Source: a bacterium (GTDB taxonomy: Bacteria > Pseudomonadota > Alphaproteobacteria > Acetobacterales > Acetobacteraceae). Taken from it: 64,000 nt of DNA. A program made the position numbers and the translations under genes. A model generated the notes under the pieces. That model was not told the origin of the DNA. It saw nothing but the letters and a program-made list of their open reading frames with translations, and ran no database searches. The stretch is from the NCBI GenBank assembly GCA_026224825.1, contig JAMFRO010000057.1, positions 62,001 through 126,000 on the forward strand, in the 5' to 3' direction. Shown here piece by piece: positions 1 to 64,000 of this stretch (the first letter of the stretch is position 1; every line of letters starts with the position of its first letter).

Positions 1-1607
1 GGGAATTTGTCCCGGATCATCTTTATCCCCTCCAGCGTCCATTGGCCGAGCTTGCGGTCATCCTCATTGCCGGTGGCGACGGTGAAGGTCAGCGGGTCGA
101 TCAGCAGGTCTGAATGCGCCAACCCGTATTGGTCGCAGGCAAACTCTACCAGCCTGGTGGCAATTCTCAGCTTATCCTCTGGCTCCTTGGCCATGCCGAC
201 TTCATCGATGGTGAGCGCGATGACGCCGGCGCCGAATTTCTTGGCGAGTTTGAGGCGGTCATGCGCCGCGTGCTCGCCATCCTCGAAATTGATCGAGTTG
301 ATGATCGGCTTGCCGCCATGCAGTTTCAGCGCCGCCTCGATGACCGGGGTTTCCGTGGAATCGATGACGAGCGGGGCGTTCACCGAGGAGGTGAAGCGGG
401 TGATGATGGCGTTCATCTCCTGCATCTCGTTGCGGCCGACGAAAGCCGTGCAGATATCCAGCGCGTTGGAGGCTTCCGCGACTTGTTCCCGGCCCATGGC
501 CACACAGCCGTCCCAATCATGGACTTCCTGCAGCTCGCGCCATTTTTTCGAACCATTGGCGTTGCAGCGCTCGCCGATGGAGAAATAGGCGTTTTCCTGC
601 CGCAATGGCGTGGCGCCATACAGGCTGGCGACCGAGGGAATCCAGTGGAATTTGCGGGCCACCGGCACCGGGCGCGGGTTGCCGAGCTTTTTCAGCATGG
701 CATCCAGTGCCGTAATGTGCGGGATGGAGGTGCCGCAGCAGCCGCCGATGAGGTTAACGCCGTCCTCGATGACGAAACGCTCGACCCAGCCGGCCATTTC
801 CTCGGCGCCGAGCGGGTAATGGGTTTTGCCGTCCACCAGCTCCGGCAGCCCGGCATTGGGCTGGACGGAGATTATGCCGGGCCAGTTTTGCGACAGGAAG
901 CGGACATGCTCGGCCATCTCCTGCGGCCCCGTGGCGCAGTTCAGCCCGATGAGCGGCACATCCAGCGCGTGGATGACCGTGGACGCGGCGGCGATGTCGG
1001 GCCCCACCAGCAGCGTGCCGGTGGTCTCCACCGTAACCTGGACGAAGATGGGGATGTTGCTGTTGACCTCGGCCCGCGCACGCTTGGCGCCGTTCACCGC
1101 GGCTTTTATCTGCAGCGTGTCCTGGCAGGTCTCGATGAGCAGCGCATCCACCCCGCCCGCCAGCAGGCCCTGGCATTGGGCGTAAAGCGCGTCTTCCAGC
1201 GGGTCGTAGGCGATGTTGCCGAGGCTGGGGAGTTTGGTGCCCGGGCCGATGGAGCCGATGACCCAGCGATGGCGGCCGTCAGCGAAGGACTCGGCCGCCT
1301 CGCGCGCTAGCTCGCCGGCGATCTTGTTGATCTCGAAGGTTTTATCGCCCAGATCGAACTCGTCCAGCGTTATGGGAGAGCCACCAAAACTATTGGTCTG
1401 CACCATGTCCGAGCCGGCGGCGTAATAGCCGCGGTGGATTTCGCGCACCAGATCCGGGCGCGAGAGGTTCAGCACCTCGGTGCAGTTCTCCCTGCCCCAG
1501 AAATCCTTCTCGGTGTCGAGCGTGATGGCCTGGACGCGCGAGCCCATGCCGCCGTCGCAGAGGAGAACATTATTTGTGAGGGCGTCGAGGAGATGGGGGC
1601 GTGACAT
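1..1607 (-). CDS. metH: Methionine synthase MetH, N-terminal part (runs off the window)
   Basis: Cobalamin-dependent methionine synthase, which moves a methyl group from methyl-THF through B12 to homocysteine. The visible ~535 residues start MSRPHLLDALTNNVLLCDGG. They hold the homocysteine-binding barrel, with zinc-ligand motifs GLNCATGP and GGCCGTS, then the start of the pterin-binding domain (FSIGERCNANGSKKW, with DICTAFVGRNEM and VIDSTETPVIEAAL downstream). The B12 and activation domains would lie beyond position 1, so whether this is full-length MetH or a split form cannot be seen. Start chosen at the ATG directly before the conserved LLDAL...GGMGS. Divergent from the small gene at 1646. 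Confidence 0.93.
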   Translation of the reverse strand, partial: MSRPHLLDALTNNVLLCDGGMGSRVQAITLDTEKDFWGRENCTEVLNLSRPDLVREIHRGYYAAGSDMVQTNSFGGSPITLDEFDLGDKTFEINKIAGELAREAAESFADGRHRWVIGSIGPGTKLPSLGNIAYDPLEDALYAQCQGLLAGGVDALLIETCQDTLQIKAAVNGAKRARAEVNSNIPIFVQVTVETTGTLLVGPDIAAASTVIHALDVPLIGLNCATGPQEMAEHVRFLSQNWPGIISVQPNAGLPELVDGKTHYPLGAEEMAGWVERFVIEDGVNLIGGCCGTSIPHITALDAMLKKLGNPRPVPVARKFHWIPSVASLYGATPLRQENAYFSIGERCNANGSKKWRELQEVHDWDGCVAMGREQVAEASNALDICTAFVGRNEMQEMNAIITRFTSSVNAPLVIDSTETPVIEAALKLHGGKPIINSINFEDGEHAAHDRLKLAKKFGAGVIALTIDEVGMAKEPEDKLRIATRLVEFACDQYGLAHSDLLIDPLTFTVATGNEDDRKLGQWTLEGIKMIRDKF

Positions 1608-1645
1608 ACTTGTCAGATACACCGTGACACCCCCATGTCCAGTTC

Positions 1646-1978
1646 ATGCAACAAGACCCACGTATTCCTGTGATTTTCGAGCAACAGCCAGAACCGGATG
1701 ACATGGTGCTGGTTGAGGAAGGGCTCGCCGCACCGGAATTTGGTCATGTTCAACGGTTTGTTCTCGGGCTACCCGGCCATCTGCCGGGTTGTTCATGCTG
1801 CGTGGCACGCAGCCCGGCGGCGGCGGCCCTGGCGGCGGCATTTCGCGCCAGGGCGACCGGAACCGCCCCCTATTTCAAACGCCTGTTGGTACTGGCCTCG
1901 CCCGCCGGACGCCTGGACATGGAGGCCGCTTTGGCGCAGGATGTTTTGTGCCGTGCCCGATTCTATTTGGAAAACTGA
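1646..1978 (+). CDS. CobW-like mini-protein lacking the P-loop (hypothetical)
   Basis: Predicted 110-residue protein, divergent from metH with only 38 nt between starts. Its middle reads LPGHLPGCSCCVARSPAAAA, followed by PYFKRLLVLASPAGRLDMEA and LCRARFYLEN. By eye this follows the CobW/COG0523 GTPase segment GCxCC...FDRxxxETTGLADP...AARYRL. The N-terminal Walker A region of COG0523 is missing, so it should not hydrolyse GTP. The Cys trio could still bind metal. Its place beside a B12 enzyme is suggestive only. The resemblance is a visual alignment, and the ORF could be a degenerate remnant. Overlapping ORFs in other frames are less protein-like. Confidence 0.5.
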   Translation: MQQDPRIPVIFEQQPEPDDMVLVEEGLAAPEFGHVQRFVLGLPGHLPGCSCCVARSPAAAALAAAFRARATGTAPYFKRLLVLASPAGRLDMEAALAQDVLCRARFYLEN

Positions 1979-2115
1979 GGCCAAAATGATACGGCGGGCA
2001 CATCTTTTTTATTAGACCGTAGAATTAATTGTTTTTTTCTACCGAATCACGCTAAAAATCCCATGACTATAAGCTTGTACCAAGCGGGGATGTTTAAAAA
2101 GTCTGGATTGTGACC

Positions 2116-2313
2116 ATGCGCGAGTTGTTTCTGAGGTTTCTGCAAGACCGGAGTGGGCGTCATTTCAGCGCACAAAGCGATTCTGAATGGGAAGAGCGCC
2201 GCCTGGACGAGATCTACCGTGCGCCTGACGCGAAAGTGGAAAAAGCCGGCATCATGCCGCCTATCCTGCTGGCGCTGGTCATCGCCATACTCTGTGTGAT
2301 CGCCCGCACCTAA
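2116..2313 (+). CDS. Small single-pass membrane protein, unknown function
   Basis: A 65-residue protein with a charged N-terminal half (RFLQDRSGRHF, DSEWEERRLDEIYRAPD) and one C-terminal hydrophobic segment (MPPILLALVIAILCVIA). It looks like a tail-anchored inner-membrane peptide. ATG 2116 is preferred over GTG 2110 two codons upstream. It is followed by a good hairpin plus T-tract at 2337-2365, which supports a real transcription unit. I do not recognise a family. Confidence 0.55.
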   Translation: MRELFLRFLQDRSGRHFSAQSDSEWEERRLDEIYRAPDAKVEKAGIMPPILLALVIAILCVIART

Positions 2314-2336
2314 GCTTACACCGCCGGGTTGGTTCG

Positions 2337-2365
2337 AGCCGCGTCCATCTGGCCGCGGCTTTTTT
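2337..2365 (+). terminator. Intrinsic terminator
   Basis: Inverted repeat AGCCGCG / CGCGGCT with a 10-nt loop, followed immediately by six T. It ends the unit of the small membrane protein at 2116-2313. Confidence 0.75.
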
Positions 2366-2382
2366 GTGCGCGTTTTTCGGCA

Positions 2383-2438
2383 TTTGATCGTATATAACGA
2401 TTACAACAGACAATAAAATCAATTTTATTAATTGAACC
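2383..2438 (+). promoter_or_regulatory. Upstream element, copy 1 (LysR-type box plus A/T palindrome)
   Basis: Contains ATCG-N7-CGAT (2387-2401), which fits the LysR T-N11-A rule, and a palindrome ATAAAAT-CA-ATTTTAT (2413-2428). The same architecture with the same 28-nt spacing recurs 348 nt downstream before ahpC (2731-2790), sharing CAATAAAATCAATTT exactly. OxyR, a LysR-family regulator, is the obvious candidate because the second copy precedes a peroxiredoxin. That assignment is inference. Confidence 0.6.
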
Positions 2439-2486
2439 AGAAGGTCTACATAGGCTCAATCGCTTCACCCGAGCAGGAGCCAGCCC

Positions 2487-2687
2487 ATGTCAGCCATCGC
2501 CAATTCCATTCAGCATTTCCTGCGGGACCAAACGCCCCGCCTCGCCCCCGTGCCGTTGCAGCCCCGTGCGCGCCGCCGGGAAGAGGGACAAAAATCCTCC
2601 GCGGCGCCGCTGCTGCTCACCGGGCTGGCCGCCGCCCTGTATGTGGGGGCGCGGATAGGCCTGGCATATACCGCCATCGGCCATTGA
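2487..2687 (+). CDS. Small membrane protein, possibly peroxide-coregulated
   Basis: A 66-residue protein: basic, Pro/Arg-rich N-terminal half, then one hydrophobic segment (PLLLTGLAAALYVGARIGLA) near the C-terminus. A GGAG-type ribosome site lies before the ATG. No family recognised. Its upstream region carries the same palindromic element as ahpC, so joint control with peroxide defence is plausible. Confidence 0.55.
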   Translation: MSAIANSIQHFLRDQTPRLAPVPLQPRARRREEGQKSSAAPLLLTGLAAALYVGARIGLAYTAIGH

Positions 2688-2730
2688 CCTGCCCGCCGCG
2701 CACCGCCAATCTGCCGCCAGCCTGGGGGAT

Positions 2731-2790
2731 TTTGATCGTATTTACCGATACCACTCGCCAATAAAATCAATTTCCTTAATAGCTTCAACC
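2731..2790 (+). promoter_or_regulatory. Upstream element, copy 2, before ahpC (probable OxyR-type site)
   Basis: Second copy of the element at 2383. ATCG-N7-CGAT lies at 2735-2749 and CAATAAAATCAATTT at 2759-2773, with spacing identical to copy 1. It sits 59-118 nt before the ahpC start, where an activator of peroxide genes would be expected. Confidence 0.6.
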
Positions 2791-2848
2791 CAGCTAAAAG
2801 ACCCAGGTTAGGGAAACCCTAATTCAGGTCACACATCAGGAGAGAATA

Positions 2849-3412
2849 ATGTCGCTGATCAACACCGCAGTTAAACCGTTCAAGGCGCAGGCGTTCAAGC
2901 AGGGCAAGTTTGTCGAGGTTACCGAGGCCAATCTCAAGGGCAAATGGTCCGTGGTCTTCTTCTACCCGGCCGATTTCACCTTCGTCTGCCCGACCGAGCT
3001 TGAGGATCTGGCTGATAATTATGCCGAGTTCCAGAAGCTGGGCGTGGAAGTCTACGGCGTGTCCACCGACACGCATTTCGCGCACAAGGCCTGGCACGAT
3101 ACCTCCGCCGCCGTCGGCAAGATCAACTACTTCCTGGTTGGCGACCCGACGCATGCGCTCAGCATCAATTTCGACGTGCTGATCGCCGAGGCCGGCATTG
3201 CCGACCGCGGTACCTTCGTGGTCGACCCCGAGGGCGTGATCCAGATCGTCGAGATCAATGCCGGTGGCATTGGCCGTGACGCTTCCGAGCTGCTGCGCAA
3301 GGTGAAGGCCGCCCAGTATGTGGCCTCGCACCCGGGCGAAGTCTGCCCGGCCAAGTGGCACGAAGGCGAGAAGACCCTTGCCCCGTCGCTCGACCTCGTC
3401 GGCAAGATCTAA
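2849..3412 (+). CDS. ahpC: Alkyl hydroperoxide reductase AhpC (2-Cys peroxiredoxin)
   Basis: 187-residue typical 2-Cys peroxiredoxin that reduces H2O2, peroxynitrite and organic peroxides in the cytoplasm. The peroxidatic Cys lies in [17 protein letters not shown] and the resolving Cys in [10 protein letters not shown] near the C-terminus. Length and motifs match enterobacterial AhpC. The ATG is preceded by AGGAGAG. ahpF follows 131 nt downstream, separated by a strong GC stem-loop, so the pair is probably one operon with differential expression. A LysR-type site upstream suggests peroxide induction. Confidence 0.97.
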
Positions 3413-3425
3413 CCACTACACCTAC

Positions 3426-3451
3426 CCACCGCCGCGTACGCGCGGCGGTGG
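3426..3451. other. Perfect stem-loop between ahpC and ahpF
   Basis: CCACCGCCGCG / CGCGGCGGTGG, an 11-bp perfect stem with a TACG loop and no T-tract. It probably stabilises the ahpC 3' end or attenuates transcription into ahpF rather than acting as a full terminator. Confidence 0.6.
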
Positions 3452-3543
3452 CCCCACCCTACCCCTTTACAATTTACCCCTGCCGGACGTGTTGCCTCTG
3501 TGGCAATACGCGACAAGACACGGGTTTTTCCCGGAGATTCATC

Positions 3544-5109
3544 ATGTTGGACGACGGTCTTAAAGCGCAACTGAAAACCTATCTGGCGAATGTCACCAAA
3601 CCGGTTGAGCTGGTGGCGACGCTTGATGCCAGCCCGAAAGCGCAGGAGCTGCTGGCGCTGCTGGAAGATGTGGCGGCGCAGTCTGACAAGGTGAGCCTCC
3701 GCACCGATGGCGTCGATGCGCGCATCCCCTCCTTTGCCATCCAGCGCATCGGCGCGGATGTGTCCGTCGCCTTCGCCGGCCTGCCCATGGGGCATGAATT
3801 CACCTCGCTGATCCTGGCGTTGCTCCAGGTCGGCGGCCATCCGCCGCGCATCTCGGACGAGCTTGCTGAGCAGATCCGCGCACTGCCGGGCGAGTATAAA
3901 TTCGAGACCTATTTCTCCCAATCCTGCCAGGTGTGCCCAGAGGTGGTGCAGTCGCTGAATTTGATCAGCGTCATCAACCCGCGCATCAGCCACACCGCCA
4001 TAGATGGCGCGCTGTATCAGCATGAGATCGAGGCACGGAAAGTGCTGGCGGTGCCGAGCGTGTTTCTGAATGGTGAGGTGTTCGGCCAGGGCCGCATGGG
4101 CGTGGAAGAGATCATCGCCAAGCTCGACTCCGGCGCCACCGAGCGCGAAACCGAGAAACTGCATGCGAAAGATGTGTTTGACGTGCTGATAGCAGGCGGC
4201 GGGCCGGCCGGTGCGGCGGCGGCGGTGTATGCGGCGCGCAAGGGCATAAAAACCGGCGTGCTGGCCGAGCGGTTTGGCGGCCAGGTGCTGGATACCATGG
4301 GCATCGAGAACTTCATCTCCGTGCCGCATACCGAAGGCCCGCGCTTTGCCGCCGACCTTGAGACGCATGTGCGCGACTACGGCGTGGACATCATGAATCT
4401 CCAGCGCGCGACAAAAGTAATCCCGGCGGATGCGCCTGGCGGGTTGATCGGGCTGGAGCTGGCCAACGGCGCCACGCTGCAAACCCGTAGCCTGGTGCTC
4501 GCCCCCGGTGCCCGCTGGCGCCAGATGGGCGTGCCGGGCGAGGCCGAGTATCGCAACAAGGGTGTGGCCTACTGCCCGCATTGCGATGGGCCGTTGTTCA
4601 AGGGCAAGCGCGTGGCGGTCATCGGCGGCGGTAATTCCGGTGTCGAGGCGGCCATCGATCTGGCGGGGATCGTGAGCCACGTCACGCTGATCGAGTTTGA
4701 TAGCGAGTTACGCGCCGATGCGGTGCTGCAACGCAAGCTGGAGAGCCTGGGCAACACCACCATCATCAAATTTGCCCTCTCCACCGAGGTGCATGGCGAT
4801 GGCGCGAAGGTGACCGGGATCAGCTATAAGGACCGCGCCACGGACGAGACGCATCTGATCGAGCTGGAAGGGATTTTCGTGCAGATCGGGCTGGTGCCGA
4901 ACACGGAATGGCTGAAGGGCAGCCTGAAACTCACACCGCGCGGCGAGATCGAGATCGATGCGCGTGGTGAGACCTCCGCACCCGGCGTGTTCGCGGCCGG
5001 CGATGCGACGACTGTGCCGTATAAGCAGATCGTCATCGCGGCGGGGGATGGGGCGAAGGCGGCGCTCTCCGCATTCGACTACCTGATCCGCAACAGCGTA
5101 CCCGCCTGA
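3544..5109 (+). CDS. ahpF: AhpF, NAD(P)H-dependent peroxiredoxin reductase
   Basis: 521-residue flavoprotein that reduces AhpC. The N-terminal double-thioredoxin module carries the redox pair in [11 protein letters not shown]. The FAD motif [17 protein letters not shown] follows, then the thioredoxin-reductase-type centre [10 protein letters not shown], the NAD motif [15 protein letters not shown] and the C-terminal FAD motif GVFAAGDAT. Start ATG 3544 ([14 protein letters not shown]) matches family N-termini and has a GGAG site nearby. Second gene of the ahpCF pair. Confidence 0.96.
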
Positions 5110-5129
5110 GCACACTCGCCTGAACACAC

Positions 5130-5155
5130 GGCGGCGCGGCTCCAACCGCGCCGCC
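5130..5155. other. GC stem-loop after ahpF
   Basis: GGCGGCGCGG / CCGCGCCGCC with a CTCCAA loop, 20 nt after the ahpF stop. No T-tract follows, so it is either a weak terminator or a 3'-end stabilising hairpin. Confidence 0.5.
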
Positions 5156-5226
5156 GCTGCGAGCTTCCCGTTTGGGTTGAACATCCCCCTCTGCCACACC
5201 ATCTTAATTGGCATTAGGAGTTGCTC

Positions 5227-5550
5227 ATGAGCCCATACGATAACGAGCCGGAGCTCCATTCCCGTCTTGTCAGCGGCGCCGAGCTCCGTGCCACAGTCCG
5301 TTCCACCACCCAATTCCAGGGACGTCTGGCCTATGGCGGGCTGCAGCCCGGGCTGGTCGGCTGCGAAATCCTCGACATGTCCGAGGGCGGCATCCGCGTG
5401 AGCACGTTTGCCAAGCTGCAGCCCTGCCCCGAGATGTTCTCCGTCGAGTTCAACGGGGTGTACAGCCGCGCGCGCCGCAGTTGGTCGAAAGGCCATGAGA
5501 TCGGGCTGGAATTCATCATCGAGGATGACCACGACCCGCTGATACTTTGA
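5227..5550 (+). CDS. PilZ-like single-domain protein 1
   Basis: 107-residue protein made almost entirely of a PilZ-like domain (PilZ domains bind cyclic di-GMP). It has RATVR (RxxxR, residues 21-25) and DMSEGG (DxSxxG, residues 50-55), the two ligand motifs, then RARRSW and GLEFIIED. ATG 5227 is chosen because AGGAG lies six bases upstream; a TTG two codons earlier is less likely. Paralogues at 6601 and 7010 share the core GRLAYGG...PGLVGCEIL. No effector domain is attached, so it probably acts by protein contact. Confidence 0.75.
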   Translation: MSPYDNEPELHSRLVSGAELRATVRSTTQFQGRLAYGGLQPGLVGCEILDMSEGGIRVSTFAKLQPCPEMFSVEFNGVYSRARRSWSKGHEIGLEFIIEDDHDPLIL

Positions 5551-5676
5551 CTGCGCTCGCCATGCGGCGCTGGTTGACTTTGCGCGCCATGGCGCGCGGG
5601 TGCTTTACAAATTCCCCCACTGGCATAATTCAGACATCAATCGCTACTGCCAATCGCTACTGCACGTGGGAACGCT

Positions 5677-6177
5677 ATGACCGACATCTTTCCAACCGAT
5701 AAAACGCGCTTCCGCGAGGCCATGGCCCGGCTCGGCGCCGCGGTGAACATCATCACCACCCACGGCCCCGATGGCGATAACGGCTTCACCGCCTCCGCCG
5801 TGTGCAGCGTGACGGACGACCCGGCCACCATTCTGGTGTGCATGAACCGCAACAGCAGCCAGTACGAGATTTTCAAAGCCGCCGGGATTTTCTGCGTCAA
5901 CATCCTCACCCCGGACCAGGAAGCCCTCTCCCCCGTATTCGCCGGCAAGCTGACCATGGCCGAGCGCTTCACCCATGGCGAATGGCTGCGCCTGGCCACC
6001 GGTGCCCCGGTGCTGGAACACGCCGCGGCGGCGCTGGACTGCACCGTGAGCCAGATGGTGGATGTCGGCACGCATAGCGTGATCTTCGGCGCGGTACAGG
6101 CCATCCATCTGGGCCCGAGCGGGGATGGCCTCATCTACCACGGCCGCGCCTATCACAAAATCTCCGTCCAAGGCTGA
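5677..6177 (+). CDS. Flavin reductase domain protein (HpaC/RutF-like)
   Basis: 166-residue protein of the flavin reductase (DIM6/NTAB) family, which typically supplies reduced FMN/FAD to two-component monooxygenases. Family features: RFREAMARLGAAVNIITT near the start, GFTASAVCSVTDDPATILVC in the flavin-binding barrel, FCVNILT, and the C-terminal GDGLIYHGRAYHKI. The rhodanese gene starts 4 nt after the stop, so the two are probably cotranslated. Its partner monooxygenase is not evident nearby. Confidence 0.85.
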   Translation: MTDIFPTDKTRFREAMARLGAAVNIITTHGPDGDNGFTASAVCSVTDDPATILVCMNRNSSQYEIFKAAGIFCVNILTPDQEALSPVFAGKLTMAERFTHGEWLRLATGAPVLEHAAAALDCTVSQMVDVGTHSVIFGAVQAIHLGPSGDGLIYHGRAYHKISVQG

Positions 6178-6181
6178 TATA

Positions 6182-6493
6182 ATGACTGAATTGCGTAATT
6201 TCTCCCCGGCCGAGCTGGCCGATGCGCTGGCGCGGCTTGAAGTCGTGCTGGTCGATGTCCGCGAGCCGGACGAATACCGCAACGCGCGGATCGAGGGGGC
6301 AGTGCTGCGCCCGCTTTCCCGATTCGACCCCACCGACCTGCCGCCCGGCGAGATCGTGCTGCAATGCGGCGTGGGTAAACGCTCGGCCACGGCGGCGGCA
6401 CTCTGTGCCCAGGCCGGCGTAAAAGTGGCGGGGCATCTGGCCGGCGGGATCACCGCCTGGGCGGGTGCCGGGCTGCCCATACAACGCGGGTAA
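6182..6493 (+). CDS. Single-domain rhodanese-like protein
   Basis: 103-residue rhodanese domain. The active-site loop CGVGKRS follows the usual C-x4-R-S pattern with an intact cysteine, so persulfide transfer is plausible. Other marks are VLVDVREPDEYRNARIEGAV and the terminal GGITAWAGAGLPI. Start ATG 6182 is 4 nt after the flavin reductase stop. Same size class as GlpE-type sulfurtransferases. Confidence 0.87.
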   Translation: MTELRNFSPAELADALARLEVVLVDVREPDEYRNARIEGAVLRPLSRFDPTDLPPGEIVLQCGVGKRSATAAALCAQAGVKVAGHLAGGITAWAGAGLPIQRG

Positions 6494-6600
6494 ATTGTCG
6501 CCCACAGGACACATCAATGTGATCGACACTGGCGCAAATCAGGGCGAAATCGCACCCATGTGATTGGCGGCGCGCCGGGCAGAGGGCGTATGACCCCGCC

Positions 6601-6930
6601 ATGGATAGATTCTCTGTAATGCCGGATTCGATCTGGCCGCCGGTCAGCACGGCTGTGAATGAGAACCGGCAGGCCGCGCGTATTCCCGCCAGTGTGCAGG
6701 GGCGTCTGGCCTATGGCGGCATGCATCCCGGGCTGGTCGGCTGCGATGTGCTGGACATGACGCAAGCCGGCGTGCGGGTGGAAACCTTCGCGCGGATCGA
6801 CGAGCTGCCTGAGATCCTCACCGTGGAGATTTGCGGCGTGTACAACCGCGCCCGGCGTTGCTGGGCAGAGGGACGGCAGGTCGGGCTGGAATTCGTTTTC
6901 GAAGACACGCAATACCTCGACGCCATGTAG
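6601..6930 (+). CDS. PilZ-like single-domain protein 2
   Basis: 109-residue paralogue of the protein at 5227. RQAAR keeps RxxxR. The second motif is DMTQAG, with Thr in place of Ser. The core GRLAYGGMHPGLVGCDVLD and the C-terminal GLEFVFED are conserved. The ribosome site is weak and ATG 6619 is an alternative start. Likely arose by local duplication. Confidence 0.7.
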   Translation: MDRFSVMPDSIWPPVSTAVNENRQAARIPASVQGRLAYGGMHPGLVGCDVLDMTQAGVRVETFARIDELPEILTVEICGVYNRARRCWAEGRQVGLEFVFEDTQYLDAM

Positions 6931-7009
6931 GGTTGTGGCGATTTAGCCGCTCTGCGCCTCGCAACTTTGTGATTCGCAATCATCACGATAGCGTTTTATC
7001 ACCACCACC

Positions 7010-7345
7010 ATGAGCCATAGCATTTTGAAAATGAACCAGCTCCCCGCCACCATAAAACCGCCCCGCCCGCCCTCGCGCGAGGATTATTTCAGGCACCGGC
7101 CTGCGGAATTACACGGCCGTCTGGGCTATGGCGGGCAAAAACCACGGCTGATCGGCTGCGAGATTCTGCAGCTCTCGGACGCCGGCGCCTTTGTCGAGCC
7201 CTATGTGCGGATCGATGACATCCCGGAACTTTTCACGCTGGAAATCAACGGCCAGTATCATCGCGCCCGGCTGTGCTATGCCGAGGGCTCAAAACTCCGG
7301 CTGGAGTTTTTTAACGAGGAACTGGACTACGTCATCGAAGGTTAA
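7010..7345 (+). CDS. PilZ-like single-domain protein 3 (degenerate ligand motifs)
   Basis: 111-residue paralogue of the two PilZ-like proteins upstream. The fold core is kept (GRLGYGGQKPRLIGCEIL, RARLCYAEG, LRLEFFNEE). The RxxxR motif is not recognisable, and the DxSxxG position reads QLSDAG with the Asp replaced. It may therefore have lost cyclic di-GMP binding. Its stop overlaps the stop of the convergent thiX gene by 4 nt. Confidence 0.68.
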   Translation: MSHSILKMNQLPATIKPPRPPSREDYFRHRPAELHGRLGYGGQKPRLIGCEILQLSDAGAFVEPYVRIDDIPELFTLEINGQYHRARLCYAEGSKLRLEFFNEELDYVIEG

Positions 7346-8076
7346 CCGCCCGGTGCCCAGGTGAGCAGCCGGCGGAGCAGCGCATCGACCGCCACGTAAA
7401 GCGTGATGGTCATGGCGGCGAGGATGACCAGAGCCGCGAACATCAGATCCGTCTGGATGCGGGCATTGGCGTTGATCATGACATAACCGAGGCCAGAGGA
7501 AGCGCCGACCCATTCACCCAGGATGGCGCCGATGGGGGCCACGGCCGTTGCCACGCGCAGGCCCGAGGCGAAAGCGGGCAGTGCTGCGGGCAGGCGCAGG
7601 TGCAGAAGTATATGCCAAGGCGAGCCGTTCATGGTGCGGCCCAGGTCGAGCCAGCCGGGCGCGGTGCGGCGCAGGCCATCCAGGAAATTGGCAGTGACGG
7701 GGAAGAAGATGACCAACACCGCCATGGCCACTTTGGAGCCGATGCCGAAGCCGAGCCAGAGCACCAGCAACGGGGCCAGGGTGAACACGGGGATGGCCTG
7801 GCTGAGCACCAATATCGGCCAGAGCCAGCGTTGCAATGTGGACGATGCGGCGATGCCAAGTGCCGCCACCCCGCCGAGCAGGGTGCCTACAACCAGGCCG
7901 AGCAGGATTTCCCCCAGAGTGACGCCGGCATTGGCGGCGAGATAGGGGGCTTGCGTGTATAACGCCTGCGCTACCGCGGCCGGAGCGGGCAGCATGAAGG
8001 GCGGGATGGAAGTGAAAGCCGTAATGGCCCACCAGGCGGTGATGAACACGGCCACAGTGATGAAAGGGCGGATCAT
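7342..8076 (-). CDS. thiX: ABC transporter permease, thiamine-pyrimidine precursor uptake (ThiX-like)
   Basis: 244-residue permease of the TauC/SsuC type with about six hydrophobic segments. It has the EAA-type loop GWLDLGRTMNGSPWHILLHLRLPAALP and a conserved WVGASSGLGYVM near the end. Third gene of a thiY-thiZ-thiX operon behind a TPP riboswitch. Substrate is therefore probably an HMP precursor such as formylaminopyrimidine; exact substrate is inference. Start overlaps the thiZ stop by 4 nt. Confidence 0.85.
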   Translation of the reverse strand: MIRPFITVAVFITAWWAITAFTSIPPFMLPAPAAVAQALYTQAPYLAANAGVTLGEILLGLVVGTLLGGVAALGIAASSTLQRWLWPILVLSQAIPVFTLAPLLVLWLGFGIGSKVAMAVLVIFFPVTANFLDGLRRTAPGWLDLGRTMNGSPWHILLHLRLPAALPAFASGLRVATAVAPIGAILGEWVGASSGLGYVMINANARIQTDLMFAALVILAAMTITLYVAVDALLRRLLTWAPGG

Positions 8077-8792
8077 GACGCGGCCAGTTGGCGCAGCAGC
8101 TCGCCCTGCAAATGCAGAATCCCATCCTCATCCGGCGCGCGCGGGGGCGTGCCCGGCAGGCGCGTGGGGGGGCTCAGGCGCGCCGGGCTGCCGGATAAAA
8201 TCGTAAAACTATGGCCGAGGCGGCAGGCCTCGAACGGGTCATGGGTGATGAGCAGCACGGTGCGGCCGGATAAAAGCCTGGCCGCGAGGTCCTGCATGCG
8301 CACGCGGGTGATGGCATCGAGCGAGGAGAAGGGCTCGTCCATCAGGATGACGGGGCGGTCCTCATAGAGGGTGCGGGCCAAAGCGATGCGCTGGCGCTCG
8401 CCGCCGGAAAGCTCCGCCGGGCGGGCAGAGGCGCGGTGCGGCAGCCCAACCTGTTCCAGCAACGCCGCCGCGCGGGCTGGATCTTCCGCCTCGCCCCGCA
8501 GCCGCGCACCGAGCATCACGTTTTTCAGCGCACTGGCCCAGGGGAGGAGCAGATCCTGCTGCGCCATATAGCTGACGCGGCCGGCGAGCGGCGCGTTATC
8601 GGTGGCGGCCACCTCCCCCGCATCGGGCAGCTCCAGCCCGGCGATGATGCGCAGCAGGCTTGTTTTACCCGCACCGCTCGGGCCGAGCAGCACCGAAAAT
8701 TCGGCAGCAGGCAAGGTGAGGGTAAGCCCGGAAAAAATTTCCGCACCGGCATAGCGCAGGCCGAGCCCGCGTAGCTCTATGCCGGGCGGCAT
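8073..8792 (-). CDS. thiZ: ABC transporter ATPase (ThiZ-like)
   Basis: 239-residue ABC ATPase of the nitrate/sulfonate/taurine group. Walker A GPSGAGKTSL, Q-loop MAQQDLLLPW, signature LSGGERQRIALARTL, Walker B VILMDEPFSSLD and H-loop LLITHDPFEA are all intact. It starts 3 nt after thiY and overlaps thiX, so the three genes form one tightly packed operon for thiamine pyrimidine salvage. Confidence 0.9.
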   Translation of the reverse strand: MPPGIELRGLGLRYAGAEIFSGLTLTLPAAEFSVLLGPSGAGKTSLLRIIAGLELPDAGEVAATDNAPLAGRVSYMAQQDLLLPWASALKNVMLGARLRGEAEDPARAAALLEQVGLPHRASARPAELSGGERQRIALARTLYEDRPVILMDEPFSSLDAITRVRMQDLAARLLSGRTVLLITHDPFEACRLGHSFTILSGSPARLSPPTRLPGTPPRAPDEDGILHLQGELLRQLAAS

Positions 8793-8795
8793 GGG

Positions 8796-9749
8796 TCAGA
8801 CCTGAACCGCGTAATCGGACAGCGGGCCGGCGTGTTTGATGAGCCCGGCTTTGGCCAGGAAATCGCGATAGGCGAGGTAGCGTCCGGCATCCAGCGCCGC
8901 CGGGTCTTTGGCGAAATAGCCCGGCAGAGCGTGCCAGGAGGCGATGTCCAGCTTATCGTTAAGAGTCGGGTTCTCTTTCACGAATTGCGCCAGGATTTTA
9001 TCCGGATCGGCCAGCAGAGCGGCGGTGCCCTCCTTGAGTGCCGCGAGAAACCGCGGCAGCGCCGGGTTTTTCAGGCCCGCGACGGCGGAGAGCAGGATCA
9101 GCTCCTCGGAGGTGGGCACGCCATGGTCCTCGGGGTAGAAAATAACCGGATCGAGCCCGGCCTGGGCGAGCTGGATATCCTCATAGGTGCGGTAGGTGCC
9201 GATGACGGCATCGACCTCCTTGGACTGCAGCGAGGTGACGAGGTTGAAGTTGATGTTGACGAGTTGAACATCGTTCAAACTTAGCCCCACGGATTTGAGC
9301 ATGGTGGCGATTTGCACCGTCTCCATGCCGGCGACGGAATAGCCGATCTTTTTGCCCTTCAGATCGGCGAGGGTTTTAATCCCGCTGGCCTTCAACGCGG
9401 TAAGGGTGTTCAGCGGCTTGTCGATGAGCGTGCCGGTGCGGCGCACGGGCAGGCCGGCATCCGCCAGCAGGTAGAGCTGGGGCTGGTAGCTCAGGGCCGC
9501 ATCGGCCTTGCCGGCGGCGAGCAGGCGCGGCGGCAGATCCGGGTCCGTGGGGGCGATGAGGATGACATCGAGCCCGGCACGGGTGAAGGCGCCGCTGTAT
9601 TTGGCGGCGAATAAAGGCGCGTGGTCCGGGTTGATGAACCAATCCAGAATGACGGTGAACGGCGTTGGCGTGACTGCCAAAGCGGGGGCGGCCAAAGCGG
9701 GTGTGGCCAGAACGGCGGCGGAGGCGGCGATAAAGGAACGGCGCTGCAT
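8796..9749 (-). CDS. thiY: NMT1/THI5-like periplasmic binding protein (ThiY-like)
   Basis: 317-residue substrate-binding protein. A twin-arginine type leader begins MQRRSFIAASAAVLATPALA. The mature protein starts with the NMT1/THI5 pattern TVILDWFINPDHAPLFAAKY and continues with ADAALSYQPQL and KIGYSVAG. The family binds thiamine pyrimidine precursors. Position directly behind a TPP riboswitch supports this assignment over the related sulfonate/taurine binders. First gene of thiYZX. Confidence 0.9.
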   Translation of the reverse strand: MQRRSFIAASAAVLATPALAAPALAVTPTPFTVILDWFINPDHAPLFAAKYSGAFTRAGLDVILIAPTDPDLPPRLLAAGKADAALSYQPQLYLLADAGLPVRRTGTLIDKPLNTLTALKASGIKTLADLKGKKIGYSVAGMETVQIATMLKSVGLSLNDVQLVNINFNLVTSLQSKEVDAVIGTYRTYEDIQLAQAGLDPVIFYPEDHGVPTSEELILLSAVAGLKNPALPRFLAALKEGTAALLADPDKILAQFVKENPTLNDKLDIASWHALPGYFAKDPAALDAGRYLAYRDFLAKAGLIKHAGPLSDYAVQV

Positions 9750-9757
9750 GGTGCAAA

Positions 9758-9830
9758 CTCCCTACGCTGGCATGACCCAGACAGGTTCATCGGGTGTGAT
9801 CTCAGCCCGCAACACGCGGACACCCCGGTA
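9758..9830 (-). promoter_or_regulatory. TPP riboswitch (THI box)
   Basis: On the minus strand, in order: GGGGTGTCC, GGGCTGAGATCACACCC, GATGAACCTG, CTGGGTCATGCCAGCGTAGGGA. These are the conserved THI-box blocks. The element ends in GGGAG (9762-9758), which is also the ribosome site of thiY, 8 nt before its ATG. TPP binding should therefore hide the start site and control translation of thiYZX directly. Confidence 0.95.
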
Positions 9831-9960
9831 GAGCGAGGTTGTTTGCCGAATTGTTCCACTCCGTCAAGCCCGGCTTGGGGTCTCTCATATTGTCAAGCGC
9901 CGCTTGACGGACTGGAAACCGGGAAGGACGATAGAAACCAAGGAAACGGGGAGCGAAACA

Positions 9961-10935
9961 TTGGGGTTCTGGCAGGGCAAGACGGTGCTGGTAACGGGCG
10001 CCACCGGGTTTCTGGGCGGCTGGATCTGCCGGCAATTGCTGGACCAGGGCGCCGGGCTGGTGAGCCTGCAGCGGCGCGAGCGGCCGCAATCGCAATTCGC
10101 TCTGGCCGGGTTTGCGGCGCGGGCCGTGGTGGTCGAGGGCTCGCTGCTGGATGCGGCATTTTTAGGGGATTTGTTCGAGGCGCGGCGCTTCGATGCGGTG
10201 TTCCATCTGGCCTCGATGGTGGATGTGAATGCAGCCTTGCGCGACCCGCCGGCGGCGTTGCGGGCGAGTGTGGATACCACGGCGGCGCTGCTGGAACAGG
10301 TGCGGCTGTATCAGCCGGAGGCGGTTGTGGTGGTGGCGTCGTCCGACAAAGCCTATGGGCATCAGCCGGTGCCGTTCCGTGAGGACAAGCCGCTGGAGCC
10401 GCTGCACCCTTACGAAATCGCCAAGGCCACGCAGGATCTTCTGGCACAAAGCTACGGGCGGCTGTTTGGGTTGAACATCGGGGTGACGCGCTGCGGGAAT
10501 TTCTTCGGCGGGTATGATTTCGCTTTCGAGCGGATTATTCCTTACACCATCGCCCAGGCGTTGAAGGGCGAGGCGCCGGTGCTGCGCTCGGATGGGCAGT
10601 TTACGCGGGATTTTTTGTATGTGGAGGAGGCGGCGAAGGCCCATCTGATGCTGGCGGAGAGACTGGCTGGGGATGCGACGTTGCGAGGCCAGGCGTTCAA
10701 TTTTTCGCATGGCGTGGAAATTACCGTGCTGCGGCTGGTGCAGGGGATTCTGGCGCTGATGGGCAGCAAATTGCAGCCGGTGATCGCCTCCACCGCGAAG
10801 GCGGAAATCGAGCATATGAAGCTGGATACGGCGAAGGCGAAGGCCAGTCTGGGCTGGATGCCGGAGTTGGATTTTGAGGCGGGGTTGAGGAAGACGATTG
10901 GGTGGTATCGGGATAATCAGGGGTTGTTTAGCTAG
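9961..10935 (+). CDS. NAD-dependent sugar-nucleotide epimerase/dehydratase (CDP-glucose 4,6-dehydratase-like)
   Basis: About 324 residues, extended SDR family. NAD motif TGATGFLGGW, then ASMVDVN, SSDKAYG and the catalytic YEIAK (YxxxK), then GNFFGGYDFAFERIIPY and the substrate-loop RDFLYVEEAA. The SSDKAYG signature is usual in CDP-glucose 4,6-dehydratases; another NDP-sugar dehydratase is possible. TTG 9961 is preferred because GGGGAG lies about 8 nt upstream and the protein then begins just before the Rossmann motif; an earlier TTG at 9904 is in frame. It stands alone, without other sugar genes. Confidence 0.82.
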   Translation: MGFWQGKTVLVTGATGFLGGWICRQLLDQGAGLVSLQRRERPQSQFALAGFAARAVVVEGSLLDAAFLGDLFEARRFDAVFHLASMVDVNAALRDPPAALRASVDTTAALLEQVRLYQPEAVVVVASSDKAYGHQPVPFREDKPLEPLHPYEIAKATQDLLAQSYGRLFGLNIGVTRCGNFFGGYDFAFERIIPYTIAQALKGEAPVLRSDGQFTRDFLYVEEAAKAHLMLAERLAGDATLRGQAFNFSHGVEITVLRLVQGILALMGSKLQPVIASTAKAEIEHMKLDTAKAKASLGWMPELDFEAGLRKTIGWYRDNQGLFS

Positions 10936-11219
10936 AGGTCAAAACACAGGCTTGATCCCCGCAAGCGGTAGGGCGGAATACGACCCAAGCTGGTCATGGA
11001 CTGCTCGAGAGGGCCGATCCCAGAAGCAGACATTTAAGGAGGGCGTTACTGGCTGCTTTGCGCCTATTTTGGGCGTTCCTAGGCCCGGAAGGTTTTCCCG
11101 AAAGCAGCCATTCGTAGCAAGGATGGGTGGACCGTGGCGGAACTTATCAACCGGTCGGAGATGGAACAGAGCGATGGATTGCGCTACGTTCCACCCATCC
11201 TTGCGGCTGGAGTACATAA
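10936..11219. other. Gene-free stretch with long hairpin
   Basis: No convincing ORF. Its notable content is a long inverted repeat (11117-11139 with 11182-11204), described separately. Base composition shifts from GC-rich to more AT-rich here, marking the left edge of the patch that holds the Ntn-hydrolase gene. Confidence 0.5.
11117..11204. repeat. Long imperfect inverted repeat upstream of the Ntn-hydrolase gene
   Basis: GCAAGGATGGGTGGA (11117-11131) is exactly complementary to 11190-11204. Pairing continues inward to 11139/11182 with one mismatch and one G-T pair, giving about 23 bp around a 42-nt loop. It ends 15 nt before the ATG at 11220. It could be a regulatory hairpin or the footprint of a mobile element. 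Confidence 0.65.
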
Positions 11220-11918
11220 ATGACTTTCGTGGTAGCAAAGCGCTTCGGCGATAGAGTCTATATCGGATCAGACACAATGATTTCGGATTCCGGAGGATCA
11301 AGACATGACGTGATCCCTGGCAGGCTGAAGATAATCATCTTAGACGCCCATACAACCGTTGCTTACGCTGGCCTCGCAAATCAGAGTATCGATGCTATAA
11401 GACGGGCCAAACAGTGCCTGTCTGATGGTGGTAGCTTACTGGATGTAGAACGAATTTTAGTATCCGCTACCTCGGAATTTGGAGGCAAACTCGAATTCCT
11501 AATTGCTTCTCATCGCGATGAATGTGCATTGAAGCGAATTTGGGATGGGCGTACGTCGTCTAATTTGGAACAAACTTGTATTGGTCAAAGGGATTTGCTT
11601 CCAACCTTAATCAAAAAAGAATCAGAAATTCCACAGAATCTGGTTTCGCATGATTTTGAAGAAAGCTTTCGATTTATGTCGGCGTTCCAGTCGTTGTTCA
11701 ATGGCACCCGTGTCTCCGATAACGTAGGTGGATTTGGCATAATGGCGCTCTGCCGTCCCTCCAGTCACATGTATCTAATGGCCGGAGGCGCCGCCGCTTG
11801 GACTTTTGGACAACAGGTTTCGGCTGAACGGCAATTGGCCGATAAGCAAAGTGGAATGACCCAGTGGAGATACCTTATTCTCCCCCCAAACTGGATGGCG
11901 TTGGGGCGGTTGGCGTAA
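11220..11918 (+). CDS. Proteasome/HslV-fold Ntn hydrolase, N-terminal part (frameshifted)
   Basis: The protein starts MTFVVAKRFGDRVYIGSDT. Counting from Thr2 as Thr1, Asp17 falls exactly where proteasome beta subunits and HslV carry theirs. A lysine follows near 33-36 (GRLKIII) and then a glycine loop AYAGLANQ. This predicts a self-processed Thr-nucleophile hydrolase. The frame ends at 11918, but homologous-looking sequence continues in the -1 frame from 11864. The junction falls at CCCCCCA (11882-11888), in phase for -1 slippage. AT-richer than its neighbours, so probably transferred. Target unknown. Assignment rests on motif spacing, not on a search. Confidence 0.68.
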   Translation: MTFVVAKRFGDRVYIGSDTMISDSGGSRHDVIPGRLKIIILDAHTTVAYAGLANQSIDAIRRAKQCLSDGGSLLDVERILVSATSEFGGKLEFLIASHRDECALKRIWDGRTSSNLEQTCIGQRDLLPTLIKKESEIPQNLVSHDFEESFRFMSAFQSLFNGTRVSDNVGGFGIMALCRPSSHMYLMAGGAAAWTFGQQVSAERQLADKQSGMTQWRYLILPPNWMALGRLA

Positions 11919-12343
11919 TCGTCCAGGATGCTGGCATTGGCTATATCTATAGCCCCTTAAACGAAGATAATCCGGTCCAATGGAAATATCCAGGACAACT
12001 CGGACAAGATAAGGATTTACTTATCCAAGCGGCCTTCCAAGAGCAGATTGATAAGGCCGCCGATAGGATTGGCGGTGGTATCGACGTCCCATCCTCTCCC
12101 ATACAAGTTTTAGGTCGAGCCCCCACCGAAATCGAATTAGGAGAAGTTGCAACTTATGCAGCCCTAGTGGCCTTTCCGGCGCAGATTGCGCTCGGAGCAG
12201 AGTTAGTTGAGATCCGTTATGATACGGGAACCAATAAAGGGACAGCCCATGTCGGTTTTCCCAGCTTAGGCCAAGACCCCGTTCGAGTGCTCATGGTGGT
12301 CATCGACCGCATGAAAGCTGCATACTTAACGCAGCAAGCGTAG
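11864..12343 (+). CDS. Ntn hydrolase, C-terminal part in the -1 frame
   Basis: Continuation of the gene at 11220. In this frame the text after the C-run reads PPKLDGVGAVGVIVQDAG, then GYIYSPLNEDNPVQWKYPG and a helical C-terminus ending in VVIDRMKAAYLTQQA. The 55-nt overlap and the lack of a convincing ribosome site before GTG 11864 argue against an independent gene. One extra C in the run, or -1 slippage, would give a single ~374-residue protein. Whether this is a mutation, an assembly error or programmed shifting cannot be decided here. Confidence 0.6.
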   Translation: MEIPYSPPKLDGVGAVGVIVQDAGIGYIYSPLNEDNPVQWKYPGQLGQDKDLLIQAAFQEQIDKAADRIGGGIDVPSSPIQVLGRAPTEIELGEVATYAALVAFPAQIALGAELVEIRYDTGTNKGTAHVGFPSLGQDPVRVLMVVIDRMKAAYLTQQA

Positions 12344-12504
12344 GGTCGGATATGTGGCTAATGTTCGGCAGCTTTTCGCGTTCTTGTTCCGAAAGCCGCC
12401 CGTCCGCTCCCGGCCCATCCACGCCATCGGCGGAACGTCTGCTTCTGTCGCCAACGGCGCTGAGGCAGCCCTATGGTTTTCTACCCGACCGGTCGTTCCT
12501 AATT
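12344..12504. other. Short intergenic stretch, no gene seen
   Basis: A 61-codon open frame (12352-12537) is possible, but it is Ser/Pro-rich, runs into the hairpin at 12505, and has no ribosome site or family resemblance. I see no gene here. Confidence 0.5.
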
Positions 12505-12535
12505 AATCTCACGCTTGTTCCAAGCGTGAGATTTT
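12505..12535. terminator. Perfect hairpin between the Ntn hydrolase and ubiA
   Basis: AATCTCACGCTTG / CAAGCGTGAGATT, a 13-bp perfect stem with a TTC loop ending in TTTT on the plus strand. It can terminate the convergent Ntn-hydrolase and ubiA genes. The arm CAAGCGTGAGATTTTGACC closely resembles the inverted repeats at 44927 and 45553, so it may be a repeat family used as a terminator. Confidence 0.65.
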
Positions 12536-12540
12536 GACCA

Positions 12541-13440
12541 TTAGAGGCGGCCAACCATGAAGGCCAGCGCGATGAGCAGGCCAGTTTCGCGGTTGAGTTT
12601 GAACAAAGCGAGGCAGCGGGCGGGGTTGTTGATGTCGAGCCTAATGATCTGCCAGAGCAAGAGTGCCGACGGGGGTAGCAGCAGCCAGTAGGCGGCCTGG
12701 TGCAGGCCGCTGAGACCCATGGTGATGGCCAGCATGAACAGCAGGCCGGCGTAGCAGCCGGTGAGGAGCAGAACCGTATTGGCGCCGAACAAGCGGGCGG
12801 TGGATTTTACGCCTATAGTCGTGTCGTCCTCGCGGTCCTGGTGGGCGTAGATGGTGTCGTAGCCGAGAATCCACAGGATGGTGCCGAGGTAGAGCGGCAA
12901 AGCCGGCCAGGCGAGGTGGCCAGCGGCGGCGGCGTAGCCCATGGGGGCGCCCCAGCCGAAGGTGCAGCCGAGGACGAGTTGCGGCCACCAGGTGACGCGT
13001 TTGGCCAGCGGGTAGAGGGCGACCAGGGCCAGCGAGAGCACGCCCAGGATTTGCGCTGAGCGGGGGAGGAGGAGCAAGACCAACAACCCGATGAGGCAGA
13101 GGGCCACCAGAAACACCACGGCAGCCCAAGGTTTTACCGCCCCGGACGCCAGCGGCCGCCCACGGGTTCGCTCCACTTGCGCGTCGAGATCGCGGTCCCA
13201 CAGATCGTTTACCACACAGCCGGCGCCGCGCATGACGGCCGAACCCACGGCAAACAGCACCGCCAGCCATAGCCCGCGCCAGAATCCGGGGGCGGCCAGG
13301 CAGATGGCCCAGAGACCGGGGAGGAGCAGCAACCAGATGCCGATGGGGCGGTCCGCCCGGGCCAGGAGCGCGAAATTTTGCCATGTGGGAGGAAGCTGGG
13401 CGACCCAGCCGTTGCGCCGTATATCCGTGAATCCGCTCAT
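12541..13440 (-). CDS. ubiA: 4-hydroxybenzoate polyprenyltransferase UbiA
   Basis: 299-residue integral membrane prenyltransferase of ubiquinone synthesis, with eight or nine hydrophobic helices. The two Asp-rich metal/diphosphate motifs are present: NDLWDRDLDAQVERTRGRP and YDTIYAHQDREDD. It starts LLARADRPIGIWLLLLPGLW, as UbiA proteins do. ATG 13440 (MSGFTDIRRNGW) is chosen over upstream starts because family N-termini are short. Divergent from rsmE with 19 nt between starts, so promoters must overlap. Confidence 0.93.
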   Translation of the reverse strand: MSGFTDIRRNGWVAQLPPTWQNFALLARADRPIGIWLLLLPGLWAICLAAPGFWRGLWLAVLFAVGSAVMRGAGCVVNDLWDRDLDAQVERTRGRPLASGAVKPWAAVVFLVALCLIGLLVLLLLPRSAQILGVLSLALVALYPLAKRVTWWPQLVLGCTFGWGAPMGYAAAAGHLAWPALPLYLGTILWILGYDTIYAHQDREDDTTIGVKSTARLFGANTVLLLTGCYAGLLFMLAITMGLSGLHQAAYWLLLPPSALLLWQIIRLDINNPARCLALFKLNRETGLLIALAFMVGRL

Positions 13441-13459
13441 GGTGCTATTTCTGCCTCGC

Positions 13460-14167
13460 ATGAGCATCTCGTCAATCCGCCTGTATGTCCCCTCCCCCCT
13501 CTCCACTGGCGCGGAAATCGCGCTGGGCGAGGCGCAATCGCATTATCTGGCCAATGTTATGCGCGCCACGGCGGGCGAGGAGCTGCGCGTGTTCGATGGG
13601 GTGAGCGGGGAGTGGCGGGCAAACGTCACAAAAATTTCGAAGAAAGCGGTGCTGCTGACGGCACTGACCCAGACCCGCCCCCAAGCGCCGGAACCCGATG
13701 CCTGGCTGTGTTTTGCTCTGCTGAAACGGGCGAAAACCGATATGGTGGTGGAGAAGGCAACCGAGCTGGGGGTGTCGGTGATCCAGCCGATCATCACCGC
13801 GCGGACCAATGCCGACCATGTTAATCTTGACCGGCTGCGCGCCATTGCCATAGAGGCGGCGGAGCAATGCGAGCGGCTGGCGGTGCCGGAGATCCGCCCG
13901 CCGCTGCAACTGGCCCGGCTGATGGCCGATTGGCCGGCGGAGCGGCGGCTGTTCATCGCCGATGAGCGGCGGACCGGCAGCCTGCTGGGAAATGGCGCCG
14001 GGCAGGTGGCGCTGATGACCGGACCGGAGGGCGGCTTTACGGAAACAGAGCTTGAAGCTATCGGTCGGATACCCCAGGTGACACGCGTGTCACTTGGCGC
14101 CCGCATCCTGCGGGCCGAGACCGCCGCGATAGCCGGGTTGGCGCTGCTTCTGGCGGCCCAGCCCTGA
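13460..14167 (+). CDS. rsmE: 16S rRNA m3U1498 methyltransferase RsmE
   Basis: 235 residues of the RsmE/SPOUT family. N-terminal PUA-like domain (IRLYVPSPLSTGAEIALGEA, HYLANVMRATAGEELRVFDG), then the knotted methyltransferase domain with LLKRAKTDMVVEKATELGV, MTGPEGGFTETELEAI and SLGARILRAETAAIAGLALL. The last two form the AdoMet knot. Start ATG 13460 puts the conserved RLYV at residue 7. gshA begins 15 nt downstream. Confidence 0.94.
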   Translation: MSISSIRLYVPSPLSTGAEIALGEAQSHYLANVMRATAGEELRVFDGVSGEWRANVTKISKKAVLLTALTQTRPQAPEPDAWLCFALLKRAKTDMVVEKATELGVSVIQPIITARTNADHVNLDRLRAIAIEAAEQCERLAVPEIRPPLQLARLMADWPAERRLFIADERRTGSLLGNGAGQVALMTGPEGGFTETELEAIGRIPQVTRVSLGARILRAETAAIAGLALLLAAQP

Positions 14168-14182
14168 ACAGGGAGCTAAACT

Positions 14183-15550
14183 TTGTCGAACCCGGGAGAC
14201 GCCGATTCGCGGATCGTCGAGCACACGCGCGACCTCGCCGCGTATTTGGAGTCGGGCGCCAAATCCCCTGACCAGTTTACCATCGGCACGGAGCATGAGG
14301 CGTTTGGCTTCCGGCTGAACGGTTTTGCGCCGCCGGCCTATGATGAGCCGGGGGGCATTGCGGCGCTGCTGCATGCGGTGGCGGCGCGCGAGGATTTCAC
14401 GCCGATTCTGGATAACGGCAATACCATCGGGCTGAAGCAGGGGGCGGCGTCGCTCTCGCTGGAGCCGGGCGGGCAGTTTGAGCTGTCCGGCGGGATGCTG
14501 GCGGATCTGCACGCCACCAAAGCCGAGTTGGATGCGCATATCGCGCGGGTGCATGCCGTGGCGCCCGGCCTCGGGCTGGGGTTTGCGCCGCTCGGGTTTC
14601 ACCCGCTGAACACGCGCGAGGCCATGCCGGTGATGCCGAAGGGGCGTTACAAGATCATGCGCGCGTATATGCCTAAAGTGGGCACGCGCGGGTTGGATAT
14701 GATGTTCCGCACCTGCACCGTGCAGGTGAACCTGGATTTCTGCTCTGAGGCCGATATGGTGCGCAAAATGCGTGTGGGCTCGGCGCTGCAGCCGCTGGCA
14801 ACCGCGCTGTTCGCCAACTCGCCGTTTTACGAGGGCAAGCCGAACGGGCTGCTCTCCAACCGCGCGGAGGTGTGGCGCGATACGGACAATGCGCGGGCGG
14901 GGATTCCGGCGGCGGTGTTCGCGGATGGGTTCGGCTTCGAGGCCTATGCCGAATGGCTGCTCGATGTGCCGATGTATTTCGTTTATCGAAACGGTGTGTA
15001 CCATGATGCGGCTGGGGCCTCGTTCCGGGATTTCCTGGCGGGGAAGTTGGATGTGTTGCCGGGCGAGCGGGCGACGATCGGCGATTTTGCCGACCATGCC
15101 ACCACGGCGTTTCCCGATGTGCGGTTGAAGAAATATATCGAGACGCGCGGGGCGGACTCGGGGCGGCCGGAGATGATGCTGGCGCAATCCGCATTATGGA
15201 CCGGGCTGTTTTACGATGCGGCGGCGTTAGAGGCCGCAGCGGCTTTGGTAAAGCCGTTGAGCCATGCGGATGTGCTGGCATTGCGCGATGCCGTGCCGCG
15301 CACCGGTGTGAATACGAAGTTCGGTGCGGGTACGCTGCGCGATCTGGCCCGTGAGGTTCTCGCGATTGCGGCGGACGGCCTGCGCAACCGCGCGCGTAAA
15401 AATGCGCACGGGGCGGATGAGAGTGTCTATCTGGCGCCGTTGCGGGAGATTGCCGCAGGCGGGCCGAGCCAGGCTGAGCATTGGCTGGCGCGGTATAACG
15501 GCGAATGGAATGGTGACGCTTCACGGATTTTTGGCGAGGCGGCTTTTTAG
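14183..15550 (+). CDS. gshA: Glutamate-cysteine ligase (alphaproteobacterial/plant type)
   Basis: 455-residue ligase for the first step of glutathione synthesis. Family marks: FTIGTEHEAFGF near the N-terminus, LEPGGQFELSGG, MPKGRYKIMRAYMPKVGTRG, MMFRTCTVQVNLDF, and FEAYAEWLLDVPMYFVYRN. It starts with TTG at 14183, with GGGAG about 8 nt before it; no ATG fits. Probable two-gene unit with rsmE. Followed by a bidirectional terminator shared with the urease operon. Glutathione would serve the GST at 49326. Confidence 0.92.
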   Translation: MSNPGDADSRIVEHTRDLAAYLESGAKSPDQFTIGTEHEAFGFRLNGFAPPAYDEPGGIAALLHAVAAREDFTPILDNGNTIGLKQGAASLSLEPGGQFELSGGMLADLHATKAELDAHIARVHAVAPGLGLGFAPLGFHPLNTREAMPVMPKGRYKIMRAYMPKVGTRGLDMMFRTCTVQVNLDFCSEADMVRKMRVGSALQPLATALFANSPFYEGKPNGLLSNRAEVWRDTDNARAGIPAAVFADGFGFEAYAEWLLDVPMYFVYRNGVYHDAAGASFRDFLAGKLDVLPGERATIGDFADHATTAFPDVRLKKYIETRGADSGRPEMMLAQSALWTGLFYDAAALEAAAALVKPLSHADVLALRDAVPRTGVNTKFGAGTLRDLAREVLAIAADGLRNRARKNAHGADESVYLAPLREIAAGGPSQAEHWLARYNGEWNGDASRIFGEAAF

Positions 15551-15586
15551 CCGGGGCAACGGCCCAAAGTAGCAAAAGTTTTTGGT

Positions 15587-15612
15587 GCAGCTTTTTTCAA
15601 AAAGCTGCTCCT
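15587..15612. terminator. Bidirectional terminator between gshA and ureG
   Basis: GCAGCTTTTT / AAAAAGCTGC with a two-base loop, followed by CTCCTTTT, between two convergent transcription units. The block beginning AGCAAAAGTTTTTGG plus this hairpin recurs almost unchanged at 24704-24750, so it is a repeat family of terminators. Confidence 0.8.
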
Positions 15613-16250
15613 TTTACCTTCAATCCTCCAGCTTTAATGATGAACTGCGCGATGTCCTCAACGCCCTTACCAGCCTTCACCTGAGCAAACACAAACGGCC
15701 GTTCGCCGCGCATTTTTTTGGAGTCGCGGTCCATCACCTCCAGGCTGGCGCCGACCAGCGGGGCGAGGTCGGTTTTGTTGATGACCAGAAGATCGCTTTT
15801 GGTGATGCCGGGGCCGCCTTTGCGGGGGATTTTATCGCCGGCCGAAACGTCGATGACGTAGATGGTGATGTCGGCGAGTTCGGGGGAGAAGGTGGCGGCC
15901 AGGTTGTCGCCGCCGCTCTCTATGAGGAGGAGTTCAAGTGCTGGGAAGAGGGCCACCATTTGCGCCACGCCGGCGAGGTTGATGGAGGCGTCTTCGCGGA
16001 TGGCGGTGTGCGGGCAGCCGCCGGTCTCGATGCCGAGAATTCGTTCCGGAGCCAGCGAGCCGGCGCGGGTGAGGAATTCGGCGTCTTCCTTGGTGTAGAT
16101 ATCGTTGGTGATGGCGGCGATTTCTATCTTGTCGCGGAAGAAGCGGCAGAGGGCGTCCATGAGTGCTGTTTTACCGCTGCCCACGGGGCCGCCGATGCCG
16201 ACGCGAAGTGGTCCGTTATTGCTGCTTATATTTGAGTGAGCTTCGCTCAT
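15597..16250 (-). CDS. ureG: Urease accessory GTPase UreG
   Basis: 217-residue SIMIBI GTPase that drives nickel insertion into urease. P-loop [32 protein letters not shown], the metal-binding Cys-Pro-His motif in [17 protein letters not shown], and the base-recognition NKTDLAP are intact. Last gene of ureDABCEFG. Its start overlaps the end of ureF by 4 nt. Confidence 0.96.
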
Positions 16251-16855
16251 GTGCGGAATAGCCTTGTGTATTGGGTTTCGTGTTTCTGCCCGGCGATGTC
16301 GGCGGCCCAGGAGGCGGTGCCTAGCTCCAGGAAGAGGGATTGTTCGAGCGTGGCGCGGATGGCGGGTTCCAAAGCTTTGAGCGCGCGCAGGCCGGCGGAT
16401 TGGCCGAGCGGGATGAGGCGCACGGCGGCGGAGATTTGGTTGGCGACGGCGGCGTGCAGATAGGCGAGCAGCGCGTCATTTACGGGGATGTTATGCGCGG
16501 CGGTGAGTTGTGCGCCGGCAACCGGATAGGGGGCGGGGGTAGCACCACCCCAGGCGGTTGCGGCGGCGGCGAAGGCGTTGCCTTGGGCGGTGGTTTCCAG
16601 CCGGCGTTCGGCGCTGGGGCAGAGGGCAAGGGCGAGGTTTGTGACGTCCTCGCCGGCATGGGCGCGGCGGAAGAGAACGGCATCGGTCCAGAGTGCGCCG
16701 AGGGTTAGTGAATCTTCAAGCCAGATGATGAGGGTTTCCTCATTGCGCACCGTACCTTGCTCCACCTCCCATTCCAGCCCGCTGGAATAGGCGAAGCCGC
16801 CGGTGGGGAAAGCGGGTGAGAACCAGGTGAGGAGGTTTAACAAAGCGTCAGCCAT
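16247..16855 (-). CDS. ureF: Urease accessory protein UreF
   Basis: 202 residues, all-helical UreF family. It works with UreD and UreG to deliver nickel and gate GTPase activity. Recognisable by [21 protein letters not shown] at the N-terminus and [28 protein letters not shown], both family signatures. It overlaps ureE by 8 nt and ureG by 4 nt. Confidence 0.94.
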
Positions 16856-17279
16856 GGCTATGGTAGGCGCCTCCTTCCGGGTCGAAGGGGGCGGTTTTTT
16901 GTACCGCTGTGCCGCCGAGTTTGCGTATCATGTCGGCGATGACGTGGTCATCGAGAATGCGTAAAGCGCGCGGCAGGAATTGCACGGAGAGGTGGCGGTT
17001 GCCGAGGTGCCAGGCGAGGCGGATGAGCGCATCCGCGCTGGGTGCGGTGATCTCCAGCAAGGCTTCATCGGCGGCGCGTATCTCGACGTAGCTCCCGTCT
17101 TCGAGGGCCAGCGCATCGCCGCCGCGGATGTGGATGGCTTCAGGCAGATCCAGCAGGATTTCCGCGCCCTGGTCCGAGACAAACCGCAGGCGGCGGCGGT
17201 AGCGGCGGTCGTAATCCAGCGTGACGCTATGCGCTGCCGTGTGCCATTTTCCGGCGGGGAGGATGGAGGTTGCGCGCAT
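16848..17279 (-). CDS. ureE: Urease nickel chaperone UreE
   Basis: 143-residue UreE. The peptide-binding domain (VTLDYDRRYRRRLRFVSDQG, LLDLPEAIHIRGGDALALED) precedes the metal-binding domain (HLGNRHLSVQFLPRALRI, DDHVIADMIRKLGG). The tail ends AYHSHG, a short His motif rather than the long poly-His tail of some species. It shares its start base with the last base of ureC and overlaps ureF. Confidence 0.94.
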   Translation of the reverse strand: MRATSILPAGKWHTAAHSVTLDYDRRYRRRLRFVSDQGAEILLDLPEAIHIRGGDALALEDGSYVEIRAADEALLEITAPSADALIRLAWHLGNRHLSVQFLPRALRILDDHVIADMIRKLGGTAVQKTAPFDPEGGAYHSHG

Positions 17280-18985
17280 CAGAACAGGAAGTAGCGCTGC
17301 GCCATGGGCAGCACTTCAGCCGGCTCGCACACCAGCAACTCGCCATCGGCACGGACTTCGTAGGTCTCGGGGTTCACCTCGATATGCGGCGTGGCGTCAT
17401 TATGGATCATGGATTTCTTGCCGATGCCGCCTCGTGTGTTACTGACGGCGGCGAGCGGGCGGGTAAGGCCGAGGCGTTTGCCGATGCCGTCATCCAGCGC
17501 CGCCTGGGAGACGAAGAGGAGTGAGGATTCGATCAACGCCCGGCCATAGGCGCCGAACATCGGGCGGTAATGCACCGGCTGCGGCGTGGGGATGGAGGCG
17601 TTGGGGTCGCCCATGGCGGCCATGACGATGGAGCCGGATTTCAGCACCAGATCCGGCTTGATGCCGAAGAAGGCGGGGGACCAGAGCACGAGGTCCGCGA
17701 GCTTGCCGGGTGCTATGGAGCCGACATGGGTGGAGAGCCCCTGCGCGATGGCGGGGTTGATGGTGTATTTGGCGATATAGCGTTTGATGCGGGCATTATC
17801 CCCTGCCCCATCGCCCGGCAGCGCGCCACGCTGGATTTTCATTTTATGCGCTGTCTGCCAGGTACGGATGATAACTTCGCCGACACGCCCCATGGCCTGG
17901 CTGTCGGAGGAAAACATCGAGAGTGCACCCAGATCATGCAGAATATCCTCGGCCGCTATGGTCTCCTTGCGGATGCGGGATTCGGCGAAGGCGATGTCCT
18001 CAGGGATGCCGGCATCGAGATGGTGGCAAACCATCAGCATGTCCAGATGCTCATCCAGCGTATTGACCGTATAGGGCCGCGTGGGGTTGGTGGAGCTGGG
18101 CAGCACATTGGGCAGGCCGGCGACGCGGATTATGTCCGGTGCGTGGCCGCCCCCCGCACCTTCGGTGTGGAAGGCGTGGATCGTGCGGCCTTTGAAAGCG
18201 GCAATTGTATCCTCGACAAAACCGGATTCGTTCAGCGTGTCGGAATGCAGCATTACCTGTACATCGAAGCGGTCCGCCACCGATAGGCAGTTGTCGATGG
18301 CAGCCGGTGTCGTGCCCCAATCCTCATGCAGTTTCAGCGACGATGCACCGGCGCGGATCATCTCCTCCAGCGCCGCCGGCTGGCTGGCATTGCCCTTGCC
18401 GGTGAAGGCGAGGTTGACGGGAAACGCCTCCGCCGCCTGCAGCATGCGTGCGAGATGAAACGGCCCCGGCGTGCAGGTGGTGGCGGCGGTGCCGGTGGCC
18501 GGGCCAGTGCCGCCGCCGACCATGGTGGTGATGCCTGAGGCCAGCGCCTCCTCGATCTGCTGCGGGCAGATGAAATGGATGTGCGAATCAATGCCGCCTG
18601 TGGTGAGAATTTTGCCCTCGCCGGCGATGATTTCCGTGCCGGGCCCGATGATGATATCCACCCCCGGCTGCACATCGGGATTTCCGGCCTTGCCAATCCG
18701 CGCGATCCGGCCGCCAATAATCGAAACATCAGCCTTCACGATGCCCCAATGGTCGATGATCAGCGCATTGGTGATGACCGTATCCGCCGCCCCTTGCGCG
18801 TTGGTAAGCTGCGACTGGCCCATGCCATCGCGAATGACCTTGCCGCCGCCGAATTTTACTTCCTCGCCGTATATGGTGAAATCCTTTTCCACCTCGGCAA
18901 AAAGCTCGGTATCGGCCAGGCGCACGCGGTCTCCCACCGTAGGGCCAAACATATCCGCATAAGCGGCGCGGGTGATGCGGGCCAT
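17279..18985 (-). CDS. ureC: Urease alpha subunit UreC
   Basis: 568-residue catalytic subunit that hydrolyses urea to ammonia and carbamate. Nickel and catalytic features: [13 protein letters not shown], the carbamylated Lys in [12 protein letters not shown], His ligands in [13 protein letters not shown] and [16 protein letters not shown], and the flap MVCHHLD. The N-terminus [20 protein letters not shown] is the family signature. It joins ureB end to start (shared base 18985). Confidence 0.97.
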
Positions 18986-19293
18986 TATTCCGCGCCTCCG
19001 TTGACGAGACCACGGAACCCGTAAATCTCGCGCGCACCGCGATACGGCACCAGCGTGATCTCGCGGCTCTGGCCGGGTTCAAACCGAATGGCAGTGCCGG
19101 CGGCAATGTCCAGCCGTTTGCCATGTGCTGCGGCGCGATCAAAATCCAGTGCGGCGTTGGTCTCGGCAAAATGATAATGGCTGCCGACCTGGATCGGGCG
19201 GTCGCCCGTGTTGGAAACATTCAGCACGGTTTTCTCCAGCCCCGCGTTCAGCTCAATCTCGCCTTCCGGCGTCAAAACCTCGCCCGGGATCAT
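18985..19293 (-). CDS. ureB: Urease beta subunit UreB
   Basis: 102 residues, a separate beta subunit as in most proteobacteria. Signature [18 protein letters not shown] at the start, then [32 protein letters not shown] and [10 protein letters not shown]. Overlaps ureA by 4 nt. Confidence 0.96.
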
Positions 19294-19592
19294 CGGATAG
19301 GCTCGTGCACGGTGACGAGTTTTGTGCCATCCGGGAAGGTCGCTTCCACCTGCACGTCGTGAATCATTTCCGCCACACCTTCCATCACCTGGGCGCGGGT
19401 GATGACATGCGCGCCCGCCTCCATCAAATCCGCCACGCGCCGGCCGTCGCGCGCACCTTCGACCACGAAATCCGTGATGAGGGCGATCGCCTCGGGATAG
19501 TTGAGTTTTACCCCGCGCTCCAGCCGCTTGCGCGCCACGATGGCGGCCATGGCGATGAGCAATTTGTCTTTTTCACGCGGTGTCAGATTCAT
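19290..19592 (-). CDS. ureA: Urease gamma subunit UreA
   Basis: 100 residues. [57 protein letters not shown] and [11 protein letters not shown] are the standard UreA blocks in order. Length and motifs are canonical. It starts 9 nt after ureD and overlaps ureB. Confidence 0.97.
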
Positions 19593-19601
19593 TTTTACTC
19601 C

Positions 19602-20414
19602 CTAGCCTTGCCACACGCGCGGCAGCGGCCCTGGCCGCAACACGCCAAGGGCTTTTACAATAACACGCCGCAGCGCTGCCGCATCCGGCGCCAATATACG
19701 CGCGAGCAATACGTCGCCGATGACGCTGGCGCCCGCATGCGCATCCGCAAGCGCCTCCCGCAAAGCGTCGAGCCCGCAAGCGCCGACCGCAAAAATACTG
19801 GCCATGGCGCGCGCACCGGCGGCAATACCGGGGCGGTCGAGCTGTGCCGCTATATCGCCCTCCAGCCTGGTGGAATCCTGCCAGAGCAGCATGCCGTCGC
19901 GGCGCAGCGAAATACGGTCGCGCAAATACCCTTCGCGCAAAACCTCGCCCATGGTGAGCCGGCCGAAGACCAGGCTTTCAATGCCGAGAAACGCCGCCCC
20001 CGAAGTCAGCTCGATATCCAGCGCGCGGTCCAGGCCAAAACCATCGAACAGGATGGTCTCCTGCGGCAGATAATGCAGCACTGCCCCAGCAGCCACGGTA
20101 AGGCGCGTGCGAATGCGCGAGGGCGCCTCCAGCGCGCGGTAGACACGCTCGGCGGCCTGGGTGGTAAAGGTAACCGCGGCACCGGCACCAAGCTCCAGCA
20201 CCGTCTCCAGCGCATCCCCCCCGGCGATACCACCGGAAATATTCAACGCCACCGCCTCCACCCCCGGCCCGCGCGGCAGGCGCGCCTTTAAGCACCCCTC
20301 CTGGTAAAACCGTTTAAGGCGCGTGGTGCCGTCATGCGTAAAAGCCAAATCGAGACGGCCACGCGCACGTTGCGGCGCTGCGATCTGATCCAGCCTTGCG
20401 GGCACAAAATTCAT
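19602..20414 (-). CDS. ureD: Urease accessory protein UreD
   Basis: 270-residue scaffold protein that forms the urease activation complex with UreF and UreG. Recognised by GTTRLKRFYQEGCLKARLPR, ALNISGGIAGGDALETVLEL, AAVTFTTQAAERVYRA and LHYLPQETILFDG. First gene of the operon. ATG 20414 (MNFVPARLDQ) is chosen; the frame is open further upstream with GTG options. The 107 nt to the divergent sensor-kinase gene must hold both promoters. Confidence 0.92.
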   Translation of the reverse strand: MNFVPARLDQIAAPQRARGRLDLAFTHDGTTRLKRFYQEGCLKARLPRGPGVEAVALNISGGIAGGDALETVLELGAGAAVTFTTQAAERVYRALEAPSRIRTRLTVAAGAVLHYLPQETILFDGFGLDRALDIELTSGAAFLGIESLVFGRLTMGEVLREGYLRDRISLRRDGMLLWQDSTRLEGDIAAQLDRPGIAAGARAMASIFAVGACGLDALREALADAHAGASVIGDVLLARILAPDAAALRRVIVKALGVLRPGPLPRVWQG

Positions 20415-20521
20415 AAGCCGATGCTGGCGGGCACTCCCCCCGCCCGTCAAGGGGACAAATAACGTAAGCCCCGATGCAGATTACCCTTGACCGGGGAAAA
20501 TATGTTGCCGGATAGAGGGTT

Positions 20522-23500
20522 ATGAATGTTCCGCAGCGCGTCATAAGGCAGAGGCGCCAGTACAACCAATGGGTGGGCAACCAGACGCTGGAAGATTTTG
20601 CCTTGCGCTTCACAGCGGGCAAGGCACGGCGCTCGGCGTTTTCCGTGGGCAATACCGCGCTGGGGGCGGTGTCTTTCCTGGCGTGTGAAGCCATCGGCGG
20701 CAGCATCACGCTGAGCTTTGGCTTTGCCAATGCCATGGCGGCCATTGCGGCGGCGGGTGTTATCATGTTTCTGGTCGGGCTGCCCATCTGCCTGGCGGCG
20801 ACCCGCCATGGGGTGGATGTGGATCTGCTCACGCGCGGGGCGGGGTTCGGCTATATCGGCTCCACCATCACCTCGCTGGTGTACGCCACCTTCACCTTCA
20901 TCCTGTTCTCCATCGAGGCCAGCATCATGTCAGCCGCCATCGTGCAGGTGCTGCATCTGCCGTTCTGGCTGGCGAATGTGATCTCCGCCGTGGCCGTGGT
21001 GCCCATCGCGGCTTTGGGCATCAAGGCGATCAGCCGGATGCAGTTGTTCACCCAGCCGGTATGGCTGCTGCTGCAATTTGGCCCGCTGCTTTATTTAGCC
21101 GCCGAGGGCCTGCCGGATTTTTCCGCATGGACGCAGTTTACAGGCAGCGCCGGGGCCACGGGCGTGGCGCTCCTGCCCTTCGGCATGGCCACCTCCATTC
21201 TGCTCTCGCTGCTGCCGCAAATCGGCGAGCAGGTGGATTATCTGCGTTTCCTGCCTGCACGGGCGCAGACCGGGCGCGTAAAATGGTGGGGGACGATGCT
21301 GTTTGCAGGGCCCGGCTGGGTGCTTACCGGCTGTGCCAAATTGGCGGCGGGGTCTTTCCTGACCTATCTGGCCGTGGAGCGCGGCGTGGATTGGGGGGCG
21401 GCGGCGCAGCCTGCGACCATGTTCCGTATCGCTTATATGGAGGTGTTTCATAACCGGGCTCTGGCGTCGGGGCTGATGCTGCTCTTCGTCGTCACCTGCC
21501 AGATGAAGATCAACACCACCAACGCCTATGCCGGCTCCATCGCCTGGTCGAATTTTTTCTCGCGCCTCACGCATAGCCACCCAGGGCGCGTGGTGTGGGT
21601 GGGGTTCAATGTGGCGCTGGCGCTGCTGTTGATGGAGTTGGGGATTTATCGCGTCATCCAGAACATTCTCGGCCTGTACGCGAATTTTGCCGTGGGTTGG
21701 ATGGGCGCGATTGCGGCGGATCTGGTGATCAACAAAAGCCTGGGGCTGAGCCCGCCGGGGATCGAGTTCAAGCGGGCGCATCTTTACGATGTCAATCCGG
21801 TGGGGCTGGGCGCGATGGGGCTCTCCGTGCTTGTCTCCACGCTGATGAGTTTTGGCGTGTTCGGCGATGTGGCACGGGCGCTCGCCCCGTTCGCCGGGTT
21901 GCTGGTGGCATTTATCGCAGCGCCCGCCATCGCTTTTGCCACAGGCGGAAAATACTATCTGGCACGCAAGCCGGAGGCGGTGGCGCAGACGCGCTGCATC
22001 GTGTGTGAAGGCGTGTTCGAGGGGCCGGACATGGCCACCTGCCCGGCCTACGGCGGCGGCATATGCTCGCTCTGCTGCACGCTGGAGGCGCGCTGCCATG
22101 ATATGTGCAAGCCGCGCGGGCGGTTCTCGGCACAGGCGGCGGATATGGTCTCGCCGCGTCTGGCGGGCTGGGCCAAAACACATGTGGATGCACGGATTTT
22201 CCCCTTTCTCGGGCTGCTGCTCCTGTTCTCGCTGCTGCTTGCGGGGCTGCTCGGGCTCATCGGCTATGAGTATGACGCGCTGGTGCCGATGGCGGGTCCG
22301 GTGGTGCGGGACACGCTGCTGGTGGTGTTTTTCCCTCTGTTCATTCTGGCCGCCCTGGCCGCCTGGCTACTGGTGCTGGCGCATGCCAGCCGCCGTGCGG
22401 CGGAGGGCGAGACCGGGCACCAGACCACCATGCTGCTGGATGAGATCGGCGCGCACCAACGCACCGATGCGGCGTTGCAGAAGGCCAAGGCTGCAGCGGA
22501 ATCCGCCAACACCGCGAAGAGCCGCTACATCGTGGGTGTGATCCATGAAATTCGCGCGCCGCTGAATGCGATTTTTGGCTACGCACAATTGCTGGAAGCC
22601 GGCGGCACGTTGCGGCCGGAGGATGCGGTGCGGACGATCCGGCGCTCATCCGCGCATCTCTCCAACCTTGTCGACGGGCTGCTGGATATTTCGCAGATCG
22701 AGACCGGCTCGCTGCATCTGCATCGCGACCAGGTGGATTTTGGCGAGTTTCTGGATCAGATCGTCGATATGTTCCGGTTGCAGGCGGCGGCGAAGGGAAT
22801 TGAGTTTCGTGACGAGCGCGGGGCGTCGCTGCCGCGGTTTATTTATACCGATGAAAAGCGGCTGCGGCAGATCATCATCAACCTGCTCTCCAATGCGCTT
22901 AAATATACCGCCCAGGGCAGTGCGACATTGCGCGTGCGCAAACGCGGCCAGGTGACGGAGTTTGCGGTGATTGATACCGGGCATGGCATTCGGCCTGAGG
23001 ACCTGCAGAAGATTTTCGAGCCGTTCGAACGCGGGCATCTGCCGGCGGCCAATGCCGTGCCGGGGACGGGGCTGGGACTGACGATTTCCAAACTGCTCAC
23101 CGAGATTCTGGGCGGCGAGATTTCCGTGGAGAGCACGCCTGGTGAGGGCAGTGTGTTCCGGGTGCGGCTGCTGCTCTCCGATGCGCCGGCGGGGGTGAGC
23201 AAAATACCGGCGCGGCGGATTACGGCTTACGCCGGCGTGCGGCGGAAAATTCTCATTGCCGATGACGATGCCGACCATGTACGGCTGGTGACGGATGTGC
23301 TGCTCCCGCTGGGCTTTATCGTGCTGGCGGCGGCCGAGGGGCTGGGCTGTCTGGCGATGGTCGAGGATGCCGCACCGGACCTCGTGATTCTCGACATCGC
23401 CATGCCCGGTATGTCCGGGCTGGAGGTGGCAGCCGAGTTGCGGGCGCGGGGGGCGGGCGCAAAGATACTGATGGTATCGGGCAATCTGCACGATGCGGCG

Positions 23501-23842
23501 CCGCATGGGGTGGCGGATTACGACGGGTTTCTGGCCAAGCCGATAGACCTGCGCGCGCTGCTGGAGCGCGTGGGCACGCTGCTGGGGTTGGATTGGGTAC
23601 AGGAGGCACAGGCGATAAGTGCTGCCCCGATTCCGCTCCTGCCGCAGGCGACGCATCTGGCCGAGCTGCTGCAACTGGCACGCATCGGCTATGTGCGCGG
23701 CATTGAGGCGAAACTGGCGGCGTTGGAGGGGGAAGTACCGGCGCTCGGCCCGTTCTGTCTGCAATTGCGCGGCTGGGTGCGCGGGTTTGAGATGCAGAAA
23801 CTCACGGCATATCTGGAATCGCTGCCGGAGCTGAATGCATGA
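20522..23842 (+). CDS. NCS1-permease / hybrid histidine kinase fusion (candidate urea or nitrogen sensor)
   Basis: 1106 residues. Residues ~25-480 form an NCS1 purine/cytosine-permease-like transporter of about 12 helices (QTLEDFALRF, FSVGNTALGAVSFLACEAIG). Residues 492-529 hold eight cysteines in a Zn-ribbon-like segment (RCIVCEGVF...CHDMC). Two further helices (~560-640) lead to a histidine kinase with phospho-acceptor His675 in VIHEIRAPLN, N-box INLLSNALKYT and G-boxes DTGHGI, GTGLGLTISK. A receiver follows with DDD and phospho-Asp958 in VILDIAMPGMSG, then a ~60-residue tail. Between urease and urt genes, so probably senses urea or a related N compound through a transporter-like domain. 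Confidence 0.9.
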   Translation: MNVPQRVIRQRRQYNQWVGNQTLEDFALRFTAGKARRSAFSVGNTALGAVSFLACEAIGGSITLSFGFANAMAAIAAAGVIMFLVGLPICLAATRHGVDVDLLTRGAGFGYIGSTITSLVYATFTFILFSIEASIMSAAIVQVLHLPFWLANVISAVAVVPIAALGIKAISRMQLFTQPVWLLLQFGPLLYLAAEGLPDFSAWTQFTGSAGATGVALLPFGMATSILLSLLPQIGEQVDYLRFLPARAQTGRVKWWGTMLFAGPGWVLTGCAKLAAGSFLTYLAVERGVDWGAAAQPATMFRIAYMEVFHNRALASGLMLLFVVTCQMKINTTNAYAGSIAWSNFFSRLTHSHPGRVVWVGFNVALALLLMELGIYRVIQNILGLYANFAVGWMGAIAADLVINKSLGLSPPGIEFKRAHLYDVNPVGLGAMGLSVLVSTLMSFGVFGDVARALAPFAGLLVAFIAAPAIAFATGGKYYLARKPEAVAQTRCIVCEGVFEGPDMATCPAYGGGICSLCCTLEARCHDMCKPRGRFSAQAADMVSPRLAGWAKTHVDARIFPFLGLLLLFSLLLAGLLGLIGYEYDALVPMAGPVVRDTLLVVFFPLFILAALAAWLLVLAHASRRAAEGETGHQTTMLLDEIGAHQRTDAALQKAKAAAESANTAKSRYIVGVIHEIRAPLNAIFGYAQLLEAGGTLRPEDAVRTIRRSSAHLSNLVDGLLDISQIETGSLHLHRDQVDFGEFLDQIVDMFRLQAAAKGIEFRDERGASLPRFIYTDEKRLRQIIINLLSNALKYTAQGSATLRVRKRGQVTEFAVIDTGHGIRPEDLQKIFEPFERGHLPAANAVPGTGLGLTISKLLTEILGGEISVESTPGEGSVFRVRLLLSDAPAGVSKIPARRITAYAGVRRKILIADDDADHVRLVTDVLLPLGFIVLAAAEGLGCLAMVEDAAPDLVILDIAMPGMSGLEVAAELRARGAGAKILMVSGNLHDAAPHGVADYDGFLAKPIDLRALLERVGTLLGLDWVQEAQAISAAPIPLLPQATHLAELLQLARIGYVRGIEAKLAALEGEVPALGPFCLQLRGWVRGFEMQKLTAYLESLPELNA

Positions 23843-24693
23843 GCACGCGCGATATCATTCTGGTGGTGGATGACACGCCGGAGACTTTGGGATTGCTTAC
23901 CGATGCGCTGGAAGGCGCCGGGCTGACCGTGCTGGTGGCCACCGGCGGGACCGCTGCTTTGGCATTGTTGCAGCATATTACGCCGGATTTGATATTGCTG
24001 GATGCGATGATGCCGGAGATGGACGGGTTTGCAACCTGCCGTGCGATGAAGGCGAACGCTTCGCTCGCGCATATTCCGGTGATCTTCATGACCGGGCTAT
24101 CGGATACCGCGCATGTTGTGCAGGGATTACAGGCCGGCGGCGTGGATTACGTTACCAAGCCGGTGGTGCTGGATGAGATGATGGCGCGCATCCGCGTGCA
24201 TCTGGACAATGCCCGCGCGGCGTTGCGCACGCGTGCGGCGCTGGATGCGGCGGGCGGGTTTTTGCTGGCGACAAATGAGGCTGGCGGGCTGCTGTGGTGT
24301 ACGCCACAGGCGGAGGCGCGGCTGGCCGGTGCGGTTGAGAAATTGACTGGTTTCAGGATTCCTGAAGGACTGGTGATGAAGTTTGGTGAGCGGCAGTTGG
24401 AGTTTGCACTGATCGGGCGGATTGGGCCGGGGGAGATACTGTACCGGTTGAGCGAGTCCGGTGGCGGGCAAGAGGAGGAGTTTTTGCACCTGCATTTTGG
24501 GTTGAGTGCGCGTGAGGCTGAGGTGCTGTTGTGGATTGCGCGCGGCAAGCCAAATAAGGATGTGTCGGATATTCTGGGCATTTCGCCAAGGACTGTGAAC
24601 AAGCATCTGGAACAGGTGTTTACGAAGCTTGGCGTGGAGAACCGTGCCTCGGCCGCCGCTTTGGCTGTAGGGGCGTTAACGAAGAGAGGTTGA
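23839..24693 (+). CDS. Response regulator with receiver and LuxR-type DNA-binding domains
   Basis: 284 residues. Receiver: VVDDTPETLGLL, phospho-Asp in ILLDAMMPEMDGF, conserved Thr and Lys in FMTGLS and YVTKPV. A linker of ~100 residues is followed by a LuxR/NarL HTH (LSAREAEVLLWIARGKPNKD, ILGISPRTVNKHLEQVFTKL). Overlaps the kinase stop by 4 nt (ATGA), so translation is coupled and it is the cognate output. Flanked by ureDABCEFG and urtABCDE, its likely targets. Confidence 0.92.
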   Translation: MSTRDIILVVDDTPETLGLLTDALEGAGLTVLVATGGTAALALLQHITPDLILLDAMMPEMDGFATCRAMKANASLAHIPVIFMTGLSDTAHVVQGLQAGGVDYVTKPVVLDEMMARIRVHLDNARAALRTRAALDAAGGFLLATNEAGGLLWCTPQAEARLAGAVEKLTGFRIPEGLVMKFGERQLEFALIGRIGPGEILYRLSESGGGQEEEFLHLHFGLSAREAEVLLWIARGKPNKDVSDILGISPRTVNKHLEQVFTKLGVENRASAAALAVGALTKRG

Positions 24694-24720
24694 AAGCCCC
24701 CAGGAGCAAAAGTTTTTGGT

Positions 24721-24750
24721 CCAGCTTTTTTCAAAAAGCTGGCCTTTTTC
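24721..24750. terminator. Bidirectional terminator between the response regulator and urtE
   Basis: CCAGCTTTTT / AAAAAGCTGG with a two-base loop, then GCCTTTTTC. It is preceded by AGCAAAAGTTTTTGG, as in the sister element at 15571-15612. Separates convergent genes. Confidence 0.8.
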
Positions 24751-25464
24751 TTAAATATTCACCAAATGCGAAATATCCTCCGCGGACTCCTCCGCCGTGC
24801 TGCCGGAGCGAATGATTTTGCCGCGTTGCATGACGTGGTAGTGATCCGCAAAAGCCCAGGCGAAATCCAGATATTGCTCGACGATAACGATGGTGACACC
24901 GAGTTCAACGCGCACACGACGCAAAGCGTCCTCGATCTGCTGCACGACGTTGGGCTGGATGCCCTCCGTCGGCTCATCGAGAAGCAGCAGCTTGGGTTGC
25001 CCCGCCAGGGCGCGGCCGATGGCGAGCTGCTGTTGCTCGCCGCCGGAGAGCAACCCGGCCTTGCGGTTTTTGATTTGCGTGAGCTTGGGGAAGAGCTCGA
25101 AAATATGCGCGGCGATGCCGCTCTCCGAGAGCCCCTTACGGCCGCTCAGGGCAGCCAGCCCGACGGTGAGATTTTCCATCACCGAGAGCTGCGGGAAAAC
25201 ATGGCGGCCCTGCGGCACGTAGCCGATGCCGGCGCGGGCGCGGCCGTGCGCGGGGGTGGATGAGACATCGGCACCATCGAAAGTGATTTTGCCGCCGGTG
25301 AGTTTCTGCACCCCGGCGATGGTGTTGAGGAGCGTGCTTTTGCCCACGCCATTGCGGCCGATCAGCGCCACCGCACCGCCACGCTCGATGCTCATGTCGA
25401 TATCCCACAGCACCTTGCTCTGGCCATAGGCGGAGGAAACAGCCTCAAGGTTTAAAAGCGTCAT
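24751..25464 (-). CDS. urtE: Urea ABC transporter ATPase UrtE
   Basis: 237-residue LivF-type ATPase. Walker A GRNGVGKSTLLNT, GYVPQGRHVFPQLSVMENL, signature LSGGEQQQLAIGRAL, Walker B LLLLDEPTEGIQPN and the H-loop in VIVEQYLDFA. The Q-x-K-V-L and EPTEGIQPNVVQQIE patterns are typical of UrtE. Last gene of urtABCDE; overlaps urtD by 4 nt. Confidence 0.93.
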   Translation of the reverse strand: MTLLNLEAVSSAYGQSKVLWDIDMSIERGGAVALIGRNGVGKSTLLNTIAGVQKLTGGKITFDGADVSSTPAHGRARAGIGYVPQGRHVFPQLSVMENLTVGLAALSGRKGLSESGIAAHIFELFPKLTQIKNRKAGLLSGGEQQQLAIGRALAGQPKLLLLDEPTEGIQPNVVQQIEDALRRVRVELGVTIVIVEQYLDFAWAFADHYHVMQRGKIIRSGSTAEESAEDISHLVNI

Positions 25465-26216
25465 TCCTTGGCCCTTCCCAGATAAACGGCGGCAACCTGC
25501 GCATCGGCACGTACTTCGGCGACCGTGCCTTCCTTCAAAACCTGGCCCTGGTGCAGCACTGTGGTGTAGCCGTTCAGGGCTTCCACGAAGCTCATATCAT
25601 GGTCGATGACCAGCACGGCATGGCGGCCCAGCAATGAAAGAATGAGGTCTGCGGTGCGCTGCGTATCCTGCGGGCCCATGCCGGCGGTTGGTTCGTCGAG
25701 CAGCAACAGATCCGCGTCGGTTGCCACCACCATACCGATTTCCAGCCATTGCTTCTCGCCATGCGCGAGGTCCGCCGCGATGATCTCGCGCCGGTCGGTG
25801 AGGCCGATTTTCTCCAATATCTCCTCGGCACTCGCCAGCTCATCCGCCGGCACGCTTGTGGTGAGTGCCCGCCACCAGGCGCGGTTTTTGCGTGCCGCCA
25901 CCAGCAGGTTCTGCATCACGGTGAGCGTAGGCAGCACGCCGGGGGTTTGGAATTTGCGGCAGATGCCGAGCCGCACGATCTCCTGTTCGGCGAGATTGGT
26001 GATGTTGTGGTCTTTAAAAGTGATGCGGCCGGAGGTGGCGCGGACACGGCCGATGATGGTGTCGCAGATGGTGGATTTTCCGGCACCATTGGGGCCGATG
26101 AGGATGCGCAACTCACCCGGCGAGAGGGAGAGCGAAACATCGTTGACAGCTTTGAACCCATCGAAATCGACAGTGACATTTTCCATCATGAGGATGGGAG
26201 CGGGGATCGCGTTCAT
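25461..26216 (-). CDS. urtD: Urea ABC transporter ATPase UrtD
   Basis: 251-residue LivG-type ATPase. Walker A GPNGAGKSTICDTI, GICRKFQTPGVLPTLTVMQN, DLAHGEKQWLEIGMV as signature, Walker B LLLLDEPTAGMGP, VIDHDMSFVEAL. The phrase VTVDFDGFKAVND and the HGEKQWLEIGM signature are those of UrtD rather than generic LivG. Overlaps urtC by 4 nt and urtE by 4 nt. Confidence 0.93.
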   Translation of the reverse strand: MNAIPAPILMMENVTVDFDGFKAVNDVSLSLSPGELRILIGPNGAGKSTICDTIIGRVRATSGRITFKDHNITNLAEQEIVRLGICRKFQTPGVLPTLTVMQNLLVAARKNRAWWRALTTSVPADELASAEEILEKIGLTDRREIIAADLAHGEKQWLEIGMVVATDADLLLLDEPTAGMGPQDTQRTADLILSLLGRHAVLVIDHDMSFVEALNGYTTVLHQGQVLKEGTVAEVRADAQVAAVYLGRAKE

Positions 26217-27286
26217 TCAGCGGTCTCCAGCTTGCGGCGGTTGAGGATGCGGCGGTACACGCGTTCTTCAGGCGAGCCCGGTTTGAACAGCCCGGCGATG
26301 CCGGCGGGCAGGAAGCTCACCGCGAAGATGAAGAGCGCGCCCAGGCCGTAGAGCCAGAGCGAAGGAAGTGCGGAGCTGATCTGGTCTTTTGCGAAATTGA
26401 CCAGCAGCGTGCCGGCTATGGCACCCCAGAGTACGTTGCGTCCGCCGAGCGCGACCCAGACCACCATCTCGATCGAAGGCACGACGCCAACCAGGGCCGG
26501 GGAGACCACGCCGGCATGGAGGGTGAACAAAGCGCCGCCAATGCCGGCGAGAATGCCCGCGATGGTAAAGGCGCCGACTTTATACGGCAACGGATTATGC
26601 CCAAGGAAGCGCACGCGGTTTTCGCCATCGCGCGTGGCACGCAGCATGATGCCCCAACGTGTGGAGAGCAACCAGCGGAGCGTGAAGTAAGCGGCAACGA
26701 CAAAGGCGAAGGTGATCCAGTAGATGACCTGCGCCGCACCGGTGCTGGTGATGTCGAAGCCATCGAATGTGGAATAATCGGTCAGGCCGTTGAAGCCGCC
26801 TGTGTACGCCTGCTGCGAGATGAGCAGCGTGGAGAAGGCAAGTGCCAGCGCCTGGGTGATGAGCGCGAAATACACACCCCCGATGCGACGGCGGAACACC
26901 AGCCAGGAGAAGGCGGCGGCGACGGCACCGGGGATGAGCACGACACAGGCCAGAGAGAACCAGGGATTGGCGAAAGGATACCAGAAATACGGCAGCGCCG
27001 ACACACCGCTCCAGGTCATGAAATCCGGCATGTCGCCATTGGCGATGTCCAGGCCTTCGAGTTTTAAATGCAGGGCCAAAGCATAGCCGCCGAGGCCGAA
27101 GAACACGCCCTGGCCGAGCGATAGAATCCCACCCTCGCCCCAGATGAGCATGATGCCCATGGCGAGGATGGAGAGGGCGAGAAAACGGCCGAGAAGAGAC
27201 AACTCGTAGGGGTTGATGATGAGGGGAGCGAAGGCACCGAACAGCAGCACCGCGGCGCCGACATAATGTTTGGCAGAGAGTTTCAT
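26213..27286 (-). CDS. urtC: Urea ABC transporter permease UrtC
   Basis: 357-residue LivM-type permease with about ten hydrophobic segments. Recognised by LSLLGRFLALSILAMGIMLIWG, GILSLGQGVFFGLGGYALA and TLRWLLSTRWGIMLRATRDGE (permease loop). UrtC-type long loop before the FANPW segment. Start ATG 27286 (MKLSAKHYVGAAV) is 1 nt after the urtB stop. A longer in-frame extension into urtB is rejected because it is Ser-rich and antagonised by the urtB coding frame. Confidence 0.92.
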   Translation of the reverse strand: MKLSAKHYVGAAVLLFGAFAPLIINPYELSLLGRFLALSILAMGIMLIWGEGGILSLGQGVFFGLGGYALALHLKLEGLDIANGDMPDFMTWSGVSALPYFWYPFANPWFSLACVVLIPGAVAAAFSWLVFRRRIGGVYFALITQALALAFSTLLISQQAYTGGFNGLTDYSTFDGFDITSTGAAQVIYWITFAFVVAAYFTLRWLLSTRWGIMLRATRDGENRVRFLGHNPLPYKVGAFTIAGILAGIGGALFTLHAGVVSPALVGVVPSIEMVVWVALGGRNVLWGAIAGTLLVNFAKDQISSALPSLWLYGLGALFIFAVSFLPAGIAGLFKPGSPEERVYRRILNRRKLETAE

Positions 27287-27287
27287 G

Positions 27288-28196
27288 TCAGCCCTCCAAG
27301 GCGCGGGAGCGCACGGTGATGACGCCTTGCGGGCGGAACTGGATGAAGACGATAACGAAGACCAGGAGCAAAACCTGCGCCACGCTGACATCGACAAAGA
27401 TCTCGATAAGCGCTGTAAAAAGCCCAATGATGAGGGAGGCGATGGTGGTGCCGACCAACGAACCTAGCCCACCGAGGATGACGACGAGGAAGGCAGGCAC
27501 GATGTAGCTCTGCCCGACCGTGGGCGTAACCGGGCCGAGCAATGCCAGGATAACACCGGCCAGCCCCGCGACGCCGGTGCCGAGCGAGAACACCAGTAAA
27601 TCCACCAGCCGCGCATTCACCCCCATGGCGGCGGCTACCGGGCGGTCCTGGTTGACGGCGCGGACGTAAAGGCCAAGCCGGGTTTTGTTCAGCAGCAGCG
27701 CGATGGCACCAAGCACAATGGCGGCGACGAGCAGAATGAAGAGGCGGGTAAAGGGCAGATCAAGCCCGGAGAATGGCCCGCTATGCAGTGTGACAGTATG
27801 GTTGAGCCATGTCGGGGCGATAACCTGCACACCGATGGCGCCGAACAAATTGCGCGCGGCCTGCTGCAACACCAGCGACACGCCCCAGGTGGCGAGCAAT
27901 GTATCGAGCGGCCGGGCCGAGAGCCGGTGGATGACGGCGAATTCCAGCACCGCGCCAAGCAGCGCCGCACCGAGAAAAGCCACAGGCAGGGCCACGAGAA
28001 TCCCGAGCGGCCCCGGCACCACGCTCAGCGTCATATAGGCGAGGTACCCGCCCAGCATCAGCATCTCACCATGCGCCATGTTGATGACGCGCATGAGGCC
28101 GAAGCTGAGCGCCAGGCCCAGAGCCGCCAGCACGAACAGCGAGGCAACGGAGACACCGTTGAAGACCTGGCCTAGAAGAAATGCGGATTCCTGCAT
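27288..28196 (-). CDS. urtB: Urea ABC transporter permease UrtB
   Basis: 302-residue LivH-type permease. VFNGVSVASLFVLAALGLAL, GLMRVINMAHGEMLMLGGY and VRAVNQDRPVAAAMGVN are standard. ATG 28196 is chosen; the preceding codon is GTG (28199) and is an alternative. Separated from urtA by a terminator-like hairpin at 28209-28243. Confidence 0.92.
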   Translation of the reverse strand: MQESAFLLGQVFNGVSVASLFVLAALGLALSFGLMRVINMAHGEMLMLGGYLAYMTLSVVPGPLGILVALPVAFLGAALLGAVLEFAVIHRLSARPLDTLLATWGVSLVLQQAARNLFGAIGVQVIAPTWLNHTVTLHSGPFSGLDLPFTRLFILLVAAIVLGAIALLLNKTRLGLYVRAVNQDRPVAAAMGVNARLVDLLVFSLGTGVAGLAGVILALLGPVTPTVGQSYIVPAFLVVILGGLGSLVGTTIASLIIGLFTALIEIFVDVSVAQVLLLVFVIVFIQFRPQGVITVRSRALEG

Positions 28197-28208
28197 CACA
28201 CCCTCGGG

Positions 28209-28243
28209 AAAAAAAAGCCGGGAACGCGGCGCGCTCCCGGCTT
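28209..28243 (-). terminator. Intercistronic terminator between urtA and urtB
   Basis: On the minus strand, AAGCCGGGA / TCCCGGCTT around GCGCGCCGCGT, followed by eight T. It starts 7 nt after the urtA stop and precedes urtB. Expected to let only part of the transcripts continue, giving excess binding protein over permease. Confidence 0.8.
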
Positions 28244-28249
28244 AAAACA

Positions 28250-29455
28250 TTAGAATGCCGTGTGCGCCACGCAGCTCTTGCCCGGGAAGGTCAGCGCATC
28301 ATACGGCTGCGGGGTTATCGGGCCGGGTGAGGTCCAGATGATCTTGAACTGGCCATCGGGCTGTAGCTCGCCGATATAGCCGGTCTGCACCATCGAGAGG
28401 TTCGGGGCGAACTTCACGCTGCCGAGCGGGCTGTCTTCAAAGCCCAGAGCCACGGCGGCATTGCGCACCGCTTTCGGGTCGAACGTGCCGGCCTTGGTCA
28501 CCGCGGCGGCCCATTCCTCTACGTCCACATAACCATGCACCATCGGGTCATCCACCACGGAATCCGCACCGTATTTGGCTTTATAGGCAGCCACGAAATC
28601 CGCATTGGTCTGGCCGGGCAGGCTCTGGTAATAGTTCCAGCTTGTGTACGAACCAGCCAGTAGGCTCGGGCCCATGGCTTTGGCTTCCGGCTCGGCGATG
28701 GAGAAGCTCATCACCGGCAGTTTGTCCGGCGTCAGCCCGGCGGCGGCCATCTGCTTGAAGAAGGAGACGTTGCTGTCACCATTCAGCGTGTTGATGATGA
28801 TGTCAGGCCCGGCCTTCTGAATCTCCGCCACGATGGAGGAGAAGTCCGTACCACCCAGCGGCACATATTCCTCGCCTGAGAGCGTCAGCCCATCATGCGC
28901 GATGTGCTTTTTCAAAATCAAATTGGCCGTGCGCGGATACACATAATCCGAACCGATGAGGAAGATCTTCTTATAGCCCTTCTGCTCGGCCCAGGTGAGC
29001 GCGGGGAGCGCCTGCTGGTTCGGCTGGGCGCCGGAATACATGATGTTGGGCGAGCATTCATTGCCCTCGAACTGCACAGGGTACCACAGCAGCCCGTGCA
29101 GGCGCTGGAACACCGGCAGCATGGCTTTGCGGGAGGAGGACGTCCAGCCGCCGAACACGGTGACGACCTTGTCCTCCTGCAGCAGCTTGGTGGCTTTCTG
29201 CGCGAAGGTGGAGGGATCGGACGCGCCGTCCTCCTCCACCGGCACGATCTGCTTGCCGAGCACGCCGCCCTTGGCGTTGAGCTGCGAAATCGCCAGCAGC
29301 TCCGCATCTTCCAGCGGCACTTCGGAAATCGCCATGGTGCCGCTCAAGGATTGCAGCACGCCGACTTTTACGGTGCCATCCGCCCGTGCCGGGACCGTGC
29401 CCAGCATGGTGGAGGCCAGTAATGCGGCAGCCAAACCTATATGTTTCAACGCCAT
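28250..29455 (-). CDS. urtA: Urea ABC transporter periplasmic binding protein UrtA
   Basis: 401 residues. Sec signal peptide MALKHIGLAAALLASTMLGT with cleavage near ARA-DG. Mature part VKVGVLQSLSGTMAISEVPL, PVEEDGASDPSTFAQKATKL, TVFGGWTSSSRKAMLPVF and GLLWYPVQFEGNECSPNIMY are specific to UrtA/FmdD-type amide/urea binders rather than LivK. First gene of the transporter operon, divergent from the acyl-CoA dehydrogenase gene. Likely controlled by nitrogen status. Confidence 0.95.
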   Translation of the reverse strand: MALKHIGLAAALLASTMLGTVPARADGTVKVGVLQSLSGTMAISEVPLEDAELLAISQLNAKGGVLGKQIVPVEEDGASDPSTFAQKATKLLQEDKVVTVFGGWTSSSRKAMLPVFQRLHGLLWYPVQFEGNECSPNIMYSGAQPNQQALPALTWAEQKGYKKIFLIGSDYVYPRTANLILKKHIAHDGLTLSGEEYVPLGGTDFSSIVAEIQKAGPDIIINTLNGDSNVSFFKQMAAAGLTPDKLPVMSFSIAEPEAKAMGPSLLAGSYTSWNYYQSLPGQTNADFVAAYKAKYGADSVVDDPMVHGYVDVEEWAAAVTKAGTFDPKAVRNAAVALGFEDSPLGSVKFAPNLSMVQTGYIGELQPDGQFKIIWTSPGPITPQPYDALTFPGKSCVAHTAF

Positions 29456-29644
29456 CCCTTAGTCTCCCAGCTATGGCGGCACATGCCGCCGGTTTATGAT
29501 TTGTTAGACTAGGTCCCGCCTGCTGCAACGCACCATGGGGCGTTTGACGTAGTGGGCAATCGCCACTGCGATACCTTGGAGCGCCGCTGGCCCGTGCCCT
29601 GCCGTTGCGGGATAGTTTCAGGAACAAGCCAAAAGGACCGTCCG

Positions 29645-31852
29645 ATGCTGCTCAGCCTGCCCCAAGATAGCCAGCCCGTTCAGGAGATGTTCGAGCGCTT
29701 CTTCGCCACGGAATCCACCACCGCCCGCGTGCGCGCGGCCGAGCCGGTGGGGTTTGATCCGGCCTTGTGGAAAGGACTGGTGGCGCTGGATGCGCCCTTC
29801 ATGCGCCTGAGCGAGGAAGCCGGCGGCGGCGGCATGAGCCTGTTCGATGCCACGGTGATGATGGAGCAAGCCGGGCGCCGCCTGGCCGCAGCCCCACTCG
29901 CGGAATCACTCGTGGCACTGCGCATTCTGGGTGAGGTGGGCGGCGAGACCGCGCGCGAATGGATCAACAAGGTGCGCGACGGTGAGACCGTGCTCACCCT
30001 CGCCCTCAAACCCGTAACAGACGGCAAAACCCAGCTCGTGCCTGGTGGCGCCGTGGCCACCGCCGTGCTGGTGCTGGATGGCGACCAACTCGCCATCGAA
30101 CTACCCGCCGCACCGCTGGAGGCCCCCTCCAGCCTTGGCGGCAACGCGCTCGGCCAGTTCACCCCCGGCCAGGGCACACGCCTGCCGCTGGCCAGCAATG
30201 CCGATGCCGCAGCCATCTACGGCGCCGGCATCGAGGAATGGAAACTGCTCACCGCCGCCGCCCTGGGCGGGCTGGCCGATGAAGCCGTGAAAATGGCCTC
30301 GGCCTATGCCACCGAGCGCGAAGCCTTCGGCCAACCCATCGGCACCTACCAGGGCATCTCGCACCCGCTGGCCAATGACATTATCGATGTGGACGGCGTG
30401 AAACTGCTGGTCTGGAGCGCGCTGCGCGATCTGGCGGACGGTACCGAGACCGCCGGCGCCACCGTGTCCGAAGCCTTCTGGTGGGCCGCCAAAACCGCCA
30501 CCAATTCAGTCGCCCACGCGCTGCACACCTTCGGCGGCTACGGCCTCACCAACGAGTACGACATCCAGCTCTACCACCGCCGCGCCAAATCCTGGGCCCA
30601 GGCTTTGGGCAACCCGGAGTCCGAGCTGGTGCGCGCCGGCCGCCGGCTGTACCTGGGCGAGGCCGCGCATCTGCCCGACCCCGGCCTGGTGGAAATAAGC
30701 TTCGAGACCCCGGACACCGGCCGCGAGCTGGCCGATGAAACCCGCGCCGTACTCACCGCCGTGATCGACCCCGCCCGCCACCATTTGCACGACCATAGTT
30801 TTGAGGCCTTCAGTTGGGACGTGCACCATGCTTTGGGCAAAGCCGGGCTCATCTTCCCGCACTGGCCGGAAAAATGGGGCGGGCGCGGGGCGGATGCGGA
30901 CTCAACCCGCGCCAGCTACGCCGAATGGAGCAAAATCGGCTGGGCCGGCCTGCCCCGCGGCACCACCGGCCTCGGCGGCAATATGATCCAGAAATTCGGC
31001 AGCCCCGCGCTGCAGGACGAAGTGCTGCTGCGCATGGGCCGTGGCGAGATCACCTCCTGCCTCGGCTACACCGAACCCTCCGGCGGCTCCGACGTGTTCG
31101 CCGCTAAAACCCGCGCCGTGCGCGATGGCGATGACTGGATCATCAACGGCCAGAAAATGTTCACCTCCGGCGCGGAATGGGCCGGCTACGTGCTGCTCCT
31201 CACCCGCACCGACCCGGACCTGCCCAAGCACAAAGGCCTCACCATGTTCCTGGTGCCGCTCAACCTGCCCGGCATCGAAATCCACCCCGTCCACACCTTC
31301 ATGGACGAACGCACCAACGCCACTTTCTACGCCGATGTGCGCGTGCCCGACCTGTACCGCATTGGTGAGGTCAACGGCGGGCTGAAATGCATGGCCTCGG
31401 CGCTGAGCGAAGAACAAGGCGGCGCCCATTACCACTACCAGCTCCACGACATGCTCAATGCCATAACGGAATGGGCCAAAGACGAAGAACGCGACGGAAT
31501 GCCCTTCCTCGAACACCCCGGCACCCTCGCAACACTCGCCCGCACCCACGCCCACGCCCGCATCAGCGAAGGCCTCTCCGCCCGCGCCCTGTGGACCAGC
31601 ATCGCCAAAGAACCAGACCTGGCCTACGGCCCCGCCTCCAAAATCTTCTCCACCCAAGCCTTCATAGACCTCTCCGCAGAACTCCTGGACCTGGCCTCCC
31701 CAGGCACCCTGCTACGAGGCACAACCGGCCTAAGCGTCGTGGAAAAAGGCTACCGCCACTCCACCGCCACCTCCATCTACGGCGGCTCCAGCGAAGTCCT
31801 GCGCAGCATGATCGCCGAACGCCGCCTCGGCATGCCGCGTAGCCGGGGGTGA
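29645..31852 (+). CDS. Tandem (fused) acyl-CoA dehydrogenase
   Basis: 735 residues holding two acyl-CoA dehydrogenase modules. The first (~1-345) has EAGGGGMSLFDATVMMEQAGR and LHTFGGYGLTNEYDIQLYHR. The second (~375-735) has LIFPHWPEKWGGRGADADST, GEITSCLGYTEPSGGSDVFA, DWIINGQKMFTSGAEWAGYV and the C-terminal SIYGGSSEVLRSMIAERRLG. Such fusions resemble the alpha/beta pairs of FadE-type heteromeric dehydrogenases for bulky substrates. Substrate unknown. Start ATG 29645 chosen because the upstream in-frame stretch overlaps the promoter region and is not protein-like. Confidence 0.88.
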   Translation: MLLSLPQDSQPVQEMFERFFATESTTARVRAAEPVGFDPALWKGLVALDAPFMRLSEEAGGGGMSLFDATVMMEQAGRRLAAAPLAESLVALRILGEVGGETAREWINKVRDGETVLTLALKPVTDGKTQLVPGGAVATAVLVLDGDQLAIELPAAPLEAPSSLGGNALGQFTPGQGTRLPLASNADAAAIYGAGIEEWKLLTAAALGGLADEAVKMASAYATEREAFGQPIGTYQGISHPLANDIIDVDGVKLLVWSALRDLADGTETAGATVSEAFWWAAKTATNSVAHALHTFGGYGLTNEYDIQLYHRRAKSWAQALGNPESELVRAGRRLYLGEAAHLPDPGLVEISFETPDTGRELADETRAVLTAVIDPARHHLHDHSFEAFSWDVHHALGKAGLIFPHWPEKWGGRGADADSTRASYAEWSKIGWAGLPRGTTGLGGNMIQKFGSPALQDEVLLRMGRGEITSCLGYTEPSGGSDVFAAKTRAVRDGDDWIINGQKMFTSGAEWAGYVLLLTRTDPDLPKHKGLTMFLVPLNLPGIEIHPVHTFMDERTNATFYADVRVPDLYRIGEVNGGLKCMASALSEEQGGAHYHYQLHDMLNAITEWAKDEERDGMPFLEHPGTLATLARTHAHARISEGLSARALWTSIAKEPDLAYGPASKIFSTQAFIDLSAELLDLASPGTLLRGTTGLSVVEKGYRHSTATSIYGGSSEVLRSMIAERRLGMPRSRG

Positions 31853-31856
31853 GACG

Positions 31857-31965
31857 AAAAAGGCGAGGGCTCCGCCCCTCGACCCCCACTGGGCCTGAGG
31901 CCCAGTGGGGGTCGTCACGCCGGAGGCGTGCTTCGCACGACGGGGCGAAGCCCCTCGCCTTTTCC
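31857..31965. repeat. Nested palindromic element / bidirectional terminator
   Basis: Outer arms AAAAAGGCGAGGG and CCCTCGCCTTTT enclose a 16-bp perfect inner stem (31880-31895 with 31899-31914, loop TGA) and smaller GC hairpins (GGGGCTTCGCCCC-like). T and A tracts on both ends suit termination for the convergent acyl-CoA dehydrogenase and SDR genes. The multi-branch form resembles dispersed repeats; other copies are not in this window. Confidence 0.65.
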
Positions 31966-31980
31966 GTCCCAACTCCCCGA

Positions 31981-32733
31981 TTACGCGGACGTGTCGATGG
32001 TTGGGCGTACGGAGATCAGGTCTATGTTGACCCGTTGGGGGAGGCTGACGATGAAGGTGATGGTGTCGGCGATTTCGCTGGCGGCTACCGCGCCGTCTTT
32101 GCTGGTGTGGCTTTGGATGGCGGCGCGGAAGTTGGGGTTGGAGATGCTGGTGTGCACTTCGGTTGTGGTGGCGCCGGGCATGAGGACGCAGACGCGAATG
32201 CCGAAGCCGCCGACTTCCTGGCGGAGGGAGTCTGAGAAGGCGTTTAGGGCGTGTTTGGAGGCTGCGTAGGCGCCGACCATGGGGCCGGTTTTACGGCCGG
32301 CCTGGGAGGAGATGTTGATGATATCGCCGTGGCCTTGGGCTTTCATGGGGGCGATGGCGGCTTTGCAGGTGTAAACGGTGCCGAGCAGATTTACGTCCAT
32401 CACGCGGCGGAATTCGGCGAGGTCTGTGTCTTCGGTGGTGCCCATGTGCATGATGCCGGCGGAGTTGATGAGGATGTCGATCTTGCCGAAATGGGCAACG
32501 GTTTTTTCAACGGCTTCGGTTGCGGCCTTCTCGTCCACCACATCGCCGGGCAGCGCCAGGACTTTCACGCCCAGCGCTTCAAGCTTCGTTTTCAGCGCTT
32601 CCAGCCGGTCGGCGCGGCGGGCGGAGAGGGCGACATCCGCGCCTGCTTCGGCCAGGCCGATGGCGGCGGCTTCGCCGATGCCCGATGATGCGCCGGTGAC
32701 GAGGGCTACGCGCCCGGCCAATGGTTTCGTCAT
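31981..32733 (-). CDS. Short-chain dehydrogenase/reductase (SDR)
   Basis: 250-residue classical SDR. NAD(P) motif VTGASSGIGEAAAIGLAEAG, the Arg after SARRADR suggesting NADPH preference, NSAGIMHMG, catalytic Ser in INISSQAGRKTG and YAASKHALNAF (YxxxK). The C-terminus DTITFIVSLPQRVNIDLISVRPT matches the YdfG/serine-dehydrogenase-like group. Substrate not evident. Divergent from tRNA-Sec, 40 nt away. Confidence 0.9.
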   Translation of the reverse strand: MTKPLAGRVALVTGASSGIGEAAAIGLAEAGADVALSARRADRLEALKTKLEALGVKVLALPGDVVDEKAATEAVEKTVAHFGKIDILINSAGIMHMGTTEDTDLAEFRRVMDVNLLGTVYTCKAAIAPMKAQGHGDIINISSQAGRKTGPMVGAYAASKHALNAFSDSLRQEVGGFGIRVCVLMPGATTTEVHTSISNPNFRAAIQSHTSKDGAVAASEIADTITFIVSLPQRVNIDLISVRPTIDTSA

Positions 32734-32773
32734 ATTTTTGCTCTCTCCTGCTACATCGTCTATAAATGGTTAT

Positions 32774-32866
32774 GGAAGCGATTGAAGTCTGGTGGCTTCC
32801 TTGGTCTTCAAAACCAATGGCCCGCGAATAGCGGGCGGTGGGTTCGATTCCCATCCGCTTCCGCCA
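32774..32866 (+). tRNA. selC: tRNA-Sec (anticodon UCA)
   Basis: 93 nt with encoded CCA. Acceptor GGAAGCG / CGCTTCC, a long D-stem (GAAG...CTTC), anticodon arm TTGGT-CTTCAAA-ACCAA with anticodon TCA, long variable arm CCCGC-GAATA-GCGGG, T-arm with TTCGATT. The TCA anticodon, long variable arm and G73 identify selenocysteine tRNA. It ends 3 nt before the 3' end of the convergent UGSC selenoprotein gene, and the T-run just downstream can terminate it. selA, selB and selD lie within 9 kb. Confidence 0.96.
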
Positions 32867-32869
32867 CTC

Positions 32870-34597
32870 TTATTTTTTCTTGATGCGTTCCTCCCAATCC
32901 GCCGGCAGCACGATTTTCTTGGCTGTGGGAAAGCCGAGATAGCCGTTATGCGCGAAGGTATAGGCGTTGGTGCGCAACGGATCGCCCGAGACCAGCACCA
33001 TGAAGTCATCCTTGTCGAACACGATCGGCACCATGCGTTGCGGATCGTCGGATACCGCGAAGTCCTTCGGCAATTTGCCGAGATTGACCTGATGCTTCAG
33101 CGAGCCGATCGGGAAATCCGCCCATGTTTCCGTATAGGTTTCCACGCGCTCTGCTGTCATGCGCGCATGGTCGTACAGATATTGTTTCACATCATCCTTG
33201 GTCCAGCCTGCGCGCGCGATGGTCTGTGCCAGGATGGGGGTGAGCACGAGTGCGGGGCGTAAAGTGCCATAGGTGATGCCGCCCACCGTAAAGATGATCT
33301 CCCAGCGTGTGCAGGAGGCCACCGCATCGGCGAGATATGGCATGATCTCCTCCGGTGTGCTGCCGGTGACGGAGACGATGACATTGCCGCTGGTCATGCG
33401 CGAGATGGTAACGGTGTTGTCGCCCGTCTCGAACCCCATGTCCGCCGCATTGGACGGCCAGCCGGCGGTGGCCAGCGCGTCCTCGTTTTCCGCCAGCACC
33501 ACACGGAAGGTGTTGCCGAAGCAGCCCTTATCCGTTTTGTGCAAGAGGAAGCCCGCCATATTGCGCAGGCCCAGGCGCCAGAAGCGGCCGATGGCCGTGT
33601 TCGGCTTGAAGCCGTCACGCAGCACGCCCTGCTCGTAGTTAAACTTCAGCTCCTTGATGATGGGGCCATTCAACACGATGAGCGTCTCCGCCCCAGGCGT
33701 ATTGCCGCTGTGTTCCACACCATATCCAGGGTCCACCATGGCTTCCGCCAGAGCGATGAGGATCGGCATGTACTCAGGCTTGCAGCCCGCCATCACGCCA
33801 TTCACAGCGGTGGCCCAGATGGTGACCGCCCGGCTCGCCGGCAGCACCACACCGAGGATCTCGTTGGGGTCGCGCGTGGTGTAGCTCAGGAACTGGTTGA
33901 TCTTCTCGACCGTGGGCGGCACGATGGGCAACCCATCGCTCCACTCGCGCTCGTAGAAATAATCATTCACCTCCTCGAAACTGCCGCTGAACACGATGTC
34001 GCGCGACGCCGGCTCCTCGTCATATTCGATGGTCTCAGGCTGGGTCATCAGATTATCGATCACCTGCTTCGCCGTCACGGCGATGACATGGCCGCGCAAC
34101 TCCTCACTGCTCTGCGCACCGGGATGTCCCATGATCATCGCCAAAGGCAGGTTCGGCATGCCGAGCCCGACGGAAGTCGCGGCGGCTTGTCCCATGAAAC
34201 CCTCGCAGGTTAGAGAAGAGGTCGGATAACCGGCTTTTTCACACGCTTCACTGGCCCGCAGCACGGCGGGCGTACAAGAGCCTCAACAGGCCATGCAGGA
34301 GATGGCGGCGTCGACTCCTAATTCTTTGAACCGTTGCGGCAGAGAGGCGAGCAACTCGCGCTCATTCACGGTGTGCGTGTTGCCGAACTCGCGCCAGCTC
34401 ACCCATTTCATGCCCGGATAGATTTTTTTAATCTCTTCTTCCAGCGTGGCGTAAACCTCGTCGCCCATGAAGAGATAATCCCAGAGCTGGGCAATGGTTT
34501 TACCGTTCAGCGTGTCGAGCCGCTTGGCCAGAGGCTGGATTTTCTGGCGCCGCTCACCGCTGGGCCAGACAACGTCATATTGGGTTTCGCTTGCCAT
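32870..34597 (-). CDS. UGSC-family selenoprotein (in-frame UGA = selenocysteine)
   Basis: One 575-residue protein read through TGA at 34285-34283 (Sec105). Before it: GVDAAISCMAC; after it: GSCTPAVLRASEACEKAG, giving the C-U-G-S-C motif of the UGSC selenoprotein family, with further Cys in TSSLTCEGFMGQ. Both flanking frames are the same frame, and the downstream part has no ribosome site at its first ATG. A SECIS-like hairpin follows the UGA. The later part (DGLPIVPPTVEKINQFL, NSAADMGF-like region, TGSTPEEIMPYL) is well conserved-looking but of unknown function; a redox enzyme is expected. AGGAG lies before ATG 34597. Last gene of a tetR-tauD-trxR-like operon. Confidence 0.9.
34254..34285 (-). 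promoter_or_regulatory. Sec UGA codon with SECIS-like hairpin
   Basis: TGA at 34285-34283. Starting 11 nt later, GCCCGC (34271-34266) pairs with GCGGGC (34259-34254) around the loop CGTGCT. The loop has the G-U that bacterial SelB recognises, and its distance from the UGA is in the normal range. The hairpin is inside the coding sequence, as in bacterial selenoprotein mRNAs. Confidence 0.8.
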
Positions 34598-34609
34598 GAA
34601 GAAATTCTC

Positions 34610-35545
34610 CTAGACTGTAAGCTGATCGACTGTAAGCTGACGGAACGCGGCCTCGGCGGCGCCAACGCCCTCCGCCATGGCCTGAACGATATTACCACCA
34701 TAGCCGGCACGCACGGCACCAGCCGCAAAAATGCGCGGATGGGATGTGGTGAGCCCCTCGCCGGTTTTGATATGGCCCGAGGCCTCAAGCATGGAAGCCG
34801 GCAGAAAGCCGGTATTGGGGGTAACGCCGATGAAGGGAAACAGCCCGGCGCAATCGATATCCGTGCTCTCGCCGGTCTTTACATTGCGCAGGCGCAAACC
34901 CTCAACGCCATTCTCACCGAGAATTTCAGTGATCTCGCTATCCCAGATGAAGGTCACATTATCCCGCGAGGCGATCTTCTCAATATAATCGCGCTTGGCC
35001 TTCAGCGGCCCACGGCAGACCATGATGACGCGCTTGCAGATCTTCGCCAGCACCAAAGCTTCCTCAACCGCCGCATCGCCACTGCCGGTCACCGCGACAT
35101 CCTGCCCACGGAAAAACCCGCCATCGCAAGTGGCGCAGCGCGACACGCCACGCCCGGTAAACTCTTCCTCGCCCGGCACACCGAGTTTTTTCAAGGACGC
35201 ACCGGAGGCGATGATAATCACCTCAGGCTTGTGCACATGGCCTTCGCCATCGGTAATGCGGAGCACGGCACCGGTCTCAATCGTCTCAATGCCCGCCTCG
35301 ATGATCTGCACGGCAGCCTTGCGCGCATCCTCCAGCAGATGGATGGCCAGATCCTGCCCGGAGAATTTGCCCGGGAGCGGCAGGCCATGCACCTCATCCA
35401 CCGTGGCGACGAGCCCGCCGAACATATAGCTGCTCTCAAACAGCGTCACGAGCCGGCCAAGCCGTGCCATATGGCAAGCAGCGGCGAGCCCAGCCAGGCC
35501 GCCGCCGATCACCGCCACTTCACAACTATTGCGCAACGGCCGCAT
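34610..35545 (-). CDS. Thioredoxin-reductase-like flavoprotein
   Basis: 311 residues. FAD motif VIGGGLAGLAAACHMARLG, redox pair in GVSRCATCDGGFF (CxxC), NAD motif VTGSGDAAVEEALVLAKI, C-terminal FAD block IFAAGAVRAGYGG where thioredoxin reductases usually have GD. It ends 12 nt before the UGSC selenoprotein and starts 2 nt after the dioxygenase, so it is the natural electron donor candidate for the selenoprotein. The G-A replacement of the usual GD suggests a specialised paralogue rather than the housekeeping TrxB. Confidence 0.88.
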   Translation of the reverse strand: MRPLRNSCEVAVIGGGLAGLAAACHMARLGRLVTLFESSYMFGGLVATVDEVHGLPLPGKFSGQDLAIHLLEDARKAAVQIIEAGIETIETGAVLRITDGEGHVHKPEVIIIASGASLKKLGVPGEEEFTGRGVSRCATCDGGFFRGQDVAVTGSGDAAVEEALVLAKICKRVIMVCRGPLKAKRDYIEKIASRDNVTFIWDSEITEILGENGVEGLRLRNVKTGESTDIDCAGLFPFIGVTPNTGFLPASMLEASGHIKTGEGLTTSHPRIFAAGAVRAGYGGNIVQAMAEGVGAAEAAFRQLTVDQLTV

Positions 35546-35547
35546 CT

Positions 35548-36396
35548 CTAGTTCGTCGGCTCCAGCCCGGCGATAGAGGTGCGGTGCATGGTACGCCCGC
35601 TATCCGCCGGGTAAGGGATCACGCGGTGCAGCGCGCCGCCATTGTCCCAGATGGCGAGATCGCCCTCTTTCCAGTCATGGCTGTAGCAGAAGCGCGGCTG
35701 TGCCGCCCATTCCAGCAGCCGGGCCAGCAAAGCGCGCCCCTCCGCCTTGGACATGCCGACGATGTAGTCAGCCGAATAGCCGATCATCAGCGATTTGCGG
35801 CCATTCTTGCGCGTCCACACCAGCGGCTGCTCCTGCGCCGCACCGCGCTTCATCGGCTCGAGCTGGTCCGGCGATGCCACCTCGCGCACGGCGGCGACAA
35901 CGCTATGCACCACGCGCAGGTTTTCAATCGCCTTCTTCTCGTCCTCGGGCAAAGCCTCATAGGCGGCATAGGTATTGCTGAACTGCGTCTGCCCGCCGGT
36001 GGGCGAGGTTTTGCGGCTGGACAGCACGGAGGCTTTCGGCACCGGAATGTTGATGGTCGCACCATCCATATGCCAGAAGAAGGTGCCGAGCACATATTCC
36101 GGCTCCGGATTCTTATCCTTGTCCAGCGTGATCTTATACACATCGCGCGTATCGGCATCGCCGCCCGGCACGGTGGTGGTAAAGTTTACCCGGGCACCCA
36201 GAGCATCGGTAAACGCGAGCTGCTCCTTGTCGCTCAGATTGATCTGCGGGAAGATCAGCGCATCATGGATTTCCAGCAGCTCCATGATCCGCTGCGCCAC
36301 GGCCGGCTCAAAGATCGCATTGCGGTCCACATGCACAACGGCGCCGATCTCCGGCTTGATAACGTCCACGCGAACGGTGTCGATATTGATATCCAT
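35548..36396 (-). CDS. TauD/TfdA-family Fe(II)/2-oxoglutarate dioxygenase
   Basis: 282 residues. The iron-binding HxD is in FFWHMDGATI and the distal His in DNGGALHRVIPYPAD, followed by the 2-oxoglutarate Arg region GRTMHRTSIAG. Start ATG 36396 (MDINIDTVRVDVI) has GGGGA about 6 nt before. It is followed directly by the thioredoxin-reductase-like gene. A paralogue lies at 50035. Substrate unknown; neighbours suggest it oxidises a small organic acid or S/Se/N compound whose product the UGSC protein handles, which is speculation. Confidence 0.87.
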   Translation of the reverse strand: MDINIDTVRVDVIKPEIGAVVHVDRNAIFEPAVAQRIMELLEIHDALIFPQINLSDKEQLAFTDALGARVNFTTTVPGGDADTRDVYKITLDKDKNPEPEYVLGTFFWHMDGATINIPVPKASVLSSRKTSPTGGQTQFSNTYAAYEALPEDEKKAIENLRVVHSVVAAVREVASPDQLEPMKRGAAQEQPLVWTRKNGRKSLMIGYSADYIVGMSKAEGRALLARLLEWAAQPRFCYSHDWKEGDLAIWDNGGALHRVIPYPADSGRTMHRTSIAGLEPTN

Positions 36397-36484
36397 GGCG
36401 TTCCCCTTTTTTGCTCCGGCTGGCGCGTTGCGGGCCGGCCCGATTGATGCTGAACAGTTCATTAGCATCACCGCGCGGCAAAGG

Positions 36485-37075
36485 TCAACCTGGTTCTTGA
36501 AACAACTGCAGCGCGTCCTCGACGATGGTGAGCGCTTCCGTATGGCCATCGGTAAGGCCCAGTGCGGATTCGGAGACGATCATACGCGCCAGCGCCACCG
36601 CGATCATCACAATCCCCGCCGCGGCCTTCTGGCTGCCGGCCCGGTGTGCCAGCAGTCCCGACACAGCCTCGATCTGTAAGGCACGAAACTGCTCGGCGGA
36701 GCTGACGATCTCGGCGCGGATGGTTTCGCGATGCGTGGCAATCGCGCTCAGCTCGCTGGCCACGGCCGCACCTGAGGGATCGCTGTTAAGTTGCCACAGG
36801 GCACGCAGGGGCTCAGGCGAGGCCAGCGCCTCCGCGAACCGCGCCATGCGGTTCTCGTTCACACGCCGCACCAGGGCCAGGATCAGGTCATCCATGGTGC
36901 GGAAGTAATAGTACAGGAGCTGCGTCTTAAGCCCGGCCTTCGCCGCCACCTGGCGGGCGGTGAGTGCGGGCAGGCCTTCATCACGCAGCACCGCCTCGGC
37001 CGCGTCTATAAAACGGGCGCGCGTCTGCGAATTCTCCAACCCCAATCTGCGCGTCTGCGCCACTTCTGTATCCAT
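36485..37075 (-). CDS. TetR-family regulator of the UGSC operon
   Basis: 196 residues. N-terminal HTH: SQTRARFIDAAEAVLRDEG, LTARQVAAKAGLKTQLLYYY, FRTMDDLILALVRR. The ligand domain is not recognisable beyond its helices. First gene of the minus-strand run leading to the dioxygenase, flavoprotein and UGSC genes, with 88 nt before the dioxygenase. Likely a local ligand-sensing repressor. Confidence 0.88.
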   Translation of the reverse strand: MDTEVAQTRRLGLENSQTRARFIDAAEAVLRDEGLPALTARQVAAKAGLKTQLLYYYFRTMDDLILALVRRVNENRMARFAEALASPEPLRALWQLNSDPSGAAVASELSAIATHRETIRAEIVSSAEQFRALQIEAVSGLLAHRAGSQKAAAGIVMIAVALARMIVSESALGLTDGHTEALTIVEDALQLFQEPG

Positions 37076-37121
37076 CTCGCACCTCTGGCACCGGACTCCG
37101 GCGCGTTATCCAAACGAACCC

Positions 37122-39026
37122 TTAACCATTTTGCGCCGGGGGCAATAGTGCCGAAACCGCCGCGCTGCCACGGATGCGCCGGTCCGCGATGCGGCGGGTG
37201 AAGCGTATGGCGTCCAGATGGTCCAGCAGCGGCATGGAATATTTGCGCGAGATGCCCAAAGCCGCCCCTACGTCCGTTGCCAGCAGGCCGGGTGCGCGCT
37301 CCAGCAACGGGCTGAGCAGGCGGATGGCGTGCTCCACGGACTCCTGGTGGAAGAGAATTTCCTTGTCTTTTGCGCGGTCTACGGCGCGGACCAACACGCC
37401 TTCACGCAGCAGCCGGTCCACCGCGCGTGAGGCTGCCAGGCTGGTGATGATGCTCTTGGGGTCGGGCGGGGAGAGCCCCGCGGCGCGGAGCTGGGCGGCG
37501 ATCTGGGCGGCCAGCCCGGCTTCATCCTGGGCGCGGGCCTGGTCGGCCTCGGCACGGGGGAGCAGAATTTTACTCCCGCGCCGGGCGATGCTGTTACGCG
37601 CGAGGAGGATCAAAATAGCTTCGTCAAGCACATTTGCGCCGGTGCCGGGCAAGCAAGCCAGCAATTGCACGCTGGTCAGGCCGTCGGCATGCGGGGCGAG
37701 TAGAGGGGGGAGCCGCGCCGCCAGAGCCTGCAAATCCGCTTGGGCGGCCACCAGCCCGGCGCTGGTGACCAACACCGGATGGGGTTTCAGCAATGCGGCG
37801 ATATGGGCGGGGGCCAGAGCGGAGAGTTGCGAGAGATGTGTCAGGCTTGTGCCGGCAGCCCCCTGCGCTTCCACCTCGGCCAGGACCAGCGCTTCGGGCT
37901 CCAGCCGGGAGAGGCGCGAGAGACGCTGCAACAGCGGCGCGGAATGGCGGCGCTGGCGGCGGGTGACGGGCGCGATGATGCGCCCCCCGGCCACGGTCTG
38001 CGCCGGGGAGGCCAGGCGCAGGATTAAAAACTCACGGGCGGGGAAGGCGGCCGCCTCCGCGCAATGCAGTTGGGCAAAACCGGTCTCGCCGGGTTCCAGC
38101 ACATCGCGGTCGAGCAGGCGCAGCCTCGCGTCGAACTCATCCGTGCCGAGCAGCGCGCGCAGGCGCATGCCGTTCTTCAAGGGCGGGGCGCTGGAAACGG
38201 CGCGGAGCGAGATTGTCAGCCAGTCCGAAGGGGTGAGGCCGGGGGCGGCGAGCGCCATGCCACGGTGCAGATCGGCGATGTCGATGTCGCGCAGGTTCAG
38301 AGCCACGCGCTGGCCGGGGGCGGCTGCCTCCACGCGCTGCCCGTGGATCTGCACCGCCCGCACCCGTACCTGTTTGCGGGCGGGGAAAAGCTCAAGCGTG
38401 TCTCCAGCGCTGACAGCAGCGCCGCGCAAGGTGCCGGTGACCACCGGACCATGCCCGGCGATGGAGAAGGCGCGGTCGATGGGCAGGAACGGCAGGCCGA
38501 AGCTGGGGCGGGGTTCCTGGCTGCCGGCCAGGCTGGCGAGGGCATGGCGCAATTCCTCAATGCCCTGCGCGCGCAATGCCGAGGTGAACACCGGCGGCAG
38601 GGGCAAAAAACCGGCTTTTGTGAGCAGCTCCATGGCCTCATCCGCGACCATCTGCGCCTCTTCGGGCGGCACCAGATCGGCCTTGCTTATGGCCACCACG
38701 GCACGGCGCAGGCCGAGCAAGCCGGCGATGTCGATATGCTCGATGGTTTGCGGTTTTATCCCCTCATTGGCGGCCAGCACCAGCAGCACGGCATCAATGC
38801 CGGTGGCCCCGGCGATCATGGTGCGGATAAAACGCTCATGGCCGGGCATGTCGATGAGGTCGATTTCGGCGGTTGGGGTATGCAGCTTGGCGAAGCCCAG
38901 GGCGATGGAGATTCCACGCGCTTTTTCCTCGGCCAGCCGGTCGGTCTCCTCCCCCGTGAGGGCGCGGACCAGCGCGGTCTTACCATGGTCGACATGGCCG
39001 ATGACGCCGACGACCAGGTTTTTCAC
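37122..39026 (-). CDS. selB: Selenocysteine-specific elongation factor SelB
   Basis: 634 residues. GTPase domain with GVIGHVDHGKTALVRAL, DMPGHERFIRTMIAGATG and ISKADL, then two EF-Tu-like barrels (FSIAGHGPVVTGTLRG, the FAQLHCAE region) and four C-terminal winged helices ending in GISRKYSMPLLDHLDAIRFTRR, which bind SECIS RNA. GTG/ATG start overlaps the selA stop by 4 nt. It delivers Sec-tRNA to the UGA in the nearby UGSC gene. Confidence 0.95.
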   Translation of the reverse strand: MKNLVVGVIGHVDHGKTALVRALTGEETDRLAEEKARGISIALGFAKLHTPTAEIDLIDMPGHERFIRTMIAGATGIDAVLLVLAANEGIKPQTIEHIDIAGLLGLRRAVVAISKADLVPPEEAQMVADEAMELLTKAGFLPLPPVFTSALRAQGIEELRHALASLAGSQEPRPSFGLPFLPIDRAFSIAGHGPVVTGTLRGAAVSAGDTLELFPARKQVRVRAVQIHGQRVEAAAPGQRVALNLRDIDIADLHRGMALAAPGLTPSDWLTISLRAVSSAPPLKNGMRLRALLGTDEFDARLRLLDRDVLEPGETGFAQLHCAEAAAFPAREFLILRLASPAQTVAGGRIIAPVTRRQRRHSAPLLQRLSRLSRLEPEALVLAEVEAQGAAGTSLTHLSQLSALAPAHIAALLKPHPVLVTSAGLVAAQADLQALAARLPPLLAPHADGLTSVQLLACLPGTGANVLDEAILILLARNSIARRGSKILLPRAEADQARAQDEAGLAAQIAAQLRAAGLSPPDPKSIITSLAASRAVDRLLREGVLVRAVDRAKDKEILFHQESVEHAIRLLSPLLERAPGLLATDVGAALGISRKYSMPLLDHLDAIRFTRRIADRRIRGSAAVSALLPPAQNG

Positions 39027-40378
39027 CCCAGCGCCGCCTTCAGCGCTTCGGCCAACACGGGAAGTTCGGCATCGGTGACGGCCAGCATGTCGAGCAGCAA
39101 ACGGCCCTCGCTGATACGGCCGATGACGGCGGGGGTTTGCGCGCGCAAGGCGGCGGCCAGATGATCCGCCCCGCCGGGCAGCTTTAGGGCAACGGCCCAG
39201 CTTTCGATCCGCTCCTCAGGCAAAGAGCCGCCACCCGCGAAGGCTTCCGTGCGCTCCAACGCGCCAATGCCGAGGAGGGTGAGCAGAGATTCGGCGCGGC
39301 GTTGTAAGGTGCCGCTGCTCTGCCGCAGCATGGCGTACACAGGCACGCGCTCGGGCGTGTCCCGATGCAGCAGCAACGTCGCTTCCAGGGCGGCGAGGGA
39401 CATTTTATCCAGCCGCACGGCGCGCAGCAGCGGGTGGGTGCGGATGCGGTCGAGGGCGGATTCTTTGCCCAATATGAGCCCGGCCTGCGGGCCGCCTAAA
39501 AGCTTGTCGCCACTGCAGGTGACGAGATCCGCCCCCGCCGCGAGGGCCTGGGACAAGGTTGGTTCGGGGCTTCCCGGGGTTTCATGCAGCAGGCCGCTGC
39601 CGAGATCTGCCACCACCAGCAGGTTTTTGCTCCGGGCAAGCTGGGCAAGTTCCCCGATGGGGGTTTCCGCCGTGAAGCCGATGGTCCGGAAGTTACTCTG
39701 GTGCACTTTCAGCAATACGCGGGTCTCGGGGGTGATGGCGGCGCGGTAATCGGCCAGGCGGGTTTTGTTGGTGGCACCCACCTCCACCAGTTTTGCCCCG
39801 CCCTGGCGGATGACATCGGGCACACGGAAACCGCCGCCGATTTCCACCAGTTCGCCGCGCGAGACGATGACTTCGCCTCCATCGCTGAGCGCGCTCAGGG
39901 CCAGGAGGATGGCGGCGGCACCATTGTTCACGGCCAAAGCGGCTTCGGCGCCGGTCAGTTCGCGGAGCAAATTCTCCAGGGAATGAGTGCGCGAGCCGCG
40001 TTTGCCGGTGGAGAGGTCGAATTCGAGGTTGCAATAGCCGCGCGCGACATCCTCGACGGCTGCGATGGCCTCGGCGGCCAGCGGGGCGCGGCCGAGATTG
40101 GTGTGCAGCACGATGCCGGTGGCGTTAATGGCGCGGCGCAGGCCAAGCCGGCTGCGGAGGGATAATTTTGCGCCGGCACGGGCCAGGAGGGACTGCCTAT
40201 CGGGGATTTCAGTCAGGCTACCGGCGGTGATCTGCGTGCGTAATGCGGCGAGATCGTCACGCAGGACATTGATGAGGCAAGTGCGGCCATATTCCGTGCA
40301 GAGTGCATCGGCTTCGGATGATTCAAGGAGCTTCTGCACCTGCGGCAGGTCGCGGAGCAGGTTTTTGCTCATCGGCAT
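39023..40378 (-). CDS. selA: L-seryl-tRNA(Sec) selenium transferase SelA
   Basis: 451-residue PLP enzyme that converts Ser-tRNA-Sec to Sec-tRNA-Sec. INATGIVLHTNLGRAPLA, YCNLEFDLSTGKRGSRT, AALAVNNGAAAILLAL, and the PLP lysine in TCSGDKLLGGPQAGLI are the family blocks. ATG 40378 is chosen because GGGGAGG lies about 7 nt upstream; ATG 40372 is two codons later. Divergent from selD. Confidence 0.95.
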   Translation of the reverse strand: MPMSKNLLRDLPQVQKLLESSEADALCTEYGRTCLINVLRDDLAALRTQITAGSLTEIPDRQSLLARAGAKLSLRSRLGLRRAINATGIVLHTNLGRAPLAAEAIAAVEDVARGYCNLEFDLSTGKRGSRTHSLENLLRELTGAEAALAVNNGAAAILLALSALSDGGEVIVSRGELVEIGGGFRVPDVIRQGGAKLVEVGATNKTRLADYRAAITPETRVLLKVHQSNFRTIGFTAETPIGELAQLARSKNLLVVADLGSGLLHETPGSPEPTLSQALAAGADLVTCSGDKLLGGPQAGLILGKESALDRIRTHPLLRAVRLDKMSLAALEATLLLHRDTPERVPVYAMLRQSSGTLQRRAESLLTLLGIGALERTEAFAGGGSLPEERIESWAVALKLPGGADHLAAALRAQTPAVIGRISEGRLLLDMLAVTDAELPVLAEALKAALG

Positions 40379-40422
40379 ATATCGGCCTCCCCTACGGCAA
40401 ACTTGTTGGTTCTTTTCGTGTG

Positions 40423-40468
40423 ATGCTAGGGATGCGTACAGCATCCAATGCTAAGGATGCGTACAGCA
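40423..40468. repeat. Tandem direct repeats in the selA-selD promoter region
   Basis: ATGCTAGGGATGCGTACAGCA (20 of 21 bases identical between copies) occurs at 40423-40443 and again at 40448-40468 with G to A at one position, 25 nt apart. It lies between divergent selA and selD, about 30 nt before selD. It looks like a two-site operator or a recent duplication. Confidence 0.6.
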
Positions 40469-40498
40469 AGAGCATAAAACGCCCGGAGGAGCAAAACT

Positions 40499-41557
40499 AT
40501 GGCGGATCAGGACGTCAGGCTGACATCATTAGCGCATGGCGGCGGCTGCGGCTGCAAGCTCTCGCCCGCCGTACTGCGCGAGCTACTGTCCGGCATGCCG
40601 GCGGCGGCGGCGTTTCCGGATCTGCTGGTGGGCATCGAGACCGGGGATGACGCGGCGGTGTACCGGATCAACGATACCCAGGCGGTGGTGGCGACCACGG
40701 ATTTCTTCATGCCGATCGTCGATGACCCGTATGATTTCGGGCGGATCGCGGCGGCGAACGCGCTCTCGGATGTGTATGCCATGGGCGGCAAGCCGATTCT
40801 GGCACTGGCGATTCTGGGCATGCCTTTGGGCAAGATCAGCAATGAGACCGTGCGCGCCATATTGGCGGGCGGCGCCTCGATATGCGCCGAGGCGGGCATC
40901 CCCGTGGCGGGCGGGCACTCCATTGATGCGCCGGAGCCGATTTACGGGCTTGCGGTGATCGGGCTGGTGAACCCGGACCGGGTGCTGCGCAATACCGGGG
41001 CGCAACCAGGCGATGCTCTTATTCTAAGCAAAGGGCTGGGGGTTGGGGTGATCAGCGCGGCGTTGAAAAAGGCCGAGCTGCCGCCGGAACAGGACCGCGC
41101 GCTATACGCGACGCTGGTTGATTCCACGACGCGGCTGAATGCCGTGGGGCATACGCTGGCGGCGATCCCGGAGGTGCATGCGGTGACGGATGTGACCGGG
41201 TTTGGCCTGCTGGGGCATGGATTAGAAATGTGCCGGGGCTCGGGGCTGACGGCGCGGATAAAATTTGCCGATCTGCCGTTGCTGGAGGGCGTGGCCGCGT
41301 TGGCGCAGGTGCCCTACCGCACCGGGGCAGCGGTGCGGAACTGGGAGAGCTATGGCCATGAGGTGGTGCTGGGCGCTGCCGTGCAAGAGTGGCAGCGCGA
41401 TGTGCTGGCGGACCCGCAAACCAGCGGCGGGCTGCTTATTGCCGTGGCGCCGGCGGGGGTTGAGGCGGTTCTGGCGCAATTGCGCGATGCTGGTTTTGCA
41501 GCCGCGGCGGTCGTCGGCGGCATGGAAGAGGGACCGCCGCAAATGCACGTTAGCTGA
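40499..41557 (+). CDS. selD: Selenophosphate synthase SelD
   Basis: 352 residues; makes selenophosphate from selenide and ATP. The glycine-rich loop HGGGCGCK places Cys17, Cys19 and Lys20 exactly as in E. coli SelD, so it is the Cys rather than the Sec form. Further blocks: [87 protein letters not shown] precedes the ATG. Its 3' end overlaps the convergent esterase by 8 nt. Confidence 0.96.
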
Positions 41558-42458
41558 GCTGGGCTTTCAGCCAGGCGCCGCAGGTCTCAATCGCCTCTTT
41601 GCCCAGCGGCACGGGGAAACTCAGAAAGCCGTGGATCGCACCTTCATAGTTGAGCAGCTCGGTCGGCACGCCCTCTTCCGCCAGGCGCTTGGCATAGGCC
41701 AGGCCCTGGTCGCGCAGCGGGTCGTATTCCGCCACCAGCACCAAAGCCGGCGGCAGATCGGCCAGGGATGGCGCGCGTAAAGGTGAGATATACGGGCTGC
41801 CGGGATCGGCCTTGGCGACATAGCTGGCGTGGTAGAAATCCAAGATTTCGTGGTCCAGGTAGAACCCCTCGCCAGTCTCGGCCATCGAGCCCTCGCGCGG
41901 GGCGGCGAGGTCGGTGCCGGGATAGATGAGCAATTGCGCGGCGAGTTCGGGGCCGCCTTCGTCACGCACATGCAAAGCGGTGACAGCGGCGAGATTGCCG
42001 CCGGCGCTGTCGCCAGCCACGGCCAGGCGCGTGGCGTCGGCGCCGAACTCCTCGGCATGGGCGACGGCCCAGTTCAGGGCGGCGAGGCAGTCCTGCAGCG
42101 CTGCCGGGTAAGGGTGCGCGGGGGCAAGGCGGTAGGTGACGGAGACGATCACGCAATCCGCCGCCAGAGCGAGCTGGCGGGTGATCTCGTCATGCGTGTT
42201 CACATCGCCCGAGACGAAGCCGCCGCCGTGGAAGAACAGCACCAGAGGCCGGGCGGCATTCTGGCGCGGGGCATAGATGCGGACCGGGACGAGGCCTGCG
42301 GGGGTGGGTAATACGCGGTCCTCGACATAGGCGACCGGGGTTACCGGACCGGGCGGCAGGGCCATGGGCGGCAGCCTGCCCTCGGCGATGGCCCGGGACA
42401 TGGCGATGGCCTCTGGGAGACGCGGCAGGATTTGCGCGAATTGCGGATTGACGGGCAT
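41550..42458 (-). CDS. Alpha/beta hydrolase, HSL-type esterase
   Basis: 302 residues of the bacterial hormone-sensitive-lipase family. Oxyanion motif [12 protein letters not shown], nucleophile elbow [12 protein letters not shown], acid in [12 protein letters not shown] and catalytic His in GAIHGFLSF. Start ATG 42458 ([14 protein letters not shown]) has GGAGG upstream. No signal peptide, so cytoplasmic; short-chain ester hydrolysis is expected. Confidence 0.9.
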
Positions 42459-42665
42459 TTTATTCCTCCCAGTTTTTGCCACCCTGTTTTTGCCGAAGCC
42501 GTGGCCGGGTACGAGGCAGGGTAGATCACATTTTCGTGATGATCCAGCCCCGGCATTTATGGGCTGAAAATACATAAATAATACTTGTGATTTTTTAAAT
42601 AATGATCGATTTTATTTATGGATTAAATCGAGCCTGTTTAGCGGACCCTGCTTAGCGAACCCTGC
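42459..42665. other. AT-rich intergenic stretch with a short tandem repeat
   Basis: AT-rich upstream region of the esterase (ATAAATAATACTTGTGATTT and ATTTTATTTATGG), probably its promoter. Toward 42665 it carries the tandem copies of the CoA-transferase 3' end. No gene seen. Confidence 0.5.
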
Positions 42666-42673
42666 TTAGCGAA
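42629..42673. repeat. Micro-tandem repeat at the CoA-transferase stop
   Basis: The unit CCCTGCTTAGCGAAC occurs about three times (GTTTAGCGGAC, CCCTGCTTAGCGAAC, CCCTGCTTAGCGAAC), copying the last codons and stop of the minus-strand gene downstream of itself. Likely slippage duplication. Confidence 0.6.
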
Positions 42674-43880
42674 CGATGGCACTGGCCTTCAGGCGGTTCA
42701 GTTCGGCATCCTGGATGCCGAGGCTTTGCAGGATCTCATCCGTGTGCTCGCCGAGATGGGGGGCGCGGCGCGGGTCCAGCGGGGCGAACTGGCCGTCGAA
42801 ACCGACGGGGCCGGAGGCTAGTTTTATGCGGGTGCCATCTTCCACTTCCACCTCGAAGATCTGGCCGTTGGCGAGGGCCTGCGGGTCGGTGGCGACTTCG
42901 TGGATGGTTTTGACCAGCTCCCAGGGGGCGTCCCAGATTTCGAACAAAGGCTGCCAATGGGACCAGGGTTTTGCGCCGATGGCGGATGAGAATTCGGCGA
43001 CGAGGGCGGCACCATGCTCGGTGCGGCCGGCGACGTCCTGGAAGCGGGGGTCGGCGGCCAGGTCTTCGCGGGCCAGCATGCGGCAGAGGGTGGGCCAGTA
43101 GCGCTCGGGGTCCAGCAGCATGAGCTGGATATAGCGGCCGTCGGACGTGCGGTAGGCGCTCGTCATGGGGAAGCGGGCGGCGGCGGTGGTGGCGGCCATC
43201 TGCTCGGGGGCCTGGGTCTGGCTCAGCACGATGTCCGCTGAGAGAATCCACATGGCGGAGGCGAGGAGGGAGATGTCCACCACCGATGGCTCGCCGGTTT
43301 GCGCGCGTTTGAACAAAGCGCCGGCAATGCCGTAGGCGACGGCGACGGAGGAGGCGTGATCGCCCAGAGCCGGGCGGGGGCGCAGGGGCTCGTCGTAACC
43401 AGGCGGGCGCAGGACGTTGGCGAAACCGCCACGGGCCCAGAAGGCGGAGGCGTCGTAGCCGGCCTTGTTGGTTTCAGCACCTTTGAAGCCGAGGCCGTTG
43501 CCGCGGACGTAGATGAGCTTGGGGTTGCGGGCGCGCAGGTCTTCGACGTCGAGTTGCAGCGCCGTGATGGCTTTGGGGCGCAGGCTGGTGAGGAAGACAT
43601 CGGCGGTTTCGATGAGGCGGAGAAAAATCTCGCGGCCCTCGGCGGATTTGAGGTCGATGCTGACGCTCTTCTTGCCGCGGTTGTTCAGCTCCATGGAGAG
43701 GTTGGCGGATTTGGTGACGCGGCCGTCGGCGATTTTGAGGGTGCGGTAGGGGTCGCCGCTGCCGGGCAGCTCGACATGGATAACCTCCGCCCCCTGGTCC
43801 GCGAGCAAAGCCCCGGCGGCGGGGACGAAGACGAATTGCGCCAGCTCGATAACCCTGACGCCCGCGAATGTCCCTGGCAT
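42666..43880 (-). CDS. CaiB/BaiF-type (class III) CoA transferase
   Basis: 404 residues. GTFAGVRVIELAQFVFVPAA at the start, GADVIHVE-like EVIHVELPGSGDPYR, NLSMELNNRGKKSVSIDLKS, ETADVFLTSLRPKAITALQL, and the catalytic Asp candidate in RPALGDHASSVAVAYGI. The C-terminal APHLGEHTDEILQSLGI is standard. Start ATG 43880. Its promoter holds the perfect palindrome AGCAAGCGCTTGCT, divergent from a TetR gene. CoA acceptor and donor unknown. Confidence 0.9.
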   Translation of the reverse strand: MPGTFAGVRVIELAQFVFVPAAGALLADQGAEVIHVELPGSGDPYRTLKIADGRVTKSANLSMELNNRGKKSVSIDLKSAEGREIFLRLIETADVFLTSLRPKAITALQLDVEDLRARNPKLIYVRGNGLGFKGAETNKAGYDASAFWARGGFANVLRPPGYDEPLRPRPALGDHASSVAVAYGIAGALFKRAQTGEPSVVDISLLASAMWILSADIVLSQTQAPEQMAATTAAARFPMTSAYRTSDGRYIQLMLLDPERYWPTLCRMLAREDLAADPRFQDVAGRTEHGAALVAEFSSAIGAKPWSHWQPLFEIWDAPWELVKTIHEVATDPQALANGQIFEVEVEDGTRIKLASGPVGFDGQFAPLDPRRAPHLGEHTDEILQSLGIQDAELNRLKASAIVR

Positions 43881-43901
43881 GTTCAACCTCTCATGTTTTT
43901 T

Positions 43902-43915
43902 AGCAAGCGCTTGCT
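43902..43915. promoter_or_regulatory. TetR-type operator palindrome, copy 1
   Basis: AGCAAGCGCTTGCT, a perfect 14-bp palindrome 22 nt upstream of the CoA-transferase start. A second, one-mismatch copy lies at 48155 before the thiolase operon. A half-like GCTTGCT at 43976 is nearer the TetR gene. KstR2-like TetR regulators of CoA-linked catabolism use similar palindromes. Confidence 0.7.
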
Positions 43916-44049
43916 TGATAGCCTGGGCGGGGTGTAGGGTCAAGCTGGCGGTTTGGCTCGCAACGGGCTGAATTGCTTGCTAGATGGTGAAGATGCTGGG
44001 CCGAATCGGGGGTCTGGCCCTGTATGTTGCGCCCAGAGGGTAAAGCGAG

Positions 44050-44799
44050 ATGAGTGTGAAGCCGACCAACGCGAAGCCAGGAGAGACGACGGCCAAGGCA
44101 CGGCCGCTGGTGGTGCGCGCGGCACCGGCGAAGCCCGCCCTGGCGGACCGGCGAGGCAAAATACTGCAGACCGCCACACAGCGCTTCGCTGAACACGGGT
44201 TTGAAGCCACCACCGTGCGGCAGATCGCCGATGATGTGAGTATCCTCTCCGGCAGCCTGTACCATCACTTCGCCAGCAAGGAGGCGATGCTGCATGATAT
44301 CGTGCGGGAGACGGTGGAGAAAATGCGCGATAATGTGGTGCGGATTTCCCAGGCCCCGGTGGATGCCGAGCACCGGCTGACCGCGCTGATATTGCTGGAA
44401 CTTGGCGAAATGACGCGTAACCAGCAAGTGCACGCCATCCTCTCCAATGAACGGAAATTCTTCCGCAACAGGGAGGAATTCGCCTATGTGGTGAAAGCCA
44501 AACGCGAGGCCTATCACGCCTGGTGCGCGACGTTGCAGGATGGCATCGATTCCAAACTATTCAAGTCGAGCGTCGATTTCTACCTCACCATCAGCACCAT
44601 CATCCGCATGCTCAGCGCCGCCGCGGATTGGTATAAAAACGAAGAGACCTATATGTCTCGCCCTTTCGGCCCTTACACGCTGGATGGCGTTATCGATTTC
44701 CACCTCGAATTCGTTCTGAGCGCAGTCCGCCTGCCCGAACGCACCGCCGCCCCGATCCCACGCCAGGCCTGCGAGGAACTGGCGCTGTTCATCGGCTAG
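44050..44799 (+). CDS. TetR-family regulator (candidate repressor at AGCAAGCGCTTGCT)
   Basis: 249 residues. A ~35-residue basic leader precedes the HTH (ADRRGKILQTATQRFAEHGF, TVRQIADDVSILSGSLYHHF, ASKEAMLHDIVRETVEKM). The ligand domain (RMLSAAADWYKNEETYMSRP) is of the KstR2/TetR_C type seen with acyl-CoA ligands. Divergent from the CoA transferase. Its stop overlaps the first base of the MITE-like repeat at 44797. Confidence 0.9.
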   Translation: MSVKPTNAKPGETTAKARPLVVRAAPAKPALADRRGKILQTATQRFAEHGFEATTVRQIADDVSILSGSLYHHFASKEAMLHDIVRETVEKMRDNVVRISQAPVDAEHRLTALILLELGEMTRNQQVHAILSNERKFFRNREEFAYVVKAKREAYHAWCATLQDGIDSKLFKSSVDFYLTISTIIRMLSAAADWYKNEETYMSRPFGPYTLDGVIDFHLEFVLSAVRLPERTAAPIPRQACEELALFIG

Positions 44800-44903
44800 A
44801 GCGCGATCGGTTGAGGTCCGCTCATCTTGAGCGGCCGAAACCGTGAATCGCCCTCTAAAAAATACCTGGAGCAGGATCGCACTTGAAGCGATCATGCTCC
44901 AGG
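44797..44903. mobile_element. MITE-like repeat, copy 1
   Basis: About 105 bp nearly identical to 45580-45685. Starts TAGAGCGCGATCGG and ends GCGATCATGCTCCAGG. The sister copy ends with an imperfect inverted version of the start (GCAATCACGCTCTA). An inner hairpin CCGCTC-atctt-GAGCGG is present. No ORF. Both ends touch the stop codons of neighbouring genes. Confidence 0.7.
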
Positions 44904-44926
44904 TTTGGGTGTGCCAAGAACCTGGT

Positions 44927-44950
44927 GATCAAAATCACACGCTTGGTACC
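44927..44950. repeat. Left inverted repeat around the Rossmann gene
   Basis: ATCAAAATCACACGCTTGGT followed by ACC. It is the reverse complement of 45553-45576 apart from one inserted base. The arm also resembles the hairpin at 12505. Together with the MITE-like copies it brackets the gene at 45014. Confidence 0.65.
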
Positions 44951-45013
44951 CGCCAGCGGTATGGCGAAAACCGAGCCATTGCTGACGCCGCACCCGAGGT
45001 GCAGTGTCGGAAG

Positions 45014-45505
45014 ATGATCCCGTTCAAAGCGTCGCTCGTCGTCGGCGGCACCGGCATGCTGACCCTTGCGACGCGGTGGTTGCTGGTCCGTTCCGAAACG
45101 ACCGTCGTTGTCGCGCGGCGCGCCAGCTCCTTTGGGCGGGGCTCTGGCCTCATTTCCATTGATGCAGATTGGACCAGTCCGTCGTTTTCGAGCGTCGTTG
45201 GCGCGGCGCTCGAACACTCACCTCCGTTGGACGCGGCTCTCGTCTGGCTTCATGACCCCGCCCTGCACCTTCCGGGGCTCTTGCCGTGGCTGTCGGGAGC
45301 TCGGGTGGTTCTCGTTCTCGGGAGCATGGATGGGCATCCTGAAGTCCCCGCCGGGGCCAGCCAAATCGCCACCTTGCGCCTTGGAAGTATACCGACGGCC
45401 CGAGGGCGTCGTTGGCTGACGCACGAGGAGATCAGCGCTGGCGCGATCGCTTCTCTCGAGGATGGCCACAGCCGTATCGTTGGCGAGCTGACGGCTACGG
45501 GCTGA
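45014..45505 (+). CDS. Small Rossmann-like protein in a repeat-bracketed cassette
   Basis: 163 residues beginning MIPFKASLVVGGTGMLTLAT, a nucleotide-binding Rossmann start (GGTGML), then TTVVVARRAS, DADWTSPSFSSVV, DAALVWLHDPALHLPGLLPW and VVLVLGSMDGHPEVP. This fits a truncated NAD(P)-binding domain without a visible catalytic motif. Codon use looks GC-rich but slightly unlike its neighbours. It lies between inverted repeats (44927, 45553) and MITE-like direct repeats (44797, 45580), suggesting it moved as a unit. Function unknown. Confidence 0.68.
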   Translation: MIPFKASLVVGGTGMLTLATRWLLVRSETTVVVARRASSFGRGSGLISIDADWTSPSFSSVVGAALEHSPPLDAALVWLHDPALHLPGLLPWLSGARVVLVLGSMDGHPEVPAGASQIATLRLGSIPTARGRRWLTHEEISAGAIASLEDGHSRIVGELTATG

Positions 45506-45552
45506 AGGGCCCCTTTCCGCCCGACCTAGTCGTTCCCGATCATTCGCACACC

Positions 45553-45576
45553 GGTACCAAGGCGTGTGATTTTGAC
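45553..45576. repeat. Right inverted repeat around the Rossmann gene
   Basis: GGTACCAAGGCGTGTGATTT followed by TGAC, the reverse complement of 44927-44950 with one extra base. It ends 4 nt before the second MITE-like copy. It can also form a transcription end for the Rossmann gene. Confidence 0.65.
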
Positions 45577-45579
45577 CGC

Positions 45580-45685
45580 TAGAGCGCGATCGGTTGAGGT
45601 CCGCTCATCTTGAGCGGCCGAAACCGTGAATCGCCCTCTCAAAAATAGCTGGAGCAGGATCGCACTTGAAGCAATCACGCTCTAG
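45580..45685. mobile_element. MITE-like repeat, copy 2
   Basis: Direct repeat of 44797-44903, offset 783 nt, differing at a handful of positions. Terminal TAGAGCGCGATCGG and GCAATCACGCTCTA are imperfect inverted repeats (11 of 14). Its right end includes the stop codon of the minus-strand FAH gene, so insertion shaped that gene's 3' end. Confidence 0.7.
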
Positions 45686-46527
45686 CGAGCAAGCCGCGAG
45701 ATCGTTACCGGCACGTCCATGCGGCCTATACGCGGGATGTCGATTGTCATGACATCGCCCGCGACAACCGGGCCTACGTCGGCTGTGCCGGACATTATGA
45801 TGTCGCCGGGGTAGAGGGTCATGGAGGTGGAGGCGTAGGCTACGAGTTGGGCGGGGCTGCCGGTGAGGTCTGAGAAGTTGCGGGCGCCGCGCAGTTCGTT
45901 GTTTATACGGAATGTGAAGCTGAGGGTGGAGGGGTCGGGGATTTCGTCGGCGGTGACGAGGCAGGGGCCGAGCATGCCGTAGGTGTCGAAAGATTTGCAG
46001 AAGGAGAAGAATTCTTTTTCTTCTTTCATGGTCATGTCCAGGGCGCAGGTGTAGCCGGCGACGTAGTTCAGCGCTTCGGCTTCGGTGACGTTGGTGCAGG
46101 TTTTTCCTATGACGATGGCGAGTTCGGGTTCGTGCAACGTGGTGCGGTCGGGCCAGCGGAGTTGCACGCCGTCGCCTTCACCGGCGGCAGCACTTGTGAC
46201 TTTGAGGAGGAAGCCTAGCATTCCCAGCGGGGCTTTGTGGATGTTCCAGTTGCCGACGCCGCAGATGAATTTGCCGGGGTTGGCGACGGGGGAGAGCAGG
46301 CTCACATCAGCACGCGCGATGAGGGGGGCGGAGATGGAGAGGGCTTCCAGTTGCGGGCGTAGTTTTGGGAGGTGGTTGAGAAAATGATCGCCGGGGGGGA
46401 CGGGCCAGTGCAGCGGGGGCAAGGAGGTGGCGACTGTTGTGACATCGCGGATGCCGTCCTCCTGCAGCAGGCCGAGGCGGGGTTGTTTTGTGTCGTCGCT
46501 TTTGAGCGTGAAGCGGCAGAGGCGCAT
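45682..46527 (-). CDS. Fumarylacetoacetate hydrolase family protein
   Basis: 281 residues. Short N-terminal lid domain (MRLCRFTLKSDD, GLLQEDGIRDVT), then the FAH barrel: GKFICGVGNWNIHKAPL, the metal-binding HEPELAIVIGKTC (E-x-E), GYTCALDMTMKE, KSFDTYGMLGPCLVTADEI and GDIIMSGTADVGPV. Family members hydrolyse or decarboxylate beta-diketo or oxo acids. Downstream member of a thiolase/OB-fold gene group. Stop codon lies in a MITE-like repeat. Confidence 0.9.
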   Translation of the reverse strand: MRLCRFTLKSDDTKQPRLGLLQEDGIRDVTTVATSLPPLHWPVPPGDHFLNHLPKLRPQLEALSISAPLIARADVSLLSPVANPGKFICGVGNWNIHKAPLGMLGFLLKVTSAAAGEGDGVQLRWPDRTTLHEPELAIVIGKTCTNVTEAEALNYVAGYTCALDMTMKEEKEFFSFCKSFDTYGMLGPCLVTADEIPDPSTLSFTFRINNELRGARNFSDLTGSPAQLVAYASTSMTLYPGDIIMSGTADVGPVVAGDVMTIDIPRIGRMDVPVTISRLAR

Positions 46528-46539
46528 GATTTTCTCCCT

Positions 46540-46944
46540 TTATATCGTGAAGACTGGGACGTTGGTGTCGCCCGCTTTGGCCCAGTTTTGTTTTACTTTT
46601 GCACCTATGACGATGGCATCGAGCGATGTGTCAACGATGGCGGCGATGAGGCGGATATTGCCGGCTTCGGGGAATTCTATGAGGGCCGGCACGGTGGGTG
46701 GCTGGTCTTTGGCGCGGATGATGGTGAAGGAATAGATGAGCCCCTGCCCTGCTGGTTGCCATTGCGTGTGCTGCGAGCGGCAGGCGGGGCAGAACGGGCC
46801 GGGTGGCCAGCGGAAGGTGTGGCAGGCGCCGCATTGGGGGAGTAAAAGCCTGCCCTCGGCGGTGGCGTCCCAGAAGGGTTTGGTCCAGGCATCCGTGGGG
46901 ATTTCGAGGGTGCTGAGGTCGCGGCGGGCGCTGATCTCGGTCAT
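46540..46944 (-). CDS. Zn-ribbon / OB-fold acyl-CoA-associated protein
   Basis: 134 residues. Zinc ribbon CGACHTFRWPPGPFCPAC near the N-terminus, then the OB-fold (GLIYSFTIIRAKDQPP, YIVALIEF-like ALIEFPEAGNIRLIAAIV, IGAKVKQNW). This DUF35/OB_aCoA family forms complexes with thiolase-like proteins. Start ATG 46944 overlaps the thiolase stop by 4 nt, which supports a thiolase partnership. Confidence 0.9.
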   Translation of the reverse strand: MTEISARRDLSTLEIPTDAWTKPFWDATAEGRLLLPQCGACHTFRWPPGPFCPACRSQHTQWQPAGQGLIYSFTIIRAKDQPPTVPALIEFPEAGNIRLIAAIVDTSLDAIVIGAKVKQNWAKAGDTNVPVFTI

Positions 46945-48104
46945 GCCGCACTCCTGAGGATGGCGCCGCTGAGGGGGATGGGGGCTGGGCCGCCGCTGAC
47001 CAAAGCGTATTTTGCATTGGGTATCTGGTTTATGGCGGTGCCGCGGAGTTGCTCCACGGCTTCGCGGATATGGGTCATGCCTATGACATAGGCCTCTGAG
47101 AGATGGCCGCCGTGCGGGTTTACCGGGATGCTGCCACCCAAGCGGATGGCGCCTGATTCCACGAAGGGACCGCCTTCGCCGCGCGGACAAAAACCGTAGT
47201 CTTCAAGTTGCATGAGGACCAATGGAGAAAAATGGTCGTAGAGCAAAGCTACGTCTATGTCCTGCGGGGTGATGCCGGCTTGCGCATAAAGGCGGCGGGC
47301 GGTGTGGGCGCTGCCGGTGGAGGCGAAATCCTCGTCCGGCATATTGAGCCAGAAGAAGGCGCGGCCCCAGTTGCGCGCGCCACCATGGGCGGAGGCGGCG
47401 ATGTGCACGGGTTTTTGGCGGAGGTCGCGGGCACGTTCGGCGCTGGTGACGATGAAGGCCAGAGCGCCATCGGTTTCCAGACAGAAATCCAGCCGGCAGA
47501 GCGGGTCCGACAGCATGGGGGCTGCCAGGTACTCGTCCATGCTGAGGGGTTTGCGGCGGATGGCTGTAGGGCGTGTGCTTGCGGCCTGGCGGGAGGCGAT
47601 GACGATCTCGCCGAAGGCCTCGCGGCGCGTGCCGTAGAGATGCATGTGACGGCGGGTGAGCAGCGCCATGGTCTGGCCGGGGCCTTGGAGCCCGGCGGCG
47701 CTGGCCCACACATTGTCCGGCGTGGCGGCCATGTTGGCGAAGGTGACGCCGTAGCGGTTGGTGGATTGCTGGCAGGCGCCGAGGCACAGCACGGTGTGCG
47801 CACGGCCGGTTTGGATGGCCAGCGCCGCGAGGTCCAGCACACCGGCGGAGCCGCCACCCTGGGCGGCGATGAGGGCGGCGAAGTTGAGTTCGGGCAGCCC
47901 GAGCATTTCCGTGAGCTGGCCGGGCTCGATGACACCTGAGGCGTAGCCGGCGATGCCGTCTATGGCGGTGATGGGGAGACCGGCGTCATCGGCGGCGGCG
48001 ATGACGGCTTTGCCGATGAGCTCGTGTTTGGTTTGGGGGAGGGATTCGCCGCGAAAATAGTACGGGGTGGCGCCGATGCCGACGATGGCGGGTTCTTGGT
48101 TCAT
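46941..48104 (-). CDS. Thiolase-fold (SCP2-type / lipid-transfer) protein
   Basis: 387 residues, thiolase superfamily: IVGIGATPYYFRGESLPQT, GIAGYASGVIEPGQLTEM, AAQGGGSAGVLDLAALAIQT, VLCLGACQQSTNRYG and PVNPHGGHLSEAYVIGMTHI. The position of the nucleophilic Cys of true thiolases is not obvious, as in the lipid-transfer/Ltp2-like aldolase group that works with a DUF35 partner. Start ATG 48104 with GGGGGAGG before it. The operator copy at 48155 lies 51 nt upstream. Confidence 0.88.
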   Translation of the reverse strand: MNQEPAIVGIGATPYYFRGESLPQTKHELIGKAVIAAADDAGLPITAIDGIAGYASGVIEPGQLTEMLGLPELNFAALIAAQGGGSAGVLDLAALAIQTGRAHTVLCLGACQQSTNRYGVTFANMAATPDNVWASAAGLQGPGQTMALLTRRHMHLYGTRREAFGEIVIASRQAASTRPTAIRRKPLSMDEYLAAPMLSDPLCRLDFCLETDGALAFIVTSAERARDLRQKPVHIAASAHGGARNWGRAFFWLNMPDEDFASTGSAHTARRLYAQAGITPQDIDVALLYDHFSPLVLMQLEDYGFCPRGEGGPFVESGAIRLGGSIPVNPHGGHLSEAYVIGMTHIREAVEQLRGTAINQIPNAKYALVSGGPAPIPLSGAILRSAA

Positions 48105-48154
48105 TTGCTCCTCCCCCTTTCTTGGGGATGAGGGTACATCACGCGGGTTTTTGT

Positions 48155-48168
48155 AGCAAGCGCTTGGT
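48155..48168. promoter_or_regulatory. TetR-type operator palindrome, copy 2
   Basis: AGCAAGCGCTTGGT, one mismatch from the perfect palindrome at 43902. Between the alcohol dehydrogenase stop and the thiolase start, so it probably controls the thiolase / OB-fold / FAH genes. Confidence 0.65.
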
Positions 48169-48172
48169 TTAT

Positions 48173-49189
48173 CTATTCCACTTTGAGGACGACGCGGAAA
48201 CGGGCTTTGCCGCTCATCATGTGGTCATAGGCGGCTTGGGCTTGATCAAGCGGGAAAATCTCGTTCATCGAGGTGATGTTGTTTAGCTCGCTGAAATTGA
48301 GCGTGTCTTCGGAATCCGCCGCGGTGCCGGAGTACCAGCCGCGCACGGCGGCGGATTTCATCAGCAGGTCCAAAGAGTTGATGGTGATGGGGCCGACGGC
48401 GCCGATGACCATCATGACGCCGTTGGGGCCGAGGCCGCCGATGATGGCTTCCATGGCCTGGGGGTTGGTGACGGTGGCGATGATGGCTTTGGCACCACCT
48501 TTGGCGAGCAAAGCGGCGGCGGGATCTTCGGCGGCGCTGTCGATGTAGTCATGCGCGCCGAGGGAGCGGGCGAGCGCTTCTTTGCCGCGCCCACGGTTGA
48601 CGGCGATGGTGCGGAAACCCTGGTGGGCGGCGAATTGGATGGCCAGGTGGCCGAGGCCGCCGATGCCGTGGATGGCGACGAGATCGCCGGGCCTGGCACC
48701 GCTGTTGCGCAGCGCGTTGAAAGTGGTGATGCCGGCGCAGAGCAGCGGGGCGGCTTCCACTGAATCCAATGTGTCCGGCACGCGGGCCAGAGCGGAGCTG
48801 AGGGCCAGCATGTGGGTGGCGTAACCGCCGTCGCGGGAAACGCCGGTGGCGCCGTGCACGTTCTCGCAGGCGAAGGCCATGTTGCGGCGGCAGTTGCCGC
48901 AATAGCCGCAATTGCCGCCATGCCAGCCCACGCCGACACGCTGGCCCGGTTCCCAGCCCTGAACGTCCGGGCCGAGGGCGTCGATGATGCCGATGACCTC
49001 ATGGCCGGGGATGCGCGGGTAGGCAATGTTGGGGAACAGGCCTTGCACGGTTACGGAATCACTATGGCAGACGCCGCAGGCCTGGACGCGGATACGGACC
49101 TCATGCGGGCCGGGGGCGGGCAGATCTCGCTCCTCCAGACGGAAGGGGGCGTTGACTTCGGGAACTACCATTGCGCGCATTTTGGACAT
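48173..49189 (-). CDS. Zinc-dependent alcohol dehydrogenase
   Basis: 338-residue MDR enzyme. Catalytic zinc: CGVCHSD and GHEVIG; structural zinc: CGYCGNCRRNMAFAC. NAD motif IHGIGGLGHLAIQFAAH; VRGWYSGTAADSEDTLNFSE near the end. Typical of the AdhA/cinnamyl-type group. Precedes the thiolase gene on the same strand, with the operator between them. Divergent from GST. Confidence 0.92.
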   Translation of the reverse strand: MSKMRAMVVPEVNAPFRLEERDLPAPGPHEVRIRVQACGVCHSDSVTVQGLFPNIAYPRIPGHEVIGIIDALGPDVQGWEPGQRVGVGWHGGNCGYCGNCRRNMAFACENVHGATGVSRDGGYATHMLALSSALARVPDTLDSVEAAPLLCAGITTFNALRNSGARPGDLVAIHGIGGLGHLAIQFAAHQGFRTIAVNRGRGKEALARSLGAHDYIDSAAEDPAAALLAKGGAKAIIATVTNPQAMEAIIGGLGPNGVMMVIGAVGPITINSLDLLMKSAAVRGWYSGTAADSEDTLNFSELNNITSMNEIFPLDQAQAAYDHMMSGKARFRVVLKVE

Positions 49190-49244
49190 GCCGGCCTCCG
49201 TTGCGGGGTTTCTGCTCCGGGGTATCTTGGGATTAAACTTCGAT

Positions 49245-49275
49245 AATCAATGTGCATGCGAAAACGCCATTGATT
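49245..49275. promoter_or_regulatory. Inverted repeat between adh and GST genes
   Basis: AATCAATG (49245-49252) and CATTGATT (49268-49275) with a 15-nt spacer, in the divergent promoter region. Candidate operator. Confidence 0.5.
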
Positions 49276-49325
49276 GACATGGTGGCGCGCGGGGTTAGCG
49301 TGGTGGAAAATCAGGAGAAATGCCC

Positions 49326-49958
49326 ATGATTAAGATCCACCATCTGCTCGTTTCGCAATCGGAGCGGGTGATCTGGCTGATGGAGGAGTTGGGGCTGCCT
49401 TACGAGCTGCAATCCTATCCGCGCCAGCCGAATTATATGGCGGCACCGGAATTTCTGGCGCTGAATCCGGTGGGCCAGGCGCCGGTGATTGAGGATGGGG
49501 ATGTGGTGCTGGCGGAATCGCTGGCGATTGTGACGTATATTCTGGAGCTATATGGCCAGGGGCGCTTGCGTATTGCACCCGGTGAGAAGGGTTATGCGGA
49601 TTATGTGTATTGGATGGCCTATTCGATTGGCGGGCTGGCGCCGCAGGCGATGCAATATATGACGGCGTTGCGCATGGGCACCGAGAGCGGGCCGTTTGCC
49701 GATATGGCGCGGGAGCGGCGGGGCCGGCATCTGGGCATGATTGATAAAAGGCTGGCGGGGAATGAGTGGCTGGCGGGTGACAAATTCACGGGCGCGGAGA
49801 TCATGTGCCATTTTCCCTTTGGCGCCACCATGCGCAAATTTGGGGCGATGGATATTTCGGACTACCCGAACATCCAGCGCTGGCTGCAGCGGATAAATGA
49901 GCGGCCGACTTTTCAGCGGGCGATGAAGATTGCGGGGAATGAGGGGCCGGCTGGATAA
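49326..49958 (+). CDS. Glutathione S-transferase
   Basis: 210 residues. N-terminal thioredoxin fold with HHLLVSQSERVIWLMEELGL (Ser/Arg at the glutathione-activating position), LNPVGQAPVIEDGDVVLAES with the cis-Pro, and a C-terminal helical domain (LAGDKFTGAEIMCHFP). ATG 49326 preferred over ATG 49320 because AGGAG is 8 nt upstream of it rather than 2. Uses the glutathione made by gshA. Confidence 0.9.
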   Translation: MIKIHHLLVSQSERVIWLMEELGLPYELQSYPRQPNYMAAPEFLALNPVGQAPVIEDGDVVLAESLAIVTYILELYGQGRLRIAPGEKGYADYVYWMAYSIGGLAPQAMQYMTALRMGTESGPFADMARERRGRHLGMIDKRLAGNEWLAGDKFTGAEIMCHFPFGATMRKFGAMDISDYPNIQRWLQRINERPTFQRAMKIAGNEGPAG

Positions 49959-50034
49959 TTCCATGCACTTGAGGAAGATTTCGCGGATGCTATGATGATG
50001 TTCAGGCCGGGGTAACTGGCCATGGAGGAACATG

Positions 50035-50859
50035 ATGGATAGCACGTTGGAATACCGCAAGATCAAACCGCTGATCGGGACCGAGATTTTGGCCGATAAG
50101 GCGGGGCTGCTGAGCGGCGTGCATGCCGGGGAAATACGGCGGCTGCTGGAGGAGACCGGCGTGCTGGTGTTTCCGAAAATCGATTTTACGGATGCGGAGC
50201 AGATCGCTTTTACCACCACGCTGGGCAAGTTTGCGAAAGAGCTGAAGGGCGAGGAAATTTATAAGGTCTCGTTGGATAAGGGGCAGAATGCCACTGCGGA
50301 ATATCTGAAGGGGGCGTTTTTCTGGCATATCGATGGGACGATGTCGCCGATGCCGATTCTGGCCTCGCTGCTGGCCAGCAAGGTGCGCGCACCTGAGGGT
50401 GGGGATACGGATTTCTGCAATACCTATGCGGCTTATGATGCGCTCTCCGATGACGATAAGACGCTGCTCGCGGGCAAACGGGCGGTACATACCTTGGCGT
50501 CGTCGCAGCTTGAGGTGGACCCGCAGCCGAGCCTGGCGAAATACCGGGAATGGCGCGCTTACGGCAAGAATGAACTGCCGCTGGTGTGGACGCATCGCTC
50601 CGGGCGCAGATCGCTGGTGATCGGCAATACGGCGCATCATGTGGTGGGGATGGACCCGCTGGAGAGCGAGGAATTGCTGATACGTTTGCGCGACCACGCG
50701 ACGCAGCCGGAATTTTACTACCGGCACGTGTGGGCGGATGGCGATGCGGTGATGTGGGATAATACCGGGACGATGCATCGGGCTACGCCTTATGCGCTGG
50801 ATTGCGGGCGGATGCTGCATAGGACCAAGCTGGAGGGCGAGGAACCGTTTGCGGCGTGA
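50035..50859 (+). CDS. TauD/TfdA-family dioxygenase, second copy
   Basis: 274 residues. HxD in FFWHIDGTMSPMP and distal His in WDNTGTMHRATPYALDCGRM, with the 2-oxoglutarate Arg downstream. Same overall layout as the protein at 35548 (TYAAYDAL versus TYAAYEAL, PLVWTHRSGRRSLVIG versus PLVWTRKNGRKSLMIG). GGAGGA precedes two adjacent ATGs (50032, 50035); the second has better spacing. Followed by a DUF1330 gene. Confidence 0.87.
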   Translation: MDSTLEYRKIKPLIGTEILADKAGLLSGVHAGEIRRLLEETGVLVFPKIDFTDAEQIAFTTTLGKFAKELKGEEIYKVSLDKGQNATAEYLKGAFFWHIDGTMSPMPILASLLASKVRAPEGGDTDFCNTYAAYDALSDDDKTLLAGKRAVHTLASSQLEVDPQPSLAKYREWRAYGKNELPLVWTHRSGRRSLVIGNTAHHVVGMDPLESEELLIRLRDHATQPEFYYRHVWADGDAVMWDNTGTMHRATPYALDCGRMLHRTKLEGEEPFAA

Positions 50860-50886
50860 AAAACTTCTGATTTTGGAGATAGGTTG

Positions 50887-51189
50887 ATGACTGCTTATAT
50901 GATTGCGACGCGGCTGGGGGCGGTGCGTGATGCCGCATCTCTGGCTGAATACAGCCGGTTGAACCGGGAAAATGCCGCGGTTTTTCGGGCGCAGTATAAT
51001 GTGACGCCGCTGGTGGTCTATGGTGCGCTGGAAGCGGCCGAGGGGCCGGCGCCGGATGGGATTATAATATTGCAATTCCCCAGCATGGCGGATGCCAGAG
51101 CCTGGTATGACAGCCCCGGCTATCAGCAGGCTTTGCCGTACCGGCAGAAGGCCGCTGATTATAATGTGGTGTTCGTCGAGGGGCTGTAG
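50887..51189 (+). CDS. DUF1330 family protein
   Basis: 100-residue ferredoxin-like small protein: MTAYMIATRLGAVRDAASLA, ALEAAEGPAPDGIIILQFPS, MADARAWYDSPGYQQALPYR. The W-Y-x-S-P-x-Y segment is the family signature. Function unknown; probably coupled to the dioxygenase 27 nt upstream. Confidence 0.87.
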   Translation: MTAYMIATRLGAVRDAASLAEYSRLNRENAAVFRAQYNVTPLVVYGALEAAEGPAPDGIIILQFPSMADARAWYDSPGYQQALPYRQKAADYNVVFVEGL

Positions 51190-51232
51190 GGCCATTTCGC
51201 GATCACACGAACCATGAACAGCCTATAATTTG

Positions 51233-51265
51233 CCTGTATTTGATTATATTTTAATCCAATACAGG
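51233..51265. promoter_or_regulatory. Inverted repeat upstream of the permease, site 1
   Basis: CCTGTATT (51233-51240) and AATACAGG (51258-51265) around a 17-nt AT-rich spacer. In the 224-nt region before the methylated-amine genes. Confidence 0.5.
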
Positions 51266-51343
51266 TAAATTAACGACCACCACCCTCGTCGTCCGTGAGT
51301 CTTTGCCTCAATTTTGATGTTTATTAAGTGGCATTATTTTTGC

Positions 51344-51375
51344 TTGACGGTTAAATCATGAGTCCAAACCGTCAA
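51344..51375. promoter_or_regulatory. Inverted repeat upstream of the permease, site 2
   Basis: TTGACGGTT (51344-51352) and AACCGTCAA (51367-51375), 14-nt spacer, about 40 nt before the permease ATG. The first arm could double as a -35 box, so a bound regulator would affect transcription directly. Confidence 0.55.
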
Positions 51376-51413
51376 AGCGTGCCCTTTTTCATCATCGGAT
51401 CTGAGGAGTTGTT

Positions 51414-53030
51414 ATGAGCGACGTGATATTGCCCATAGGTGGATCGACAACGGAATCGGGCTCGCTGAAGCGCGCCATCGACTGGAAGGGCGCGTTCTGG
51501 GTGGCGAGCGGCGTGCCGGCGCTGGTGCTGTTCTCCATCGGCGGGATTTCCGGCATGGTCGGGAATCTGGCGTTTCTCATCTGGACCGCTTCGATTTTCA
51601 TGGGGTTTGTGCAGTCATTTACCTATGCTGAGATTGCCGGGCTGTTTCCGAATAAGTCAGGTGGGGCCTCGGTTTATGGTGCGGCCGCCTGGGTGCGGTA
51701 TAGCAAATTCATCGCGCCCCTTTCGGTATGGTGCAACTGGCTGGCGTGGACGCCGGTGCTCTCGCTGGGCTGCTCGATTGCCGCTTCGTATATTCTCAAT
51801 GCCATCGGCTCCACAAAGCTGACCAACTGGACGCTGTTTGCGCATACGCTGGGGCCGGTGAGTTTTTCCCTTGGCTCCACCTTTTTCATTGGTGCAATCA
51901 TCATGCTGGTGGTGTTCTCCATTCAGCATCGCGGCATTCTCGGTACCGCCAGCGTGCAGAAATATGTAGGGCTGCTGGTCATCATTCCGATGGCGATCGT
52001 CGGCGTGATCCCGCTGTTCAACGGGCATGTGCATTTTGCCACGGCGTTTGCACCGCTCGTGCCGCTGGCCAGCGCTGGCGCGCCGGGGCTGGGGAGTTGG
52101 AATATTCCTGGCTGGACGATGGTGCTGGGGGCGATGTTTATCGCCGCCTGGTCGTCCTATGGGTTTGAAACAGCCGTGTGTTATACGTCGGAATTCCGCA
52201 ATCCAGGGACTGATACGTTCAAGGCGATTTTCTACTCCGGCCTGCTGTGCATCGCACTGTATGTTCTGGTGCCGTTTACATTCCAGGGCGCGCTGGGGCT
52301 GACCGGTATGCTGGATCCTTCAATTGCCGCCGGCTCGGGCGTTGCCAAGGCGATGGCCGATATGGTGGGTGGGAATAATACCATCAACGCCATTATGCAG
52401 ATGTTGATGATCCTGGCGCTGATTCTCTCGATCATGACCGCCATGGCTGGATCTTCGCGCACTTTGTATCAGGGCTCGGTGGATGGCTGGTTGCCGAAGT
52501 ATCTGACCTTTGTGAACGACCATGGCGCGCCGACGCGGGCGATGTGGACGGATCTCGTGTTCAATCTTTTTCTCCTTGCTGTAGCCTCGGCCGATGCAAC
52601 GAGCTTCTTCTTTATTCTCGCAATTTCCAATGTCGGTTATATTATCTTCAACTTTCTTAACCTGAACGCCGGCTGGATCCACCGGATAGACTCAGGCTCG
52701 ACCAACCGCCCCTATAAAGCGCCAACCTGGCTGCTGGGGCTGGGGGCCGTGTTCGCTTTCGTCAATGCCACCTTCATGGGGGCGGGAGCAAAGACGTGGA
52801 ACCCGTTGGCACTATGGGCCGGGCTGATTGTTGCGGCGCTGATTTTGCCGGTGTTCTGCTACCGCCATTATTATCAGGACAAGGGCAAATTCCCTGAACA
52901 GATGTTGGAAGATCTGCATGTGGGCGGCTCTGGCGATACCACAACGAAACGCGCGGGGGTGTTGCCTTATCTTACGCTCGCTGGCGGTGTGGTTGTGGTG
53001 CTGCTGTCGAACTGGTTCTTCCATCTGTGA
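51414..53030 (+). CDS. APC-superfamily permease of the methylated-amine cluster
   Basis: 538 residues with about 12 hydrophobic segments. APC pattern near the start: GVPALVLFSIGGISGMVGNL, then TYAEIAGLFPNKSGGASVYG, AAWSSYGFETAVCYTSEF and LSIMTAMAGSSRTLYQGSVD. It lies just upstream of tdm and dmm, so it is likely the importer of TMA, TMAO or a related amine; this is inferred from position. Followed by its own terminator. ATG 51414 with GGAG upstream. Confidence 0.87.
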   Translation: MSDVILPIGGSTTESGSLKRAIDWKGAFWVASGVPALVLFSIGGISGMVGNLAFLIWTASIFMGFVQSFTYAEIAGLFPNKSGGASVYGAAAWVRYSKFIAPLSVWCNWLAWTPVLSLGCSIAASYILNAIGSTKLTNWTLFAHTLGPVSFSLGSTFFIGAIIMLVVFSIQHRGILGTASVQKYVGLLVIIPMAIVGVIPLFNGHVHFATAFAPLVPLASAGAPGLGSWNIPGWTMVLGAMFIAAWSSYGFETAVCYTSEFRNPGTDTFKAIFYSGLLCIALYVLVPFTFQGALGLTGMLDPSIAAGSGVAKAMADMVGGNNTINAIMQMLMILALILSIMTAMAGSSRTLYQGSVDGWLPKYLTFVNDHGAPTRAMWTDLVFNLFLLAVASADATSFFFILAISNVGYIIFNFLNLNAGWIHRIDSGSTNRPYKAPTWLLGLGAVFAFVNATFMGAGAKTWNPLALWAGLIVAALILPVFCYRHYYQDKGKFPEQMLEDLHVGGSGDTTTKRAGVLPYLTLAGGVVVVLLSNWFFHL

Positions 53031-53055
53031 CGCTGGGGGGATGAGATGATTTTGA

Positions 53056-53087
53056 GGAAGCCGGGATGATCTCCCGGCTTCCTTTTT
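53056..53087 (+). terminator. Intrinsic terminator after the permease
   Basis: GGAAGCCGGGA / TCCCGGCTTCC with a TGATC loop and five T. Separates the permease from tdm. Confidence 0.85.
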
Positions 53088-53152
53088 GGGCGGCAGGTTT
53101 GACAGAGAAGGGTTCCTATGTATAACTTATGTTTATCAATAGGAACATGTTG

Positions 53153-55288
53153 ATGGAGTCCATGGTGCAGCCGGGCGATGATATGCAGGCGCGAAAACGC
53201 CCTGAGATCGTTTATCTGCGCGGTGGTGAGTCGCTGGTGTTGCAGTTGCAGGCTGGCGATTATGTGAGCATTGTTGATGAGCAGGGTGGCCAGGCTTGCG
53301 ATGTGGCGCTGGCGGGTGAGGCCGCTGTGCGGGTGCTTGGCGAAACTGCTGCTCCTGGCAGTGTGTTTGGTTTTGTTGCGAAGGCGGATGGCGGTGTGAG
53401 CGTTGCCGCACCTGGCACGCCGATGGAGCCGCACGAGCAGAATCCGCCGACGGATTTGCGGTTGGAAATTACGCGGAAGGTTGCGGCCTATCCGGCCCCG
53501 TTGGGGCGCGTGAAAGCCGAGATTCTGGTGCGGGCTGCTACGGCGGAATCTTATACCGTGGCGGCAGGGGATTATATTCAGATCATCGACCTCGATGGTC
53601 AGCAATGTTCGGATTTTCTGGCGTTTGATGCGTGCGCACCGCTGCATGGGCTTGATGCAACGGCGACGCGGACTTTAGGCGGACGAATTTATCCTGGGCC
53701 TGGGTTGCATGCAAAATTTTTTGATGATCGGATGCTGCCGTTTGTTGAGGTGATACGCGATACATGTGGGCGGCATGATATGTTTGCTTTTGCCTGCAGT
53801 GCGAAGTCTTATGATGATGCCGGGTATCCGGGGCATGCGAATTGTTCTGATAATTTCAATGAGGTTTTGCAGCCGCATGGGATTTTTCCGCGTGTGGCTT
53901 GGCCGGCGGTTAATTTTTTCTATAATACGCAGGTGGCGGCTTGCGGCACGATTACGGCGGATGAATCCTGGTCGCGGCCTGGGGATTATGTGCTGCTGCG
54001 GGCGATGCGGGATTTGATTTGTGCCAATTCCTCCTGCGCTGATGATGTATTTACGACGAATGGCTATAATCCGACTGATATTCTGGTGCGAGTTTATGAT
54101 GTGAACGAAAACTTCTCGAAAGGGATGGCGCAGCGCATGACGGCCGATGCTGAACCGCGACTGACGAGGGAGAGCGGGTTTCACCCTGCGACCTCTGCAC
54201 TCACCCGGCATTTTGTGGAGAGCAACGGGTTCTGGCTGCCGAAGGTTTTTACCGATGGCGGGGCGGTGGCGGAATATACGGCGTGCCGTGAGGATGTGGC
54301 ACTTATCGATCTTTCCCTGCTGCGTAAGTTTGAGGTGACGGGGCCGGATGCGGAGAATCTGCTGGCGCTGGCGCTGACACGTAATGTTCGAAAGTTGAGT
54401 GTGGGCCAGGTGGTTTATACCGCAGTTTGCTATGAGCATGGCGGGATGATCGATGACGGCACGGTGATGCGGTTGGGGGCGAATAATTTCCGTTTCATAT
54501 GTGGGGCTGATTATACCGGGGTGTGGCTGCGTGAGCTGGCCGCCAAGCTTGGGTTGCGGGCGTTTGTGCGCAGCTCCACGGACCAGTTGCATAATGTGTC
54601 TCTGCAGGGGCCGCGTTCGCGTGAGGTGTTGGCACCGCTGATTTTTACGCCGCCGGCGCAGGCGCGGGTTGATGAGCTGAAATGGTTTCGGTTTACGATT
54701 GCGAGGCTTGGCGGGCCGGAGGGGATTCCGCTTGTGATCTCGCGCACCGGTTATACAGGAGAGCTGGGGTATGAGATTTGGGTACACCCGAGCAATGCTG
54801 TGAGACTGTGGATGGCGCTGACGGAGGCAGGGGCGCAGCCGATGGGGTTGGCGGCTTTGGATATGCTGCGGATTGAGGCGGGGTTGATTCTGGCGGGACG
54901 TGAATTTTCCGATGAGACTGATCCGTATGAGGCCGGCATTGGGTTTGCCGTGGCGGATCGGGATGAGGATTTTATCGGGCGCGACGCGCTGCGCCGGCGG
55001 GCGACGAATCCATTGCGTAAATTGGTTGGATTGGTGATTGATGCCGGTGAGGCCGTGCATCATGGCGATTGCGTGCATATCGGGCGGGCGCAGATTGGGG
55101 TTGTAACCAGCGCGGTGCGTTCGCCGGTACTGCATCAATCCATCGCTCTGGCGCGTATCGACGCGCATTATGCGGCGATTGATACCGCGGTGGAGATTGG
55201 CAAGCTTGATGGCCAGCAGCGGCGGTTGCCAGCGCGCGTTGTGCGGTTTCCGCATTATGACCCGGAGAAAACCAGGGTGCGGGGGTGA
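53153..55288 (+). CDS. tdm: Trimethylamine N-oxide demethylase Tdm (DUF1989-GcvT fusion)
   Basis: About 711 residues. The N-terminal half is DUF1989 (YTVAAGDYIQIIDLDGQQCS, FACSAKSYDDAGYPGHANCS, ICANSSCADDVFTTNGYNPT) with conserved Cys that hold the catalytic zinc in known Tdm. The C-terminal half is a THF-binding GcvT domain (EYTACREDVALIDLS, GGMIDDGTVMRL, RTGYTGELGYEIWV). Tdm splits TMAO into dimethylamine and formaldehyde, which the GcvT part passes to THF. ATG 53153 is chosen for AGGA spacing; 53129 and 53147 are in-frame alternatives. An inverted repeat GTTCCTAT / ATAGGAAC spans the start region. Upstream of dmmDABC. Confidence 0.92.
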   Translation: MESMVQPGDDMQARKRPEIVYLRGGESLVLQLQAGDYVSIVDEQGGQACDVALAGEAAVRVLGETAAPGSVFGFVAKADGGVSVAAPGTPMEPHEQNPPTDLRLEITRKVAAYPAPLGRVKAEILVRAATAESYTVAAGDYIQIIDLDGQQCSDFLAFDACAPLHGLDATATRTLGGRIYPGPGLHAKFFDDRMLPFVEVIRDTCGRHDMFAFACSAKSYDDAGYPGHANCSDNFNEVLQPHGIFPRVAWPAVNFFYNTQVAACGTITADESWSRPGDYVLLRAMRDLICANSSCADDVFTTNGYNPTDILVRVYDVNENFSKGMAQRMTADAEPRLTRESGFHPATSALTRHFVESNGFWLPKVFTDGGAVAEYTACREDVALIDLSLLRKFEVTGPDAENLLALALTRNVRKLSVGQVVYTAVCYEHGGMIDDGTVMRLGANNFRFICGADYTGVWLRELAAKLGLRAFVRSSTDQLHNVSLQGPRSREVLAPLIFTPPAQARVDELKWFRFTIARLGGPEGIPLVISRTGYTGELGYEIWVHPSNAVRLWMALTEAGAQPMGLAALDMLRIEAGLILAGREFSDETDPYEAGIGFAVADRDEDFIGRDALRRRATNPLRKLVGLVIDAGEAVHHGDCVHIGRAQIGVVTSAVRSPVLHQSIALARIDAHYAAIDTAVEIGKLDGQQRRLPARVVRFPHYDPEKTRVRG

Positions 55289-55345
55289 TGGCATCCCTGC
55301 CCCGCGAAGATTCAGAATTTCTCTACAAATGATGAAAGATAAAGC

Positions 55346-56467
55346 ATGACCCGCTCCTGGCGCCACGCCGTACTTGCCTCCCGCCACCGCGCTCTTGGAT
55401 CCAATTTGGAAGACTGGAACGGTATGCCGACGGCGTGGTCTTATGCCTCTGATTTGCAGGGCGACCATGTGGCGATCCGCACCAAGGCGGGGTTGATGGA
55501 TGTGTCGGGCTTGAAGAAAGTGCATCTGCATGGGCCGCATGCATCGGGGGTTCTGGATTATTTGACGACGCGGGATGTGGCAAAAATCACGCCGGGGAAA
55601 TCGGCCTATGCGTGTTTTTTGAATGAGGCCGGAAAGTTTATAGATGATGGGATTTTATACCGCACCGGGCCGAATTCATGGTTTGTGGTGCATGGTTCGG
55701 GGGCGGGGCATCAGGCGCTGACGAGTGCGGCTTACGGGCGCAATGTGGCGATGTTGTTTGACGATGATCTGCTTGATCTCTCGCTCCAGGGGCCGCTGGC
55801 GGTGGATTATCTGGCCAAACATGTGCCGGGGATTCGCGAGCTTAAGTATTTTCATCACATGGGCACTACGCTTTTTGGAAAGCCTGTGACGATTTCGCGC
55901 ACGGGGTATACGGGTGAGCGCGGGTATGAGATTTTCTGCAAGGCGGAAGATGCGGCGTTGATCTGGGATACGATTCTGGATGAGGGCAAGGAGATGGGGA
56001 TTATTCCTTGTGCGTTTACAGCACTGGATTTGTTGCGGACGGAGAGTTATCTGCTGTTTTATCCTTACGATAATTCAGAGATGTATCCGTTTGAGCATGA
56101 AGGGCCGGGGGATACTTTGTGGGAGCTGGGGCTCGATTTTACGGTGAGCCCGGGTAAGACCGGGTTCCGTGGGGCCGAAGAACATTACCGGTTAAAGGGT
56201 AAGGAGCGTTTTAAAATCTTTGGGGTTTTGCTCGATGGTTCTGAATCGGCGGCGCCGGGGGATAGATTGATCGCTGATGGTACGGAGGTCGGCGTCATCA
56301 CTTGCCCGATGGTTTCGACGCTGACGGGTAAATCCATGGCGATTGCGCGGGTGGATGTGGCTTATGCGGTGCATGGGACGCCACTCAGCGTGGCGGGTGT
56401 GCCGGCCATTGCGCATACACTACCATTTGATGATCCGAAGAAACTGAAACGCATCGCGGTGGGTTGA
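55346..56467 (+). CDS. dmmD: DmmD, GcvT-like THF protein of dimethylamine monooxygenase
   Basis: 373-residue aminomethyltransferase-like protein: IRTKAGLMDVSGLKKVHLHG, YFHHMGTTLFGKPVTISRTG, TGERGYEIFCKAED, then the glycine-cleavage T-type C-terminal barrel. It probably captures formaldehyde released by the monooxygenase as methylene-THF. First gene of the dmmD-A-B-C order; dmmA follows 2 nt after. Confidence 0.87.
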   Translation: MTRSWRHAVLASRHRALGSNLEDWNGMPTAWSYASDLQGDHVAIRTKAGLMDVSGLKKVHLHGPHASGVLDYLTTRDVAKITPGKSAYACFLNEAGKFIDDGILYRTGPNSWFVVHGSGAGHQALTSAAYGRNVAMLFDDDLLDLSLQGPLAVDYLAKHVPGIRELKYFHHMGTTLFGKPVTISRTGYTGERGYEIFCKAEDAALIWDTILDEGKEMGIIPCAFTALDLLRTESYLLFYPYDNSEMYPFEHEGPGDTLWELGLDFTVSPGKTGFRGAEEHYRLKGKERFKIFGVLLDGSESAAPGDRLIADGTEVGVITCPMVSTLTGKSMAIARVDVAYAVHGTPLSVAGVPAIAHTLPFDDPKKLKRIAVG

Positions 56468-56469
56468 GG

Positions 56470-57027
56470 ATGACGATTAAGAGCCGGCCGATTTATGCGC
56501 CGTTTAAATTGGATGTGACCGGGAGGGTGCATCTGGTCGTGACCAATCTTGCTGAGGCGCCGGTGGAGGTTGAGGAGGCGGTGGGCGATGTTTTGGTATG
56601 GACCGTGAAAACGGTGGCGCCCGGCGTGCCGGCGCCGGCGGCGCGGAACCTGCGGCCATTTCGTTCGGTGGCGGAGTTGTTGCCGCAACTGGCGGTGAGG
56701 CTGGCGCAAGCGACGGTAGGGCTGCGGATTTACGCGGTTGGGTCCGAGGCGTTTATCTGGGACGCCTATAATGTGGCTATGGGTGCCGGGTTGGATGGAG
56801 CAGAAGTGTTTACGCATCATGCTGGGCCGTTTGTGCGGCGGGTGTATTGCACGCATTGCCGTACGATGATTGAGGATGTGGCGGTCACTATCATCCCCTG
56901 CCCTGTTTGCGGCGCGCATCTGTTTGTGCGCGATCATTTTTCGCGCCGGCTGGCGGCGTTTATGGGTGTGATTGTTGATGCGGAGGTTCCGGGTGAGATT
57001 CCGGCGGCGGAGGCGTTGATTTCATGA
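56470..57027 (+). CDS. dmmA: Dimethylamine monooxygenase subunit DmmA
   Basis: 185 residues. N-terminal YAPFKLDVTGRVHLVVTNL, middle GLRIYAVGSEAFIWDAYNVA, and a C-terminal zinc ribbon with YCTHCRTMIED and PCPVCGAHLFVRD. Size fits the small subunit of secondary-amine monooxygenase. Start overlaps nothing upstream (ATG 56470, GAGG before it) and the stop overlaps dmmB by 4 nt. Confidence 0.85.
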   Translation: MTIKSRPIYAPFKLDVTGRVHLVVTNLAEAPVEVEEAVGDVLVWTVKTVAPGVPAPAARNLRPFRSVAELLPQLAVRLAQATVGLRIYAVGSEAFIWDAYNVAMGAGLDGAEVFTHHAGPFVRRVYCTHCRTMIEDVAVTIIPCPVCGAHLFVRDHFSRRLAAFMGVIVDAEVPGEIPAAEALIS

Positions 57028-57929
57028 GACTGGTACTTGGTAAAATTGATGTACTGGGGCCAAGTATTCGGCGTTTTACGTTGAGCCCTGTATCCGGCGT
57101 GTTGCCTGTGGCGGGGGCCGGGGCGCATGTGGTGCTGGAAATTCCGGGGCCAGGGCGGGTGTGGAAGAATGCTTATTCCATTGTCTCCACGCCGTCTTCT
57201 GCCTCTTACGAAATTATTGTGCGGCGGGTGGAGCATTCGCGGGGCGGTTCAGCCTGGTTGCATGACCATGCACGCGTGGGCGATGTGCTTGAGGTGCAGG
57301 CGCCGCAGAATCTGTTTCCGCCATCACGTACCTCGCGCCGGCATTTGCTGCTCTCGGCGGGAATTGGGATTACGCCGTTTCTCTCCTATTTGCATGTGCC
57401 GGGGTTGAGTTTTGAGTGGCACCATTGCGGTAAGGCTGAGGATGCAGCGGCGTTCGCGGCGTTGCTTCCGGAGACGGTGACTCTGCATACGGGGCGCAAT
57501 ACATTGAATTTGGCGGCCTTGCTGGCGGCGCAGAAGCTCGATACGCATCTTTCGCTGTGCGGGCCTGAGAGTTTTATGGATTTCGCATTGGCTGCGGCGG
57601 AACATGCGGGCTGGCCGGGGCAAAAAATCCATAAGGAGAGTTTTGGCGGGGCGACGGGTGGGGCGCCGTTTATTGTGCATCTACGACGCTCTGGGCAGAG
57701 CATTCATGTGGGAGCTGAGGAGTCACTCCTTGATGCGATGGAGGCGGCCGGGCTGGTACCACCTTGTTTGTGCCGTGGCGGGGCCTGCGGGGAATGTAAA
57801 TTGCCGGTGCTGGAGGGGGTGGTGGAGCATCATGACCATTATCTCTCAAGCTCTGAACGTGCGGCTAATGATGCGATCATGACCTGCGTTTCGCGGGCGC
57901 GGACAACTGAAATTACGTTGGATTTTTAA
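57024..57929 (+). CDS. dmmB: Dimethylamine monooxygenase reductase subunit DmmB
   Basis: 301-residue oxidoreductase of the phthalate-dioxygenase-reductase type. Flavin part (AYSIVSTPSSASYEIIVRRV), NAD part (LLSAGIGITPFLSYL), then a C-terminal plant-type 2Fe-2S domain with PPCLCRGGACGECKLPV and the fourth Cys in IMTCVSRA. It feeds electrons from NAD(P)H to DmmC. Overlaps dmmA by 4 nt; dmmC starts 3 nt after. Confidence 0.92.
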   Translation: MRLVLGKIDVLGPSIRRFTLSPVSGVLPVAGAGAHVVLEIPGPGRVWKNAYSIVSTPSSASYEIIVRRVEHSRGGSAWLHDHARVGDVLEVQAPQNLFPPSRTSRRHLLLSAGIGITPFLSYLHVPGLSFEWHHCGKAEDAAAFAALLPETVTLHTGRNTLNLAALLAAQKLDTHLSLCGPESFMDFALAAAEHAGWPGQKIHKESFGGATGGAPFIVHLRRSGQSIHVGAEESLLDAMEAAGLVPPCLCRGGACGECKLPVLEGVVEHHDHYLSSSERAANDAIMTCVSRARTTEITLDF

Positions 57930-57932
57930 GCC

Positions 57933-58988
57933 ATGACCCTGATCTTGAAGCCGGCTGAGACGTTCCGTGGGGATTATACCTATCGGAATTCGGATGAGGC
58001 GATTTTGCGTTTCCCCTTCCCTTTCCCCGAAAATATTTACATGTATGCGGTAAATGTGGAGCCGCATGTGCGCGGCGGGCCGACCGCTGCCTATGATGCG
58101 GTGTTCGATATCGATGAGCATTATGTGGGAGATATGGCGGACAGGGCCATTACACTGGCGGAAGATCCGTTGCGGTGTCAGGTGTTGCCGCATATGGCGG
58201 AGGCCGAGTGGGATACTCTGGAATTGCTGATGGAGAGTTTGAGCAGCGATTACCCTGAGCATTTTACGCTGACGAAAAATGGCGATGAATGGCATTGGGT
58301 GAATCGGCCGCTCGGGATTGATGAGCATTTTACCTTTGGGCGTCGGGAGACGCTGCCCTATGGGCCATTTGAATATATCACGCGCCAGGTGCAGGGGGAT
58401 TTTTCCATACAGGACCAGCGGGACGGCACGCTGTATATGGATGGCGGGATGGTCACATCGCAGGCTGATTGGTCGTTGAATTTTGATATTGGCATGAATT
58501 TTCATGAATGGCATGGGCCGGTGCCTTTGGCGCATGAGGCTGGGGTGTTTGACCGGGCCTTGCAATATTTGTTGCGTCTTCAGCATGGCAAGCCGGTGCG
58601 GCGGTTGAACTGGACACTGACGGCAAATCCGCGGCTGGATACATCGCCTGAGAATTATCCGATGTGGGGGGCTGAGAAAGCTGAAATCTCGCCGGAGAAT
58701 GTGGGGCACCGTATGTGCTTGCGGGTTGAGGTGCAGACGCTGACGCGGCTGCCGCGCTCGAATGCGATTTTGTTTGGGATACGCGGCTATCTTATCCGGC
58801 TGGAGGAGCTGGCACGGGTGAAGAAATGGGCTTTGCGGATGCATCGTGTTATCCGCGATCTGCATCCGTTGATTATTGAATATAAGGGGATGCCACGGTA
58901 TCGGCAGTTTATCATCGATTATCTGGCGTCGTTTGATGATGGAACGGTGTTGAATTCGGGAACCGCTCCTGAGCAGGATAGTCTCTAA
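57933..58988 (+). CDS. dmmC: Dimethylamine monooxygenase catalytic subunit DmmC (heme-dependent N-demethylase, DUF3445)
   Basis: 351 residues of the HODM alpha-like (DUF3445) family. GRRETLPYGPFEYITRQVQG, SDWSLNFDIG-type QADWSLNFDIGMNFHEWHGP, LLRLQHGKPVRRLNWTLTAN, GHRMCLRVEVQTLTRLPRSN. The family uses heme to oxidatively demethylate secondary amines. Here the product is monomethylamine. Last gene of dmmDABC; the strong hairpin at 58987 follows. The enzymes for methylamine itself (e.g. gmaS, mgd) are not in the window. Confidence 0.88.
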   Translation: MTLILKPAETFRGDYTYRNSDEAILRFPFPFPENIYMYAVNVEPHVRGGPTAAYDAVFDIDEHYVGDMADRAITLAEDPLRCQVLPHMAEAEWDTLELLMESLSSDYPEHFTLTKNGDEWHWVNRPLGIDEHFTFGRRETLPYGPFEYITRQVQGDFSIQDQRDGTLYMDGGMVTSQADWSLNFDIGMNFHEWHGPVPLAHEAGVFDRALQYLLRLQHGKPVRRLNWTLTANPRLDTSPENYPMWGAEKAEISPENVGHRMCLRVEVQTLTRLPRSNAILFGIRGYLIRLEELARVKKWALRMHRVIRDLHPLIIEYKGMPRYRQFIIDYLASFDDGTVLNSGTAPEQDSL

Positions 58989-59021
58989 AAAAAAGCCCCG
59001 GTAGAACCGGGGCTTTTTTTT
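58987..59021. terminator. Bidirectional terminator between dmmC and tmm
   Basis: Eight A, GCCCCGGT-aga-ACCGGGGC, eight T. A perfect symmetrical terminator serving both convergent genes; it overlaps both stop codon regions. Confidence 0.93.
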
Positions 59022-60354
59022 ACTTGTTTTTCAGGAAGGCTTCCAGACTGTCGTCCAGCGCTTCCATCCATGGCGTGTGGTGGATGGGAGCGGTATTGCC
59101 GGTGATGACCGAGGGGAAGGCGTGGTCTCGGTAGGAGAGGACGTTTTCTTCCTTGTGGTGTTTCCACTCTTTGAATTGCTCGGCCATGATTTCGTGTTTG
59201 AAATCGGGGTAGTCGGTGAGGGTGAGGAGGTCGCGGATGTAGGCGCATTGGTAGTCTATGTCGTAGGATGCGCCGTCGCTGGCTTCTTCTTTTTCGCGCC
59301 AGGATTGGGAGTCGGCTTGCATTTCTTCCAGTGATGGTATGGGGGTTTTTCCCATGATGACGTCACGGGCGTACCAGGCCTGGGCGTCGAACATGTTGAA
59401 GGTGTAATATTGATCCTGCATGCCGAGGTAGAGGAGTTGCGGGTTTTGCTCCCAGACCACGCCTTTGTAGAGACCGAGCGGCCAGAGGCGGTTTTTGGTT
59501 TTCAGGCGCAGATCGTCCGGCAGAAAGGGGAAATGGTGCTGGTAGCCGGTACAGAGGATGATGGCGTCGATCTCGCGCTGGGTGCCGTCTTTGAAGCTCG
59601 CGAGTTTGCCTTCAACTTTTAGGAGGAGGGGCAGTTCGGAGAAAGCATCCGGCAGCTCGAAACCCATGGGGCTGGTGCGGTAGGAGAAGATGACTTCACT
59701 CGCGCCGTATTTATAGCATTGGATGCCGATGTCTTCCGAGGAATAGGAGCTGCCGACGCAGAGGACGCGCTTGCCGGCAAATTCGGCGGCGTCGCGGAAA
59801 TCATGGCTGTGCAGGATTCGGCCGGGGAATTTTTCGAGACCGGGGAAATAGGGGACGTTGGGGACGGAGAAATGGCCGGAGGCGACCACGACGTAATCGA
59901 AGACCTCGCAATAGGTGTGGTCGTTGGCGAGATCGCAGACTGTGACTGTGAATTTTCCATCCGCATAGGTGACCTCGCGGACCGGGGTGCTGAAGCGGAT
60001 GTGGCGGCGCAGGTTGGCTTTGCTCACGCGGCCGACGATGTAGTCCCATAGCACCGCGCGGGGCGGGTAGGAGGGGATGGGGCGGCCGAAATGTTCCTCG
60101 AAGGAGTAATCGGCGAATTCCAGGGCTTCCTTGGGGCCGTTGGACCAGAGGTAGCGGTACATGGAGCCGTGCACGGGCTCGCCATACTCATCCAGGCCAG
60201 TGCGCCAGGTGTAGTTCCAGATTCCGCCCCAATCTTCCTGTTTTTCGAAGCAGACGATCTCGGGAATCTCTTCGCCCTTGCGCGCGGCTGAGTCGAAGGC
60301 GCGGAGTTGGGCGAGGCCGCTGGGGCCGGCGCCGATGATCGCGATACGTGTCAT
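59020..60354 (-). CDS. tmm: Trimethylamine monooxygenase Tmm (class B flavin monooxygenase)
   Basis: 444 residues. FAD motif [35 protein letters not shown], the FMO fingerprint [11 protein letters not shown] (FxGxxxHxxxF), NADPH motif [12 protein letters not shown], and [11 protein letters not shown]. The WSNGPKE and YSSEDIG blocks are typical of bacterial Tmm. It oxidises TMA to TMAO, the substrate of Tdm encoded convergently. A perfect palindrome lies 22 nt before the start. Confidence 0.94.
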
Positions 60355-60375
60355 GAGGCCACCTTAAATCTGTCC

Positions 60376-60400
60376 TTATAAGAAACTTTGTTTCTTATAA
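60376..60400. promoter_or_regulatory. Palindromic operator upstream of tmm
   Basis: TTATAAGAAAC-TTT-GTTTCTTATAA, 11-bp perfect arms. Starts 22 nt from the tmm ATG, where a bound regulator would block transcription or initiation. In an AT-rich stretch between two minus-strand genes. Confidence 0.7.
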
Positions 60401-60440
60401 ATTGATCTGTCAAGCGGCTCTGGCGGGGGCGACGTGGCAT

Positions 60441-60474
60441 AAAAAAGCCCCGGGCGATGTCTCGCCCGGGGCTT
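60441..60474 (-). terminator. Intrinsic terminator after the ThDP enzyme gene
   Basis: On the minus strand AAGCCCCGGGCGA / TCGCCCGGGGCTT, loop GACA, then six T. Ends the ThDP-enzyme unit 17 nt after its stop, so tmm has its own promoter. Confidence 0.88.
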
Positions 60475-60490
60475 GGTTCAGTACGGAGCC

Positions 60491-62224
60491 TTACTGCTGG
60501 CCTTCCGCGTACCAGGTGCGGAATTCGGCGTATTTCGGCATTTCTTCCGAATTGGCTTTCGGGTCGATGACGACATGCACGACGCCGACCTTGCCGGAAG
60601 CATAGGCGCGGGCGATGGCGGGCTGGATGTCTTCGGCCTTGGTGACGTATTCGCCGTGGCAGCCGAAGCCTTCACCGATCTTGTCGAAACGGACGTCCTT
60701 GCTCCAATGCGTGCCGGTCTCTTCCGTGCCGTGGCCGATATTGCGCTTGTAGACGCCGACTTCCAGGCCCCATTGATTATCGACGCCGACGACGCAGACC
60801 AGCGGCAGCTTGCAGCGCACCGCGGTTTCCAATTCGCCGATGTGGAACAGGAAGGAAGAATCGCTGGTCAGCAGCATGCCGGGGCGAGAAACGCCCGTGG
60901 CAGCGCGGTCGGCCAGCATGGCGCCGGTGGCATAGGGCAGGCCCGTGCCGATATGGCCGAAATTCTGGTTCCAGATCACGTCATGCGGTTTGGCCTGCGA
61001 ATAGGTCCAGGTGAACACCACGGTGGCGCCGCCATCACGGATCATGATGCCATCGCCGGGGAAGGCTTTGGTGGCCTCGACGACGAAGCGCGAGGTGTGG
61101 ATGGCCACATCGCCATGACCGTCGGTATGGGTGAGCGACTCCTCGCCCCAATGATCGAGCTCGGCCTGGCCGTCCTTCATGAATTTGGCGAGGCCCGGGG
61201 CCGGGGCGCGCGGGGTGTCTTTGAGTGCTGCGATCAATTGCGGGATGACGCCGCGAAGGTCACCGACCAGTGGCACGTCGATGGGGCGGTTGACGCCGAT
61301 GGCGGAGGCATCCTGCTCGACATAGAGCCACTTGCGGATGGCTTCGTTCTTCTCCCAATAGCGCCAGCGGCCGAAATGCACGGGCTCGCCGAGCTCGGTG
61401 CCGATGGCCAGGCAGAGATCGGATTCGGTGACCGCCTCGATCGAGGCGTTGGAGAAGACGTATTGGAAGGTGCGGTCTTCCAGCCCCTTGATGTAGGAGG
61501 TGCCGCCGGAGGTCTGGATGACCGGGCAGTTCATCAGCAGGGCGAGCTCCTTGAGGGCTTCGCCGGAGCGGGTGGTGTGGACGGCGTGGCCGACCAGCAG
61601 AATCGGGTTTTTCGCGGCGCGGATGAGGGCGGCGGCTTCGGCCACGCGGTCCACATCGGCACCCTGGTTGACCAGGCGGTAGCGCGCGGGGGGGAGCGGC
61701 GCCGGCACGTCGAGCTCTTCCTGAATGATATGTGAGGGGAATTCGATATAGACCGGGCCGGGGCGGCCGCTGACGGCCTTGCGGATGCCTTCGCGGATGA
61801 TCTCATCGGTCTGTTCGGCAAATTCGATGGAAGCCGAGTATTTTACCGAGTTCTGGAACAGCGGCGTCTGCTGCACGAACTGGATGCGGCCGCGGCGGAC
61901 GCGCTGTTCCGTGATGCGGGCGCGCTGGCCGGAGAGGAAGATGACGGGGGAGTTTTCAACCAGGCAGCACTGGATGGCGGGGGCGGCGTTGGCGATGCCC
62001 GGCCCGAGCGTGCCGATGGCGACGGCGGCCTTGCCGGTCATACGCGAGGCGGCTTCGGCCATGAAGCCGGCAGCGGCTTCGTGATGCGGGGCGACGACGG
62101 TCCAGCCGCGGCGCTCGGCGGCCAGGAACATGTGGACGAAGTTCGGGTCAGGAATGCCGAACAATGTGTTGATGCCCTCGGCCTCGAAGAGCTGCAGAAT
62201 ACGTTCATAGACGGGAACCGTCAT
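60491..62224 (-). CDS. Thiamine-diphosphate-dependent enzyme (acetolactate synthase-like), function unassigned
   Basis: 577 residues, three-domain ThDP fold. The catalytic Glu lies in PHHEAAAGFMAEAASRMTGK. Pyrimidine-side RGRIQFVQQTPLFQ and the central FYPVL-like PVIQTSGGTSYIKG follow. The metal/diphosphate motif reads TSDSSFLFHIGELETAVRCK...VDNQWG, so the usual GDG is replaced by SDS while the Asp and Asn are kept. Substrate cannot be read from the sequence; acetolactate synthase, sulfoacetaldehyde or oxalyl-CoA-type chemistry are all possible. AAGGAG is 6 nt before ATG 62224. Its 415-nt leader is unusually long. Confidence 0.82.
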   Translation of the reverse strand: MTVPVYERILQLFEAEGINTLFGIPDPNFVHMFLAAERRGWTVVAPHHEAAAGFMAEAASRMTGKAAVAIGTLGPGIANAAPAIQCCLVENSPVIFLSGQRARITEQRVRRGRIQFVQQTPLFQNSVKYSASIEFAEQTDEIIREGIRKAVSGRPGPVYIEFPSHIIQEELDVPAPLPPARYRLVNQGADVDRVAEAAALIRAAKNPILLVGHAVHTTRSGEALKELALLMNCPVIQTSGGTSYIKGLEDRTFQYVFSNASIEAVTESDLCLAIGTELGEPVHFGRWRYWEKNEAIRKWLYVEQDASAIGVNRPIDVPLVGDLRGVIPQLIAALKDTPRAPAPGLAKFMKDGQAELDHWGEESLTHTDGHGDVAIHTSRFVVEATKAFPGDGIMIRDGGATVVFTWTYSQAKPHDVIWNQNFGHIGTGLPYATGAMLADRAATGVSRPGMLLTSDSSFLFHIGELETAVRCKLPLVCVVGVDNQWGLEVGVYKRNIGHGTEETGTHWSKDVRFDKIGEGFGCHGEYVTKAEDIQPAIARAYASGKVGVVHVVIDPKANSEEMPKYAEFRTWYAEGQQ

Positions 62225-62639
62225 GGTTAACTCCTTGTTGTACGTTGCTTTGATCTTGCACCCGCCGGCAGTGGCGGGGCTGTGAGCCTCCAGGCTTGGT
62301 TTGGTACGTAAAGCCCTGTGCGTGAACAGCCCTTCCCCTTGAAACCCCGGTTTGTTGCCGGGAGCGTGTGACGATCCTTGAGCCCCCCGATTGGAGCCGG
62401 AAGGCAATTTGTCAGGACATTTTCCCGACGCGGGGCAAGCTATAGCGTCAGTTTTCGCTCTGGTCGAGGTGTTGAACGCGGCGATAGCACGGAATATATG
62501 CGGTAAATATGCCGCAGCGCAGCATGATGCGACAGGCTGGCGCACAGTCGGCCAGGCTGCGGATTGGGGCGGCGGCGCCTCTTGAAATGGCGGGGCGGGC
62601 GTGAAATCTATGGGTAAATGCCTGATGGAGGATACCGCA
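62225..62639. other. Long leader/intergenic stretch with several hairpins
   Basis: No gene supported; open frames here are short. On the minus strand it is the leader of the ThDP enzyme and contains GC hairpins (CCCGG-caacaaa-CCGGG; CCCGCC-actgcc-GGCGGG-like). It could hold an unknown cis-regulatory RNA. The plus-strand oxidoreductase promoter must lie near 62560-62625. Confidence 0.45.
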
Positions 62640-64000
62640 ATGCCATCTAAACGCAGCGTACCAGGCGTAAAACCTTATAATAGCGCCGCCGGCGGCTGGG
62701 GGGCGTTGCGGGCCACGGCCATTGCCGTGCGCGAGCAGATGGAGCTGAGCGAGGCGCCGCTGCTGCTGTACCGGACCAATAAGCCGGCGGGGTTCGACTG
62801 CCCGGGCTGCGCCTGGCCGGATAAGGCACATACATCGACCTTTCAGTTTTGCGAGAATGGCGCCAAGGCGGTGACCTGGGAGGCGACCAAGAAGCGGGTG
62901 ACGCCGGAATTTTTTGGCCGCCATACGGTGGCGGAGCTGCTGGGCTGGACGGACCATGATCTGGAGGACGAGGGGCGGCTGACGCACCCCATGGCCTATG
63001 ATGCAGCCAGCGACACTTACCAGCCGGTGGAATGGGATGAGGCGTTTGCGCGGATAGGGGCGGTGCTGCGCGCGCTCCCCAGTGCGAATGCGGCGGAATT
63101 TTATACCTCGGGCCGGGCCTCCAATGAGGCGGCGTTTTTATACCAGTTGTTTGCGCGGGAATATGGGACCAATAATTTTCCCGATTGCTCGAACATGTGC
63201 CATGAGGCAACCAGTCAGGGACTGCCGAAATCCATCGGGATTGGCAAAGGCACTGTGTCTCTCGATGATTTTGACCATTGCGAGATGATCATCGCGATTG
63301 GGCATAATCCGGGGACCAACCATCCGCGCATGATGGGGACGCTGCATGAGGTGTCCAGGCGGGGGGTACCGATTATCGTGTTCAACCCGCTGAAGGAGCG
63401 GGCGCTGGAGCGGTTTACCGACCCGCAGAACCCCGTGGAGATGGCGAGCATGGGCTCGACGCCGATTGCTTCGTCCTACTACCAGGTGAAGGTGGGCGGG
63501 GATGCGGCGGCGCTGAAGGGGATATGTAAGGCGCTGCTGGCGCTGAATGCGCTGGACCATGGGTTTATCGCTGAGCATACCAATGGGTTTGCGGCATTTG
63601 CGGCGGATCTGGCGGCGACGGGTTGGGCGGAGATTGAGGCGGCCAGCGGGCTGGGCCGGGCCGCACTTGAGAGTGTTGCGGCGGCTTACGCGAAGTCCAA
63701 TGCCACCATCGTGAGCTATGGCATGGGGGTGACGCAACACAGCAAGGGCACGGCGACGGTGCAGCAGATTGCAAACCTGCTGCTGCTGCGCGGGAATTTC
63801 GGGAAACCGGGGGCGGGGATTTGCCCCCTGCGCGGGCATTCCAATGTGCAGGGCGACCGTACAGTGGGGATTAACGAGAAGCCGGGCGATGCGCTGCTGG
63901 AGGGGATTGAGAAGCGCTTTGGCTTTGCCCCGCCCCGGGCGCATGGGCATGATGCGGTGGCGGCGATGCAGGCGATTGTGGCGGGAGAATCCAAGGTGCT
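62640..64000 (+). CDS. FdhF/YdeP-like molybdopterin oxidoreductase, 5' part (cut by window end)
   Basis: At least 453 residues. N-terminal FDCPGCAWPDKAHTS and ENGAKAVTWEATKK are typical of the FdhF/YdeP group. Further on: EWDEAFARIGAVLRAL, FYTSGRASNEAAFLYQLF, NNFPDCSNMCHEATSQGL (Mo-ligand region with Cys, not Sec), IIAIGHNPGTNHPRMM, and NLLLLRGNFGKPGAGICPLRGHSNVQGDR. YdeP-type proteins are formate-dehydrogenase-like but of uncertain substrate. GGAGG precedes the ATG. Not a selenoprotein in the visible part. Confidence 0.9.
   Translation, partial: MPSKRSVPGVKPYNSAAGGWGALRATAIAVREQMELSEAPLLLYRTNKPAGFDCPGCAWPDKAHTSTFQFCENGAKAVTWEATKKRVTPEFFGRHTVAELLGWTDHDLEDEGRLTHPMAYDAASDTYQPVEWDEAFARIGAVLRALPSANAAEFYTSGRASNEAAFLYQLFAREYGTNNFPDCSNMCHEATSQGLPKSIGIGKGTVSLDDFDHCEMIIAIGHNPGTNHPRMMGTLHEVSRRGVPIIVFNPLKERALERFTDPQNPVEMASMGSTPIASSYYQVKVGGDAAALKGICKALLALNALDHGFIAEHTNGFAAFAADLAATGWAEIEAASGLGRAALESVAAAYAKSNATIVSYGMGVTQHSKGTATVQQIANLLLLRGNFGKPGAGICPLRGHSNVQGDRTVGINEKPGDALLEGIEKRFGFAPPRAHGHDAVAAMQAIVAGESKV

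Follow-up and report, generated by a model that had tools for sequence, protein, structure and literature searches.

A predicted UGSC selenoprotein read through an in-frame UGA in an Acetobacteraceae genome, with a selenocysteine domain distantly related to those of D-proline and glycine reductases

The window analyzed here, the whole stretch of 64,000 nucleotides, carries on its minus strand two adjacent ORFs in the same frame, which an earlier note had proposed to join through the TGA at 34285-34283. An ORF and translation check bears out the coordinates and the phase: the minus-strand ORF at 34597-34283 encodes 104 residues, ending in SCMAC and then TGA, and the frame at 34282-32870 follows in phase. 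With the TGA read as selenocysteine (Sec), the two make one protein of 575 residues that carries the motif C104-U105-G-S-C108. The genes and features of the locus are as follows.

32774..32862, plus strand: tRNA-Sec (Rfam, 78.5 bits; ARAGORN anticodon tca)
32870..34597, minus strand: UGSC/partner-domain fused selenoprotein gene, 575 aa, Sec at 105, start ATG at 34597
32873..34009, minus strand: partner ('C') domain, residues ~197-575, without a Pfam or NCBIfam name and without a confident PDB fold match
33782..33784, minus strand: Cys272 of the NGVMAGC motif, Cys in 88/91 rows of alignment A2 and 54/57 of A4
34049..34576, minus strand: UGSC domain, Pfam PF24696, residues 8-183, distant homologue of the PrdB/GrdB Sec domain
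34254..34271, minus strand: SECIS-type hairpin GCCCGC-CGUGCU-GCGGGC, starting 12 nt past the TGA, with GU in the apical loop; loop position conserved
34283..34285, minus strand: in-frame TGA, Sec105, a codon conserved among homologues; C108 is the C of UGSC
34610-34605, minus strand: RBS-like GGAGAA of the selenoprotein gene, overlapping the stop of the upstream flavoprotein gene
34610..35545, minus strand: thioredoxin-reductase-like flavoprotein, CATC at residues 137-140, proposed electron donor; its stop overlaps the selenoprotein RBS
35548..36549, minus strand: TauD/TfdA-type dioxygenase, between the flavoprotein and selB in the window's genus, still present in the genome G014
36485..37075, minus strand: TetR-type regulator, likewise still in G014
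37122..39026, minus strand: selB (TIGR00475, 301.9 bits, cut-off 242.25)
39023..40444, minus strand: selA (TIGR00474, 518.2 bits, cut-off 267.9)
40499..41557, plus strand: selD (TIGR00476, 422.7 bits, cut-off 125), without an in-frame TGA

The Pfam UGSC domain spans the TGA, from residue 8 to 183, and scores 87.9 bits against a gathering cut-off of 25; each half of the protein, scanned alone, matches its own part of the profile. The NCBIfam equivalog NF041046 (UGSC_fam) gives 33.9 bits, under its cut-off of 125. The window gene is a new member of a published family rather than a new family, because both the UGSC selenoproteins and a UGSC/Unknown_1 fusion were described in 2008: the ocean survey of that year counted UGSC among the five most numerous selenoprotein families, with a Sec motif, 255 Sec and 21 Cys sequences and a 'likely Trx-like fold' (PMC2398784). 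The notion that standard gene calling splits such genes can be seen at work on plasmid p2-T1 of Acidovorax sp. T1, where an annotated 'hypothetical protein' stops exactly on the Sec TGA and the remainder is without a listed CDS in the PLSDB gene table, which describes itself as incomplete. At least one public annotation thus cuts such a gene at its Sec codon.

The TGA is kept in three same-genus orthologues, and hence in 4/4 genus members with the full-length gene, the window included. In comparisons with these three orthologues, dN is 0.09-0.12 before the TGA and 0.10-0.11 after it, with dS at 0.79-1.35; dN/dS is ~0.09-0.11 before and ~0.11-0.13 after, so that both flanks are under selection of about the same strictness. 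When an alignment of fused homologues was used to scan genome contigs, at least 579 stretches were confirmed, of which the best gave 80 loci; TGA occupies the Sec codon in 106 of their 118 UGSC places (named genome contigs, a redundant set). The other 12 places comprise two with TGC in the motif (L127 650, L150), four in which the domain lacks a TGA and has Cys in CG[IL]C (L165, L168, L169, L170), one with CGC and no second Cys (L154 3497), three that keep the domain without both U/C of the motif (L127 5226-6890, L146 8185-9903, L146 18285-20012) and two fragments missing the site. Five of the 24 plasmid records having a match were examined: the homologues of Natrinema, Haloterrigena and Variovorax SRS16 have TGC, and those of Acidovorax T1 and Paracoccus TGA. 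The earlier note had expected Cys homologues to align Cys with U105; those of L127 650, L150, Natrinema, Haloterrigena and Variovorax SRS16 do so, and all continue past this point. Viral contigs gave 32 pattern stretches, none of which was confirmed, so no phage link is seen. Across the alignment, the Sec position is conserved in 88/91 rows and C108 in 87/91, nearly equal conservation as expected for a redox pair; U105, C108, D221, N266, C272, P274, R338 and E370 are among the residues conserved in 86-91 of the 91 rows.

The hairpin that follows the Sec codon is conserved in position: the center of its apical loop lies 20-21 nt past the TGA in 129/144 Sec homologues. In these 144 homologues, the first 45 nt past the TGA have a mean folding energy of -19.1 kcal/mol, vs -12.1 for 1334 segments elsewhere in the same genes, and the mean z against mononucleotide shuffles is -1.46 after the TGA and -0.20 elsewhere. 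Two subfamilies, the TPAV and TSW classes, use hairpin registers one base apart. In the TPAV class (94 segments), 94% of pairs form, 0.941 vs 0.931 in shuffles, a comparison that says little because the stem hardly varies. In the TSW class (45 segments), 84% of pairs form vs 77% in shuffles, and 0/1000 shuffles reach 84%, with kinship uncorrected. Taken by itself, the window hairpin is no more stable than its GC-rich sequence after shuffling (z -0.03), an argument against treating stability as proof for the window gene alone.

The locus also supplies the means to decode the UGA. Complete Sec machinery had been claimed within 9 kb, and selA, selB, selD and tRNA-Sec do lie together in 32774-41557, a span of 8.8 kb; the tRNA-Sec gene is convergent to the selenoprotein gene, whose stop codon is 7 bp away by the Rfam borders. 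Among 38 genomes of the window's genus, the full-length UGSC fusion occurs in four (G000, G018, G021, G033). These four alone also have SelA and a tRNA-Sec scoring 78.5 bits; the tRNA-Sec matches of the other 34 genomes reach at most 51.5 bits. The probability of the SelA/UGSC coincidence is 1.4e-5 if relatedness is ignored, and in each of the four genomes tRNA-Sec adjoins the UGSC gene at its 3' end. A fifth genome, G014, is without a SelA match and holds a 138-aa UGSC remnant; in the part of its locus that was examined (9 kb), dehydrogenase, dioxygenase and TetR genes remain, and the flavoprotein, selB, selA and selD have no match. A formate dehydrogenase was considered as a second selenoprotein of the window genome and set aside: none of its six FdhA-like matches has an internal stop. 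Within the genus, SelA and tRNA-Sec are found in precisely the genomes that own this one enzyme, a clear example of an expanded genetic code linked to one known client.

Outside the genus, the coupling of UGSC to SelA is not strict. Nine of the 11 genomes matching the window protein have SelA, and two do not, namely G014 with its remnant and G070 (77% complete), which has TGA-containing UGSC genes yet lacks SelA. Conversely, half of the 18 genomes with SelA above cut-off have no match to the window protein, so Sec has other clients there. Two MAGs (G477, G348) of the 11 UGSC genomes searched show no SelA despite TGA-containing copies. The fused protein clusters with those of Steroidobacter, a gammaproteobacterium (77% identity), and an acidobacterial MAG (73%) with support of 100/100. 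The flavoprotein follows the same grouping (72% and 67%, respectively; the next at 46% among the loci listed), and the two genes were likely, if unproven, acquired horizontally as a block.

The flavoprotein scores 236.8 bits against the TrxR equivalog TIGR01292, under the cut-off of 343.45, and is therefore named TrxR-like rather than TrxR. Among five such flavoproteins scanned against NCBIfam, four, the window's included, fall under the TrxR cut-off and the Variovorax SRS16 neighbor lies above it. One flavoprotein homology cluster is represented in 32 of 116 loci (L055-L170, non-independent): 16 of the 32 members lie within 300 bp of the UGSC gene (15 on the same strand), 11 are in the same gene run behind partner genes, and five are farther off. 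The remaining 84 loci, some of them cut by contig ends, have no flavoprotein of that cluster. CxxC is present in 33/33 of these proteins including the window's and GxGxxG in 32/33, the one without it (L066) having its start cut. In Haloterrigena, the UGSC, partner and flavoprotein genes stand in a row, with Cys replacing Sec. The dioxygenase and the TetR-type regulator are probably not part of the enzyme because they are kept in G014, whose locus is without Sec genes. Neighbors across loci include tripartite tricarboxylate receptors, a TRAP transporter, family-5 solute-binding proteins, MmgE/PrpD, CoA-transferases, acyl-CoA ligases and amidohydrolases; this neighborhood is likely one of small organic acid catabolism, and it is varied and does not indicate a single substrate.

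The partner domain makes up the other two thirds of the 575-aa protein. It is found beside or fused to the UGSC domain in 39/40 loci, picked partly with the whole protein; the exception is the G014 remnant. Many loci have, behind the fused gene, a further free-standing copy of this domain ('C2'), and in the window's close kin L091 and L114 C2 is absent within the 21.7 kb examined. A coupling of C272 to Sec appears weak: two TGA-containing members (L154 10296, L161 3483) have Gly at that position. AlphaFold2 models the whole protein with a pLDDT of 95.3 and the partner domain with 92.4; the whole-protein model is a repeated beta/alpha fold in which Sec sits between a strand and the following helix. 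Foldseek against PDB gives no match under E 0.001 for either the full model or the partner-domain model. The highest-ranked entries for both models are class I fumarases (best E 0.0026 and 0.0058), with TM-scores of ~0.15-0.28 and rmsd of 13-20, a resemblance treated as unproven; no thioredoxin fold appears among the best 50 of 1382 weak matches for UGSC. A PDB sequence search with the 575-aa protein finds no match, and the five weak matches of a PDB profile search (best Hsp104, E 0.0034) are taken as chance. An identity of the partner domain with GrdE or PrdA is likewise unsupported, at HHalign probabilities of 0.1% and 1.8%, respectively, from shallow profiles (18 distinct sequences for GrdE, 3 for PrdA). 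Because this comparison gives no sign of kinship between the partner domain and either protein, substrate activation through a pyruvoyl group is not supported.

By profile evidence, the UGSC domain is remotely homologous to the Sec domains of two reductases, PrdB (D-proline reductase) and GrdB (glycine reductase), and the alignment places Sec on Sec. In a single-protein scan of 47 proteins, 42 of which have a UGSC domain, with E up to 10, the PrdB model (TIGR04483) is matched by 24/47 (best 4.6e-5; window protein 0.042), GrdB by 12/47 (best 8.6e-5), GrdH by 12/47 and GrdF by 11/47. The window protein scores 13.3 bits against TIGR04483, under the curated cut-off of 300; the homology is thus remote, and by the cut-off the protein would not be classed as a PrdB. 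Profile-profile comparison by HHalign gives 95.3% over 105 columns for UGSC vs GrdB, 96.0% over 96 columns vs the nine PrdB-like rows alone, and 97.2% over 122 columns vs a mixed profile of these nine and 23 GrdB C-terminal rows; CGSC is aligned on CGTC in all three. As controls, eight unrelated neighborhood families reach at most 2.2%, and UGSC scores 0.2% vs PrdA and 20.3% vs GrdE. The GrdB and PrdB sequences come mostly from genomes of another order, and three of the nine PrdB-like rows from the UGSC-rich MAGs G354 and G355. At L208, a TrxR-looking ORF was seen by eye 3' of GrdB. The protein thus combines a PrdB/GrdB-like Sec domain with a partner domain that is not detectably so. The 2008 survey and a later report list UGSC and PrdB as separate families (PMC2398784, PMC13188914), and the accessible portions of these two papers and the UGSC parts of a third (PMC9312934) hold no statement of a kinship with PrdB or GrdB, which may nonetheless be known to someone already.

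UGSC genes are strikingly multiplied in some genomes. The groundwater Chloroflexi MAG of L133 (contigs JACPQD, 5.0 Mb) has at least 150 UGSC matches, at least 146 with TGA and 4 without, 20 of them on one 350-kb contig. In 515 kb of this MAG there are 123 UGSC places, one of them counted twice, and 119 have TGA followed by GxC; the partner domain lies on the same strand within 2.5 kb of 121/123. All 121 of these partner domains are free of in-frame TGA codons, an argument against a wholesale reassignment of TGA. The median identity of a copy to its nearest paralogue is 69%, and 4/120 (double count included) reach at least 90%, a divergence such that mixed strains do not explain the copy number. 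The apical loop lies at 20-21 nt in 88 of the 119 TGA places. SelA is present, with no tRNA-Sec found in the surrounding 17 kb. A betaproteobacterial MAG has 58 UGSC matches, four other genomes have 25-31, and the remaining 5/11 searched have 1-7, with a single match in Steroidobacter agaridevorans. The at least 146 TGA-containing UGSC genes in one MAG are more than twice the largest bacterial selenoproteome that we found in print, 63 in a Methylomirabilota MAG (PMC13188914, as far as its accessible text goes); none of the titles and abstracts listed in literature searches describes a comparable UGSC expansion.

The earlier note had called the enzyme's reaction unknown. The accessible text of the 2008 survey assigns no reaction to UGSC (PMC2398784), nor did the literature we could consult in part hold any biochemistry of a UGSC member; the range of plausible reactions is nevertheless narrowed by the PrdB/GrdB homology, the near-constant partner domain and the recurrent flavoprotein. 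The best explanation, which we regard as probable, is a flavoprotein-fed Sec reductase in which an activated C-X bond is cleaved by PrdB-like chemistry. We infer the direction of the chemistry, the direct electron path and the nature of the substrate from these comparisons. The UGSC domain would provide a nucleophilic Sec, U105, and a resolving Cys, C108, its UGSC corresponding to the UGTC of PrdB/GrdB. The partner domain would take the place of the pyruvoyl partner (PrdA/GrdE) and probably bind and activate a small organic substrate, likely a carboxylate or a CoA ester. The selenolate would attack the activated substrate carbon and displace the leaving group, a reductive C-X cleavage; C108 would then release the product and leave a Se-S bond, which the TrxR-like flavoprotein encoded upstream would reduce with NAD(P)H, perhaps with no thioredoxin in between. 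In the mechanism proposed for D-proline reductase, PrdB Sec attacks the alpha carbon, a PrdB Cys cleaves the selenoether, and the Se-S bond is then reduced; in glycine reductase, the electrons pass from NADPH through thioredoxin reductase and thioredoxin (PMC3091704, in the portions available).

Other readings of the locus differ in how far they depart from this scheme. That the TGA is a real stop, leaving two separate proteins or a decaying gene, would accord with the standard code, the unremarkable stability of the window hairpin (z -0.03) and the truly decayed copy in G014, but it is scarcely credible given similar purifying selection on both sides of a TGA kept in 4/4 species, the exchange of TGA and Cys at the same codon, the conserved position of the hairpin, and the restriction of tRNA-Sec and SelA, in the genus, to genomes with the full-length gene. 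By the same evidence and the Sec genes nearby, the earlier judgment that readthrough is very likely stands, and the gene is best read as encoding one predicted read-through selenoprotein. Such a protein could instead be a general thiol/selenol oxidoreductase or peroxidase for redox defense, kept reduced by the flavoprotein. The UxxC motif, the TrxR-like neighbor gene, the Trx-like fold suggested in 2008 (PMC2398784) and a paper on GrdB peroxidase activity, known to us by its title in the references of PMC3091704, would all suit this role; we consider it unlikely since the predicted model is a repeated beta/alpha fold homologous to PrdB/GrdB, thioredoxins are missing from the best 50 of the 1382 weak Foldseek matches, and one MAG has ~150 diverged copies, many beside transport and catabolic genes, which substrate-specific enzymes fit better than stress defense.

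A non-redox reaction, in which Sec is a nucleophile or ligand (isomerase/racemase-, hydrolase- or dehalogenase-like) and the role of the flavoprotein is confined to reversing accidental oxidation, seems slightly less likely again. It would explain why three members (L127, L146 x2) keep the domain without both U/C of the motif and why the flavoprotein cluster is absent in 84/116 loci, but the conservation of C108 comes close to that of the Sec position (87/91 vs 88/91), the homology is to PrdB/GrdB, and a TrxR-like flavoprotein stands alongside in a haloarchaeon as well as in the window's lineage. The reductive C-X cleavage outlined above remains our preferred reading. Together, the kinship with PrdB/GrdB, the near-constant partner and the recurrent flavoprotein turn UGSC into a concrete, testable enzyme system. 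We further suggest, tentatively and with rather less confidence, that UGSC, its partner and the TrxR-like flavoprotein constitute a further class of Sec-dependent reductive C-X lyases beside glycine and D-proline reductase, catabolic in many non-Stickland bacteria; within a single genome it may have grown into the largest family of selenoproteins, and some lineages, the window's genus for one, may keep the Sec apparatus mainly to serve it.

The published UGSC family shares with the window gene the UGSC domain, above the Pfam cut-off, and the Sec in UGSC. The published UGSC/Unknown_1 fusion resembles it, by description only, in having an unnamed domain with a conserved Cys (PMC2398784, accessible text). 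A near-universal partner gene, the flavoprotein, the kinship with PrdB/GrdB and a genus-level Sec module were not found in the accessible text of that paper. PrdB (TIGR04483) has a homologous Sec domain, with UGSC aligned on UGTC and the window protein far under the family cut-off; its system differs in that the partner is PrdA, whereas no PrdA-like partner is found here, and in that electrons arrive via PrdC rather than the proposed TrxR-like flavoprotein. In selenoprotein B of glycine, sarcosine and betaine reductases (GrdB/GrdF/GrdH), it is the C-terminal Sec domain that is homologous to UGSC, and the partner domain of the window protein is unrelated to GrdE by profile comparison. The GrdB-like fluoroacetate operon of Cloacibacillus is likewise of the GrdB type and differs in its subunits; its assignment, which according to the accessible text rests on transcriptomics and comparative genomics rather than on a purified enzyme, extends the cleavage beyond C-N to C-X (C-F) bonds and suggests, by analogy, that this chemistry can reach bonds beyond C-N (PMC10838667).

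The partner domain of the fused selenoprotein also occurs as a separate second copy, C2, a stand-alone protein of about 340-410 aa encoded shortly 3' of the fused gene (L055-L058, L060-L062, L102, L103, L107, L152 and other loci); no C2 was seen in the window or in its close kin, L091 and L114. When predicted structures of the whole protein and of the partner domain (models mf56a08a0610f and md35ff1990b43) were run through Foldseek, class I fumarases, including a two-subunit archaeal one, took the top ranks, with no match reaching significance; on these models, a remote relationship of the partner domain to class I fumarases is possible.

The UGSC motif itself varies. Four homologues from MAGs of Bacillota, Prevotellaceae and Porphyromonadaceae (L165, L168, L169, L170) carry Cys in a CG[IL]C motif and, judged by eye, have N-termini resembling signal peptides, and are perhaps exported forms. 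Both Sec and Cys are absent from the motif in three fused UGSC/partner proteins (L127 5226-6890; L146 8185-9903 and 18285-20012), which adjoin Sec paralogues and are possibly non-redox paralogues.

Two loci hold the gene as a remnant or on a plasmid:
L054 954-1370 (G014:C128), minus strand, UGSC remnant of 138 aa with the TGA kept
L226 8640-8930, UGSC selenoprotein gene on p2-T1 of Acidovorax sp. T1, a plasmid typed as IncP and conjugative

In G014, a genome of the window's genus, SelA had no match, and the 9 kb read around the remnant gave no hits to the flavoprotein, selB or selD, while SDR, TauD, TetR and alpha/beta hydrolase genes are still there; the Sec trait looks recently lost. On p2-T1, the UGSC gene is annotated solely as a 96-aa hypothetical protein ending at the Sec codon; the gene for an IS1071 transposase is ~5.7 kb away. 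Cys versions are found in haloarchaea, on Natrinema and Haloterrigena plasmids (L227, L228); in Haloterrigena, genes for a TrxR-like flavoprotein and for a dehydrogenase of the mycofactocin-coupled type follow directly.

The window holds three other features:
9742-9837, minus strand, TPP riboswitch match, merely 1.4 bits over the gathering score
18547-18836, plus strand, RF02514 (5' ureB sRNA), Rfam 101.2 bits against a cut-off of 40
62964-64000, plus strand, formate-dehydrogenase-alpha-like reading frame continuing past the end (G000:C98:124964-126880), without in-frame stop, scoring below the TIGR01591 cut-off

Of the 11 UGSC genomes searched one by one, the domain is most expanded in the 5.0-Mb Chloroflexi MAG NC_groundwater_644 (JACPQD, G355; source of loci L126, L133 and L233-L272), where at least 146 UGSC-domain genes contain an in-frame TGA and one 350-kb contig holds 20 of the UGSC-domain genes. 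This is more than twice the 63 reported in PMC13188914, the largest selenoproteome of a bacterium that turned up in the literature.
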